A DNA stretch of 64,000 bases, from assembly GCF_013368755.1 (NCBI RefSeq), contig NC_049565.1:2604001-2668000 (forward strand), in the 5' to 3' direction. The stretch is from Talaromyces rugulosus (lineage: Eukaryota > Ascomycota > Eurotiomycetes > Eurotiales > Trichocomaceae). Position numbers and translations under genes: made by a program. Below are positions 1 to 64,000 of the stretch, piece by piece. A model generated the notes under the pieces. That model did no database searches and was not told the DNA's origin. It worked only from the letters and a program-made list of their open reading frames with translations. Positions within the stretch are counted from its first letter, which is position 1, and each line of letters begins with the position of its first letter.

Positions 1-975
1 GGTGGCATGTTTCCGCTCGTATTCCGTGCCTCCCCCTTGCCCCATGATGCTGCCGTCGAACTCTCGGGGTCTTCGTTGTATTCTTGCTGCGCGCTATTTC
101 GGGGCAGCTGCGAGAGAAGCCTAGGGTCGATAGTCGTGGACGTGCCAGGCTGGAAATCTGGTGTGATCGTCCCATCGGTTAGCTCGTTCAGTGTGTCTGG
201 CTGCATTTGTCCGGGTTCTTTCCAGGCGAACGTATTCAATTCCTCAAAATCGTTAGATATCGTGGGAGTCGCGACATAGTCATTATCCCAGTCGCCAGCA
301 TCTGAAAGCGGCAAACCCCGCTTCGCGAGAAATTTTCTAGCCAGTCGAAGATCACCGAGCTCGCACAGAAGATACTTCATCTTGGAGTTGTTTTTTATAA
401 CCTTGTGGCAGCGAGCCCACGACTTTCGCGACATGATCATCTGCTCTGGGATCGAATACTTTTGCAACTGCGAGTAGTCCAGACCCAGGATAGCGCGCAT
501 CTGCGTGGCTCGCATTTCTTCTAGGATTTTGTTCTCGTATTCGATATCTTGATCTCGTTTGTTAAGATTCCGTTGCAACTCGACGACTTCTTTGTTACTG
601 AGACTTAGCACTTTCTGGATTTTTCCCATATGCCAGCGGAGAAGCATATTATCCGCGATTTCAATCTGCAGGCCGAGAGCTAGGTCGCACCATGTTGGGT
701 CCTCCTTTAAACAAAAAAAAAAAAATAAGAATCAGCCATGTTTCTATATCACTCAAAACGACCACTCACCTCAGGCCGCGGCTCCGGAACAATCGTTTCT
801 CCATCATCAGTGTCACTTACAGACAGGTCTGAAATGCTCGTTTGACTCATAACCAACATATTCGCCGCATACTGGGGGTTCTGGGGCCCGTTGCTTGCTA
901 CGAAATTATCAAAATCTCGAAGAGACACACAAGAATAGTCCTCCCCATATTCCGTTCTTGGAACTGTATACACAC

Positions 976-1027
<52 letters not shown>

Positions 1028-1345
1028 TTCGTCATCTTTGTCTTCCTCTTCTCTCCCCTTGTTCACCGCGCTGCGGCTGCAGTTTTGTTTACCGGGCGGT
1101 CGTGGATGGTCCAAAGTGGGAAACGCGGCCGGTGGAAGATTTGGATTGAATTCGACGTAATTAATTGGCGCAGTACGCCTCCGCGAGTATCGCAATTCTC
1201 GCGGTTCTTGTGGTTCTCGTGATACTCGTTGTTCCCTGGCAGTGCTTCCCTCCATTTCATCCTCGTACCTCCTTGGAGCTTTGATCACTGATCTGAGCCT
1301 CATGGTTAAAACGTGTTCGAAGGTGTTGATTGCGTAGTTTTCCAA
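1..1345 (-). CDS. Hypothetical protein with poly-Asp tract (3' partial)
   Basis: I do not recognise this family. Exon 1 is 770-1345 and exon 2 is 1-704, running off the left edge. The intron (705-769) has a GTGAGT donor and a T-rich stretch ending in AAAG, and phase is kept. The first 190 residues are rich in Arg, Glu and Pro and contain a run of 17 Asp encoded by a pure CAT/ATG repeat. The second exon reads openly for over 230 codons. It has a heptad-like Lys/Glu/Leu stretch (about residues 205-250) that could form a coiled coil, then a Ser/Thr/Pro-rich tail. No enzyme motif is visible. The acidic tract and coiled coil would suit a chromatin or scaffold protein, but that is a guess. The start ATG is the first in frame. 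Confidence 0.6.
976..1026. repeat. (CAT)17 trinucleotide repeat
   Basis: Seventeen uninterrupted CAT units. On the minus strand they encode the poly-Asp run of the hypothetical protein. In other frames the same repeat reads as poly-His or poly-Ile, which creates spurious plus-strand open frames. Pure triplet tracts of this length are usually length-polymorphic between strains. Confidence 0.95.
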
Positions 1346-1999
1346 AAGTTGTAGGTCTCGCGTTGAGAAAAAAAAGTATGAAAAAAGTTATATCGTAAGA
1401 GTAAGCAGAAAAACTTTTGTTGCTGTTGTTTTGTTGTTATTGTTGACATGAAAACACATCAGGCGAAGATACCTGTCTACTTATATCCAAAGACGCAGAC
1501 ATAAAAATGATGTGAAATTGGATATGGTTAATGACATTGAGAGTAATAAACAAACACATGAGGCTGAAACAAACAAGATGAAAAAATGCGGACAATCGGG
1601 TTGTTGAGGACAAAAGACAAAGAGGAGTGAAAAAAATAATTTGAGGGCTTGTCTCTTTGATGACCGCCCATATCAAAGGATCCTTGTTTGCACACACACA
1701 CAGTTGTGAGAGCTCTGGCAAACAGTGAAGGTACTGACTATACAGATTCTAAGACAAGTAAACAGCAAACATTGAAACTGAGTGATTATTTTTATTATTA
1801 TTATTGTTGTTGTTTCAAAAAATATAGGCTAATAAAAAAAAACGCGGATTCTTCAATTGTAGTATGCGCTTCAAAATGTACACAAGGGTATTACCCACCT
1901 CTTAACGCCTGGCTGGTGCGATCTATTGATCTCCCAAGTAGCAAAAGAACTCTCGTCAAACAACAAAACAACCCAAACGAGCCTTCTATGAAATATCCA
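1346..1999. other. Intergenic, no gene seen
   Basis: About 650 bases between the start of the left-most gene and the 3' end of the phosphatase-like gene, both on the minus strand. The stretch is AT-rich with several T and A runs. It would hold the promoter of the left gene and the 3' UTR of the next. I see no conserved open frame or RNA gene. Confidence 0.6.
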
Positions 2000-2974
2000 T
2001 CAATTCATGCGGTCTATGAAAGGAGCTGGCTTTTGTTTGACATGCCCCAAATTGTTCTCAGTGGCTGTATCACTACCCATGACCATGTCCCCATTAGCAT
2101 CAACCCCAGAGACATCGTCGCGGTCAGCAAAACTGCGTTTCTGTTTTATTCTTGCGGCCTGGTCTTCTGGAAGCAATCGCGCCGTATCTGGACCGGCATT
2201 ATTTTTTTCCTCTCGACGAGCCTTTGTGACTTGTCTCTTCGCGTCTAGGATTGCCCCAAATGAGAGGAGCATGGTCTGCACAGCCTCATCGACATTAATG
2301 CAGAACCGCCGGTGTTGTACACTCCACATTGCATTTGCCATGTCGAGATTGAACATGACCATCAAATACGCCATGGCAACAGTGGCAGACTTTTCATTAC
2401 CTGCTTCGCAGAACACGATCACTTTTGGTGGCAGTCCTGGCTGGGCCGAGGCGCCAGAGACGAGATGCTCGTTTATGCGACGAATCGCTCGAGGAAGGTG
2501 TGCAATTAGGTCCCAATCGCCGTCGACATCAATCGAGTCAGACTGAATCCCCAAATCTTCAGCGACTTTGGCGCCGGACATCAAGCGGGCAAGGACTGAT
2601 CTTTTGTCTCGGATAGACAGCAACAAAGTTATACCTTCCCTTTTCAAAAACTCCTTGTCTTTGCATGCCACTGATGGACCAAGGTACAGGAAGGACAGAA
2701 TCTGCTGAGCTTCTCGCCGCATAGCGTACACCCATGTGCCACCTAACGACTGGTGCGAGAAGCAGGCCGGGTCAACTTGGGTGAAGAAGCCTGGGCTGAC
2801 AAACTCGCCCACTTCAAATTCATGGTCAGTAGGCGGTGTGAGGGAAAAGGCCTTTGCTTGCCGGTCTCCAAGTGAGGCTGGGGGAACCATCAAGGTGTGA
2901 GATCCCTGAGGAATCGAGGTGTGGTAGGTATGTGCTGGGGCGTAGGCACTGTCGACAAGGTGGTTGCTCGCCAT
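2000..2974 (-). CDS. Dual-specificity phosphatase-like protein, probable pseudophosphatase (STYX-like)
   Basis: Single exon, 324 residues. Residues about 90-245 look like a dual-specificity phosphatase fold: a FLYLGP entry motif (residues 95-100), a general-acid-like loop around DVDGDWD (149-155), the P-loop region and a following helix. The P-loop reads VIVFCEAGNEKSA (185-197). The classical signature is HCxxGxxR(S/T); here His is Phe188, Cys189 is kept, and the phosphate-binding Arg is Lys195. Loss of that Arg normally abolishes or severely reduces catalysis, so a phosphoprotein-binding (STYX-like) role is inferred. The C-terminus (about 250-324) is charged and low in structure. The first 90 residues are Pro/Ser-rich with no motif. 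Weak activity cannot be excluded, since Cys is retained. Confidence 0.75.
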   Translation of the reverse strand: MASNHLVDSAYAPAHTYHTSIPQGSHTLMVPPASLGDRQAKAFSLTPPTDHEFEVGEFVSPGFFTQVDPACFSHQSLGGTWVYAMRREAQQILSFLYLGPSVACKDKEFLKREGITLLLSIRDKRSVLARLMSGAKVAEDLGIQSDSIDVDGDWDLIAHLPRAIRRINEHLVSGASAQPGLPPKVIVFCEAGNEKSATVAMAYLMVMFNLDMANAMWSVQHRRFCINVDEAVQTMLLSFGAILDAKRQVTKARREEKNNAGPDTARLLPEDQAARIKQKRSFADRDDVSGVDANGDMVMGSDTATENNLGHVKQKPAPFIDRMN

Positions 2975-4579
2975 AGCGGAGAAAAAGTCGGAATTGAGAT
3001 TAATCAGCCTCCGTTAAGTGATAGAAGAAGAATGAAGACGAAAAGCTTGAAATGAGAGGTGATGACTATTTATGACTCAGCCAACGTATTACGGTGCGGG
3101 TTTGTCCTTCTCCAGTGCCGATATTCAGCTGACCAATCTATGCCAGCGACAATTGGATACAAAGAAGAGTAACGTGGATGGTTGAAGGGAACAAAACAAT
3201 TCTTTGTTCGCCAGATGCTGACGAGAAGATCAGAGTTGCCCAAATTTGGACTAGGGCGATTGCGGCTGTGGTTCCGCCGCGGTGATTGGCCCGTGGGCAG
3301 TAGCAGCCTACGAGTCTGCTCATCATTGCTCACGCAGAATTTACGCAAAATATGAGTGAAAGGAATGGGGAAACATATACACAAGTGTCACTCGGATTTT
3401 ACTCGAAATGATGGTCGAAAATCACATATGTATCTCGCCCAAGGTGCTCTAGTTGGCTGAATAACACACGTGTCCATCGGTAGAAAGCTATACACTTTAA
3501 TGAGCACGTACTTTTTACCTCTGTATCATGTAATACATATTTATACATCAGTTGGTGCGTTGTAGAATTAGGGTTTATCAGTTGTAGGAATGTGGATTCA
3601 GGAACATGGACACTGGTGGTAATATTCATACAAAAGTAAATAACAAAACAAAGGTATCATGACTGTAACTCCTTTGATACACAGCATATGTCGGTTAATT
3701 CCACCGCAATGTCACGTTATATATTACCAGTGCGTAATATGAACGATACGTTACCAACCCAGACCGGATTGGTACACAAAACCAAGACAGATTTTGTTAT
3801 TGTCGGTATTGGCGACATAATCGGGCTGTCTGAATACGAATAGCCAGAAAGCCTAATCAGAAGGATTAACAAGGAAAATTAACCAGCAAGTGTAATTGAC
3901 GAAGCTGACCATTCGAGGGCGTAATAAACCACCGGGCGCACGGTACAACCATGAAATCTTGGGCCATCCAGGCCACCAGGGAGGCATAGTGGTAGTGAAA
4001 ATTGTGGTGATAGTTAAAGGCATGTTTATTTTTCTTGAATAGGCTGTTAGGGATATCTATCTATCCATCGAGGGGGAAAACAGATTATATAGTTAATAAA
4101 AGTGGGCCAACATCTAAGAACAAGCCAACGTTATGGGGTTGACGTTATTATTATTTATTCATATTTAATGTCTATACCGAGCCCTAGGCTATGACAGACA
4201 GGGTGTTGACGTTAATCGTGTTCTAGTAAAAACCATGACCACCATAATTAGTTCACATCAATATGATGGCATTAACATCGTGTTTATAATTAAAACCGTG
4301 GACTTCAATATATACTTTAGTACTACATGGAATACTAGAAAATATAGGATTGCTACATGTAATATCATTATGATGGATATTCCAACCAGGCACAATACGT
4401 GATAAATTTCGATTTGCATATTTACAATTTATCTATCGCTGTATTCATGCTATGTGCGATAATAAAAACAGATCTTGGTAACTTGGAAATAAGTTATTAT
4501 GTTTGTTGATTTACCAAGCTCAGTAAAGTGATCTGACGACAGATAATGGGCCAGGCCGGCCTAGCCCGAACATCGCTCG

Positions 4580-4612
4580 CGTCAGTTTCCCGTCAGTTTC
4601 CCGTCAGTTTCC
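4580..4612. repeat. Three tandem copies of an 11-bp unit
   Basis: The unit CGTCAGTTTCC is repeated three times head to tail without interruption, in intergenic DNA. There are no spacers, so it is not a CRISPR array. It could be a multi-copy protein-binding site or replication slippage. Confidence 0.9.
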
Positions 4613-4820
4613 CCTTGTCACGTAACTAATTAACCCCATGCCGAATTTAGAGTATTTTATTACTGGTTTGGACGTTTTTTTTTTCCCTTCTCTTTCCTCC
4701 CCCCCTTCCTCTCTCACGTAATGTTGTCGACCCCAGTTTACTGGCAAATATTCGAGCCCTGGTCTAAAAACGTCAGATGACGATTCTTAGTAGGTCTCGC
4801 CAATGTTTCAATAGAAAACG

Positions 4821-4839
4821 GAGAGAGAGAGAGAGAGAG
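4821..4839. repeat. (GA)n microsatellite
   Basis: A pure GA dinucleotide run of 19 bases, directly left of the first hairpin of the palindrome cluster. Confidence 0.95.
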
Positions 4840-4844
4840 CTCTG

Positions 4845-4881
4845 TATGGTCAATATTTGCGCTGTCCAAACATTGACCATA
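4845..4881. repeat. Inverted repeat 1, 15-bp arms
   Basis: The left arm TATGGTCAATATTTG (4845-4859) pairs with the right arm CAAACATTGACCATA (4867-4881). There is one mismatch and a 7-base loop. First of four hairpins within 420 bases. Confidence 0.9.
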
Positions 4882-5000
4882 ATCCATAATGCATTCTCTT
4901 GTTGTCAACGTTTCTGTGTGAAGATTTGATCGCTTTGCATGGTGCCTATTGTTACCTCACTAGCCATTACCTGGCTATGCAACTCGAAAGCCCGTATTAG

Positions 5001-5035
5001 GAAGGAGTTTGTCGAACTGTTTGGCAAACTCCTTC
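5001..5035. repeat. Inverted repeat 2, 11-bp arms
   Basis: The left arm GAAGGAGTTTG (5001-5011) is a perfect inverse of CAAACTCCTTC (5025-5035), with a 13-base loop. Confidence 0.9.
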
Positions 5036-5169
5036 TTTGTACAGATACTAATAAAGCTGGGCCAAGGTCTAAAAACTACAATTTTATCCCATTTAATCCA
5101 TGTACTCCAATTTGATCCGACCAGCAGTGGCAGAAGGAGTAGAAGGAGAGAGACATGGCTGAGAAGGAT

Positions 5170-5200
5170 GGTCAAATTCTGCACAGTGCAGAATTTGACC
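5170..5200. repeat. Near-perfect palindrome 3, 15-bp arms, 1-base spacer
   Basis: GGTCAAATTCTGCAC (5170-5184), one A, then its exact reverse complement (5186-5200). A 31-base quasi-palindrome without mismatch. Confidence 0.95.
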
Positions 5201-5229
5201 TTGCTTGGCACTGAAAGCTATTGACAAGG

Positions 5230-5264
5230 ATGCACAATGTTTCCCCAGGGGAAACATTGTGCAT
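5230..5264. repeat. Near-perfect palindrome 4, 17-bp arms, 1-base spacer
   Basis: ATGCACAATGTTTCCCC (5230-5246), one A, then its exact reverse complement (5248-5264). It lies 29 bases after palindrome 3 and has the same single-A centre but an unrelated arm sequence. Confidence 0.95.
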
Positions 5265-6003
5265 AGTGGCCCATTCTCCTACTGTCAACGTAATGTTGTT
5301 GCTGCCTAAGGCACCGGCGATCAATCTATTTCGGGAATGCTTATATGAGATGTGATCACCATGCATAAATTACACGCGCAAGGCTGAGCTGGACTTGGCA
5401 AGTCGGCTGAGTTAAATGTTAACCACAACTCCTTGCATTTCTGCTCGTGCCATTACGTGGTCTACATGTAGTCTAGAGTTTCAAGGTTTTAGCTTCGCGA
5501 TTCCAAAAATTCATTTCATTTAGTTGGCATCTTGAAGACGCACTTCATAAGTAGATAAAACACATATTGATAGCTGATATTGATAGCGTAAACGCGACAG
5601 AGAAAGAGAGAGGAAAGAGGAGTAGAGGAGAACAGATGAGTAGTGATGGTGGCAAGCAAGACAACATCAGGCAGGAGACAGGGTATATTTGTTTAATGAG
5701 ATATGCGAATTTGTGAAAAAGAACAACGCCCACTGCAAAGGAGGAGCTGCACAAGAGCTCGCTTTGCGGAATTTCCAGGTCCAAGACCAAAACGCCTGAT
5801 CTCTCGACAGCACGTAAAACACAGTTTCGTCACCAGTAAACCGTTTCCAAAAAACAAAACAAAAAAAAATCAAGAACTCAAAAACACCCGTTGGGCATGC
5901 AAACACATCGCAGTGTTGTCGTAAGATGAGAGTGGCAGAGAAAACGCCTCGGAAATGCTGAAAAACAAACTCAGGAAGAAGAGAGGGCGGGATCGGACAG
6001 CGG

Positions 6004-6905
6004 TCAAACTTCGCTAGTAGCAACTACCGACAAGCCGGGTTGAGGAATCGATTGCTGCAGACCAGCGACTATCCTCTCCAGTTCCTCCAAGCGTCGGTCC
6101 TTCTCCTCGACTTCACGCCGCAGGCGCTTCACCTCGTCGTGAAGGTCCACTGAATCGTCCCCATCTCCTTCCAGAACGTCTAGTGGCGACTCGGTAGCAT
6201 CGTGTTTGCGCTTTAGACTATTCGGGCTTTGCTCCAAGAACGTCGACTTGAGTCCTTCGACCTCGGCAACCGCAAGTGCTGAAAGCTCCGAAGAAGATCC
6301 CGTATCCGTGTGCATATGGCGGCGTCGCAGGTGCTCCTTCAGATTTTCTTGCCTGGTAAAACCATCGCCTTTGCTGCGGTTACAGTCGCCGTACGGACAC
6401 ATGAGCAACTTTTTGGCGGTCGCATTTTTCTTGTGCACTTCGCGTTGGTGTCGGAGAAGGCCACCCGAGTATGTAAATCCCTGAATTTTGTCACATCCTG
6501 GTTCCATGCATTTGTAAGGCCGATCGTGCTTGTCCATGTGTTTACTACAGATAGTCAGTATGCAAATCTTTTTTTTTTTTTAGTTTGAAAAGGGAGAATG
6601 ACTCACTTCCATTCACACGGGCGGCGAAATGTGGGCGGATTCGACTGGCAGTCGGTATGGTCGCAGTAGATCTGGTTGACCTCGTTCTTGGGGGGATCGC
6701 GCGACCGGCGCACCGACAGCCTCGGGCGCGTTCCATCTGTCGCAGGGTTTGAAATAGAGTCGGTCATTTTTGGAGGCGAAAGCGATTCGGGAGCAGCAAT
6801 GAGGATAGCGCTCGGTCCGCTCGGCCCTTCACTTCTTGGACTGGGATAGTCTGTACCGTCGCCCATGACAGCGGACATGAGAGAAAAAGGTCTGGCTAGC
6901 AGCAC
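6004..6905 (-). CDS. C2H2 zinc-finger protein
   Basis: Two exons (6607-6905 and 6004-6544, 62-bp intron), 279 residues. The intron splits the first finger. Joining the exons restores CEWNKHMDKHDRPYKC, which links finger 1 (YCDHTDC...HMDKH) to finger 2 (CMEPGCDKIQGFTYSGGLLR, then HQREVH). Finger 3 is CPYGDCNRSKGDGFTRQENL followed by KEHLRRRH. Residues about 205-265 are acidic and then heptad-like (DEVKRLRREVEEKDRRLEEL), a probable coiled coil for dimerisation. It is probably a nuclear DNA-binding regulator; targets are unknown. The start at 6905 is the first ATG. In-frame ATGs follow at 6878 (MSAVMGDG) and 6866 (MGDG), and the true start may be one of these. Confidence 0.8.
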
Positions 6906-8186
6906 GTCGAGTCGGACTTGGTTTCGCGCCGAATGGAGAATTGCGTATTATTATTCGGGAAAGGATGTGTTTCTGGAAGGGCAACAGTAGTCGAGAGAGA
7001 GCGGTGTAAATGGCAAAGGTCAATGTGGGTCGACTGGAGGGACGTGGTGGTGGCTAGTTATTAGAGCAGCATTCAGGCATCCGCGAAGGAGGCTTTCGGC
7101 TCGGCGATTGGGGGGGAAAGAAATTGCCACCTGAATTTTCAGGCGCACCGCCGCGTCGAGGGATTTGTCTCAAGCCACGCAAGATTTGGGGCGGAGGCTA
7201 TATGGAGAAAGATGGATACGATGGCGAGTTTTGAAGTATTTGCGGCGAGCACAGCAAGCGAAACAGCCCACACGTCGTGTGACCTGGCGATGACTCCACC
7301 CAAGGCAGCAAGGCAGGTACCGCGATCGTTCCAGTTGACTAGGATGTCGGGCGCGTGTAATGAACGTTGCCGGGTTAGCGTGCCAGTATGAGTCACGGCC
7401 GAACAAGAAGCAGAGATGAGTTGGTGATGACGACTATCGACTATTAATGAATGATGGATGATGCTGGTTGTTTTAGGCACGATCCGCCCAAGCGACGCCA
7501 CACCGCCACACTCGATCGTCGTCACGTGCACTGCGGCTGCCTGTCTGGGCGAATCTCTCGGCCGTTTCTCCTCTCTTCAAATCTTCGAAAAACAGTCATG
7601 TTCAGCAAGAGGGAAGGGGCAAAAAACAACCCGGCGAGAGCTGACGGATTATTTATTGTGTAGCCGACTTTCATTTTCTATGCCACGTCGTTTGCGGACC
7701 ACAGCGGGCCATTACAGTGCTCTTCTTCTCCGTCGCCTATCACAAAGCCAGCTCGACCTTGCTCCGACGATGCTACTGTCACCGACTTGCCGCCTACCTG
7801 TCTTGTCGCCTTGCGATACTCTACCGAGGGCGCTATACCACGTACCGGGTGAGGACTGGTCGAGGCCATTCTCCAGAGGTTGATCGGGGAGTGTGATCCA
7901 CTTGCAAATGTCAGACACTTGCAGGTGGATCGCCAGCTGTTGGTAGGCAGGGTTAGGCGCCTACGATGCTAGGCTGGGTCGGTGAGTCATACTTGGTGCG
8001 TATGCTGAGCTGCCTGCCGTTGCCTCTTTAGATTTTCGTAGATATCGATATATTTGAAACTAACTACGTAGCAACGAAGGCAGAACCCGAGAGTGGGGTA
8101 TGTATCCTGATGTATCACCTGTTGTCAGCTGGTGCATAAACTACAACCATGTAAATTTACATCTACCTACATGTAAACAACCAAAA
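6906..8186. other. Divergent promoter region, no gene seen
   Basis: About 1.3 kb between the start of the C2H2 gene (minus) and the start of the adenosine deaminase-like gene (plus). Open frames of up to 140 codons occur on both strands around 7140-7900. They overlap each other in antisense and show no recognisable domain, so I do not call them. The region would carry both promoters. Confidence 0.55.
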
Positions 8187-9459
8187 ATGACTATCTTGCC
8201 ACCAGTCAGCGAAGCATTTACCAAACACCTCCCAAAAATAGAGGTACTAGTACACATCTAGTCCCCGGCTAGCTAGCTGACACACAAAATATTGATTTGT
8301 ATGACTAGCTGCATGCCCATCTCAGCGGCAGCATCACCCGGGAATGTCTCCATGAGATATGGGTTCGAAAGATATCCCAGAATCCGCAACTCGCAGTTGA
8401 CGACCCATGCGTCTTGATGCCGCCGGGAAAGGTAGACTACGGGCTGAATATGTACTGTTTTTCCTCTCTTCTTTTTAAAACGACTTTGGACTGGCTGACC
8501 GGGGTAGATTTTTTGACGTCTTTTCAAAATCAATATATCATCTGTGCAACGACTTGGACAGCATTTCCTACGCTACGACTTCAGTTCTGAATGACTTTCA
8601 AAATGACGGTGTGCGATACCTGGAACTACGAACTACGCCCAGAGAGATCCACGATGATCGGGGAAACATCACTGTATCAAAAGAATATTACATTCTGACA
8701 GTTCTAGATGCGATCGACACCTTCCGAAAACGCCAAAGCCAGATCGACGAGGTCGACAGAATGTCCGTCTATCTCATCCTCTCCATCGACCGCGCCAGAG
8801 ACACGTCTGCTTCGGCCATGGAAGTAGTCGATCTTGCCATCAAGCACCGCAATATCAAAAACAACCAGCTGGCAATTGTCGGCATCGACCTCTGCGGGAA
8901 TCCGACCAAAGGCGACGTATCGATCTTTGGACGTGCATTCGCTCATGCAAAGGCACATGATCTGAAAATAACTCTGCATTTCGCCGAGACTGCATCGTCG
9001 GGGGACCCGAAAGAGCTAGAGACCTTGTTGTCGTTTGACCCGGACCGGCTGGGGCATGTTATCCACGTACCAGATGGAATCAAGGAGAAGATTGCCGACA
9101 AGGGTCTAGGACTTGAGTTGTGCTTGTCGTGTAATGTCCATGCCAAGATGATTGATGGCAGTTTTGAAGATCATCATTTTGGGTATTGGTGGATGAAGAA
9201 CTGTCCTGTGACTTTATGTGTAAGCTTTTTTTTCTCTCTCTAAACCCCCATTACCGAACTTTTCTCACATGGACAGACCGACGATGTGGGTTTTTTCTGT
9301 AGCCCCGTCTCGAACGAGTATTACCTGGCGTCGAAACATTTTGGTCTTGGATGTAGCGATTTGGTAGCTCTTTGTAAAAGAGGCGTGGGTTCGATTTTCG
9401 GGGGTGAGCACGAAAAGAATCGTCTGTGGCATCTGTTAGAGAATTACATTAAGGGGTAG
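8187..9459 (+). CDS. Adenosine deaminase-like protein (ADAL / N6-methyl-AMP deaminase family)
   Basis: Four exons: 8187-8243, 8309-8451, 8508-9219 and 9277-9459, giving 364 codons including the stop, close to the usual ADAL length. Exon 1 ends in LPKIE and exon 2 begins LHAHLSGSI, which supplies the metal-binding HxH of the adenosine deaminase fold. Exon 3 carries YLELRTTPRE, ITLHFAET (zinc ligand His and catalytic Glu) and DRLGHVIHV. Exon 4 starts with TDDVGFF, whose Asp completes the metal site. The ADAL subgroup acts on N6-substituted AMP rather than adenosine. That assignment rests on the FFDVFSKSIYHLCND and PPGKVDYGLN segments and is inferred. Without the splicing the active site would be lost, so the short exons are well supported. 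Probably cytosolic. Confidence 0.88.
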
Positions 9460-9682
9460 ATACATAGTCTGTAGTAAATAAACAATAACAAGTTATATTG
9501 AGTTTCTTCTGAATATATTCAGAGGTCATTTACGATTATTCTTAACTTTTGTAACTGTTTCACCCAGTAATCGGTTACATGTGTATTCGTTCAGAATACA
9601 TTTATTGTAATTGCAAAAATAATCCACAATTCATTCAATCTATATAACCCCCCCTTCTTCAAGTACCCTTTTCTCGTTCCAT

Positions 9683-11628
9683 TCAGAAACTCTGAATGTC
9701 GATCATATCCTCGTCTAGAATACAACGGGTAGGGCGGCGTACATTGGCCGCGGGCACTCCAGGTACGTTTTCCTGTAGAATAATGGCGCCGGGGCTGTTA
9801 TTTACACCGGACTCAGCCGTAGCAGGAGCAATCGCAGCAGGGGGGGCATCAGCAACAAGAGAGACAGCAGCAGAGGGGACAGTAGAAGGAGGGACAGCAG
9901 CAGCAGGAGGAGGAGCAGGAGTAGCTTCCGGCTCTACCCACTTGGCTACCTTAAAGTCGAAGTTCTGTATATGCCTATCCGCTTTAAAGCGGCAGCCAGA
10001 ACCCCCCTGGCAGTCATCAATCTGGCAGACGTGTCCGACATAGCAGGTCGGGTGACGGCATGCGGAACCCACAACGCAGGGGTTCTTCTTCAGAATGTGC
10101 TGCAGTGTCATCAGGGCCAGCGGGCTGAGCTCACGGTGGTCTAGCTCACAGTCCGGACCGATCTCGCAGTGTCCCGACAGGTGGTAGCTGTTGCACACCT
10201 TGTGCTCTTCCTTGCGCAAGTTGTAGGCCTTCCATGCCTCTATGCTGGGCTTCTCCAAAAATATTTCAAGCCGATCGCCGTTCTTATTGACGGGGATAAT
10301 CTTTCCCTGGATAGAAGCGTCGATGGGCCGGGTCTTGGGGAGCACGGCCGAGGGCTTGGAGATGGCGAGGGTTCCGGAAGTCGAGCGGAGTGAGAGGGCC
10401 GGGTACTTGTCGAGAAGCTTTAAACCAGTCAGTCGCTTCTCAGACTTCTCAGACTTCTCTGGCTTTTCTGGCTTCTCGAGCTTCTCGAGCTTCTCCAGTT
10501 TCTCCAGCTTCTCCACCTTCTCCGGCTTCTCCGAGTTCTCCTGGTTTTCGGGGTTGGCCGGGTTTGCGGCATGCTCGTTCAAGCAGCTATCCCCGTACTT
10601 GCAGGAGCCCTATAAGTTTTAGTCAGCGAGTGCATCTTTTAGAGAGACATGAGAAATCATACCTTTGGATAATATGCGCAGGACTTCTTCACACCAGGAG
10701 TAGCGCCAAGGGTCTTTGGAGGAGAAGTAGAAACGATGCCCGGCAGAGGCGTCGACCGGAAACAGGTCCGTAGCTCCCTAACCGGTAGATCCAGGCTGGA
10801 GAACTCGGAGTGGAAAGCTCCTGCCTTGAGCAGGGTGACTCGATCGGATTTGCCCCGGTATGGGGTGAGCACCGAGAGATAGCCGACATCGTGGCAGCCT
10901 GCAAAGAAGATATGCTTGCACTGGCTGTTGTCGGCGAAAAGGCGGAACATTTCTACTTTAGTTAGCTTCTCTGTTCTTGTTCAAAAGATAACTTTCATTT
11001 GGAAAACTCACCTCGAACTTTGAAGTCCGCGGCGTCCTTTTTGTCGCCCGCGTCTACAAAGTCGAACAACTCCCCAGCTCGCGTAAAGCTGGACGTAAAT
11101 GGTGCCAGCGATCGAGCCTCCTGTCCGGCGAGTCCTGCTTTGGCCAGGGCCTTGGAAAGTCCGGCCAGGTTGGCATAGATGCGGACCATGACTCGACACT
11201 GGTCAGCTTCGTCGGGAGACATGCGTGAGTGCAGCATCTCCTTGATGCCGTTGTTCAGGGCCTGGGCAGCGCTTACGCCACCGCTGGTACCGGCTTTGAT
11301 GTATTGGTCGCGGAACTTGAAGCTGTTAGCTGTTTTTCCCCTTGTATGAATAAACAAAAAAAATTTTAAGGAGGGCACTCACGATATAACTATCTCCGTC
11401 GACCAGAACCAGCACGAAAGGATCCCGCTCCTGACCACGGGCCAGTTGCTTGTACTTCTCGCGTGACTCTTTCTCCTCTTCGTAGTCGCTTCGCAGCTGC
11501 CGATAGTCGGTAATCAGCTGCTGGAAGTTATTGACCAGTTTATCCTGGCCATCACGATGATGTTGACTAGTTAGGATGTAGTCGCTAAGTTGGTCAGTAA
11601 GACCAGCGAGTTCACGTTCATCAAACAT
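9683..11628 (-). CDS. CCCH zinc-finger protein with N-terminal coiled coil
   Basis: Four exons: 11383-11628, 11012-11315, 10663-10952 and 9683-10609, giving 588 residues. The N-terminus (about 1-70) is a Glu/Lys/Arg-rich coiled coil. Residues about 75-270 match a fungal domain with LVLVDGDSYIF, DQCRVMVRIYAN and FAGCHDVGYLSVLTPYRG, common in fungal tandem-CCCH proteins; its fold may be nuclease-like but function is unproven. The first CCCH finger, CAYYPKGSCKYGDSCLNEH (C275 to H293), is split by intron 3. A second is CNSYHLSGHCEIGPDCELDH, and Cys-rich clusters with less regular spacing follow. A Lys-Glu-rich tandem repeat lies between the fingers. The last 100 residues are Ala/Pro-rich. RNA binding is likely. 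In intron 1 the acceptor was chosen to keep phase (DSYI joined to FRDQY). Confidence 0.8.
10437..10530. repeat. In-frame minisatellite encoding E-K-x repeats
   Basis: Near-identical 9-base units of the type TTCTCCAGC/TTCTCGAGC are repeated about ten times. On the minus strand they encode EKLEKLEKPEKSEK-like residues between the zinc fingers of the CCCH protein. Every unit is a multiple of three, so changes in copy number keep the frame. Confidence 0.9.
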
Positions 11629-13631
11629 TTTGTCTGCTTTCTTTTTCTCTTTTTTTTAAAAAAAAAAAAAATTATAAATAGCTCACTGCGGAGTTTGGAA
11701 GTAGGTGTAATAAGAAAAGAAAATGTTTGAATGTGAAGTGAAGAAGGAGTAAATAGTCAGGGGTAGTCACTGGCTTTTTAACCGTGTATTTAGTACACTG
11801 GACGTCGGTTATTTCCTGAAAATTAGACACAAGCGAGGTTTTCTCTCTCTTTTTCGTTGTTGAAAAAAAGTAGAAATTTAAATAGAACAACTATTTTTAA
11901 GTCGACAAAGAAAGAAAGAGAGAGAAGAAAAAGAAGGGGAAGAAAAAGGAAAAAGAAAAGAAACAAACGGAGCACTTGAGAACAAACGCTCCAGTCTCCG
12001 CCGGCTCTCGCCCAAGATAATCAGGGTACCGCCGTTGGGGTGACTCACAAATGACTAACAATGCCATTTGTATAGAAAAAGAGTCATCAATAGAGAAAAT
12101 AATTGATCACATGAGAAAGCTATCAATAAGGCCGGTACTGAGGCCGGCGACTTTTGGGAACGTTTTAGGGCTAATCGGACGACCCACTTGCCTTTCTGGG
12201 ATTGCCGCGTTTACTGTACACAATTATTATACAACGACTTGTATGACAATAGTATTGACAAATGTGTGCGGTGTTGCTTTAGACTCCCCCGACATGCGAG
12301 TCGAAGGGGCCCAGAACAAAATAAGCCCCGAGGTTTTTGATTGAGCGCCCAGCCAAGCCAGTCATTCAGCCTTTTCTCCATCATTCATCCATGTAACTAA
12401 ACTTATTTTCTTTACAGTTCTTGAATTTTATAATCGACTCCCCTATTATTCTCGCACCTCATTCCTGTCCCATTTACCTACTTCAAGGAACCAGCTGACT
12501 CTTTAGTCGATGTATTCTGTTCAAATTTGGATATTAAGGAAGAACTGATCAACCTGCAAATGATCATTTAGTTGACGATCAACATGCTGATAAATTCTAA
12601 GAGGGTAACACCAACGCAGCTTTGTCGGGACAATGTTGATATTAATTGATATACGTGGCTGTAGATGCATATAGAGTCTATATTTGGTTATTGGTCGATT
12701 CCGACATGTCTAACTCACTAAATACTCCTTTAAATGTATGACCAAATTAACTTCGTCCCAGTACACTAGACGTATTAATTGATAATTAAAACTAATCTTA
12801 AAGGCATTAGGTGGCAATAATTCTCGTGGATATAGTGGTAGAATCAGTCTCTTAAATTTTCCAAATTAGTGAAAAAAACAAGTCTTTTCTCTGTTCCAAA
12901 TCTCACATCGGACAAAATAAATATTCGAGTAGTTTCAATATATTCAATTGATATGGTCTATCTAGTCAGAGAAGGGTTATGGTTTTATGAAATCTGTGTC
13001 GACGTGTGAAGGTGCAGCGTAGAGTGTCGTGGTTCTCGACTCACTGTTCAGAATTGTGAGTAATTCAGAAAATCCAAGGGTCGTCCTTGTTTTCTGAAGG
13101 AATTTCATTTATTCACTAACGCATATCAAATGTATGAAATGTTGCATGATTCATTCTCTTTGGTTCTCCGTCTATTGAGATATAAAGGTGGTCTGAAGAC
13201 ATTTGGTGCCTTTGGAATAACCTATTAGGTTTTATATGGCACCATGGTTCCAGATCTGAAATGCTCGAAGGTGACTGGGTGCCTCCGGAAGAGAATATTT
13301 CTGTATCTGCAAAGGGAGAAAGGCTGTATGTCTCCGGAAATGCTAATATTCTCAGCTCATTAAGCACAACCTGTGATAGTCACGCGCCCAATCGGACATG
13401 TAGCCCACGATAAGAAGCAACTGTAGTGAATCACTGCGGTTGGTGATACAGCCTATCCAGACTTGAACAATGTTCTGTACTTCACTTCAGAACCATTATT
13501 TGTCTTCTAAACTAACCAACTTACTGTAGTATATGGAGAGCTTCCATTATTTTAATCTACCAATACATGTAGTATATAGCCTATAAAGACTGGGTGTTCC
13601 AATTCTGGATCACAAGTCAGACATCTGGATA
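11629..13631. other. 2 kb AT-rich intergenic region
   Basis: Lies between the start of the CCCH gene and the 3' end of the SDR gene, both minus. A poly-A/poly-T stretch is near 11650, followed by purine-rich promoter-like sequence to about 11960. From 12350 to 13560 the DNA is AT-rich with scattered stops in all frames. Small open frames near 12051-12344 (+) and 13116-13367 (-) have no recognisable content and are not called. Confidence 0.55.
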
Positions 13632-14576
13632 TCAAACAACCAATCTCATCTTCAGTTTGTCTCCCTCTACAATCTCATTCTTCCTCGATTCCAATTCCGG
13701 CATATGCCAACTGGCGCTCACATACCGTCCACCCAGCCAGGGACGTCCCTTTTGCGTCAGCCACGCAAACGTGTCAGCCGCCAGCTCGGGGGTGTCATTC
13801 AAAAAATCGTGCATCCATTCAGGCAGTCCCAGTGCCAGGTCCGTACGAACAGCACCGGGATTAACCGCAACTACTGTCAGCCCCTCAGCCCCGTATTCCA
13901 CTGCCAAAAACTCGGTGAATCTCAAAATCGCGAATTTCGACCCTTGATAACCCGAGGCTCCCGGTACCGTCAACAGAGCACCAGCGGACGACACGTTGAG
14001 AACCCACTTGAGATCTGACTTGAGCAGAGCAGGCAAAAACTCGCGAGTAAGCAGGTACACTCCCTTGAGATTTGCCTCCCAGACAGACCACCATGCTATT
14101 GGGTCGCCCTTGTCAACTTTGACCCAATTTTCTAGGGCTCCGGCGTTGTTAATAAGAACATCAAGACGGCCATCAAACGCCTCTAGCGTTTTTCTAGCTG
14201 CCTCCTTTACCGCGTTTGTATCGGTAACGTCCAGACTAAGCTTTAGGATGGTAAGCGTTTGTGTAGACACAGCACGCATGCTTTTTTCGACCTCGTCTAG
14301 CGATGAGCGTGCAGCGATGGCGATGTGGGAGGCGCCGGCGCGAGCGTAGGAAATTGCTGTTGCACGTCCGATGCCTTTAGAAGCTCCGCTGATGAAAACG
14401 GCTCGGCCTATGTGGCTGTCATTGTTGGAAGATATGGCTGGGTATGTGTCGTTGTGACTTTCTTCGGTGAAGCTCCTTGCTACAGAGAAGGCGTCTTACT
14501 TTTTGTAAGCACAAAGGGCTTTTTTACGCGAGGAGTCGGATTGCTTACCTGAAGCAGCCTTCGACGTGAAATCCAT
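13632..14576 (-). CDS. Short-chain dehydrogenase/reductase
   Basis: Two exons (14549-14576, only nine codons, and 13632-14479; 69-bp intron), 291 residues. The Rossmann fold shows the nucleotide-binding GASKGIG (about residues 35-41), the structural NNAG (LINNAGAL), the catalytic Ser (VLNVSSAGAL) and the YQGSK motif with catalytic Tyr and Lys. NPGAVRTDL follows, typical of classical SDRs. The substrate cannot be told from sequence. NADP preference is plausible because the residues after strand 2 include Arg (AIAARSS). The tiny first exon is supported by phase and by GTAAGC/TGTAG splice sites, but a start within exon 2 is an alternative. The next gene upstream on the same strand is the reverse-transcriptase-like gene, 580 bases away. 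Confidence 0.85.
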
Positions 14577-15159
14577 TTTTTCTGAGTTTCCTTACTATTA
14601 ACGCAAGGTGGTACAGTTACGATGGTGAAGGATATTGACTGTTGTTCCGAGCACCTGAGCGGCTGAATTCAACGTCTAATTGAAGTCTCGAGTATACATA
14701 TATGCAACATTGACATCTGGAAGCTCCTACATGTAGTCTACAGTCTTTATGACATCCATTTTATATACTCCAAACTCAACCCGGAATTTGAAATATAGCC
14801 GACCGAATGACAAATTCGTTCATACAATACTACGACAAACCGGGTTTACGGTGATAAGCACCTTAATACCGGGATGCTGCATAACTATGTGGAGATTCAC
14901 CTTTACGTAGAAAGGAGCTTGATGATTCCCGATTTGTTGGATATCAAGTTATAATAACAGCATAAGAACACCAAGGAACCAGAGGGATCTATCACGCACT
15001 TCAAGGCCCACTTTTTTAATGCTCCGGACATCAGAGAGAAGATTCTCAGAGAAGTGATTATATCGTGGAGATTCGTTAATCTAGTATACAGAATAGATAT
15101 CGTTAATCATACAGGAGGAGAGAAGATAATACCAATACAAGAGAAGAATAGTAAAAAAA
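14577..15159. other. Intergenic, promoter of SDR and 3' UTR of rvt-like gene
   Basis: About 580 AT-rich bases. I see no open frame, no long direct or inverted repeat and no poly-A tail next to the reverse-transcriptase-like gene. This argues against a recent retrotransposon insertion. Confidence 0.6.
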
Positions 15160-18054
15160 CTATCCCTGCCACCGCACCTTTCCCTGGCGCAGTACCTTGA
15201 CAACCCCAAGCGGCATCAGCGCGCGATCAACAGCCGACAGACTACCGTACTTCTTGACCATACCGCTATGGTAAAGCACCGTCACCCATCGCCAGTACGC
15301 GTTCATAGAGTTCCAATCATGCGCAATGCGGTCCCCGTGCTTGCTTGACCGATCCAGCATCATCTGGTGTCGACTCAGCTCCGTCGTCGGGCCGATCTCC
15401 TGCTCCTCGGGAACTCGGAGCAACTCGCGGTATGCCCAATATAGCTCCGAGCTGGTAGACTCGAGGTGCGCAGTGTATTCTTCGAGAGAAAAGAATGACT
15501 TGGGTCCGTCCAAGAACCGCAAAGTACTAGAGTAGCCATCCCCCTTTTGCCATTTCCGCTTGGCGATTTCGTAGTTGGCTTCCTCTGAAATGAACACTTT
15601 CTCTATAATGCGTCGGGGTGTTTTGCGAACGTCTTCCCGCATCGCGAGGAACCCGATGAAGGGGTTATGGATCTCGAGACCGCCGAGTTCGATGGGGAAG
15701 AAGAAGAATCCGTCGGGGAGATTGTCCACGTCGAAGCGCTCCGCAATGACTTTGCGTAGATAATACGCAACGTTGCCGTTTTCCAAGCCACTCGCGGCGA
15801 AGACTTCGCGTTCAATTCGGCTCAACGTGCTGATCACCATGTCGATGTGTTCTCGTCCGATAGCCACAGAAGGCTTGGCGAAGAAGTTGCTAAAGAACCT
15901 CGCAAAGTAGCTGTTCCACGCCTGGATCCAGGCGAATATGCTCTTGCAAGCGGACAGTTGGCGTTTGAGCTCTTCGATATGGATATCCACTTGGTCCTGG
16001 TCAATGAGGAACCGACGCTGCTCAGGGTCCAGCTTGAGGAATCCCCACCGAATGTCGCCTTGTGGTAAAGCAAAAGCATTGGCATCATCCGACGACATTT
16101 CCGAGTCAGAACCCAGTTCGGAACTCGAATGATCGGCAGTAGGGGTTTCCGAAACCTCTTTCTTCTCCCCCAGACGAACGGTCCCGGTTTTCTCCTCATT
16201 TAACTGAAGACCGGTAACTTTTGTAAATTCACTCATTGCCTTCCATGCCTCTTGGCAGGACTTTTCCTTTCCCCAAAACCAGAAATCATCATGCAGCCGG
16301 TAGAGGAACGAGCCATTCGCATGTTGGTTAACGGCATAGTCCATGCAGAAAAGGAGTGACTCTCCGAGGAACTCTGAGATCGAATGACTCATGGGCACAC
16401 CACGCTGTCGGATGTGGACTTGTGCCTCGGAGCCGTCGTGGACAAATTTGAGAGGGCACTCTAGGAACCTTTTGAAAAACTGCAACCAGTCGTCTTGAAC
16501 ACCGAAAAAGTGCAAAACGGCTAGGATCGTGCCGTGTGGGAGAGAAGGCCCAAACCATTTGAAATCAGATCGAACCACTGTGAACTCGCCATGAAGTCGG
16601 TTGTGAATGATGGATTCGGTGATTAAAAGATGCAGCAATGACTGTTTGGTCTCGATCGGTGACATTCGGTCATCATCCCCTGGTAGGACTGCATCATCGT
16701 CGCCGTGGTCATCATAGCTTCTCTTGCCTTCGTCGAGAGACCGAGGAAGTTGGGTCATGAAGTAGTCGGTCTCGTATGTCTCCTTTCGGAAGTTGTCGAC
16801 TGTCTCTCTCTCTCGGGGTTCTTGTGTAATGAAATGCTTCCGTCGATTGGTGACCTCCTTGGGGACTTTTTGCGAATTGGATTTCCACGCAGGAGACTTC
16901 AAGAAGGAAACAAATGCGTCGCGGAATTCCACGGACCATTTCAGGCCAATGTAATGGAGAAGAATAGTTTCGATGAGGTCTCCATCCATAAAGACGCGGT
17001 ATTTCCCATTCAGATGGCGGCGCATCTCGACGGGGATGCCTTTCGAATCCCAGTCCCAACGATCGATAGAAGCAAACCGTAGGTTCAAGACGTCTGCTAC
17101 TTCCTGAGCAACTTCGTTGTTTTTGAGGAACTCTTTCAGAATTGAGGTCTTTTCAGGAGTCAAGAGATCGCTTCTAAGCAGTGACGAGCTTATGGTCTTG
17201 AGCATGGTAATGTCAAATGCCTTTGTGTTTGACCGCAAGCTAGTGCCAAAGTCTCGGACCTTCTCGCGAAGCTCCTTGAGCGCCTGTTGCGAGAGCTTTG
17301 TCTGATTGAAGAGCTTATCCAAGTATGCCACCACTGCTTGCGAGTCTACGTCGGCTGGCGAGAAAACGAGGCTTTCCCATGTGGCTCGCTGGTCATGCAT
17401 TTCCTGTCGTCCAACTTGTTCAAAGGTTGACTTGTCGAGGCTCTTCTCGCCAGGCTTTTCCTCAAGATCCACAAGCCATTCAGAAACCAAGTCACTGTAG
17501 AACTTGGCATGCTCATACTTGACAGTGTGATAGCGCAGGCTGTCCTCAAGACGAGCAATCCATTCCCGCACAACCTCATCCGAAACAGAAGCATCATGCC
17601 TACTCTGCAGCAGAAAACGGCGCATGTTAATATTCTCACTCCGCAGCCAATCTGTATTCGAGTAAACTGATTGTGTCGACGGAAGACGGTTGCTCCGTTG
17701 CTGCCCAGTGACGACATCCTTGTCGATATCGTCATCCTCGTCAAAGGCATCCTTGGGGTATCCCATCAACCGCGTGACACCCTCGAGTAGCACGCGGGCT
17801 TTCTCTCTGTGGTCTGGGGCGGCATTGGCTGCCTTGAGGATCTCAGCCTTGCGGCTTTCGAACAGCTCGCGTTGCTTGTAAAGCTCGTCGACTTTGGTAG
17901 AGCTGATGGATTTGAGGGTCAGTGGGAGAGCACCACGAGTGGAAGCCATTGTTCCTGAATGGAGAAAAGAGCGATGAAATGAGGTTGATGTGTTGAGCAG
18001 GCGAGTACGAGCGTGAGAGCACAAGCATCGACCACGCAGGAGAGATTGATGCAT
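15160..18054 (-). CDS. rvt: Reverse-transcriptase-related cellular gene (rvt family)
   Basis: One exon, 964 codons. The RT core is readable. Motif A is VVRSDFKWFGPSLPHGTI (Asp497). Motif B is RGVPMSHSISEFLGESLLF (551-569). Motif C is YRLHDDFWFWG (Asp589, Asp590), where the usual Y/F-x-D-D is Leu-His-Asp-Asp. Motif D is GLQLNEEKTG (Lys622). The thumb-like part includes LPDGFFFFPIELGGLEIHNP (779-798). All three catalytic Asp are present. There is no endonuclease, RNase H, integrase, gag or zinc knuckle. The N-terminal 300 residues are helical and charged. Acidic insertions sit before motif A (about 440-465) and after motif D (about 630-665). This layout fits the domesticated rvt genes of fungi and other organisms, whose function is unknown. 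A second in-frame ATG at 17949 (MASTRGALPLTLK) may be the true start. The 35 residues before it resemble a mitochondrial presequence. Confidence 0.85.
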   Translation of the reverse strand: MHQSLLRGRCLCSHARTRLLNTSTSFHRSFLHSGTMASTRGALPLTLKSISSTKVDELYKQRELFESRKAEILKAANAAPDHREKARVLLEGVTRLMGYPKDAFDEDDDIDKDVVTGQQRSNRLPSTQSVYSNTDWLRSENINMRRFLLQSRHDASVSDEVVREWIARLEDSLRYHTVKYEHAKFYSDLVSEWLVDLEEKPGEKSLDKSTFEQVGRQEMHDQRATWESLVFSPADVDSQAVVAYLDKLFNQTKLSQQALKELREKVRDFGTSLRSNTKAFDITMLKTISSSLLRSDLLTPEKTSILKEFLKNNEVAQEVADVLNLRFASIDRWDWDSKGIPVEMRRHLNGKYRVFMDGDLIETILLHYIGLKWSVEFRDAFVSFLKSPAWKSNSQKVPKEVTNRRKHFITQEPRERETVDNFRKETYETDYFMTQLPRSLDEGKRSYDDHGDDDAVLPGDDDRMSPIETKQSLLHLLITESIIHNRLHGEFTVVRSDFKWFGPSLPHGTILAVLHFFGVQDDWLQFFKRFLECPLKFVHDGSEAQVHIRQRGVPMSHSISEFLGESLLFCMDYAVNQHANGSFLYRLHDDFWFWGKEKSCQEAWKAMSEFTKVTGLQLNEEKTGTVRLGEKKEVSETPTADHSSSELGSDSEMSSDDANAFALPQGDIRWGFLKLDPEQRRFLIDQDQVDIHIEELKRQLSACKSIFAWIQAWNSYFARFFSNFFAKPSVAIGREHIDMVISTLSRIEREVFAASGLENGNVAYYLRKVIAERFDVDNLPDGFFFFPIELGGLEIHNPFIGFLAMREDVRKTPRRIIEKVFISEEANYEIAKRKWQKGDGYSSTLRFLDGPKSFFSLEEYTAHLESTSSELYWAYRELLRVPEEQEIGPTTELSRHQMMLDRSSKHGDRIAHDWNSMNAYWRWVTVLYHSGMVKKYGSLSAVDRALMPLGVVKVLRQGKVRWQG

Positions 18055-18513
18055 GGTGGCAAGACACCGGGCCCTGGAGGGGCTTTAAATATCCCAAATT
18101 CTGTGGCTAGGCAGACATGCAGAAACTTGTTTTGAATGTTTGGTTTTGCTGGCTTTGATTTTCTTGCGTTGTTTGTTTGATGTGTCTCTCTCTGCCTACC
18201 GGGCGAGTCGGCGCTTTGCCTTGTTTGCTCGCCGCCGGTGGGGCGCTTATGCTCGATTCGGAGCCCTACATCACGGTACGGTATTAATTTTTTATTTAAT
18301 TTTTTATTTCATTCTAGTTTGGCCTGGCAGTGTTGATGCTTTCTTTGTTTTTGTTTCTACTTTTGGAATAGTATGGTGGGTGTCAGAGTTTGCCGGTTGA
18401 TTATCAAAATCATACTCGTTTGTACCGATCTATACGAGCTTCTGAATAATATCAAGTAGAATAAAGTCAAGATGATATTGGAAACCAAGAAAATGCCAGT
18501 TAAAAAAAGAAAT
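18055..18513. other. Intergenic, promoter of rvt-like gene
   Basis: About 460 bases between the rvt-like gene and the 3' end of the phosphotransferase gene, both minus. It includes T-rich stretches near 18285-18310 and no open frame of interest. No inverted or direct repeats frame the rvt gene here. Confidence 0.6.
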
Positions 18514-19948
18514 CTAATCACATCTCTCCCACGAATGCAACCCATCCTCTCCCCTTGGCACAAGCGTATCAAACAAACCCCTAGTCTCCACAACACGCTT
18601 ATACTCCACTTCTGGCTCAAACGGACATCCATATATCTCTTCGTACAAAGTTTGAAGAAAAAGATACGTATATGGCTCCATTAGTCCCATCTCAAACTGC
18701 CGCCGGGACTCTGCGGTGTTCATTAGGTCCTTTCGGAGGTTTCGGCAGCGTAAACTAGAAGACTGGAATCGGCACTCGCGAGCCAAAAAGGTTTCGAGGA
18801 AGCGGGCTCGGTCAGTGACTAGGCCGCTGACTTTGTCGCCGAATAGCCATGGGTACAGGCAGAGTGAGGGCAAGGGGACGACCGTGCCGGGGAAGTCGAG
18901 AATACCGGTGATGTTGAAGTCGTCATCAACCTGGACCTGTCAGCCTGGGACCAACAGCCACTTGGATACTAACTTACCAGGATATTCTGAACAGTGAGAT
19001 CGTTATGATTAATCACAAAAGGCCCATCCTTAAACTCTGGAACTATAAAATGACCAGCCAGCTCCGCGAAAAGCTCGTAACTAGCCACTTCTTTGCTCCT
19101 GTCTCCTACTTCGGGATTCCCCACGGCGTACTTGAGATTGAGCTCAGCCATTGCATTGTACCAGTCTGTGGTGGACGAAAAGGGGCCCTTGTGCTGAGCA
19201 TCAAGTTGGCTGTACGCCACAGCCTTGTGCTGTGGATACGCGGTTGCATTAGTCTCTGTATATGGCCCGATGAAAAAGTTTCCGTTTGAGTCTTCGAGCA
19301 AGGAGCCGATTTTGTCGAATTTCAGAGATGCTAGCAACATATGAGTCAGCTCGACGTTACACATACACACACATCGAATGAATATACCTAATTCCAAAAT
19401 AATATCCGTCAACTGAGTATGCACCTTTTTTACCACTGCAATCTCTTTATCGCTGGCCTTGAGCGTCTTCCCCTTCAGCGTCGGCAGCGGATGCCCGGAA
19501 AGATATTCCATTAGAATATACGCCGCCTTAACCTTGTTGTCTGGAGCTGACTTGGCCGCATATGCATACACTTCTGGAACAGGAATGTTACTATGCTTCT
19601 TGAGATATTTAAGCGTCGCAGCATACGAATCCGAGATTTCGTCGGGTTGGAAGCAACTGTCTGGATTCGGGATGCGAGCGAGCCAGCTGATACCATCGGA
19701 GAATAATAACTGGAGCACGACGTTGTATCCTGCAAAAGTTTATATTAGTATTGAATGTTACATGTATGTTCGTCCATATGACATGCGAGGGTAAGCTTGC
19801 CTCCCATGATATGGCTCGCCAAGGAGCATGGTATGTTATCGCGATGGCTAGATGCGACTACGCACAGCTCCTTCAAGTCGATGGTCTTGAGGAACTGTAC
19901 AAGCGCGAACTGCTCGTCCTCGCTTGAGTATCTGTTAGATTCGCTCAT
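18514..19948 (-). CDS. APH-family phosphotransferase (aminoglycoside phosphotransferase/kinase-like)
   Basis: Four exons: 19801-19948, 19388-19729, 18978-19330 and 18514-18930, giving 419 residues. The N-lobe has GGYNVVLQLLFSDGISWLAR (Gly-rich turn) and YILMEYLSGHPL (hinge). The catalytic loop is VINHNDLTVQNIL (HxDxxxxN) and is followed by a metal-binding Asp in ITGILDFPG. This fold phosphorylates small molecules; the substrate in fungi is usually unknown, and resistance to aminoglycosides should not be assumed. Intron 1 appears to use a GC donor (GGAG/GCAAGC), because the only joining that restores the conserved Gly-Gly-Tyr motif starts there. The C-terminal third is specific to the fungal members. 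Likely cytosolic. Confidence 0.85.
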
Positions 19949-20176
19949 GGTTCGTAAATAGATCTAGGTAAGTTCAACTACTAGTAGTATGAATGGATTG
20001 TAGGTTTACGGTGCATCATGTCAGGGCTTGATGGATGATGGCTGATGGATATAGTCACTGACTCACTATAGCCATTGACTCACTGTAGTGCCAGTGTATA
20101 GTCCTTTCAGACTCCGACATCTACCCATCAGTCATATTTAACGATTTAAAAAGAAACAAACTAGTCTATAGATACA

Positions 20177-22084
20177 TTAAAAAGTAGCATAACCCCGACT
20201 CTTATCCTTTTTATTATCCGTCAAAGCCTCCTCCAGATCAGGAATGCTCGTAGCCTCTTCATCTGATAACGACTCGCCATACGCTACCGTGAGATTGTCA
20301 ACATCGATATCGAGCTCATTCCAGATCTGGCTCGCACCAGGAACGGGGAACAGGCGGCACAGGAGGTAGTAAATAGCCGACGAGACGATAAAGCCCGCAA
20401 AGTAGTTGACGTTGTAAATATACTGCGCGCCAATGGGCACTGTGCGTCCGACGGCGCCGGCGAACCCGACAATGTTGACCAGAATCCCCGAGATGTAGGC
20501 GACAAACCCTCGCCAGGAGAAGCCGTAGGTGTAGTAGTACATAGATCGCCTGCGGGCGCTGTACAATTCTTTAATTTGCAGGTTGCCCTTTCGGACCACG
20601 TAGTAGTCGGTGAGGAGGACTGCGGCAATCGACGACAGGAACACCGAGTAGGCAGACAGGTATGTGGTGAAGTTGTTACTTGATGAGAGCAGCTTCCACG
20701 GGCACATGGCCAGGCCGACAATGGCGCACACGTAGCCTCCTCGGCGGATGTTGATGAACCGGGGCATTAGCGCCGTCATGTCTGTACCAGCCGAGACCGA
20801 GTTGGCAGCAATGTTGGTTCCTAGTTGGGCAAGTGCGAACCCCGTCGCAATAATGAAAATGCCGAAGCGTTCTCCAGAGCTGGCACCGACCAAAAACTGA
20901 GACAGGAGCTGCAACGGGTCCCAGATGGCGGTGCCAAAGATGACCTTGGACGAGGACGAAGCGATAATGCCGATAAAAGAGGTAATAGCAAATCCGATGG
21001 GAATTGAAAACAGCTGCGACCACAGCGCGCTTCGGGGGGTCTTTGCGAAACGGGAAAAGTCAGGATCGTTGACAATCAGCGTGGCAAAGTTGGCAATCGA
21101 CGACATGATGCCCTTGATAACTGCCCAGCCGAGGGCGCCGCCTGACAGAGAAGTGGGCTGGTCCACGATCGGACCGATGCCGTTGGCGCGGTGGATGGAC
21201 CAGGCGAAAAAGGCAATCATGGCGATCGGGGTGAAAATTGACTTGACGGTGAAGAGATGGCGGATCTGGTGGACGGGGAACCAGATGGCCGGAAGACTGC
21301 AGAGCCAGAACAGGAAGAAGCTGACAAAGTCTTTGGTTGTGGTGCCAGAACTCGGGATATGGTTGGGGACGTTGGCATAGCTGGGCCAGATGGCAGTGAT
21401 CATGACGGTCACACATTCGCCTGGCTAGTCAGTTTTTCGTTCGTTATACCACATAGTAGGTGTAACTAACCTCCAATCCATCCCTGAACACCATACCAGA
21501 TACACTATATTGTACATCAGCGGCGAGCTCTTAAAAAAAAAAAAAAAAAACGCTAGACAGAACATACAGCCATGGCAGCACGGTTGAAAACAGGCCACAG
21601 GGAGCCCCAGATGCCGAATGAAGCCCTCGCGACCACGGGGAAAGAAATGTGATACTGAGCGCCAATGCGACCGGTGGCACAGATAAAGCACGCGGCAATA
21701 AAGTATCCGATCCAGACACAGATCCAGGCCTGCCACCACGACAGGAGAATCTGGCCGTTACTCCCGACAATCATTGACGAGGCAATCATCCATGTGTTCT
21801 GCAGCAACGTAAATCAGTATGTGTATACGCCACAACTTTGTCAGACGAAGAGCGTACAATGTTGGCGGAATCGGCAATCCAAAAGGCGACAAAGTTCCAC
21901 CATCCCCATTTCCTGCGCTCGGGCTCGACTGGAAGCGATCAGAATATTGCGCAGTGTGGTGGTACCAGTGACAGCTAGCTGGCTCACCTGGGCGCAAGTC
22001 ATGGTTGGTTAACATGAGCTGGGCATTGGTCAGACCGGGCTCGCTGGAGACGGCCAGTTTGTTGACGATATCCGAGACGGCCAT
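20177..22084 (-). CDS. NCS1-family nucleobase/allantoin-type permease (Fur-like)
   Basis: Five exons: 21988-22084, 21858-21928, 21568-21798, 21471-21504 (34 nt) and 20177-21420, giving 558 residues. The joined N-terminus reads MLTNHDLRPVEPERRKWGWW and then NFVAFWIADSANINTWMIAS, the hallmark entry to helix 1 of NCS1 transporters. About 12 hydrophobic helices follow. Helix 2-3 residues (GRIGAQYHISFPVVARASFG) and the NDPDFSRFAK loop are typical. The family carries uracil, allantoin, uric acid, cytosine, purines or thiamine by proton symport at the plasma membrane. The Fur-type (uracil/allantoin) branch is inferred from length and these motifs; the exact substrate is open. Several GATA motifs lie upstream, consistent with nitrogen control. 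Confidence 0.88.
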
Positions 22085-23136
22085 GATGAATAGACGTAGT
22101 CGAGAACCAAAAAAAAAAAAAAAAAAGTCGACTGCAATAGATCAGCTCGCTTCCGGGTCGTAATAAGCTCCTATCGACAGCGCAAGCTTAAACTCCCATG
22201 GACAGCGACAAGCAGCGATACACAAGACAACCCGAAGAAACATGGCGTCCACCCTCGACGAGGGCATGGCACAATGATATATGTGCTGTAGCACGAACAC
22301 ACGCCGCGTGGAGACGCTACACCGGGATGATACCTTCGAGGGCCATCTAGGCTCAAAGGATTGGCGGCCCGCAGCCAGTCACGGCGTTCTCGTTATCTCG
22401 CACATGCTGATAAGAGGTGAATGAATCCGGGGGTTTGCAAAGAGGATTAAAACCGGGGCCCGCTTATCATGACGTCTAGTGCCGGTGATCGCAGGTTGGC
22501 GTCGAATGGGAGGCGGCCAGAAACAGCCGATGACGATGGCATTGCGGTGTTTTTAGTTGCTATATGCCAGGAAATAATAAACAGCTGGTTGGCAGCTCCT
22601 CATCGGCGATGCATACATATCAGGTGGATGAAGCTGAGCCTAAAGGAGAAAAGAAGAGGAAAAGGAGCAGAAGAAGAAGAAGAAGAAGAAGCTAAAGGCT
22701 GAAGCCTTCCCGCCGGTGGGTCCGCTGACCGTATTCTCGCCAATGTGTGTGGCAATAAGTATATATGATATTCAATTAATGCTTTCACATGACTGATGTA
22801 AAGACAATTAATATTACATATACTTATATATAATATATACACATATATGTGTGTGTATATGTGTGTCCGTATATGCAAACGGCTGCCAAGACCTCCACGT
22901 CTCCACCGGCCTAGTGCGTGGGTTTAGCGTGGGTTTAGTGCGCTGCTTATCTCTGGTGCTACTGATAAGGCTGCAGCGCGATAACATTGAACTGACTCGA
23001 TCTGATCGAGTAATTGTTTTTTTATTTATCTACGTGCCTTTCATCCTCCGTGCCTCGTGCCTTTCCATGTGAGATCGACTGGCTAACTTCAAACTTTATT
23101 TTTATTTCTGTGTCAAACTAACTATGCAGTATATTC
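22085..23136. other. Intergenic, promoter of permease gene
   Basis: About 1.05 kb between the permease start and the 3' end of the Urb2-like gene. It holds an A-run near 22109, a GAA-rich run near 22672, TA/TG-rich sequence around 22820-22865 and several GATA motifs. No gene is visible. Confidence 0.6.
22393..22469. promoter_or_regulatory. Cluster of HGATAR motifs upstream of NCS1 permease
   Basis: GTTATCT (22392-22398), TGATAAG (22408-22414) and CTTATCA (22463-22469) are three GATA-factor sites within 80 bases, about 310-385 bases upstream of the permease ATG. A further pair lies at 22946-22952 and 22963-22969. AreA-type nitrogen regulators bind HGATAR, and purine and allantoin permeases are classic targets. 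Binding here is inferred. Confidence 0.5.
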
Positions 23137-26100
23137 TTATCCCTTGTTATTCCACTTGCCAAACTTGACATAATCATCATGCAGCGTCTTGAAAATCGCC
23201 CGCGACGACACGTCCAGACTCGCGTTCAGCGCCCTTTTCGTATCTGTCGACATTGCATCGAGCACGGCATACAGCCCTGGAGCCAGCGCCGCTTTTGTCT
23301 CTGCGCTGATCGGCCCGTCGAGCATGTTGGCTGTGTAGCTTTCGATCACGATCCGCAGATGCTGTCCGGCAATCAGCTTGGCCTTTTTCGTCTGGTCGAC
23401 GAGACCGTCGTGTCCGCCGCCCGGTCGTGATACGGCAGAGACTGTCGGGTCGCAGAGCGAGCTGAGCAGGCGCGAAAACATGACTGCGTGGGGGACGCCC
23501 AGGGCTAATGTCAGTGTGGCGTTGCGTTTGCGTTTCCGGCTTGGGATAAACAGTGCTTGGAGGAGGCATTGCAGCGCCGGCACCAGAACGTGGAATCGTC
23601 CGCCCAGCTGCTGCCGATACAGGCCAAATAGCGTGCCCAGGAGTCGACATAACCGCGTGTATATCGTGCTGGCGAATTCCGCAGATACCTTGCCGGGAAA
23701 CTCTGTCGAGGAGATGTTGGATATCGTTGTCGAAACAGCGGACAAGCACTTGTCAATATTGTACTGCGAAACACCACGCGGGTGTAAACGGAGGATAACG
23801 TCGAGACACTCGGCAGCAAAGGAGAACTGCTCGACGGTCTGACTATCCTGTATGACATTGGTAACAGCCGTACACAGAGACGAGAGGGTTTGTGCTTCTT
23901 CACCGCCTCGCTCGGGGATTTCATCCAGCGTAGAAACAGCCAACCCACCCATCAGGAGTCGACATGGTCCGGTTGGGCCATCGAACCCATGGTCTTGTAG
24001 CTTGCGAATCGTCTGGAGGCGTTCCGCGTTGCTCATAGCCTCGAGTTTGGCCGTAGTGTCTCGTACAAACTGTTCTTGTTCGTCCGCGTACAGCTGCTGC
24101 AAGTCAACAGCCTGCACAAGTCTGGCATCGTCCAGAACGAGACCATCCTCATTTGAAAATTCGACCAGCAGCTGCTGTCTGACGGCTTTGTGTAGAAAAT
24201 GTCCAGAGCGTAAGGATGTTCCTTGGACGATTTTGTAGATTTCCGTCACTCGTTTGCCAGCTTTTCGATTCTCTAGCACCAGATCTTGAAGCTCTTTTAG
24301 CATGTAAAATGTCACCACAAGCGCGATTGCCGCGCGAGTATCCAATTCTTCTTCTTCTTCTTCTTCTTCTTCTTCGTCGTCCTGCAAAAGCTGCTTGCCA
24401 GCGTCAAGGCCATCGAGAACACACTGAAGCAGTTTTTGTCTTTGGTGAGCAATATCTTTCTCCAACTTCGCATCCTGAGCCTCCTCACGACGCTCCCATA
24501 AATTCCGTAACAAAACTGCCGTGAGTACCGGACCCAGAGAGAGCTTTTTATTCTGCTCCTCGACTGCAGACACACCCCGAGACGCGATCTTGCAGTACTT
24601 TTTCAAGAGTTTGGGCAACTCAGCAGGACTGCATTCTTGAAACTCGCGCTGAAAAACACTTTCAGCTAGTGTTCGAAAAGCTTGAAGTGTATAAATATCG
24701 TCGCTTGATCCTTGTAGTGGCAATGCTGAAATAATCCAGTCCTTTGCTGCTGTATCAATGGTTGTGGATTCGCGGCACCATTTACTGACCAGCGATATCG
24801 CGTCTGGAATTGCTTGCGCAGAGCAGAAGTTTCCCTTCATTAGCGATGTCATGGCATCCTTGGCCCCGTTGACCCCATGTAGGCGTACAGGGATCCTGGG
24901 CAAGAAACCAAGAACAAAAAGTCGCTGACCGGAATCACTCTCTAGGTGTCGGAAGAGCACTTGGGCGAGTGCTGAGCAGAGCGGTGCAACATCGAGCAGG
25001 TAGTCATACGAGACAACAACTTCCCACAATTGGTAAACAGATGCACCCTTTGAAGAAGTTTCAGACTCCTTCGTTCGCGAAGCTAAAAGTAAAAAGCAGT
25101 CGACAAATTCTTCCAAAGCCTTGACAGGAACCCGGTGCCATGTACCAGGAAACTCCATCATGCACACAATATAAGCTGCTCCGAGCTGACCCAAAGAGGT
25201 GAGGTCTTCGATACGGCCATTCCAGCGGGACATGTGTTTCTCCTTTGATGCGAGCAATGTTTGGAATAGTTTCGTGATGTTACCGAGTAGAGACTGCACG
25301 ATTTCTTCTCCTTCAGAAGAGCCGTGCTCCAGATCTTTCGTGGCTTGCAGTAAAAACCGACAAGCCTCGAGGGACTCTCGCAAGCTATTAGATTCAGCAT
25401 CTGCAAGTGGTTGTACACTCTGTGTCACCTCTAATGCGCCGCGCTCTAACGTCTGAGCCAAATCATTGGGGCCATTGCGAGAATCCTTCAGAGTAATAGG
25501 AAGCAGTTTCCGTGCCAGCCTCCATAAACGCCATTTCCAGTGTGTTGTGTTCTGCAGCAAAACAGTCTTACTATTTGCCTTTGCCAGAGCTGCCACAAGC
25601 TCGATTTGTAGGCCAGGGATGCCATGGTGGCCCCAGATGTCCGAGGTGATTTCTAACAAGACGATAGAAGCATATGATTCAGGTGAAGTTGCCAATGTTT
25701 CTGTAGTCGAAGCGACAGTATTAATAGCTCCCTGTATTATCGACCCAAGCTGCGACTCGCTCAAAGAAGTCTTCATCACTTCTCGGAATGCGGTGGCTAC
25801 GTCTTCATCTTCCCAGACAGAATATGCGTCTTCAAAGGGCAACGTAGACTCGCGCGAAGCCTCAACCTCACGCAGCTGCCCGTGCCACTGCTGAATGAAA
25901 AAAGGAAGATCTCTCGCGGCAGCAAAAGCACGAAGTAGAGGAATGACTACCCCACTTTTGATCAATTGGTACTGTCCTTGCCCTGTCTGACGGCTCCGGA
26001 TTTGGCTGAGCGTGTGCAGAAGAGCATCGAGCAAGCGTTGCGAGTCTTTGAGCCCCGAATTCGGCAGAAAGATGTCAACTCCAAGTTCCACAAGCAGTGC

Positions 26101-27692
26101 TGTTAGATTCCAGTGCACGTCTTGTGGTTTGTCTTTGCCCTTTAGCAGACTGGTATATGCAGCATGTGTAAGAAACGTGTGCAGCGATAGCTTGATCTTA
26201 CGAGTGCGAACAACGATAAACAGTTGCTCCAACAAGGGTATAAACTCGGACGTGCTGCGGCTGATAGGCTTCGTCATCGAATAAGCCAGCTCAGCGAGTG
26301 CCACAAAGGCGGTTTCCAGCCACGAAGCCTCGCCTGCCTGGCGACGAAATGAGTTTCTCGGCACAGAGCGGGCGATAATGTTAAATAATGTCGGGACAAG
26401 CTCAGCTGGTCGCCAGGTTGGAGCAAATATGCAGACGTTTTTCTCGGACTGAGGCGAAGCTTCGATTCCGCTGCAATCAACGCTTTGACTTGACTTGTCT
26501 TCCAGGAGGGGTTTGAATGTAGCTGTCACCGGTTGGACAGCGCTCCAGTCGGGATCGTCGTCTTTTGAATAGTCAATTCCGGAGCCCCCACGGCTGATAA
26601 AAGCTGATCGTGCTGGAATGACAACATGGAGAGCGATCAGCTTTTCGACAGAGTGCACAATGAACTCTGCGCTCTCAGACATGTCCCCAACGCAAAGTAC
26701 GAGGCGGTAGAGCCTCAAAGCTTCCAGGAAACAATGTTCCGAAAACGAAACCTAAGATAGTAATTAGCTGTCTACCCAATCATGTATTGCGATCTTGCTT
26801 ACATTAACGTCATTCTTTTCATTACCACCAACATTCTGCTTCTTGAAATCCCACAACGTAAATGCAGATGTTGTGACCTTGAGCAAATGTTGTAATTCCG
26901 AAGCATTCTTCTCCCTAGCGAACTTGGCCACTAGACGAGCAGACAGTCTGAGCAATTTGCCGAGTATTGGAGCGATAACCATGGGCTCTGTTCGCAGCGA
27001 CTGCCTCAGATGTATTTGCGATATATCCGCATTATTTTCACGACCCTTGGCCAAAGCCGTGAGGGTATAAAGACTGTCCAAGAAACTGACATAGGCCGCA
27101 ACAACGACTGCAGGCTGGGGCAGATTCTGACTAGCTTCATTCCCTACGTCACTGTCTCTCTTTCTTTTCTTGGGCCGGACAGGTGATCGGTCGAGCGTGG
27201 CGCTGGTTTCAGAGTCCGACGGCGCCGCCGTATCTTGTTGAAGGGACTGGACAACGGCACCGTCCAAGTCTTCAACGATATCCTTCAACAGCTGCGGAAA
27301 TTTGTAATCGGCGAGTACCACCGCAATGGCCTTGCGAGGAAGACGCTGGACGAGGTTCTGTAGCAGAAGAAAAGAGCGCGGGTGAAGTCGGTAGGGCTTG
27401 GTTTTCAGGCGCTTGAGCAGCCATCGCAGCACCCACTGCTCTTTGGGTGCAGGGCGCGTGGGATCCGAGATTTTGTTCAGATGATCAGCAGATCCTGTAA
27501 AAGTGTCGATCGACAAGTCCAGCCGGAGAATATGCGCAGCTTGGTCGAGTTGGGCGTCAGGGCTCGCAGTGCTTTTTTCCAGATTCAAGAGCGCTTCTTG
27601 CGATGGTCCGACAGCCTGGGAACAAAATAAATCAGCCATGGTCAGGATTAATTTTCTCATAATTGTACACTTACATCCTTGATAGGAGCCAT
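23137..27692 (-). CDS. urb2: Urb2/Npa2-family ribosome biogenesis protein
   Basis: Three exons: 27675-27692 (six codons, MAPIKD), 26803-27615 and 23137-26751, giving 1481 residues. The protein is a long helical-repeat type with few motifs. The N-terminal QWVLRWLLKRLKTKPYRLHP and the C-terminal stretch MFSRLLSSLCDPT, then TANMLDGPISAETKAAL and KTLHDDYVKFGKWN, match the Urb2/Npa2 C-terminal domain. Urb2 works in the nucleolus in early 60S (27S pre-rRNA) assembly together with Npa1/Urb1 and helicases. An RPKKRKRD stretch near residue 160 is a possible nuclear localisation signal. A run of Glu is encoded by a GAA repeat at 24346-24375. The tiny first exon was chosen because it gives an in-phase ATG with GTAAGT/CCCAG sites. 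A start in exon 2 (MRKLIL) would read through the intron and is less likely. Confidence 0.85.
24346..24375. repeat. (TTC)10 repeat coding for poly-Glu
   Basis: A pure TTC run on the plus strand encodes ten consecutive Glu in the Urb2-like protein on the minus strand. Confidence 0.9.
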
Positions 27693-28052
27693 GGCCAACG
27701 AGGCGCGCGTGCGATGTCGAGAATTATGTCGAGTCTAGATATATTTTTTGTTGCTCTCGATAAAAAAAAACCCGTCGAATCGCTATCAGTCCGATTAGCA
27801 GGCAGGAAGCTCCACTAACGATCAACCCGATGGACTGCGACCCGCCTAGTTTTTCCGACCGCCCGGCGAGGGAGAGAGCTTGACGCACCTCGCAACCTCC
27901 GCCCGGCCATTCTCCTCCGTTGTTCTCGCCCAGTCTGCCCTTTTTTTTAGCAATTTCCCCACGTGTGTAAGTACCAAGTGAACAAGACGGAGATCCCTTA
28001 TATGATTGTCTTTCTAATTGTGTGATTTGATTGCCCTGCAGATCCCTTCACA
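27693..28052. other. Divergent promoter of urb2 and mic10, with likely 5' UTR intron
   Basis: 360 bases between two divergent starts. A GTAAGT near 27967 and a CTGCAG ending at 28041, just before the mic10 ATG, look like donor and acceptor of a 5' UTR intron of about 75 bases. This is predicted from motifs only. Confidence 0.5.
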
Positions 28053-28544
28053 ATGGCCGAGTCCACCGAGTTGAAGCCCGTTGCGCGCGCCACTAAACCC
28101 GTCAGCGAAGCTCTCCTTAATGAGAAGGTAAGTTAGACGATACCTATTTCTATGCACTTCGAATCGACTTGTCAACAATTGATTCATTCTTTGCGCCCGC
28201 CTTTTCCTGCGTTTGTTTGTTGGTGGTAACGGTAACTAATTGACTACTACTTGCTTTTGCTTACAGTGGGACCACGCCATCTCCTCCCTGATTGTCCGCT
28301 CGTCGGTCGGCCTCGGATTTGGTGTTGTTCTCTCGGTCTTGCTCTTCAAGCGGAGAGCCTGGCCTGCTTGGGTTGGTCTTGGTTTCGGCGCTGGGCGTGC
28401 GTATGAAGAAGCCGACAGTGAGTTCTACCTTATGGCTTAAGTGCTGTTGGAGAAAAAAAGAATGCTAATGCTTTTCTTTCAATAGCTGCCTTCCGACGAG
28501 GCGATAACCCAGTCACGGACGCTCTGCGCCACGCTAGATCGTGA
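28053..28544 (+). CDS. mic10: MICOS complex subunit Mic10
   Basis: Three exons: 28053-28127, 28267-28417 and 28486-28544, giving 94 residues, the usual size. Two hydrophobic segments carry the Gly-rich motifs that drive Mic10 oligomerisation: SVGLGFGVVLSVLLF and WVGLGFGAGRAYEEAD. The short N-terminus is charged, and the C-terminal part FRRGDNPVTDALR is typical. Mic10 sits in the mitochondrial inner membrane and bends it at cristae junctions. Phases agree at both introns (AAG/TGG and A/CT). Confidence 0.93.
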
Positions 28545-29013
28545 GAAATGCAACTTTGTTTTTGAACAACTATTTGAACCAATTCGGTGTCAGATCCACA
28601 GGCCCCGATTAGGAAGGGGGGTATAGAATTATTTCCAAAGGGAAAGGGGATTTCTCACTTTTTAAACCTGTTACGTATCGATAGACCGTTTCCTTTGCAT
28701 GTACAATAACATTTGTACAGGAGACATGGATCAAGTGGAAGAAAGACAAGCAGAAAGGAACTTTTGAAAGCACTTGTTTGGATCTAGATGTCACATTTTA
28801 CCTATTACTCCTATTACCTTTTACTACTCGTCATAAACGCGCTTGTTTCTTTTGTGGACAATATTTTACTAATCATCGAGATAAATCCATTCAATAAAGT
28901 AGGGTATGTTATATTGCGAATTCTATAGTATTTAGGCATCCATTACCAGAGCTCATTCAGGGTATCTTGTTTCGTAAATCATTCATGCACTTTCTATCCT
29001 TCAGAAAAATATT
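28545..29013. other. Convergent 3' region
   Basis: About 470 bases between the ends of mic10 (+) and the copper-fist gene (-). AT-rich, containing both 3' UTRs. No other feature seen. Confidence 0.6.
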
Positions 29014-30669
29014 TCAAACAAATGGCGCCTCAACTATCTGCGGACTCAGTGCCGAGGGCGAATATTGATCGAGGGTGTGAGGTATATTGGTGGTATAGCC
29101 GGTATATTCATTCAATCGCTGTGGCGCAATCTCACGAGTAACGTGTTGCTGCTGCTGCTGCTGATGTTGGTGCTGCTCACTTGGCGAAGGCTGTAGAGCA
29201 ACTCCATTATGGCCATCATGTGTGAGGCATCCGACACAGTTGCAGTCGTTTCCGCACTGGCATGTTCCACTCACGTTTGAACACAAGCTAAGGCCAACGG
29301 AGTACTCAATTTCGTAATACTCGGATGGCTGCATGAATTGGTCTGTCGCAAATGCATTGCCGCCAGAAGACATATTGTTATCAAAGTTTGGTGATGTGAA
29401 CATGGTATTATCGGCAAAGGTCGATGTGTGTGTTGTCCCGTTTGGAGACATGGTTAGCGGCGAGCTATCCGGGCCTATGAATGATGTCGGTTTATTCGGT
29501 ATTGCGTTGTCTTCGTCAATGCTCATCATGAATCCCATTTTTTGTACATGTTGTCTAGTCGTTTCGTTGTATGGATGGCTGGCGCACCCGAGACATTGAC
29601 ATGTCTCTCCGCAAGAACAATCATGATTTTTGTCCACGGCGAACGTAGAGGGTAGATTGAGAGGGGGGTACCCCGCATGGTTGAATGATAGTTGATTCAA
29701 TGAAATAGCGTCAAAACTGTTGCCGATTTGCATATTAGGCATGTAATGCGGTTGAGACACGATGGGAGAGTTTGAGTCAGAATGGCTGACATAGGATGAA
29801 GATGGTTGAGTAAGACCGGTATAGCCTGGGGCTTCAGAGGAGTAATGCCCATTTTGAAGCGAAGAATTCCACAGAAGAGGCTCCATATGAGACGGTGCTG
29901 CCCAGGATGCGTAAGCGGAATCCACTGCCTTTTCTTTTGGTTTTGGAGACTCTTTCGACGAGCAACAGGACCGAGATGGGGCCGGAGCAGCGGGTGCTGG
30001 ATTTTGCGAGCAACATCCACCGGTCTTGGGCACTGCTGTAGAGGCTTCGATATGTGGCTGGGGTGCGTGCTCTGGTACCAACGGCTTTTCTGGGCTGCGC
30101 ATGTCGAAACTAGAGTGTTTCGGCAACGAGGTCACGTTGAAATCGATGTCGGCCTGCTGGGGCTCTATTTTCAATGCCTTGGCAATATTATTTGGGGCGG
30201 CTTGGAGATTGCTCTGCTTCCTTGACGGCTTCTGGATCCTGCCCGGGTTTGATGTAGTTGACGGCGTCCCTGGCGTCGCGGATGCTGAGGATGCTGAGGA
30301 TGCTTCTGCGGAATCGGCAGGAACTTGATACAATGGTCTACACACACAGCTTGATCCTATGACAAGAATTAGTAAAGGAATGCCTCTTTAACAAGGATTC
30401 GATCTGGTTTCGCTTACCCTTGGGAATCCGCACCATGAATGCATACACCCGCTGACAGCTACACGAGCCCTTTGGATGCGGACATTTTGCCAGGGGACGG
30501 CCTGCTTTGGGGACCTTCATCATGAGACGGTCAAAATGCTGACATTTGGAGGAGCGGTGACCGCGAATGCATGGCTCGCTGAAGTGGCAGAGTTGTTAAT
30601 GGCTGCTCCGGGAACAAGGTAGACTGCCACTCACCATGACCATTTTGCTCCTTCTTCGTCGAGGGGCAT
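29014..30669 (-). CDS. macA: Copper-fist transcription factor, Mac1/Cuf1 type
   Basis: Three exons: 30635-30669, 30418-30578 and 29014-30356, giving 512 residues. The copper fist covers residues 1-75: KWSCEPCIRGHRSSKCQHFD, then a KAGRPLAKCPHPKGSCSC variant of the KGRP minor-groove motif, then VRIPKGSSCVCRPLYQVP. Both introns cut the domain, and joining them restores the Cys spacing. Two copies of C-x-C-x3-C-x-C-x2-C-x2-H occur at residues 312-326 and 431-445, as in the regulatory repeats of Mac1/Cuf1. These bind Cu(I) and switch the activator off when copper is plentiful. A further Cys-rich patch lies near residue 180. This argues for a copper-uptake activator rather than an Ace1-like detoxification factor. 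A Gln/His run near the C-terminus comes from a CTG-rich repeat. The symbol is by analogy to Aspergillus. Confidence 0.85.
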
Positions 30670-31295
30670 GATGATTGTTTTGTCTGCCGTGAAAGTTGTG
30701 TATCGGTTAAGCGTCACGCAAATTATGACGAGCGCGGCCGAAGTTTGCCCGAACCGGAGAGACAGAAGAGAGAGAGATGAGATAATTCACAGCGCAGCGA
30801 GAGCAGAGACCATTGGGAGGACCGGGGATACTGCATCCGATCAGCAGGACAGACTGCGACTGCGACTGCGACTGTGAATGGCGGGGTTGGGGAATGATCA
30901 GTCACAAGAAGCAATACGAAAGGCTTCGGGGGCGGCAGAGCGGGAGCCTGAGGCCGCAATTTCCTGAAAAGGACTAGGGTCACCTCGGTGCGCTAGATCT
31001 TTGTAAGCAGTACGTACTTGCAAGTAACTATTGTTTATCTCTTTGTTCTGTCGCAACCCCGGAAATGTCTCTTTTTGGCTTTAACATTATGCATTCTAGT
31101 ATAACAGAAGCTCCTGCATTTTCCTGCAACTTGTATCAATATCAGCGACATGTCTACTGCATCCTGACCAGAGATGTGGCCAAGGACCAATGAGAGCAGC
31201 CGGCTCTTCGTACTTGCCGAGACGCCCATTGGACAGTTCTCCCGGGCGGTGAGAGCTGTCAACCCCGTCATCTCTGTAAACATCCAAGGGACGAA
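30670..31295. other. Divergent promoter region
   Basis: About 625 bases between the copper-fist start (minus) and the metaxin-like start (plus). It includes a short (TGCGAC)n-like repeat near 30853-30875. No gene is evident; open frames on the minus strand here have no recognisable content. Confidence 0.55.
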
Positions 31296-32433
31296 GTGAC
31301 CGACTTTCTTCAAAGCTCTCCAATTTCTGTTCCACTGGCCGCATACGCCTCTCGCCCATTCGATACCCAGGAGCTGGCTCCGCTGCCTATGCCCCCCAAA
31401 AGTGTCGCAGACGGTTCTGCGCCGGCCCAACACGATGCTCAACCGGCTTCCACATCATCGAAACTATTCGCAGTGCCAGCGCCGATAAAAAGCGTCTTTG
31501 ATCGCTTTCCCCTTGTCACATATCAGTCCGAGGATGTGCCTTTAAGTCGAACGGGCCGCTCCGAGCGGAATAGGCTGTTTGTCTTTATCGATCCAGCCGA
31601 TGCTAAGAAGGGGGCGCCGTCGTTCAACCCGCAATGCTTGAAGTGGCAGGTAGGTGGCCAATTGAAAAGATGGGACCCAAATGCTTGGAGATACTGACCT
31701 TCTGCTATAGTCGTATCTCAAATTCGTTGGCATTGACTTTGACCTCGTCTCCTCGAACAACCATGCATCCCCGACGGGCGCTCTTCCCTTTCTTCATCCG
31801 GCTCTCCCAGCTGCAAGTCTGGACCCGATTCCGTCAAATAAAATACAAAAATGGGCTATTGAGCAGGTGCACTGTGAAGAAGAGCAGCAGCTGAATATGC
31901 GCTTTGATGTGTACATGTCGTTACTCGAGCATCGGATACGCACTGCTTGGGTGAGCATATCTTGAGCATCTCTTGAGCAACATTTGTCTCAAGCATCTAT
32001 GTTGTGTATGTGAGGTCGCTAATAGAAATAACAGCTATACCAACTCTACTTGAACGAGCGAAATTTTACAGAAGTCGCGCGAAAACGATACATTGATCCC
32101 TCCACGACAAACTCGGCCGTGCAGACCGCCCTAGCCTTGCAGCTCCAACACGCCGCGCGAGACGAACTGCTCAAACAGTCGGACTTTATCAACGTGAGCG
32201 ATCTCGAAGCCGATGCCGGCGATGCCTTCCAAGCTCTGTCGAATCTTCTGGGCGACGGCGAGTTTTTCTTTGGGCGTGACCAGCCCGGCTTGTTCGACGC
32301 TAGTGTTTTTGCCTATACGCATTTGATCCTGGAAGAAAATTTGAAGTGGAAGTCTAACCCGCTGGCGATTCTCTTGTCGCAACACAAAAACCTGGTGCAG
32401 CATCAACAGAAACTATTTGAAAAGTACTTTTAG
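31296..32433 (+). CDS. Metaxin / SAM-complex protein (Sam35-like)
   Basis: Three exons: 31296-31649, 31711-31950 and 32035-32433, giving 330 residues (299 if the ATG at 31389 is used, which looks closer to relatives). A thioredoxin/GST-N-like part has PSFNPQCLKWQSYLKFVGID and SNNHASPTGALPFLHP. A GST-C-like part has FFFGRDQPGLFDASVFAYTH, which is characteristic of metaxins and Sam35/Sam37. Such proteins sit on the cytosolic face of the mitochondrial outer membrane and help insert beta-barrel proteins through the SAM complex. Whether it is the Sam35 or the Sam37 counterpart is inferred from length and domain order. Confidence 0.82.
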
Positions 32434-32533
32434 GGGGGAATCTGAGATTACGGGTTTATTAACATCGATATAGACATGTATTATATATGTAAAATGCGGT
32501 TAATGGGTTGCAATTTTTTTCTTCTCTCTTCAA

Positions 32534-33479
32534 TTATTTCTTCCTAAAACATACCCCAAACCAGACCGTAACGCCCACGTACTTGGACGCTCTCTGTCCC
32601 AGAACCCCAAGGATATCCTCCGTAACAGCCCTCTCAACAACCCCTGTACTGCTATTACTTAACGGCACAACCTCAAACCCAGCCCTCGCCGCCTCGCTCA
32701 AAACATCACCAATCTCATGCGCATAGCTACGCATTGGACGGATTTTTGTTTTTGTGGCAGGATCAACAAATCCGGCCTGGCTCAGCTTGCCCATGTCGGC
32801 ATGCATGTTTGAGACGAGAAAGTATGCTCCGGGGTGAAGTAATTTGGCGGCGATGGAAAAGTATGTGTTGAGGGGGACGTGTTCGAGGACGAGGGTGGAT
32901 ATCATTCCGTCTGCTTTAGTAGTAGGAGTACTATCATCTTCCTCAAGAAGGTCGAATTGGGAGAGCGTCACGTTTGGCTTTTTGTTTCCTCCTACTATTG
33001 TTCCTAAGAAAAAAGTAACTGCCTTTCGCGCAACATCGAGCATGCCATTCGATGCGTCTAGCCCGATGATCTCGGCATTCTGGAAAACATTCTCATCGTT
33101 GTCGGTTCTTGAGCCGATTGTTTGTAACAGCTGCACCGTGTTTCTCCCCGTGCCACAGCCCAGGTCAATCAGCTTGACTGCGGTATCATTTTCTTTTTGC
33201 CTGCTTTGTAGGCTGATTTCTACAAGGGAGAGAAACTCCGGGAGCAGAGAGCACATTTCAATGGTGTCGAGGGCTTGAAGGAAGTTGCCATCTCCGTCGT
33301 AGACCTTTTCTTCGGATCAGTATAGAATGCAGAGCGGGGGTGGTTGTACTCACATTGGCCCATTGGTCGTAGGCGTGCACGGTATCTATATAGCGGACAT
33401 TGGGGTCACTTGGAAGGCTGGACTGGATTGTCTGTGGTTGAGACATGGTTGTGCTTTCAATGTTTGCAGTATATGGCAT
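32534..33479 (-). CDS. SAM-dependent methyltransferase (class I)
   Basis: Two exons (33354-33479 and 32534-33304; 49-bp intron), 298 residues. Motif I is LIDLGCGTGRNTVQLL, which binds S-adenosylmethionine. The acidic residue of motif II follows in AEIIGLDASNGMLDVAR, and motif IV-like residues are in ADGMISTLVLEHVPL. YDQWANVYDGDGNFLQALDT before motif I is typical of fungal small-molecule methyltransferases. The substrate is unknown. The intron is in phase 0 and joining it creates the conserved YDGDGN. The start could be the second ATG at 33446 (MSQPQT). The gene converges with the metaxin gene, whose stop is only 100 bases away. Confidence 0.85.
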
Positions 33480-33810
33480 CTGGAAGTGTAAATTGATGCT
33501 GGGGTTGTTGCCCCAGCTTTAAAAGGGAATTATGGAATGAGTCATACGCTACACTTCGTATTCAACTTAGAACCCAATCAAATGAGCCACAAGTGGGAAA
33601 TAAAAATCAGTATTGATTTTTAACATTGAAATGAATTAGATCATTGCTCTATACATATCATACATATTTCAACCCATACCTCTCCCACCTGCCCATCTAT
33701 CCGTGCGCCGGCCATCTATCAATTGATATAATCCACGATCCCTAGAACAGGCATCCTCTCATAAAATATACAACCATCCACCCTTGTGAGATTTAAAAAA
33801 AAAAAGGAAT
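33480..33810. other. Short intergenic region
   Basis: About 330 bases holding the methyltransferase promoter and the 3' UTR of the next minus-strand gene. AT-rich; nothing else seen. Confidence 0.6.
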
Positions 33811-34775
33811 TCAAGATTCTTTCTTCTTGTCCTGTGTCTGTCCACTTTTAGACTTTTGCTCTTCGGCGTCCAATCTCTGCTTGATTTGGAAGACAGCACG
33901 CTCGACTTCAATAGCAATTCCCGGCGCACCAAGGATCTCGCCCAGTTCTTTTCCATCCTCGGCCTCGAGGAGAAGTCGCTCTCGACCTTTGGGGCCGTCT
34001 CGTTCTTTGGGTGTTGATCCGGGTTGGAATTCGATTTTTCCTTGTTCCTTGTCGCGTAGTAGACGCGATGCGTAGAATCTTTCGAGCTCTGAGGATGCGT
34101 GCGGTCGGGCGATGTTGTTATCGAGCAGGTGGATGAGGTGCTTGGAGCCACTCCATGCTGAGGATTATCAGTTATCTATATAAAAATGATATAGGAGGAA
34201 AAGTATCCGCTAACCTCGCCAGTGTGACCAGCCTCGGTAGGCAAGGTAGAAAAAGGGAATATTCGGAATTCTTCCAGTAAAAACAAGTCAGCAAAATAGA
34301 GGGAAAAAAAAAAAAAAAAAAGATAGGCATACACTGGAAGGATTGCAACTGGAGCAGTCAGAGGAGCAATCCCAAGACACCACCACATCTTCCTCCGATG
34401 CAAATCCTGTCGCTCCGTGCCCAGCGTCCTCAGCACACTCAACACACTATCCTGTTTGATGGCATTCACCGGGAACATGACATCCACAGGCTGCTGTTTC
34501 GCCTTCAAAGACTCCTCCTCAAGCTGACGTTGCGCGTTCAGCGGCGGAATGCTTTTCAGACCCCATTCTTCATACGGGATTCGCTGCAGCACGACGTGTC
34601 CATATGTGACGAGTTTCTTCTTCCAGCCATTTTCAGCGGCCTCGAAATTCGACCATGTTTCTGCTGCCTTGTTTGTGATGCGGTCGAGGTAACCCCCCGT
34701 CTTCAGCGCGGTCTGCGACGGGCGGCAGTAAACGAAGGCTCGTCTAGTCGAGATGGGGACGAGGAAAAGACGCAT
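33811..34775 (-). CDS. Mitochondrial K+/H+ exchange-related protein (Mit_KHE1 family)
   Basis: Three exons: 34333-34775, 34215-34270 (56 nt) and 33811-34157, giving 281 residues. The N-terminus MRLFLVPISTRRAFVYCRPS and the segments VVLQRIPYEEWGLKSIPPL and WWCLGIAPLTAPVAILPVIP match the family of yeast YDL183C, linked to potassium-proton exchange in the inner mitochondrial membrane. Two hydrophobic stretches are formed around exon 2 (APLTAPVAILPV and NIPFFYLAYRGW). The C-terminal 100 residues are charged and end in a Lys-rich tail. Intron 1 contains a long T-run. The role in ion exchange is established only loosely for the family. Confidence 0.82.
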
Positions 34776-35304
34776 AGCAGCGGGCGTTTCTCTATCGCGC
34801 GCAACAATGTAAAGACCTCGAGATCGATGGCATGCTTTGCCAGGGAAGGAATTGCAAGTTGTCGGAGCTGTAGCGGGAGGCTAGACAGACAGGAGTAAAT
34901 AATCAGAAAAGAAATCCACATGTGCCGGAGACGTCATACCACTGGCCAGTGCTTCCCAATCAGCACCACGTAAAGTACGCTCCACCGGCGAGACAAGTCG
35001 ACTGCGAGCAAATTTTTGGCAGCGATTATTATTGTGCCGGTCTGACGTGGGTTCTCGGCGCTGACACTTGTTTTACAGTGATTCAGTAAGGGAGAGAAAC
35101 CGCGGCATCGGGCGGGCAGCCCTGGTTTCCGCGCCGTCCGTAAGCGTCCCGCGTCGGTGATTCCTTCACTTCCTTCACTTCACCCTCACTCTGCGCCTTG
35201 ACCAAACTTATATCCCCCCGCACTCGGTTGTGGCCTGTCGACGTCTTGTCGAGTACCTAATTTCTGATACAATTACCTCGTGCCATGCGATTTGCTCGCA
35301 TGCA
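34776..35304. other. Divergent promoter region
   Basis: About 530 bases between the Mit_KHE1-like gene (minus) and the Srf1-like gene (plus). No separate gene is supported. Confidence 0.55.
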
Positions 35305-36478
35305 ATGGCCCAAGATGCGCGGGACTCGAGTCTCACCTCCCCAGCAACCCGCACAGGCAACTTTCTCGAACCAGACACTCGCAGCGCAGGACGCCCGCGC
35401 AGCATTACAATTGCTTCTACAGCGAGTCGCGCGCTGTCTGCGCGGCCGTCTATATTTACGGAGGAATCTACTTTGAACAAGAACTGGACATTCCACCCCA
35501 TACGCACCTTACCAGGTACGAGTCAAACTATACTCACACTCACGATTTATTCTTTTTATGATGCAAGTCTGACCTTTTTTTAAAGCCTGGGTTAGGTCAG
35601 TCGATGCTCCTGATGATGATGACGAGCAGCAAGATGCTGCCGCCAGCTTGCTCCCCTCGAGAATCGACGATGCGGTAGTCGCACAGCACAACCACACTCC
35701 CTACGACAAGTCCAACCCCGGAAAAGATACAGCAGGATTCGACATAGGCAAGCCAGACCCGAACACAGGACTGCGCGAGTCCCGATGGACACGATTCACG
35801 CGCTCCGTCGCATATCCGCACGTGGACACGGACGTAGAAGAGAAGCGCGTGTCGTTTGAATGGCTGAATAATAACATGGGAGACTACTCGCAGCCTTGGG
35901 GTGTCAGCAGCTCTGGATCTGAAGCAGAGCATGGTCGATCGACGTGGAGGGCGCGACGACGGACCTGGATTGAGCGGTTGCAGATCCATCTACTGCGCAG
36001 CCCCGTTGTGCCGCTGATATTGCGGCTCACTGTGTGGATTTTCTCACTGTGTGCTCTAGCTCTTGGAGGAGCTATTAATCATCTAGGGCATCGCGACCGT
36101 CAAGTCCAGGGACCTTCGGCCGATATGGCTATTACCGTGGATGCTGTGGCTTTGGTTTACTTGGTCTATATTACATATGACGAGTATGCGGGCAAACCCC
36201 TTGGCCTGCGCTCTCCCAAGGCCAAAATGAGACTGATCCTGCTGGATTTGTTTTTTATTGTTTTCGATGCAGCGAACCTGAGTCTCGCCTTTGCAGGATT
36301 GAGTGACATCCGGGGCCCATGCACCGACGCCATCGTCAACGACAAACAAGACGAGAAGAACGACGCTATCTGCCAGCGGCAGGCAGCGTTGGCCTCGGTT
36401 TTGCTAGTTGCGCTGATAGCGTGGTTATTGACCTTTTGTATCAGTGTGTTTCGGCTGGTGGAGAGGGTTTCGAAATGA
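35305..36478 (+). CDS. Srf1-like membrane protein (regulator of phospholipase D family)
   Basis: Two exons (35305-35515 and 35586-36478; 70-bp intron), 367 residues from MAQDARDSS. An upstream in-frame ATG at 35230 adds 25 unlikely residues. The soluble N-terminus is Ser/Thr-rich, with TFHPIRTLPAWVRSVDAPDD across the splice junction and RFTRSVAYPHVDTDVEEKRV. Four transmembrane segments follow: VPLILRLTVWIFSLCALALG, TVDAVALVYLVYITYDEY, LILLDLFFIVFDAANLSLAF and ASVLLVALIAWLLTFCISVF. Yeast Srf1 promotes phospholipase D (Spo14) activity; the fungal relatives have this same four-helix C-terminus. The assignment is by overall layout and remembered similarity, so moderate. Confidence 0.7.
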
Positions 36479-36670
36479 TTTTATCTTTGGAAGGTTTTTG
36501 GTTTAGCGTGGTGTTTTTGTTTTGTTTTGTTTTTAAAGAGATACAAAAAGGTCTTAAAAGGATTTGACTGTCTTGTTTAAACGTTCTTGGTACTAGAACA
36601 ATAGCGAAAGAGTAGAGTTGTACAGGAAGCGATCTTGAAATTCCTCCACCGAGCGAGTAACCTAGTATCA

Positions 36671-37105
36671 TTATAGCAAAGCCCCAAGCCCCAAGCCAGC
36701 ATGCGTCGGCCAAAACGTATACCACACATACTCTCGAAACGACGGCTCCGGCACCGCCAGTATGATATACATCAACACGATACTAGGGACAACAGTGCCC
36801 CCCAAAAGCGAGTTATTCCGCCTAGCACACGATATATCACCCAGGTTCAATGTCCATGTCAAAAACGAGCCGGCCCAGACAAAAGGCGTCACACCAAATA
36901 TAACAACTGCGGCTGTGCTTGCTACTTCTTGCCCCGACGGGTTAATTACGGTCAAATTATTCGAGTTGACGAGGGCGAGGACGGTGGTTGCTGTGAGCCA
37001 CATAACGCTCATTGAGATGGCGGCTGTTCCTTTTTGTGCTCGGAGAATTTCCAGGCTATGGTCATCATAGAGCACTGGTTTGGGTTGTTTTGTTAAAGAT
37101 GCCAT
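36671..37105 (-). CDS. Small integral membrane protein, unknown function
   Basis: Single exon, 144 residues from MASLTKQPKP. The ATG further upstream (37147) would add a Lys run encoded by a poly-T tract and is unlikely. Three hydrophobic segments are visible: AAISMSVMWLTATTVLALV, STAAVVIFGVTPFVWAGSFL and VVPSIVLMYIILAVP. I do not recognise a family with certainty. The start VLYDDHSLEILRAQKGTAAI is orderly, and codon use is like the neighbours, so it is probably a real gene. Confidence 0.6.
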   Translation of the reverse strand: MASLTKQPKPVLYDDHSLEILRAQKGTAAISMSVMWLTATTVLALVNSNNLTVINPSGQEVASTAAVVIFGVTPFVWAGSFLTWTLNLGDISCARRNNSLLGGTVVPSIVLMYIILAVPEPSFREYVWYTFWPTHAGLGLGALL

Positions 37106-37565
37106 TTTTTTTTTTTTTTTCAGTGTTGTTGTCTCTTTTTTGGGCAAGTTGGTTTGATGGAAACGGCGTCAACTTGTGGATGTAGGTATGTAGTTTATTA
37201 ACGTTTCTGAGTGTGTACTTTATTTATCTTTCAATATTCAGTGGCTATCACAGACTCGATATGTACTCGTCATGCGTGCGTGCCCTAGTCTAGGCAACGC
37301 TGACTTGATTGTATCGTGTTGGTTCGTCCCATGGGAGAGCCTTTCCGGAGAGTATATGATATGATCTAAACCTTAAAAGTACATAACAGGGATGAATTTT
37401 ATAGTCTTTTTACTAGCTATTTTAATTTACCTTACTATAAAACGATGCTCCTCTGTCCACATATGTATTATAAGATTAGGGGTACTTTTACTTACTAGTT
37501 GGCTTGAACGTTGTATACACCAGCTGACGAATGATGCAAATACTTTTCATGCAACCAACTCATAT
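37106..37565. other. Intergenic
   Basis: About 460 AT-rich bases between two minus-strand genes. No open frame of interest. Confidence 0.6.
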
Positions 37566-38099
37566 CTACACATGTATAGCAGGTCCATCATCTCCATACA
37601 GAGGATCCCGGTCAAACCAAGCCTGCTGTGAAATATCTTTTGTAATCTGATCGTCATCCTCACTCTCGACCCCGTAGCACATGTCCCAGTCTTTACCCGC
37701 TGGATAAGAGCCAAGCAACCCAAAATGACCATCCAGATCCTCCAACAACCGATGAGAAACGCCAGCCGGAACAACGATCAAATCGCCAGACTGCACAACG
37801 GGCTCAACGCGAGCCGGGTTCGCTTCGCCCCCGAAACACAGGCGCGCGCGCCCAGAAACAATGCCCAGGACTTCGTGGCTCGTTGAATGGAAGTGGCTCT
37901 GGCTATACATGGTATACTGCCAATGCGGAACAACCACGTTGATCTCCTTCAAGTGCGTAGAGAGCTGCGACGGCGACGCCGTGAACGCAGAGTGGTAGAT
38001 TAACAACGGTTTGTTCTGAATCGAGGTGTTGGGAGTGCGGCCCCAGGCGGGGATTTGGTGTTGAGAGACTTTTATTTCGGATGGTGGCCGAAAAGACAT
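37566..38099 (-). CDS. Cupin-domain protein
   Basis: Single exon, 177 residues. Cupin motif 1 is SHFHSTSHEVLGIVSGRARL (His-x-His, four residues, Glu, then Gly). Motif 2 is SGDLIVVPAGVSHRLL, with the conserved P-x-G-x-x-H. These would form one metal-binding beta-barrel site. The N-terminus reads PNTSIQNKPLLIYHSAF, as in small YjlB-like cupins of bacteria and fungi. The reaction is unknown. Confidence 0.85.
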   Translation of the reverse strand: MSFRPPSEIKVSQHQIPAWGRTPNTSIQNKPLLIYHSAFTASPSQLSTHLKEINVVVPHWQYTMYSQSHFHSTSHEVLGIVSGRARLCFGGEANPARVEPVVQSGDLIVVPAGVSHRLLEDLDGHFGLLGSYPAGKDWDMCYGVESEDDDQITKDISQQAWFDRDPLYGDDGPAIHV

Positions 38100-39560
38100 G
38101 CTTTATTTGGAAATCCTTCTGGACAAAGAAGTGTGTTTTGGAAAACATTGAATGCCGTGCGTATATATGCATACTGCACGTGGATGTATTTATATAGATC
38201 TAGGCTCGGGAATGCGGAAATGACGTCATGTGCCCGTCTCTAATGTATCACTAGCTCTTTTGTATAGAAATTTGGCCATGTTTGCTGCTATTGTTGCACG
38301 TGTTCATGTAGTTTGCCGACAAAGGCCTAGTCAGCCGAGTCTCCTGGTGTCATGCATGCAGATTCGCAGCTGTTTGATGTTGTGCAGACCGAGTCAGCCT
38401 TGCGGGGGCGGGCCCTATATTTTTTTTCCCTTTTACCAGCGGTTTCTTTATTCTGTCTTTCTTCCCCCTCAACTTTGGTCTGACTTTTTCTACTGTCAGT
38501 ACGTAAGATGCACATGTACATGTACTCTCTGAAACGACGTGATATTCGGTTTTAAATTAAACGAATACCAAAAGTGGTGCGAGGCAGAATGAAACAGCGT
38601 GGGTCTAGCTAGGTTCATGACTGGACACCTCTTTTTTGCCACTCTCCAGGGAAGAACAAAAGGAAATAAAAGGGAATATCAAAGATATCAAAGATATAGA
38701 GAAACCAAATGTATAAAGATAAAAAGATATAAAGATAGAGACGAGAGTTCGCCGCAGATCACAGCGGCCCCGCTTTCCACACCCAAAACGGCGGCCGGGC
38801 CAATCAGCGGGCCCCGGGGCTCAGCTGGCCCAGACTGAGGCAACTTCCCGCCCAAAGAGCCGTTCTTGCCTTTCGTTCTCCGTCCCAACTTCAGCTCTAC
38901 TCTGCTTTCTCATTACCTCCCTCCAGGCCCTACGACTCTGTGGCCTTTTTACTCCTCCTTCTTCTTTTCCTGTAGACTGTCGTCCTTTTTCTGTGCCTGC
39001 ATCGCCATCGCGCCCTCGCATTTCTACCGAACTCTTGTATTGCGTGCTTCCTGACCGCATCGCTTCGTGGGCTCACTCCCGACCTGGCGACGTTGCTGCT
39101 GCGTGATTCTACGGTATGTGTATATTTCTCTCTTGCCAGATCACTGTTTCCTTGTGTCGAACTTGTCCTTTCCATGGTTGCCGCGTTTTGCCATGTCTCC
39201 TAACCACAGTTGCCTACCCCTCGCGCAAAAAGTGTATTATCAAATACCCCGTCAACGATGACTCCATGGTAGAGCCGACGAGCTTTGGACGACGACGACA
39301 AGCCTTATGGTCTCCCAGGCAGCGTACCGCGCTAACCATCATGTGTGACCGCTCGACATCAAGAGAAACCTCGTTACCTCTCCGCCGCTTTTTCTTTTTC
39401 GTGCACTGCACTTCGCGCCTCGCCTGCCCAGATCATTTATTTTCTTTTATTTCCTTGTCGGGTTGTCCGCTAATACATCATGGGTTTGTCCACTGCAGCT
39501 CGAACAGCTCCTGCTGTTTCCCTTCGCCGCTCGAATCGACTTCAACGAAACAAGTCTATC
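38100..39560. other. Divergent promoter region of cupin and cullin genes
   Basis: About 1.46 kb. Pyrimidine-rich sequence near 38870-39060 and 39410-39470 would suit the cullin promoter and 5' UTR. An in-frame ATG at 39480 lies upstream of the preferred cullin start. No other gene is supported. Confidence 0.55.
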
Positions 39561-42152
39561 ATGCCTCCCGCGACGCTTCCCCCGAAGGAAGATATCCAGG
39601 ATACGTTGGTTTTACCATCTCCCACAACTTGGATTGACATGTCGACTAACGGTGTCCTCTTTCGTAGCTGGGCCTTCTTGGAACATGGCATCAACGGTGT
39701 GATGGTGAAGCTGGAGGATGGTGTGGACATGAAACAAGTACGCATTTCACAATTCTTTTTTTTTTGTCGTTGATATATGGCTGATGCTGACCTTTTACCC
39801 TTATCTAGTATATGGCACTTTACACGTTAGTTTCATTTCACCGAGTGAGTTTGTTATAAATGCTAATCTACTATAGTGCCGTCCACAACTTTTGCACGTC
39901 ACAGAAAGCCGTTGGAAATACGGGTGGGCTTCAAGCTCACAGGGGCGGTTCGTTGTCCACTCCTCCCACTCCTCTTCCTACATTATTCTGGGCTGACGAT
40001 CGCACACAATTAGCACATCTCTTGGGAGAAGAACTCTACAGCCTCCTTGGCCAGTATCTGACTAGGCACCTCGGAGATGTGTATGCGACCTCGGAGACCC
40101 ACAGTGAAGAGGCTCTGCTGGGCTTTTACATTCGGGAATGGAATCGGTACACCACTGCTGCGAAGTACATTAACCACCTTTTTAAATACCTGAACCGCCA
40201 CTGGGTTAAGCGGGAGATTGACGAGGGAAAGAAGAACATCTACGATGTTTATACGCTCCATCTCGTCAAATGGCGGGAAGACTTTTTCAAGAGTGTTCAA
40301 GAAAAGGTGATGAACGCTGTTCTCAACCTGGTTGAGAAACAACGAAACGGTGAAACGATCGAACAGTCCCAGATTAAGAGCATCGTAGATTCGTTTGTAT
40401 CCCTGGGCCTGGACGAGAACGACAGCACCAAGTCGACTCTAGAAGTATATCGCCTCTACTTTGAGAAGCCTTTTATCGATGCCACTCGCGTCTACTACGA
40501 GAATGAATCTCGCCAGTTTGTTTCAGAGAACAGTGTCGTCGAGTACATGAAGAAGGCAGAATCTCGGCTGGAGGAAGAAAAGGCCCGAGTCGGGCTTTAT
40601 CTGCATACTGACATTGCAAAACGCTTGACAGAGACGTGTCTGGAGGTGCTGGTCACTGCCCATTCGGGTCTTTTGCGCGACGAATTCCAAGTGCTCCTCG
40701 ATAACGACCGACAAGACGATTTGGCTCGGATGTACCGGCTACTTTCGCGAATCAAGGATGGGCTCGATCCGTTGCGCACTCGATTCGAAAAGCATGTCCG
40801 TAACGCCGGCCTTGCCACCATTGACAAGGTGGCTGCTGAAGGCGAGAATTTCGACCCTAAGATGTATGTCGATGCCTTGTTGCAGGTTCACTCGAGATAC
40901 CAGACCTTGGTCGTCGCCGCCTTTGCCGGCGAATCCGAATTTGTGCGCTCCCTTGATAACGCTTGCCGTGACTTTGTGAACCGAAACTCGATCTGCAAGA
41001 CCAGCTCGTCCAAATCTCCCGAGTTGCTGGCAAGATACACCGATTCGCTGCTCAAGAAGGGCTCTAGGGCTACGGAGGAGGTGGAGTTGGAAGATATGCT
41101 GGTTCAAATCATGACTGTCTTCAAGTACATTGAGGACAAGGATGTTTTCCAAAAATTCTACTCCAAGATGCTTGCCAAGCGCCTGGTTCACGTCAGCTCT
41201 GTTTCAGATGATGCCGAGACCAGTATGATCAGCAAATTGAAAGAAGCATGTGGTTTCGAGTACACCAACAAGCTACAGCGCATGTTCCAGGATATCCAGA
41301 TTTCCAAGGACCTTAACGCGAACTACCGTGATTACCAGGAGAAGATTCTGGACGACGAAGACCGACGTAAACTGGTGGATCCTCACTTCCAGATTCTTGG
41401 TACAGGATTCTGGCCGTTGAACCCACCATCAACGGAATTCATCCCGCCAACAGAGATTGTCAAAACCGCAGAGCGTTTCCAACACTTTTATTTCGACAAG
41501 CACAACGGTCGCAAATTGACATGGTTATGGCAGCTTTGCAAGGGAGAGATCAAAGCCAACTACATCAAGAACACCAAGGTCCCGTACACATTCCAGGTGT
41601 CAACCTACCAAATGGGCATTTTACTCCTCTACAACGAGAGCGACACGCTCGACTATGCAGACATCCAAAAGGCAACCAAATTGGCCAATGAGGCTCTGGA
41701 GCCGAACATGGGTCTTTTGCTCAAGGCAAAGGTGCTTCTTGCTAGACCCGAGGGATCCAAACCTGCACCAGGCGTGTCCTTTGTCCTGAACCAAAACTTT
41801 AAGCACAAGAAAGTCAAGGTCAACTTGAACCTGCAGATCAAGTCGGAGCAGAAGAACGAAGCTGACGACACGCATAAAACGATTGAGGAGGATCGCAAGC
41901 TCCTTCTTCAGGTATGTCTCTTCCCTTTTATTATTTTAAAAAAACAATGCTAACATTTCCTAGTCCTCCATCGTCCGTATCATGAAGTCTCGCAAACAGA
42001 TGAAGCACGTGCAACTGGTCCAAGAAGTCATCCAACAAGTCAAAGCCCGCTTCCCGCCCAAAATCCCTGATATCAAAAAGAACATTGAGGCCCTCATGGA
42101 AAAGGATTATATTGAACGACTGGACAACGATGAACTAGCCTATATTGCATAA
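39561..42152 (+). CDS. culA: Cullin-1, SCF ubiquitin ligase scaffold
   Basis: Six exons: 39561-39604, 39668-39737, 39809-39825 (17 nt), 39877-39947, 40014-41911 and 41964-42152, giving 762 residues. Joined, the N-terminus reads DIQDTWAFLEHGINGVMVKL and YMALYTAVHNFCTSQKAVG, the Skp1-binding cullin repeat. LLGEELYSLLGQYLTRHL follows. The cullin-homology part has FQKFYSKMLAKRLV and YTFQVSTYQMGILLLYNESD. The C-terminal winged helix holds IVRIMKSRKQMKH, with Lys708 as the predicted Nedd8 site, and ends in DNDELAYIA. It bridges Skp1/F-box proteins and Rbx1. Two introns (39605-39667 and 39948-40013) are multiples of three without an in-frame stop. They are called introns because their removal restores cullin conservation and each has a CTAAC/CTGAC branch site. 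Confidence 0.92.
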
Positions 42153-42616
42153 AACATTTTGCTGTCTTTTTTTTTTTCTTTCGGAAGCGAGTTTCATTTC
42201 CGTCATGTCTCATGCCACACAACTATCATGACTAGCAACGTGTTTCTTTTTCTTTCTTTAATTGGGATGGTCGGGTTGGTTGGTCGTATGGATGGGTGAT
42301 TTAATTGCATTGCTCTCTCTCTCTCTCTCTCTATTTTTTCTATCTTTTCAATCTCTTTTATAAGGCCAATAAGTGGTAGATGGATATTGTTCCGTCTATG
42401 TTAAATCAATTCATTTGAGATCAATTCAGATAAGTGGTAGACGCATGCAGCACTTAAGGTCCATAGATAACTCTGAAGACTATCAATTCAGAGGTATTTA
42501 GTCTCTACATCAATTGATATGTTACACATGTTATATTCCGATTTTAATTCCGTGAAGATTACAAAGATCAAAATTCCTTGAAGATTTGAGTGGAGCAGGT
42601 AATGCCAATCGATATA
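42153..42616. other. Intergenic with (CT)n run
   Basis: The cullin 3' UTR and the spacer before the relic gene. A CT dinucleotide run lies at 42313-42330. Otherwise AT-rich and empty. Confidence 0.6.
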
Positions 42617-43290
42617 CTAGATTTTTATTACGACGTCTCTGTCAAACGGCCTAAGGATTTCGCAGTAGAAGCCCAGTTTTCCCGGATCATGGTATACCTT
42701 GATTTCATGGGCTAGGCTTTGTACATCAGAGTCTCGTAGAATCTTGGATAATGTCTGGTCTGCGCCCAGATCTCGTTCTCTCTGTTCCACGATATTAATA
42801 TATTCATAGTGCTCTGAAGATTTCTCGTCGGTCGGATTCAAGTTATGCATAATCGCAGGAAGCCTCACTAGGAATAAAGGAGGCTAGAGCCCCACGACCT
42901 CCCATGGAACAGTAGAAGTACCTTCCCAGTCGATAACAGCAAGGAATCTGAAGTCTTCGTCCACTATGATGTTGCTATGATACAAATCAGGATGATAGAG
43001 CGGGAACGAACAACCATATTTAGTTGTAGATAACTTGTCGGCTCGATCAGCAAGAGCACACGGAAAGTCACTGATTGACCGTAGAACTTCATCTACAGGG
43101 CCGCCGCTGTTCTCCATACTTTCCTTTATCTTACTATCAGATAAGGGGAGTTTTGTTTTGGATGCCCATGCCTTGAAATGTTCGGCTGCGGTTGAAAATG
43201 GACCTCCTAATCATGGGATTGGGCCGATGTCAAATTCAGCATCACTGCGGCGGATAATCGAACCGATTTCCCCGAGAAATCAAATTGATG
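42617..43290 (-). pseudogene. Decayed APH-family phosphotransferase
   Basis: One reading frame carries APH C-lobe sequence interrupted by stops. It reads GEIGSIIRRSDAEFDIGPIP, then TGA (43211-43213), then GGPFSTAAEHFKAWASKTKL, the catalytic loop LYHPDLYHSNIIVDEDF with AVIDWEGTSTVPWEV, then TAG (42884-42886). It resumes in the same frame with PPLFLVRLPAIMHNLNP and ends in HDPGKLGFYCEILRPFDRD. HxDxxxxN and the DW metal motif are intact, so the family is clear. The N-lobe is missing and a further stop lies just upstream near 43278. The stops do not form plausible introns. This is a 5'-truncated relic, distinct from the intact APH gene at 18.5-19.9 kb. Confidence 0.82.
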
Positions 43291-44580
43291 GTCTTTGAGA
43301 TATTAGCGAAACGTTTACACGACGGCGAAGAGTACGCCTGCAGGACCTTCAATTTGAAAATTGGATTTACTGAATACTCTGTTGTTTCAAAAGAGTGGCA
43401 AGCTTACTTTGAACCGAGACTTTATCGTCACCTGGAACTCTCTTGGTCATCTCTTGACGCCTTTCAAAAAGTTAAAGGCCGCCAAAAGGCTCTTATAGAG
43501 CATATTTGTTTTCATATTGGAATGCCACGATATGAACCTGCAGACTACAGAGACTGTTCAGATTGGGTATCTAAAGGGGCCAGCGGCGTTTTTACTGGAA
43601 GGGCTATCGTGGTACTGTTTTCAATACTCAACCAGTGGGATAGAGATCAAGTTTCCACAACCAATCAGTTAGTGTTGGAGATCGTAATTGACTCACCTGA
43701 GACTAGTCACGATTCATGCCATTTATGGGACCGCTTGCGACAAGATTTTTATCAAGAAAGATTTAACCCTTCACAACCAGTGGTAGATGTTGTCACACAC
43801 TTCATCATCCCTCGTCATTTTCTGTCCAATCTCTCATCACATTCTTTACAGGTACTTTTCAAGAGCCTTCCAAACCTAGTGTCAATCAACTATGACTCAT
43901 GGCTAGAATCTACCCGAGATCTCAAAGTGTTTAATATACTGTCAGAATACTATCGAGACTCAGACTATTGGAACCTATTTATAAGGTCGCTACCAGACAC
44001 CCTAAAGACGTTAAACCTCTTTGAAGATGTTATATGGCGTTCCCATATTGATTTTATCGAAAAGCCGCCACCTCCAGAGCCTGTAAGAACTTCATGTTCA
44101 TCAGCGGGTGCTACCATAGCTTGGAGAAGCCTGCGCCTTGAGAAATTAGCTGCGTATTTCGTTGTTGAAGCGGAAGACTTCTTCAAAGCTCGCCAGCCAG
44201 AGTGGATCTGGCACAATCTAAAATCGCTAACTTTGACATCTCAGCTATTAGCACATGTCTCTACATCGTCTTTGGCATCTGCTGAGACACTTGTGGTATC
44301 GGGTGACGATTGTCTCCAAACGCCCTCCCTTGCTAGAATCAATGAGATGCTAGTGGAAGCAGGTGCTGCTGCCCTTCAAATGCCCTCTCTTGAAACAATG
44401 GAAATTTGGAGCGAATGGAAAAGGAATGCCTGCGTCTTCAGATACCAGTCTACAGCAGGCCTAACCACACTAATATGGTGCGACACCTGGGGCCTGGAGC
44501 TGGATTCAGCGGTCGTGGATGCCTGGAAAAGAGTAGCAAAGCTGAATTCAAGACACGAATTTATTGTTTCAGAAAACTAG
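43288..44580 (+). CDS. DUF6546/F-box-like protein, possibly 5' truncated
   Basis: Single exon, 431 residues from the ATG at 43288. The C-terminus has LETMEIWSEWKRNACVFRYQ, TTLIWCDTWGLELDSAVVDA and W, and the middle has LEKLAAYFVVEAEDFF, LKSLTLTSQLLA and LPDTLKTLNLFEDV, all typical of the fungal DUF6546 family. These proteins begin with an F-box-like segment (LPxEIRLMIFEIL). Here the codons just before the ATG read FPREIKL in frame, behind a TAA at 43255-43257. The natural start therefore seems lost or lies in an unseen upstream exon. The gene meets the decayed APH gene head-to-head at this point. It may still be expressed, since the frame is open throughout. Function in the family is unknown; a substrate receptor for an SCF complex is a guess. 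Confidence 0.75.
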   Translation: MVFEILAKRLHDGEEYACRTFNLKIGFTEYSVVSKEWQAYFEPRLYRHLELSWSSLDAFQKVKGRQKALIEHICFHIGMPRYEPADYRDCSDWVSKGASGVFTGRAIVVLFSILNQWDRDQVSTTNQLVLEIVIDSPETSHDSCHLWDRLRQDFYQERFNPSQPVVDVVTHFIIPRHFLSNLSSHSLQVLFKSLPNLVSINYDSWLESTRDLKVFNILSEYYRDSDYWNLFIRSLPDTLKTLNLFEDVIWRSHIDFIEKPPPPEPVRTSCSSAGATIAWRSLRLEKLAAYFVVEAEDFFKARQPEWIWHNLKSLTLTSQLLAHVSTSSLASAETLVVSGDDCLQTPSLARINEMLVEAGAAALQMPSLETMEIWSEWKRNACVFRYQSTAGLTTLIWCDTWGLELDSAVVDAWKRVAKLNSRHEFIVSEN

Positions 44581-44897
44581 AGGTTAGACAAAGACAATAT
44601 CAAGTCGTTGGGATGGGGAGGTGTTTACGTGGGTAATATAGGGTATAAGATTTATCCTTTATTTTGGAAAAGGGTTGAATACACTAAGTTATACTGTCAT
44701 TATCTGAAAAATTCTGGACGTTTGTTGATGTATTGAGGGTTTGTACTACGTTGATAACTTCGACTCAACCTTGTGCTTAACTAGCTAGCTACCCTTTTTT
44801 ATTTATTTCTCGTGTCATTGTATTTGCTTTTTTCCTGTTTACTTTCTCAACGACAGTCTTAACTTCACCGTATATTTGAGATGTATTATACATACTG
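44581..44897. other. Convergent 3' region
   Basis: About 320 AT-rich bases between the ends of the DUF6546 gene and the O-methyltransferase gene. Nothing else seen. Confidence 0.6.
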
Positions 44898-45714
44898 TCA
44901 AGGCATAAACACAGACAACTCCAACCCACCAGAATACGGCAAAGTCAATGACCTAAAAGGCCCATCTGGATCATTCACGTACTGTAAAAAATCTTCATAC
45001 AGCGGCCCCGCTGAAACCGTGTTATCAGTAACAACAACCGTGCCCCGTCTCATATGAGGCTGTACCAATTTCAACGTCGGCAGGGCTAGTGGCGTCCAGA
45101 CTATGATTTTTTTTTTTTTTTCCAAAGTCAGCAATAAAATTTTTTTTTAATACAGATTTCAAAAATGAAAATATCATACTGTCCAAAAGCAAAAGATCAA
45201 TCTCGGGAAGATCTTTCTGTAGTGTCGTCAACAAATCTCCCTCCCTAAGCTCCACATGCCTCGTCACAGCCTCGCCAGCTTCTTGCCAATACCCTTTAGC
45301 CCTTGAAATCTTCTCAGGCTCATTCTCAGTCGCAATAACTTTCCCCTGGTCTTCTTCTCCTCCTCCTCCTTCTCCTCCGGGAAAATTCTGCCCCACGGCG
45401 AGAGCAAGATAAATAGTGCTAACCCCATAACTCGTACCGGCCTCGACAACATTCTTTGCACCAGTGGAAAGTATCAGTTGATAGACAAACTCGCATTTTT
45501 CCTTGTCAAGCGCGACGAATTTATCGGACATGAGCTTGTTGAGAGCCCGAGTGCCTTCGGCTGGGTCCCGTTTGCGGAGTTCGAGGAGTCCGGATATGGC
45601 CTGGTTTGTTTCTGGTTCTTGGGCGAGGGAGAGGGTGTGGAGGCGCTCCAGAAGTGCTAAGATGTGTGGAGGAGCACGCAAGGGTGATGATGGTTTTCCA
45701 TTCGGAGTAGTCAT
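44898..45714 (-). CDS. O-methyltransferase (COMT/CCoAMT-like, Rossmann)
   Basis: Two exons (45180-45714 and 44898-45100; 79-bp intron rich in A/T runs), 245 residues. The SAM site shows NVVEAGTSYGVSTIYLALAV, the acidic turn KVIATENEPEKISRAKGYW and the metal-dependent-type IDLLLLDIWTPLALPTLKLV, which is formed across the intron. The N-terminus SDKFVALDKEKCEFVYQLIL is that of family-3 O-methyltransferases. The C-terminus GTVVVTDNT and YSGGLELSVFMP completes the fold. A Gly/Glu-rich insertion (GGEGGGGEED) lies between strands 1 and 2. The substrate is unknown. The start at MTTPNGK was preferred over an ATG nine codons upstream. Confidence 0.85.
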
Positions 45715-46184
45715 TTTTTCTTCTCTTCTCTTTTCTAACAACTAAAAAGACGCGGGGTGCTACCAGAACCGAGAGAAAGAAACCAGGCAAAGTTCGTATT
45801 TATGTAGGTAGGGGCCACGTATCCGATGACTAATTACCACAAGGTTGTCCTTGCTAATGCAGCTTGTATCTCGTATTTTCTGTGTTACCTCGGAAAAAAA
45901 CTAGGCCTAATAATTTCGCGCTGGTGATTTGGGGAGGGGACGTCAAATTTGCCCGAAAGATCATCTGATTAGATAACTTTAATGCAGGCAAGGATCCACT
46001 ACATGTATACTAGTACGATTATTATCCCCGAGTATACGTAATACTTCCTTTCTGGGACCAATAGTACTAGTAAGTATGCAGGTAAGAAGAAACATGTCAT
46101 TATCCATAAACAATAAAAGACCCTACAAAAGATTCAATAGTCAGTACCAAAAAGAGGTAACCTAGAACCAGTCTTTATACAAGA
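45715..46184. other. Intergenic
   Basis: About 470 bases holding the O-methyltransferase promoter and the glycogen phosphorylase 3' UTR. AT-rich; no gene seen. Confidence 0.6.
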
Positions 46185-49100
46185 CTACTCAACAACCAAC
46201 GGCTCAACATTCCAAATACTCTCCGCATACTCATCGATCACGCGATCCGTCGAAAAAAAGCCCATGCGCGCAACACTAGTAATGGACTTTGCAATCCATT
46301 CGTCCCGCTTCTTAAAATCTCTGTCAACTATCTCCTGTGTCTTGATATACGAATCAAAATCGTCAGACACCAAATAATAATCGCCATGGTCTGCGATCGA
46401 GGCAATCAGGTGCTCAAAGGATCCGGCATCGCCAAAGGTGTTGGATTGGATAGCGTCAAAGACTTTGGCGAGGTTGTCGTCCAGGGTAAAACCTGCGTAT
46501 CGGTGGCTTTGGCGGAGTTCTTCGACGTCTTCGGCCAAATTACCAAAAAGGAAGACGTTGGATTCGGTGATTTCTCGTGTGATTTCGATCTGCAATAGAT
46601 TTAGCCATGTTTTCTTTTGTCAAAGTTTCCTAGTAGTCCTTACATTGGCACCATCAAGGGTTCCGATAATCAACCCCCCGTTCAGTACGAACTTCATATT
46701 ACTTGTACCACTGGCCTCCGTGCCAGCAGTCGAGATGTGCTCGCTGATATCCGAAGCAGGAATGATGATTTCGGCTTTGCTCACGTTGTAGTCTTCGATG
46801 AAGATAACTTTGAGAAGGTCGCCAATGTCGCTGTCATTGTTCACCACCTTTCCTACACTGTTGATCAGATGGATGATTGTCTTTGCCATCCAGTACCCCG
46901 GTGCGGCTTTGCCTCCAAAAATTAACACCCGAGGAACCAATTTTTTTCGTTCTTCTGGTGTCATAGATTTGATTTTCAGGTAGCGGTGAATAACACCGAA
47001 AATATTTAGCTGCTGTCTTTTGTATTCGTGAATTCGCTTAACTTGAATATCAAAGAGAGCTGTTGGGGGAACTGTGTATCCCGTGGTTTCCTTGATGTGC
47101 CTGGCGAGACGGACCTTATTTGCAGTCTTGATCTCTGACCATTCCTTGCAGAAATCTGCATCGTCCACGTAACGCTCGATTCCACTCAGTAGTGTCAAAT
47201 CCTTGAGGAAATCATAGCCACCTAGTTTTGAAGCGATCAGATCAGAGAGTCTGGGGTTAGCTTGGTGGAGCCAGCGTCGAGGCGTGATTCCGTTTGTCAC
47301 GTTGGTAAACTTGTCAGGGCCGTAGATCTTGACAAAGTTCTTGAAAATGGTGGTTTGGATCAGGTCAGAGTGCAACTCTGCCACTCCGTTGACTTTGTGA
47401 GAGCCAATAATTGCCAGATACGCCATACGGACCATCTTGGGTTGTGATTCCTCAATAACAGAGACCTGGCTTAGTAAGTCCCTGTCGCGAGGGAACTTCT
47501 TTTCAACATACTGTAGGAAAAACAGATTGATGTCATAAATGATCTGTATGTGCCGCGGTAACAGATTCTGCATCAGAGGGACAGACCACTTCTCCAGAGC
47601 TTCCGGTAAAACAGTATGGTTGGTATAACCAAAGGTGCCAACGACAATCCTCCAGGCCTCGTCCCATTCTAGACCCTCCTGGTCAACTAGAATGCGCTGT
47701 AGCTCGACGATTGCAAGAGTGGGGTGGGTGTCGTTCAATTGAATTGCGACTTGTTCAGGGAACTCGGACCAAGCGCGCTTAGTCTTTTTGAACCGCCGTA
47801 CAATGTCCCAAAGAGAAGCAGCACACCAAAAGTACTGCTGCTTCAGGCGGAGCTCTTTACCGCGGTCCAAATTGTCGTTTGGGTACAGCACGGCAGAGAT
47901 GGCCTCTGCCCGTTGTTGATCAGATACGGCGCTTTCGTACTCGCCTGCATTGAACTTTTGGAAATCGAATTCGCCACTGCTCGCCTTGCTGGACCACAGA
48001 CGCAGGTTATTTGTCGTCTTGGTCCCATAGCCGGGGATTGGGACATCATATGCTACTGCTTGTACTATCTCTCCACCGACCCAGTCGTACTTGACTTTAC
48101 CATTTTCATCCTGATGTCTGATAGACTGGCCATAGAATTGAATATCGACGGTGACATCATGTCGTGGGAACTCCCATGGATTAAAGTCGAGCCAGTAGTC
48201 GGGGACTTCGACCTGATACCCGTCGATGATCTCTTGCTTGAATATACCATACCGGTAGCGAAGACCATAGCCCCAGGCTGGATAATTCAGAGTAGCCATA
48301 CTGTCGAGTAAACAGGCAGCCAGACGTCCTAGGCCTCCATTTCCCAGGGCGGCATCGTGCTCCTGGTTGATGATATCTTCAATGCGGAAACCAAGCTCTC
48401 CCAGGCCATCTATCAACAGATTTTGTTAGAGCTGTTATTTGTTTGGTAACTGGTGGATCATACCTCTGGCAGCTTCCTTCTTGTCGATATTCAACATGGC
48501 ATTGTCGAGCGCTCTGCCCATCAGGAACTCCAGAGACAAATCTATAACCGAACCGAATTAATAATCATAAACCAGTGACCCCTACAGTCATTTAATTGCT
48601 TACAGTACACGCGCTTCTGGTCGACAAAAGTCTGACGCTGCTGAGTTTTGTTCCACTCGATGATCAGTTTGTCTCGAAACGCCAGCGCAGTGCCAGAGTA
48701 CGCCGCTCTGGAATTTTTAAGTGTGAGAATATCATTTTGGTATGCGTGCGTACACGTGAGTGAGTAAACTTACAGTTCATCACAATTGTATAAAGAGCGC
48801 GCAAGGGTGGTTTCAATATGCTGGACGAATTCTCGCTGATAGTTTGATTAGTTACTGAAACTTCCATTTTCCTTTTTCGAGCTGTCGAACCTCAAATCCA
48901 TCTTTGTCCACGAAACCCTGCGCCGACTGTGATGCCGTTAGTAATTTCTTTCAGGGTTTGAAGTAGAAGCCTAAGAGGTTTTCCTACGTGTTTTCTCCAT
49001 CTACACTAGTCAGCAAAAGAGGCAAAGACGGCGCTACAAAAAAAGAAGAAGAACAAAATAGACTCACGTCTCCCTAAGCGACTCCGGGATACTCGCTTCA

Positions 49101-49243
49101 ACAGCCTTGATCTCAGACGGTCCCAACCCAGTAAACGTTCTTTTATGCTTGGGCCGACTGAAGCCCGGTCCCACGGGCCGCAAGTCTGCGACATGGGCGC
49201 CGATAGAAGGCTTGCGCTCGCGAGCCAATGGTTTTGCCGACAT
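46185..49243 (-). CDS. gphA: Glycogen phosphorylase
   Basis: Eight exons: 49068-49243, 48988-49000 (13 nt), 48891-48926 (36 nt), 48774-48835, 48604-48707, 48464-48541, 46644-48409 and 46185-46589, giving 879 residues. It cleaves alpha-1,4-glucosyl units from glycogen by phosphorolysis, using pyridoxal phosphate, in the cytosol. The PLP lysine is in ASGTSNMKFVLNGGLIIGT. Substrate-site blocks include LGNGGLGRLAACLLDSMATL, YGLRYRYGIFKQ, QLNDTHPTLAI and FDIQVKRIHEYKRQQLN. The N-terminus ARERKPSIGAHVADLRP is the fungal regulatory extension, probably phosphorylated. The 13-nt exon restores RETWRKH, and the 36-nt exon restores the link to the REFVQHIETTLARSLYNCDE block. Without them phase is lost. 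The symbol follows yeast GPH1 by analogy. Confidence 0.92.
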
Positions 49244-50922
49244 TCTTTGAATTGTCCTTCTATTTAAAAGAAAGATGGTTGTCGCAGAATGGAATAAGAT
49301 AGATGAACGGAGTGAGTGCGGGCTGTTTGTTATATGATGTAGCAAATGCAACTCGGGTTGCACGCGTATGTCGTTTGACCGGGTCCCGCGACAATGCCAA
49401 TGCTCGTTTGAGGGATGTGGGCTTGGATCAGAGAAACACAGACACGGACACGTATTTCTGCAGATGTCGAGTATATAGAAGGTCGCAGAGTGACAATTCA
49501 CGAAAGGAGTTGGGTCAGAGCGTTCTCGTTGTGCAGGGGCAGCATTGCACAGAGGAGGGGAAAGGCAAAAGAGGAAGAGAGAGACATATTCTCCCTTATA
49601 AATTGAACGCAATCAGCCTCATGGAGAGTTAACTGGTCGACGACAGCAAAGGAAAGCGCTGGCGGGGAAGACCACAAACGGCAGGTCTAGATCGAGACCG
49701 GCCCTCCCCCCGGATTTGGCACGCATGCAGCATCCATTGATACTGTATTGTTGCTGTCAATAATACAGTATTTTTTTTAAAAAAGAATTTTGGCTACGTG
49801 ATTAGCCTTTTGCGACAGGTCGCATGTGGCTTGCAAGAGCGTGGTGTTATTGGTGGTGTCTGAGCTTGGTCTACATCAACATACTATATAATCAGGTGCA
49901 TCGTCTTGCATCAATTGATGCACGTTGGTGGGTCAGGAGGCTACAAGGGATAATGTGCGGATCACACGACTACGTACTATTATGTACTATCTACTTTAAG
50001 GCACTTGATAAACGAGACATCATTGATATTGTATGTTTTGACACAGAGTAAAATGATATTTATCTTGGTGACGTCAACCGGTGGGGGTCATGGTTTCCAC
50101 AGACATTATTACAACACACTAGCCAGTCAATGAGCTTAATCGAACAAGTATCAAAATTCAATGTTACCAAAGACTAATCCTGTATACTGGATTGGATATC
50201 TGCAAACGGAAGAAAAAAAATAATCTAAGATTGCTCAAGAGACATGCATGCAGGACCCTCCGAGCTCCCCCAAAGTAGTAAAGAAAACACATGAATTCAT
50301 TATAGAAATTCATTGTACGGAAATGGATACAAGACCAGCAAGCCCAGCTCTCGAGGAGAATAAAAAAAAGAGGAGAAAGAAAGAAAGAGAGAGAACGTTG
50401 ATGTCTGGTTATTTGCTAAACCGTCCGGTCGAATGCTCGCAAACGCTTGAAGAAAGAAGAAAATAAAAGGGAATAAAACAAGTATCGTTGCCGAGGGATA
50501 TATGGAAAAAGGGCAAAAGCAATAGTCGTCAAGACCACCAACACTCCCCAAACTAGAGCACCGCTCGAAATCGCCGGAAACCAGGCGAATGCGAAAAGGC
50601 GACATGAACGACCGTTGTTGGTCGCCATAGAACAAGGCTCAGATGAAACAAAAAAACATAAGAAATTATATGTCGCGAAAGCAGACAATAGTCTTGCTGG
50701 ATAACCGGATAGATGCCACATCACAGCGCCAAGTCGAAAGACGAAATATAAAAAAAAGACCAAACCCGCCGCCGAAACGCCATTTTAAGGCCGTAAGTGA
50801 AAAGCGAAAATAAAAGAGTTATGTAGGAGATTCAGTAAAGTCGAGTCGTAGATGGGTGCGTGGTGATTATTATTCTGGACATCAGGTAAAAAATAGAAAC
50901 AATTCTGTTCATCGACCCGAGA
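49244..50922. other. Intergenic between gphA and ganB
   Basis: About 1.7 kb holding the phosphorylase promoter and the 3' UTR of the G-alpha gene. Short open frames have no recognisable content. Purine-rich stretches lie near 50360-50470. No RNA gene detected by eye. Confidence 0.55.
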
Positions 50923-52300
50923 TTATAGAATACCCGAGTCCTTTAGAGCATTTTGAAGGATGGTTTCTTTCACGGCGGCGAACACGAGACGAATGTTAGT
51001 GGTATCGGTAGCTTGTGTCAGACTAATTTAAAAGTTAGCATTGCCCAAATACAGTCTGTGATTGGGTCTTCTTACTGAGGGTACAAATTGAGATGGGCTC
51101 GGTTGACCTGGTTGAATCGCCAGAGGAGATATTTGGCCGCCCGGTTGACATCGTTGCCTCCGGAATAGTCGGGGAAATAGTTGCTCAAAGGCGACCGGCC
51201 GAGTTTTTGGCGGAACAGATCGACCTTGTTGAGGAACAGAATGATACTCGTGCGCATGAACCATCGAGAATTGACGACCGAGTCGAAAAGCACCAAGCTC
51301 TCCATCATACGGTTCTTTTTGGGGAGTCAGCATGGCCGCATTTGTCAGTGGAAGGGGAACCTCATACCTGATTGCTTTCCTCCAATAGCACCTGGTCGTA
51401 TTCACTCAAAGCGACACAGAAGATGATGGATGTGACGTTCTCGAAACAATGGATCCACTTTTTGCGTTCACTACGCTGGCCACCGACGTCGAACATGCTA
51501 AGAGGTGTGTCAGCATCACTAGAAAAAAGCAAGTTATGGAATGGAAACATACTGCATGCTGAGCTGACCCATTGTGAAGCGTGTTTCATAGATACCAGTT
51601 GTCTTTGTTCGGGCGCGTAGCACGTCTGCTTCGTTGGGGATGTAGTCTGCGGCTGATATTCGTTTCGCGTGCTCAAAGAAACTGTTTCAGATTTGTTAGT
51701 TGAAAACAAAAACAAACATGAGAAAAGAGAACGTACTATGGCGCCGAGTCCATCAGGTAGAATTCACTCTGGTGTTCCAAAACGCTGGCGGTACACGGGT
51801 CATTCCAGATGTAAGTCACCGCATCTCCGACCTTTGGATCCAAGGGTATGTTTGGGTCCGGGTCTATGTTGTATTCCATGATGTATGTGAGAAAATCGCG
51901 GACTCGTTGGCTGGTCGGCTCGACGTCGAAGTGGCCGTACGCCTGGATGAGGGCCTTGGCACAGTCGAGAAGATTCTTGTAAACAGTCAAGCGATAAAGC
52001 GCGAGCTCTTCGACACTGTATCCATTTTGGTGAATAATTTTCATCTGTTTGACGATGGTTGATTTTCCGCTTTCGCCGGAACCTAAGCAATCCAGTTAGC
52101 CAAGAATGGACCGACCGGCAGCGAAAAAAACAAAAAAAAAAACAAAACCAAGCTTGTCGTTAATATAACGTACCTAGTAGTAGAATTTTGCATTCTCGTC
52201 GTAAACGCCGTGAGTCTTCCTCTAGTTTTCGGTCGATCGCTTGGCTTTTCTTTTTTTGCTCGAGGTCGGCATTGCTCTCAGAGCTGACACAACCACCCAT
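50923..52300 (-). CDS. ganB: Heterotrimeric G-protein alpha subunit, group III (GanB/GpaB-like)
   Basis: Six exons: 52174-52300, 51737-52082, 51553-51681, 51368-51497, 51076-51314 and 50923-51022, giving 356 residues. MGGCVSSES gives the N-myristoylation Gly2 and a palmitoylatable Cys4. The P-loop is GSGESGKST, switch I is RARTKTTG, switch II is [12 protein letters not shown], and the base contacts are FLNKVD and ATDTTN. The C-terminus KDSGIL lacks the Cys of Gi-type subunits, placing it in fungal group III together with [20 protein letters not shown]. This subunit signals nutrient and germination cues, usually to adenylate cyclase, at the plasma membrane. All introns fall inside conserved blocks and the phases agree. 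Intron 1 (91 bp) is the longest in the gene and contains a T-run. Confidence 0.95.
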
Positions 52301-55300
52301 CTTGCTGGATTGGGGTGTATTTTTCTAGCTATTAGAAAATGTGTTATAGATAACGATTCGGAGGGAAGCAAAGAGCTGCTCCAACCCAACAAGGGGTGTT
52401 TTTTGTCGCTGTTAACGTGTGAACGCAAGGCTAGCCGCCGAGGCTCGAGGCCGCAACGATAGCGTTGTTGTTGAGAAGGGACGAATGCTGCTTGGTCGAG
52501 AGGAAATACCAATAATCCTGAGCGACGAGTTTATTGATCGTTGAAGCGACCGGCGAGGCTGGTGGTGGCCGCAGTTCCAGCGCTGTCCACAGACACCGAG
52601 CTGTCGACACAATGGGAGAACGACAGTGACGAGAAAATTTTCCTTCTTTTTCCTTTCCAGACGTTTTCGCAATGTCCCTACCGAAATGATGGCGACTTTG
52701 ACAGGCAAAGGAAGCGATTTTTTCCGGGGCTGCGAGAGCACGAGTTATCGCGATGTTTTGAGCTGAGCGGAGCTGAGGTGGTTGTGTTCGGGTGGCTATG
52801 GCGGGCGGCAGGTCCGTTCGTCAGGTGATTGATAGGCTGGGGCTCGCTCGTCGGGCCTAAAGCGGATGTTGATGCGAGGAGCGGAGCGGTGTAGTCGAAG
52901 GCATCAAGACCAGGCGAGGCGGGCAGAGCACAGCGAGGGCAAGGCAGACCTGAGGGAGGAGGGAGGGTGAGGTTTGAAGGCTGAGTGAGGTTTGAGGTGA
53001 GTGAGCGTGAGTGAATGAAAGGAAATACACGGGTGGGTGCGCCGAGTGGATGCAGCGAAACAAGAGGTGGTAGTAGCGGCCGTCGCTTTGGGGGGGTGCG
53101 TGTGCCAGATGTCGTTCCCTATCCGCCGTATTGCCGTGACCGTAATTTTCATGCGAGTCACGAGTCCGGCGGGGCCAACCGCACAGCGCGGCTGCAGGAC
53201 CCGCCGGCACCGCCGTTTTGACACGGTAATAAAATACTAAACACCACGGCCACGTCGGAGCCGGTCCAAGCGTCACGGCGGTTGAATGCATACTTAGCGA
53301 AGTACTATTGCTAATACGCACTGAGTCAAGTATATTATTGACCAGCTACCTGTGGTGATCTGCGACTGCGAGGCAGTGATGCAGATCGGGTGCGGTGGGC
53401 GGAGTCCGGCTGTTCTACCATGTACGAGGCGCATGTATTTTATGTCCGTACTTCGTATGCCTGTTTAAGACGGCAGGCGGTCTCCGGTGGTGTTTTCCGC
53501 TCAAGCCATGGTACGCACTCGGTACGATTATCGTCTCCAACGTGCAGGACAATTGGCGGCGGCGTGTCAGTCGTAAGCCTGCTAAGTGATCGGCCCTTGG
53601 CCAGTGTGTGGACTGGACAGTCGCAGCCAGTGTGGAGACTGGAGACTGGAGACTGGAGAGCGACAGCCACCGCTTCACGTGGGGGGTGGGCCCCCCAGCC
53701 CCGGAGAAGCCAATCAGCACGCCTTGGCGCTCGCTAACGCCGCTTGGTATTCCCTCGCTGCCTTTTCTGTGTGCCGCCAGTTGGGGCCGCCAATGCACGT
53801 GTTGCCCATGCATTCAAGTATTTCCAGTGGTACAAAGAGTAAGTAAGAGAGAAAAAAGATAAAGTGTGATTAATTGTGATAGCTGTGATGAGCCCAACTA
53901 GCGAGCCCTTAGTCAGCCGCAGCGCCGGCTGTCATTGGCCGGCTCCGGGTGCTGAGTCACCCCGTGGGCTGCCGATCTGTTGGTCTGTGAGGCCGATCCA
54001 ACCTGCCCCTTCAGGGGGTGACGAATTATTGTGCAGCCCCCTTTGCACGGAGTATGTAAAGGAATTGAAAACTTGAAAGTATAATAATGCCACGTTGGTT
54101 TGTCCGAGGATTAGCCGCGTCTCATCGCATGCTACTGTCACAGCCTCACGAATGCTAATAATAATTATAATAATAATGAAGAATGAAACACTTGCACATG
54201 AAACGTTTCGGCCCGCTGCCTGGGCGCCTTTTTTTTCTTTTTTTACACTTTTTCGCTTTGCATGTTTTTTGTTACTATTTTCGGCGGCCCTCGGCTGAGG
54301 TGGTACGGTACACTGCCTGGATCGGGTTAGTGTTGCACTCTATCACGTGATGGTACGGAATATGTTTTCCCGACCACACTCTGATTGCATGTATATACAT
54401 ATACATACATTTATATATATATATATATATGTATTAATATATATATGGATGTATGTATATGTATGTATCTAAACACGTCCATTTAAATAAGTCAAATAAC
54501 CTAATTATATATGAACAATTTGTCGATCACAAACAACGCACCAACCGAGATGAAACTGGCGGTGGACTGCTAGACAGTCACATGACCTATCTTGCATATA
54601 AATATCTCAGTTGAACCACCGCGGTCCTCTGATATGCCGGAAGTCTGAAGCGAGTCTCATAATCATATCGAATAACAAGGAAGATAGCGTCATTCCATCG
54701 ATGAAGCCCAGGTCGAGACCTGGCACTTTCAGCCAATCACCGCCCGCGAACCGGCTGGCTGCCCCGCGGGACGACACGCTAGTCCGTTCTGGGCCAACAA
54801 CGTCATTCTTGTCTCTTCCCTGGATTTATTATTATTATTATCAGTAGTCTTTATTCACAAACTGGCTTATTTGATGCGCCCGTAACAGTTTGTACAATAT
54901 ACAATAATTGTCTTGAAAAATCCCTTCTCCCTTAACCCCCCTCTAATTCCTTTATCTGGATCAGTCCGCCCACTATCCCAGTTCTCGTGGACATCTGGGC
55001 CAGCGCCAGCAAGCCAAGGAATCGCACCCAAGTAAGGAATTAATTGTACCTAATCGATAAATCGCAAACAAGCAAGTTAAAGAACACTCCAAGTGCCCGG
55101 TACGGCTTGTCAGGCATTTGACGTCGTCGGCGACCTGCCCATTTCCGGCTGCGACCCGCCAACCACAAGCTCGCGCACCCACGCCACCTCTCTTCCCCCA
55201 CAACGTGCTGCTGGCTGTGTTTGCAAACTCTCTCGTTTTTGCTTCTCACCTCTCTCTCTCTCTCTTTCGGTCGCATCATACCCCCGCCGACAAATCCCAA

Positions 55301-55405
55301 TCACTTCTCTCGTTCCGAGCATCAACAACTCCTACACGCGCCCGCGCTTCTGTGTTTAGCCTTGGTCCATTTGTTCGGGACGGTCTACTGCTTTGCCCGC
55401 CCAGT
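52301..55405. other. 3.1 kb divergent intergenic region between ganB and sakA
   Basis: The region separates two signalling genes that start away from each other. From 52.3 to 53.3 kb it is GC-rich with antisense open frames on both strands that I take as chance. Three tandem GGAGACT units lie near 53640-53660. The part from 54.1 to 55.0 kb is AT-rich with a TA run. CT-rich sequence around 55250-55270 precedes the kinase start. No supported gene; a long non-coding transcript or upstream exons cannot be excluded. Confidence 0.5.
54411..54430. repeat. (TA)n run
   Basis: About 20 bases of pure TA inside a longer imperfect TA/TGTA-rich palindromic stretch (about 54390-54470). Confidence 0.9.
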
Positions 55406-57021
<1,616 letters not shown>

Positions 57022-57788
57022 GGGAATGAAGACACCGCACATTACAGTTGTGCGCAGCTGTTACAGACAGCTCAGGGTTCCAGAACCCTGAATGATTTAG
57101 TCCATGAATGATTCGGCGTAATATCTTGACTGGTGTTGCGGACAAGTGGCATGTACATGACTGGCCGTTTGTTTCCTTGCCTTTTTTTTTTTTTTTTTTG
57201 TTCCAGTTTTTGCTCTATTACCACCCTATTACAATCCATCCTGTGACATTTGAGACATTGACAGGAAGAAGACGCAACTTATTCGGAGCACGTTATCACG
57301 CCTTAAACAGAGACCTTGGCATGGAATGCATGTTAGAAACAGAAATGGTTTATTGAAATAATATTATTGCATTGGATGATTGAATACATACACTATGTGA
57401 ATGAAATCCTGAAATAATCGTAGATCGTAGATCGTCATCGTCATTGGCGCAACCCCGCGACTCGCTCACCGCCTTTCATTTCACCCAATCAAATCGCTCA
57501 AGTCGGTAGGCTTAAAGAATCAACAAAAGGAAAGCTTGCGCGACACTGGACGATCAGTAAATCTTCACCTTCCACGGCGCGCATTTTTTCAATAAAGAGC
57601 CTCCCGTTTTCCCTCTGTCTTATTTTTTGTGGCGCATAATTGTATTCGCTTTATGGGGGGCTGTCGGGAAAGGGTGGAAAAGCGACAGTCCAATAACTCC
57701 CCCCTTCTGTTCACAATCAATCCAGTTCGATTCTTTGTGTCGTCTGGTCGTATCGCGTCCCGAGAAAGACATCGGGATATAGCCAGGT
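57022..57788. other. Intergenic between sakA and avl9
   Basis: About 770 bases with a long T-run near 57183-57200. It holds the sakA 3' UTR and the avl9 promoter. No gene seen. Confidence 0.6.
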
Positions 57789-60700
57789 ATGGCAGAACCG
57801 ATTGCGCGTCAGGATCCTATTGTCCTGGTTATAGATTTTCACCATGCTAGGTTAGTTTGTCTACTTCTAAATTGAGTCGGAACCGCTGCGCGTTTCGGCC
57901 ATGTTACAAGTGTTCTGATGCGGGGCATTGTCTAACTCACGATTGCTTTTTATATATATAGAGGCCCTGAGATCGAGCTATGTTTCGCTGAAGAAGGAAC
58001 AAATCCGCCGGTGGACAATGACTGGTCGCTTTTGCCATTCATGGCATTGTCTGACGGAGCACATGCGTATGTCTTTTTCACACGTCTCTCTCCTCGGAGG
58101 AGTCTCTTCTCACCATAACTTCTCTCTATAGGTCAACCGAAGACTTTTCATACTTTTCCCTCCGCCGCGAAGCAACACCGACACAAAAGGAAGCAACATC
58201 TCTATTCGGCATCGCGTGTACGCGGCAGATCGCGTCTAGCCAGTTACTCAATCGCTCTCCGGATGTGACCAGATCTACAGTACAAAAGGCAGTCGTGGTG
58301 GTGACGGATCGGCCGCAGCATTTTGGGACATTGAGGGAAAAGTTGTCCATGGTTACGTTGGCTTGGTTTGCGCAGCGGTATGAGAGAGTCCCCCTGCATG
58401 CATGCATATCTGCAACGTACATACATGCATTGTGCATGAATGGAAATGTGATTCGTCAATTTGCTAATATGCAGCTATAGAGACTTTTCGGACGTTGATA
58501 TTTTAAAGGTATCTTACCTCTTTTCCTGTGACATGGCCAGTCTGGCTCACGAGAGTTTAGAAATTTCGGGAAAGCTTGATTGCCAGTTTACTGAACGATG
58601 ATGCCCAAAAACATGCCTATCTTGGTAAGATCCTTGTCTGTTTTTCAGGTCGTTTGACTAATTGGTTAATCAACAGGCCTTTCTCTGCGAGAAATGATTC
58701 ATCAATTTAAATCCCAGACCCTCGTTTTATTCAAGGGGCTCCTTTTACAGCCAAAGGTATTCTTTCTCTAGTAACAATACTACTCAAAACTAAACTAACG
58801 GAATAGATGCTTTTTTTCGGTTCCCGATGCGAGCGTTTATGCATGATACAATTTTCCTTGCTCTCTCTGATACCCGGTTTAATCAATAATTTACAAGATT
58901 GCGCCGATCCAGCGTTTGATTCATATTCCGAAAGGGCTGAGAAGCCTAGCTCGCTCAAGACGAGCGAGCGAAATTCTTGTATGAGATGACCCCTGGCAGT
59001 CGGTTTTTTGTTATAACCAACTAATCGAGACGTAGTACTTGCATATATGGGCTTGCCATTGCAAATTTTTGGCAAAGTAAGTCACGTTTTGCGTTTTGCG
59101 GGATTAAAATAATTCTAACACATACAGGGAAGCATGTTTGGGCCGTATACACCGTTGCAGCAACTGGACTTGCTCGCCGATCATGGGACCAAATCGTATG
59201 TGGTGGGATCGACGAATTCGTTACTCCTCCAGCAAAAGGATCGTTATAGTGACGTTTTAATCAATGTACGATCCCCCACAACTACTTCCGCATGGCCATC
59301 ACCGCTAATAAAGGCCATGTAGCTGGATGAAGGCACAGTCAACGTGACTTCGCCATCGTTACGAGCTGCTTTGACGTTGACCGCCGCAGATAGACGGTGG
59401 ATTGATTTCTTGGTGCAAACCGTCAACGAGACGTGGGACGAAGCGCACCCGGAGCAGCCCAAGACACACGGATATGTTGGCTCAGAGGAGTTTATTCGTC
59501 TGCAATTTGAGGAATATCTGCTTGCTTTGCTGTCCAGCGTGAACCATCGAGAACACGTCGGACCGTCTGTTCCGGCCAAGTCTAGCGAGGCGACGAGCAA
59601 GGACAGCAACAATAAGACTCGCTCGACGGATAATAATATCGACGGGGACCCGACACTGGAATTCAGCACAGAGTTTATCACACAATGGCAGACAACGCCA
59701 AACTATGCTCTGTTCCACCGACTCACCTCTGACGCACTGCTCTTCTCCATTGTCGAGCCGCGGCACCCGTGCGCCGGCGGACTCACCATAGATGATATCC
59801 AGCGAAGACTAGCGCAGCAGGTATCCGAACTTCATCTAGACGACCGCGTCCGCGAAGGGCGGGAGGCGCTCAACAAGACCTTTGTGACGGGCCAGAAGAA
59901 AGTTTCCAGCGCTTTTAACAATTTCTGGGCAGATATCGAGGCTATGCGGGAAGCACAACGCAAAAAGAATGAAGAGCGTTCGGCGGAGCGTGGTGATGAG
60001 AAGGTTTCGAACAGCAACGAGGTTGGACAGTCGGAATCCTCGTCGACAACACCAACAACAACTCAAGCGACGTCGTCGTGGTTCGGACCTCGACGGGCAC
60101 CGTCCGTCGATCTAACTCAGACCCAAGCCTCGGTCAACACAGCAGGCCAAAAGGCCGGCGCGTATTTCAGTTCCTGGGGCTCATGGGCCAGCGAACGGCG
60201 CAAGGAATGGCAAGATCGACGAAGCAACAGCAGCTCGACCACATCGCCACCACCGTCAATAGCTCCTGGTACTCCTCCTCCTCCTGGTACTCCTCCTCCT
60301 TTAACGTCACCATCAACACAAACCCTGCCGAGCGTCACCGAAACAGCAGCGGAGCCCGAAAATAGTAGCAACCGGCGGGACTCGTTTCAGCATCAGAGAA
60401 AGAGCGAGGATGTACCTGCTCTGGGGAGGAGTGTCAGTCGGAGGAAGAGGTGGAGTAGCGTGCTACTGAAAAAGGATCTTGATGCGGGTTCGTCATCGCC
60501 GTCGTTGGGTACTAGCGGTAGAAGGGGCAGCGTGGATGTGCAAGCTGTTGAATCTTCGTTGCCGAAATCGCCGCTGGCTCAGGCAGAGAGCTTGTCAACC
60601 TTGTCAACAAATGATGCAGACTCATCAAAGAGTGAGGTAGAGAATCTCACAAAGGGTGGCACGGAAAAGTTGCCGGAGCCATCATTACCTGTCAAGGATG

Positions 60701-60849
60701 AGGTTGAGGAGGAGAAACCAAGCAATACCGAGAAAAACGACGAGACAGACTCGAAAGACTCGACTGAACAATTACCTGAGAATGCTCAATCCAGCCCTGA
60801 GCAAGAAGCACCTGCCGATAAACCATCCGAACACCCACGGCGCACATGA
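57789..60849 (+). CDS. avl9: Avl9-family secretory pathway protein (DENN-like)
   Basis: Ten exons: 57789-57850, 57962-58066, 58132-58377, 58481-58508 (28 nt), 58561-58624, 58677-58756, 58807-58978, 59036-59076, 59128-59265 and 59323-60849, giving 820 residues. The start PIVLVIDFHHARGPEIELCF is the Avl9 N-terminus. LPFMALSDGAHASTEDFSYF, then LFGIACTRQI, VVVVTDRPQHFG, FFGSRCERLCMIQFSLLSLI and LLAYMGLPLQIFGKGSMFGP follow, as in longin/DENN-type modules. Avl9 acts in late exocytic transport from the Golgi; the fold resembles Rab exchange factors. The last exon adds an Avl9-typical helical part and a Ser/Pro/Glu-rich tail of some 250 residues that is probably disordered. A CTCCTCCTGGTA repeat encodes Pro runs near 60265-60300. 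Confidence 0.9.
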
Positions 60850-61329
60850 CAGAAAAATAATGTTGCATATATCTATATCTCTATATTATATCTCTATATC
60901 CCTATATCCCCTCATTGATGATGTACATGAAAAAAAGAAGGGCATTACATATGTATGAAACCGCGTGTTTATAATTGTTTGAGCACAAAGTCATTAGTCC
61001 AAGTCTATCTCTAGTACTATGAATATACCTATTCCTTTTATTATTATATTAGTAGCATATTCAATATTTAATCTTGGAAGATCTCTTGAATTTAGTATTA
61101 AGGTATCTAGGGATTTACTAGACAATACCGGCTTTTGGGGGAACGCGGATACTGTTCTGCAACATTTGAACGTTGCAACAGATCTAACCATAAAGCCTTT
61201 GGCTATTTGGTCAGTCCTTATTATCCAACAATAAATACAACCAAACTCGATTCCATAAAACCTCATTTCATTTTGCCCCAAAAGGCCCCAGAGAAACTTT
61301 GGCGCTTTGTAAACTGTTAACTGAGATTT
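60850..61329. other. AT-rich intergenic
   Basis: About 480 bases with TATATCTC-rich repeats right after avl9 (60868-60912) and low coding potential. Open frames around 61000-61300 on both strands look like chance. Confidence 0.55.
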
Positions 61330-62219
61330 TTACTGCGCAGCAAGCAACGAGTCTCGAATCTCCTTCGCGCATGCTTCAACTATAAAACTATCGCCATGAT
61401 TGGCAATGTCGTATCTCACTTTTGGGCGAACCGATTAAGGCGCAGCGAATCATGTCTGTGGAGTTGGGCGCCATCTGGTAGAAGCGTACCATGACCAACA
61501 TTCCATACATTGTTCTTGGATATTTGTCCTGAGCTCGAGCTTTTAGGATATAGCTTTGAAGCTGAAAGAATGGAGCTTCCCAATGCTTTTTATCTGCCCA
61601 CCACTGCTGTAAAAGCTACCTTTTTGGTCTCGGAAATCGCTTCGCTTCAATAATGAACGCTTTTTTGGATCCTTGGATAATGAAATTGATAATAAACTGA
61701 TACTGTGACATTTGTTTTCTACCCTTCTTTGATGTAGGGTCGCCAGGGTATAATTGTGATTCAGTGATAAATCGATCTGTAGGAAAGTAACAAGCGCAGA
61801 TGTTCATCGTCACATTGTCGATGGGCGCTTGCAAAGGATTGTCTTGCGTTCTTATGGAAAAACTCTCCGCTTGATTATTTTCAGGAGCATTGTGAGGCCG
61901 CACAAACGGACCTCATGAGAGGACTGCTGGGTCGCGTGTGTGACAGGCCTGCCTAATTGCTCAGGGGGAATCTGTGGGACTAGTCAGAAAACAATCCATA
62001 GCAATCAAGAGACTATACGTACTGCAACACACCGACTACGCTTCTTTTTCCCAACACAGCGGGGGGGGTGGTTCCTCACCATCAGACTCGTCTGATAGCC
62101 CCCCCAGGGGTCTTTGCCAGTGGTTCTTCGCGAATAATCGTGTCTTGTAAAAAGGCGTCGATCGCGGCTTGCTGAAGATCAGAGATATTTTGCTTTCGTG
62201 GCCATTCTGAAGACCAGCC
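61330..62219 (-). pseudogene. Decayed fungal gene of unknown family (E-x-K motif protein)
   Basis: Coding-like sequence on the minus strand is interrupted. The right part reads GWSSEWPRKQNISDLQQAAI and DAFLQDTIIREEPLAKTPGG (62219 to about 62100). A middle part reads PLQAPIDNVTMNICACYFPT, QYQFIINFIIQGSKKAFIIE and AKRFPRPKR, then TAG (61616-61618). It resumes in the same frame with LLQQWWADKKHWEAPFFQLQ, SYILKARAQDKYPRTMYGML and VMVRFYQMAP. A shift of one base is then needed to reach VRYDIANHGDSFIVEACAKE and IRDSLLAAQ with its stop. The FIIEAKRF segment recalls the E-x-K of nuclease-like folds, but I cannot name the family. The upstream part has no clear start. The stop and frameshift point to a pseudogene. 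Confidence 0.55.
62061..62105. repeat. Hairpin with G-run/C-run flanks
   Basis: ATCAGAC (62081-62087) and GTCTGAT (62090-62096) form a 7-bp stem with a 2-base loop. A run of eight G (62061-62068) on the left and seven C (62099-62105) on the right can pair further out. It lies inside the decayed gene. Confidence 0.7.
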
Positions 62220-62899
62220 TCAAAATAGTAAAGTAATAATATTGAATACTTGAACGTAACAAGCCGACTTTGTTAAGATCTTAAAAACTCGTGAAATATT
62301 GATTATAAGAAGTTAGGCATAGAGAACGTAACACCAAGAAGATTGGAAATATTGATATACGAAAGCGAAGAATAGATAAACTGACTTATTGTTCTTAGCC
62401 AACATATTGAAGTTAGTCATGTTTGCCCATCAATATGTCGACAACGGCAGACCAGAGGTTGCCTAAAGCTTCAGAATAGGAACGAATATTATTATTGAAT
62501 TACTTAAAAGACTTGAAGCTATCCAGGGGAAATTTCTTTTGTGCGCAAGCGGTGCTTCTTCAGGAGAAGCGCGGTCAGGTGACCTGATTCCACAACACAA
62601 TTGGCAGAGCCTATATTCTTAAGATATATTGTGTGTCTTCTTTTAGTGCTATTGATACCCCAAATCAATCATTGCACGCATTTACTTTCTCAGCCCACTC
62701 TATTCAAAAAGAAACCAAGTAGTTATTGATTGTTGTCGGCCTATTGGTGCCATGATCTATATACCTTTGACTCTATATTAGAGTTCTAGGTCTCTCATAT
62801 CCTTAAAGATCTATCAATTATTTATACCCATCATGATGGTGTTTATATTTGACTCAAAGACTACAAGACCAACAATACGAAGCACAGGAGCGAACCAGT
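62220..62899. other. AT-rich intergenic
   Basis: About 680 bases with many stops in all frames. The part near 62850-62899 would be 3' UTR of the reductase gene. Nothing else recognised. Confidence 0.55.
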
Positions 62900-64000
62900 C
62901 TAGGCAGTATCAGCAACGCGATACACCAACTTCCCTCCACTCACCTTTCCATCCCTCACCAACTCCAACCCATCCACCACACCCCCGAGCCCTCCACTCT
63001 TCAACACCACCGGATGAGGCACCAACAATCCCTCATCCAAAAGACGCTCCGTAATGCCCGCAAACATACTCGCAAACTCAAAATCTTCTTTGCTTGCAGG
63101 GAAATGTCTACCAAAGAGATCAAATGCCTCGCCACGAAAAGTCATCAGCACACTACTCGAACAAACCACATCGGGCCGGCGCTGTGGCGAGAAATCGTTG
63201 AGTAACAAAGTACCGTATCGACATGTTGGCTGCTTTGAGAATGCCGTTTCGCAGATGCTGATGCTGGATGGGTTGCCGATTGTGTCGAAGATGAGTTTGA
63301 GTTGGCCGTGGGTGTAGTCGTATATCTGTTGACCGCATGTAGGATCCTTGTAGTTGAATGCCATCTCGGCGCCGCGCGAGGTGACCAGGTCAAAATTCTT
63401 GGGGTCACAGGTTGTAAGAACGGTATACCCAGCTCTGTGTTTTAAAACCTTGTCAGCTATCCCATTGATATCCTCAACGATAAAAAAGAAACATACAGCT
63501 TGCCAAACTGAATCGCCAACGTCCCCGTCGACGAACTCCCACCATATACCAACAAAAACTCTCCCTTTTTCTGCTGCACCTGATTCTCTACTACAGGCAA
63601 ATCAAGCCCCATTGCCTGAAACATTCCCTGTCCATCGGTAATCGCACTCACACCTATTGTGGCCGCCTCCTCAAACCCCATATGCGCCGGAATCCGTATA
63701 CACGTATCCCCCTTTGCAACAATATACTCTGCAAACGCGCCATCCTCGGGCCTGGCATTATTCCCACCGTGCGTAACACCGCAGACGCGGTCACCGGGTT
63801 TCCAGGGCTTGCGTACGAGCGGACCGACGTCACGAACGATTCCGGCGAAATCGCTACCTAGTAACCCATTGTCGGGAGAGGCACGGCCCTGGGCAATGGC
63901 TTTGGCGTCTGTGGGGTTTAGGGCTATGGCGATGGTTTGGATGAGGAGGTAGTCTGGTGGGAGCTTGGGGATGGGGTGAGAAGTTGTGACGGTGGCGTGG
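62900..64000 (-). CDS. Medium-chain dehydrogenase/reductase, trans-enoyl reductase-like (5' partial)
   Basis: Two exons seen (63497 to beyond 64000, and 62900-63434; 62-bp intron). The 5' end is outside the window. The N-terminal GroES-like part reads IALNPTDAKAI, GLLGSDFAGIV and PGDRVCGVTHGGN. The Rossmann part has FLLVYGGSSSTGTLAIQFGK, then LAGYTVLTTCDPKN across the intron and LKLIFDTIGNPSS. This matches zinc-independent enoyl reductases of the TOXD/LovC type, common both in polyketide clusters and as stand-alone genes. No polyketide synthase or other pathway gene is visible in this window, so secondary metabolism is only a possibility. The C-terminus GGVVDGLELVRDGKVSGGKL is typical. Confidence 0.87.

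Follow-up and report, generated by a model that had tools for sequence, protein, structure and literature searches.

The gene at positions 15160 to 18054 of the window, the 64,000-nucleotide stretch of Talaromyces rugulosus DNA analysed here, probably encodes an immobile RVT-type polymerase that has been domesticated. As we read it, the gene would descend mainly vertically and be induced by impaired translation, and its product would form oligomers, add nucleotides without a template from Tyr920 or from RNA ends, and ease stress. RVT genes, reportedly defined by Gladyshev and Arkhipova in 2011 as reverse transcriptase-related cellular genes, are, beside telomerase and to our knowledge, among the few kin of reverse transcriptases (RTs) that have been tamed in eukaryotic cells.

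Reading frame and conserved architecture

The frame runs on the minus strand, as do all features of the gene given below, and spans 964 codons without an internal stop (15160..18054, stop codon included). The original prediction had called it uninterrupted without naming a strand, and this description is borne out. Alignment of 263 related proteins separates them in one clean split: the aspartate of motif A is present in 138, here termed the catalytic branch, and absent in 125, the Asp-less branch. In the four closest relatives, which are 82–95% identical, the protein starts at codon 36 (window 17949). Because most relatives begin near this codon, translation probably starts at window 17949, which would give a protein of 929 rather than 964 residues (MASTRGALPL...; likely coding sequence 15160..17949). 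Residue numbers follow the 964-codon frame throughout unless the model or the 929-residue form is named, and subtracting 35 converts them to the shorter form.

The in-frame extension of 35 codons ahead of this start (17950..18054), whose ATG stands in the context GCCACCATG, is rich in Arg and Ser and has no acidic residue; it could be a mitochondrial presequence or mere leader RNA. We rejected mitochondrial targeting by this extension as a family feature, since few relatives extend upstream. At least 15 residues precede codon 42 in 8 of the 138 catalytic members (the window frame included), with extensions unlike in sequence, and a further 4 of the 138 have fused gene models. In three Aspergillus species (P0027, P0061, and P0104), the catalytic RVT is annotated as the end of a protein with a cytochrome P450 (PF00067); a model from Penicillium olsonii (P0092) joins a catalytic RVT to PF00962. 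All four are probably fused models of neighbouring genes. Around the T. rugulosus gene, the nearest scanned ORFs (at least 150 aa) with an assigned family are a short-chain dehydrogenase (13632..14279) and an APH-family kinase (18969..19718), and Urb2, a purine permease, a cullin, and a carbohydrate phosphorylase lie farther away in the window. The codon usage of the frame correlates with that of four neighbours at 0.87, a weak discriminator given that a shifted frame still reaches 0.80.

The protein retains an RT core with motifs A to D and all catalytic aspartates, each motif lying where it had been predicted. Placed by alignment, these are motif A (VVRSDFKWFG, 16549..16578) with Asp497; motif B (RGVPMSH, residues 551–557, 16384..16404), with RGVP at 551–554; motif C (RLHDDFW, residues 586–592, 16279..16299), with Asp589 and Asp590 in LHDD; and motif D (GLQLNEEKTG, residues 615–624, 16183..16212), with Lys622. 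The leucine of LHDD had been singled out as a notable feature, a view that did not survive the alignment: Leu is the family norm (135 Leu and 3 Met among the 138 catalytic members) and, on the aligned sequences, is a mark of the family rather than of the window gene. The fingers hairpin (16996..17004), located by alignment and lying beside or in the model strand 317–321, carries Lys351 and Arg353. This pair is present in 138 of 138 proteins of the catalytic branch, and in none of the 125 Asp-less proteins are both positions basic.

The AlphaFold2 model predicts a right-hand RT fold in which motifs 2 and A are separated by a large insert, its size judged on the model of the window protein itself. 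An N-terminal helical region (residues 36–335, 17050..17949), with a long helix at 10–42 of the 929-residue form, precedes the RT fingers and palm (about residues 340–675, 16030..17037), whose extent follows two profile matches described below and the model strands (305–641 in the 929-residue form). In the model, the fingers hairpin ends at 321 and the motif-A strand begins at 455; extra helices and a segment of low confidence fill the space between the two. The insert, or 'loop 2a' region (16660..16899, from alignment and model), is therein partly of low confidence, and its length varies among relatives.

RVT proteins carry a coiled coil at the N-terminus and have conserved tyrosines close to the C-terminus. 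In a simple coiled-coil test, the heptad pattern of model helix 10–42 was equalled by 183 of 500 shuffles, and among five segments only model helix 218–240 stood out (2 of 500 shuffles). At the other end of the protein, alignment of both branches marks Tyr920 and Tyr928 (15271..15297) as candidate protein-priming residues. Tyr920 is kept in 137 of the 138 catalytic proteins and in 124 of the 125 Asp-less ones, the remaining protein in each branch having a gap; for Tyr928 the counts are 136 and 119, respectively. Among the alignment positions occupied in the window protein, and gaps aside, Tyr920 is the sole tyrosine never replaced in either branch. Its near-invariance could instead be structural.

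Copy number and distance from mobile elements and telomerase

The T. rugulosus genome comprises 35.8 Mb in 6 contigs, with the window on contig C5, and a search of the whole genome with a 3.7-kb stretch at this locus returned a DNA match to itself only. In contrast, Pfam RVT_1 scores 150 matches among 216 candidates in the genome, many with identical scores. Decayed RVT_1 matches in this genome often contain many TAG stops, a pattern that repeat-induced point mutation (RIP) might leave. The single DNA copy means that there are no dispersed near-identical copies, the pattern that the original prediction had named as speaking against it. Its description of a single-copy gene holds for the DNA but needs qualifying, as contig C5 also carries a related gene (G000:C5:1620949-1623834; L004:3950-6835), with a protein 41% identical to the window protein over residues 445–963 and 33% over 34–441.

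The claimed lack of flanking repeats and target duplications stands for direct and inverted repeats of at least 16 bases, none of which occur in 13500–20000; shorter target duplications fall outside that threshold. As had been proposed, Pfam found neither an endonuclease nor an RNase H, an integrase, or a gag domain; its rows on the window protein are RVT_1 (2.6e-5) and two weak unrelated ones (0.11 and 0.24). Compared with its neighbours, the gene does not have elevated RIP-type dinucleotide indices (0.47 and 1.24). Telomerase is encoded by another gene, which lies on contig C1 and has a telomerase RNA-binding domain and TERT_C, and Pfam found no telomerase RNA-binding domain in the window protein at E ≤ 1.

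A profile built from the 138 catalytic members and run with all filters off matches the relative on C5 and 0 of 12 other ORFs (at least 150 aa). These 12 include three RTs of this genome, their types confirmed by Pfam: a LINE-type ORF (endonuclease, RT, and RNase H), an LTR-type ORF (RT, RNase H, integrase, and chromodomain), and a telomerase ORF of 602 aa (RT and TERT_C). The view that the gene stands apart from LINE and telomerase kin is thus upheld for the LINE-type, LTR-type, and telomerase ORFs compared with the family profile, one of each. In structure comparisons, the R2 and LINE-1 RTs give the highest fold Z (25.2 for R2); unlike them, the window gene has no endonuclease, is present as a single DNA copy, and shows no sequence match to them. 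Telomerase appears in one structure comparison (6usr, 6.4e-6) and is not among the 50 fold matches listed.

The tree of the catalytic branch broadly follows species, with Onygenales apart from Eurotiales and with Penicillium and Aspergillus as groups, although the node with Talaromyces is weak (0.313). One protein from the Saccharomycotina yeast Trichomonascus (now Blastobotrys) vanleenenianus (P0118) is nested in Aspergillaceae as sister to Penicilliopsis zonata (0.997), a placement that reflects horizontal transfer or contamination.

The presence of an RT domain might suggest that the gene is a remnant or a recent insertion of a retrotransposon. The single copy and the largely vertical tree, which has one clear exception, already disfavour this idea. 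The intact frame, the absence of flanking repeats of at least 16 bases and of other element domains, the RIP-type indices no higher than those of the neighbours, and the failure of the family profile to match either of the two elements compared with it, one LINE-type and one LTR-type, also speak against it, and we regard it as highly improbable.

Family assignment and proposed activity

The best profile for the window protein is RT_UG37, a prokaryotic profile of PADLOC (E 2e-65, best stretch 149–640), whereas Pfam RVT_1 matches residues 467–627 under the gathering cut-off. On the relative, RT_UG37 scores 2.4e-50 (best stretch 15–792), and among 4 candidates in this genome it has rows at the window gene and the relative only. 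In a control of 14 well-known genomes, RT_UG37 also matched 3, and these are the genomes that RVT_1 matched, so part of the UG37 match is general to RTs. The profile further matches the C-terminal motif of the relative (profile positions 731–768 of 778, E 7.3e-5, approximately residues 913–950 by conversion); unlike the relative, the window gene has no separate C-terminal RT_UG37 row. UG37, known here from its profile alone and filed as defence-associated, would by inference be the bacterial rvt group. Nothing relevant on UG37 was found in open-licence literature, and the available part of the myRT paper (PMC8934634) makes no mention of it.

Searches with the window protein returned 279 proteins at E ≤ 1e-3. 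In Aspergillus nidulans the family is represented by AN0661 (P0094). With a query of about 460 residues, the named species among the best 120 of 883 matches are all fungal, full-length proteins included. No Neurospora protein is among the matches listed (best 120 of 279, of 356, and of 883). By tblastn, no bacterial relatives were found in the pattern-matching stretches of genome contigs (58 and 116) or of viral contigs (36), none appeared in plasmids and phages at E ≤ 0.01, and a Herpetosiphon plasmid, searched as the plasmid record alone, gave no match. With no bacterial sequence found, the bacterial link rests on profiles.

RVT genes are described, in passages of one report (PMC5718144), as having bacterial relatives and a large insert, loop 2a, that separates motif 2 from motif 3 (A). 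The window gene shares the insert and, through the RT_UG37 profile, the prokaryotic kin, and it resembles RVT genes further in being immobile, with an intact RT core and no mobile-element domains. The RVT identity that had been proposed is therefore supported by comparison with the features of RVT genes. The conserved C-terminal tyrosines are a further likeness to RVT proteins. The T. rugulosus genome differs from the RVT pattern in also holding a related gene without the motif-A Asp. The RT-like domain of Prp8 in the spliceosome, by comparison, shows no sequence match and has a different architecture.

What the protein does may be guessed from its kin. Neurospora RVT reportedly prefers NTPs, with Mn2+, and Herpetosiphon RVT is said to form oligomers through its N-terminal coiled coil and perhaps to prime on C-terminal tyrosines. 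According to passages in a meeting report (PMC10680173), rvt genes aid bacteria, fungi, and rotifers under amino-acid starvation or certain antibiotics, polymerise without a template in a manner that requires the catalytic residues, and move horizontally often. Untemplated polymerisation and induction by translation stress are likewise described for other RVT members in excerpts of PMC3520738 and PMC10680173, and priming on the protein itself, mostly on tyrosine, is described for several related bacterial RTs in parts of PMC12632851 and PMC13275509. We favour untemplated, protein-primed addition because of these rvt reports, the tyrosine priming of bacterial RTs, and the never-replaced Tyr920. 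The catalytic gene would then be kept mainly by vertical descent in Eurotiomycetes and switched on when translation is impaired, by amino-acid starvation or ribosome-targeting compounds. Its protein would work as an oligomer, adding short untemplated nucleotide runs that start on its own C-terminal Tyr920 (Tyr885 in the 929-residue form) or on free RNA ends, and would in this way ease the stress.

Two other functions deserve comparison. The protein might be a templated RT with a dedicated cellular RNA to copy, in the manner of telomerase, DRT2, DRT9, and DRT10. Its full RT active site would allow this, its nearest solved relative by sequence is DRT9, and most UG RTs group with TERT in a published tree, as presented in the accessible part of PMC12632851. 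DRT9, which stands beside the Abi-type protein-primed RTs, nevertheless differs from the window protein in having about 500 residues and working with a non-coding RNA (by chain lengths and titles). Telomerase itself is encoded elsewhere in the genome, and the meeting report, in the passages at hand, calls RVT polymerisation non-templated (PMC10680173); we consider a templated function unlikely. A role in defence against mycoviruses or transposons, in which the protein would be the eukaryotic counterpart of bacterial anti-phage RTs and stress tolerance a side effect, appears to us quite unlikely. The defence label of the best profile and a genome with many transposon RTs, some decayed, fit such a role, but PADLOC labels UG37 by kinship, and Pfam scans of 14 other window ORFs revealed no effector-like partner adjoining the RVT gene. 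An RVT polymerase that adds nucleotides without a template remains our preferred reading.

A related branch without the motif-A aspartate

The related gene on C5 lies 1 Mb from the window gene, also on the minus strand, and encodes an intact protein of 962 aa that is identical to TRUGW13939_09108 of T. rugulosus. It lacks both the motif-A Asp and the Lys/Arg pair of the fingers. The branch to which it belongs is intact in four classes of fungi and is likely, judging from its residues, to be a conserved pseudo-polymerase. We also considered an Asp-to-Glu change in motif A as a still-active variant. The Glu variants are probably inactive because none of the 14 is basic at position 351 or 353, and the idea was judged unlikely. 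No description of the Asp-less branch was found in open-licence literature, and it may well be noted in the main RVT papers.

Among the matches listed, both genes occur in T. rugulosus, T. islandicus, Aspergillus hancockii, and Penicilliopsis zonata. The best 120 of 356 matches to the second gene include no Penicillium among the named rows and, within Talaromyces, T. rugulosus and T. islandicus only, whereas the best 120 of 279 matches to the catalytic gene include many Penicillium as well as T. amestolkiae, T. atroroseus, T. marneffei, and T. stipitatus. The second gene therefore looks patchy across species among the matches listed, which speaks against an obligatory partnership; an obligate heteromer of both genes was not adopted, on evidence that is suggestive only. 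In the tree, the second copy of T. rugulosus falls in a 70-tip clade (support 1.0) apart from the Aspergillus copies, together with Dothideomycete and Lecanoromycete sequences, one from Pyrenula (Eurotiomycete), and others unnamed, a placement that horizontal transfer or differential loss could explain.

Filamentous fungi may, as a tentative possibility, keep two kinds of RVT: a polymerase, and a pseudo-polymerase without metal or nucleotide binding that retains the fold and the C-terminal tyrosine. The two might form mixed oligomers, in which the second would offer its tyrosine as a primer in trans or act as a restraint, and the gene of the second might have moved on its own between fungal lineages. 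A regulatory or priming role of the relative in such oligomers is a candidate, and the boldest reading that the sequences allow.

The window gene provides one clean, intact example of an RVT gene, with residues to test. The analysis also points to a sister branch that has lost its active site. The retention of this dead branch amounts to a natural experiment, suggesting that polymerisation is dispensable for part of the RVT role, and the branch offers a candidate partner for mixed complexes.
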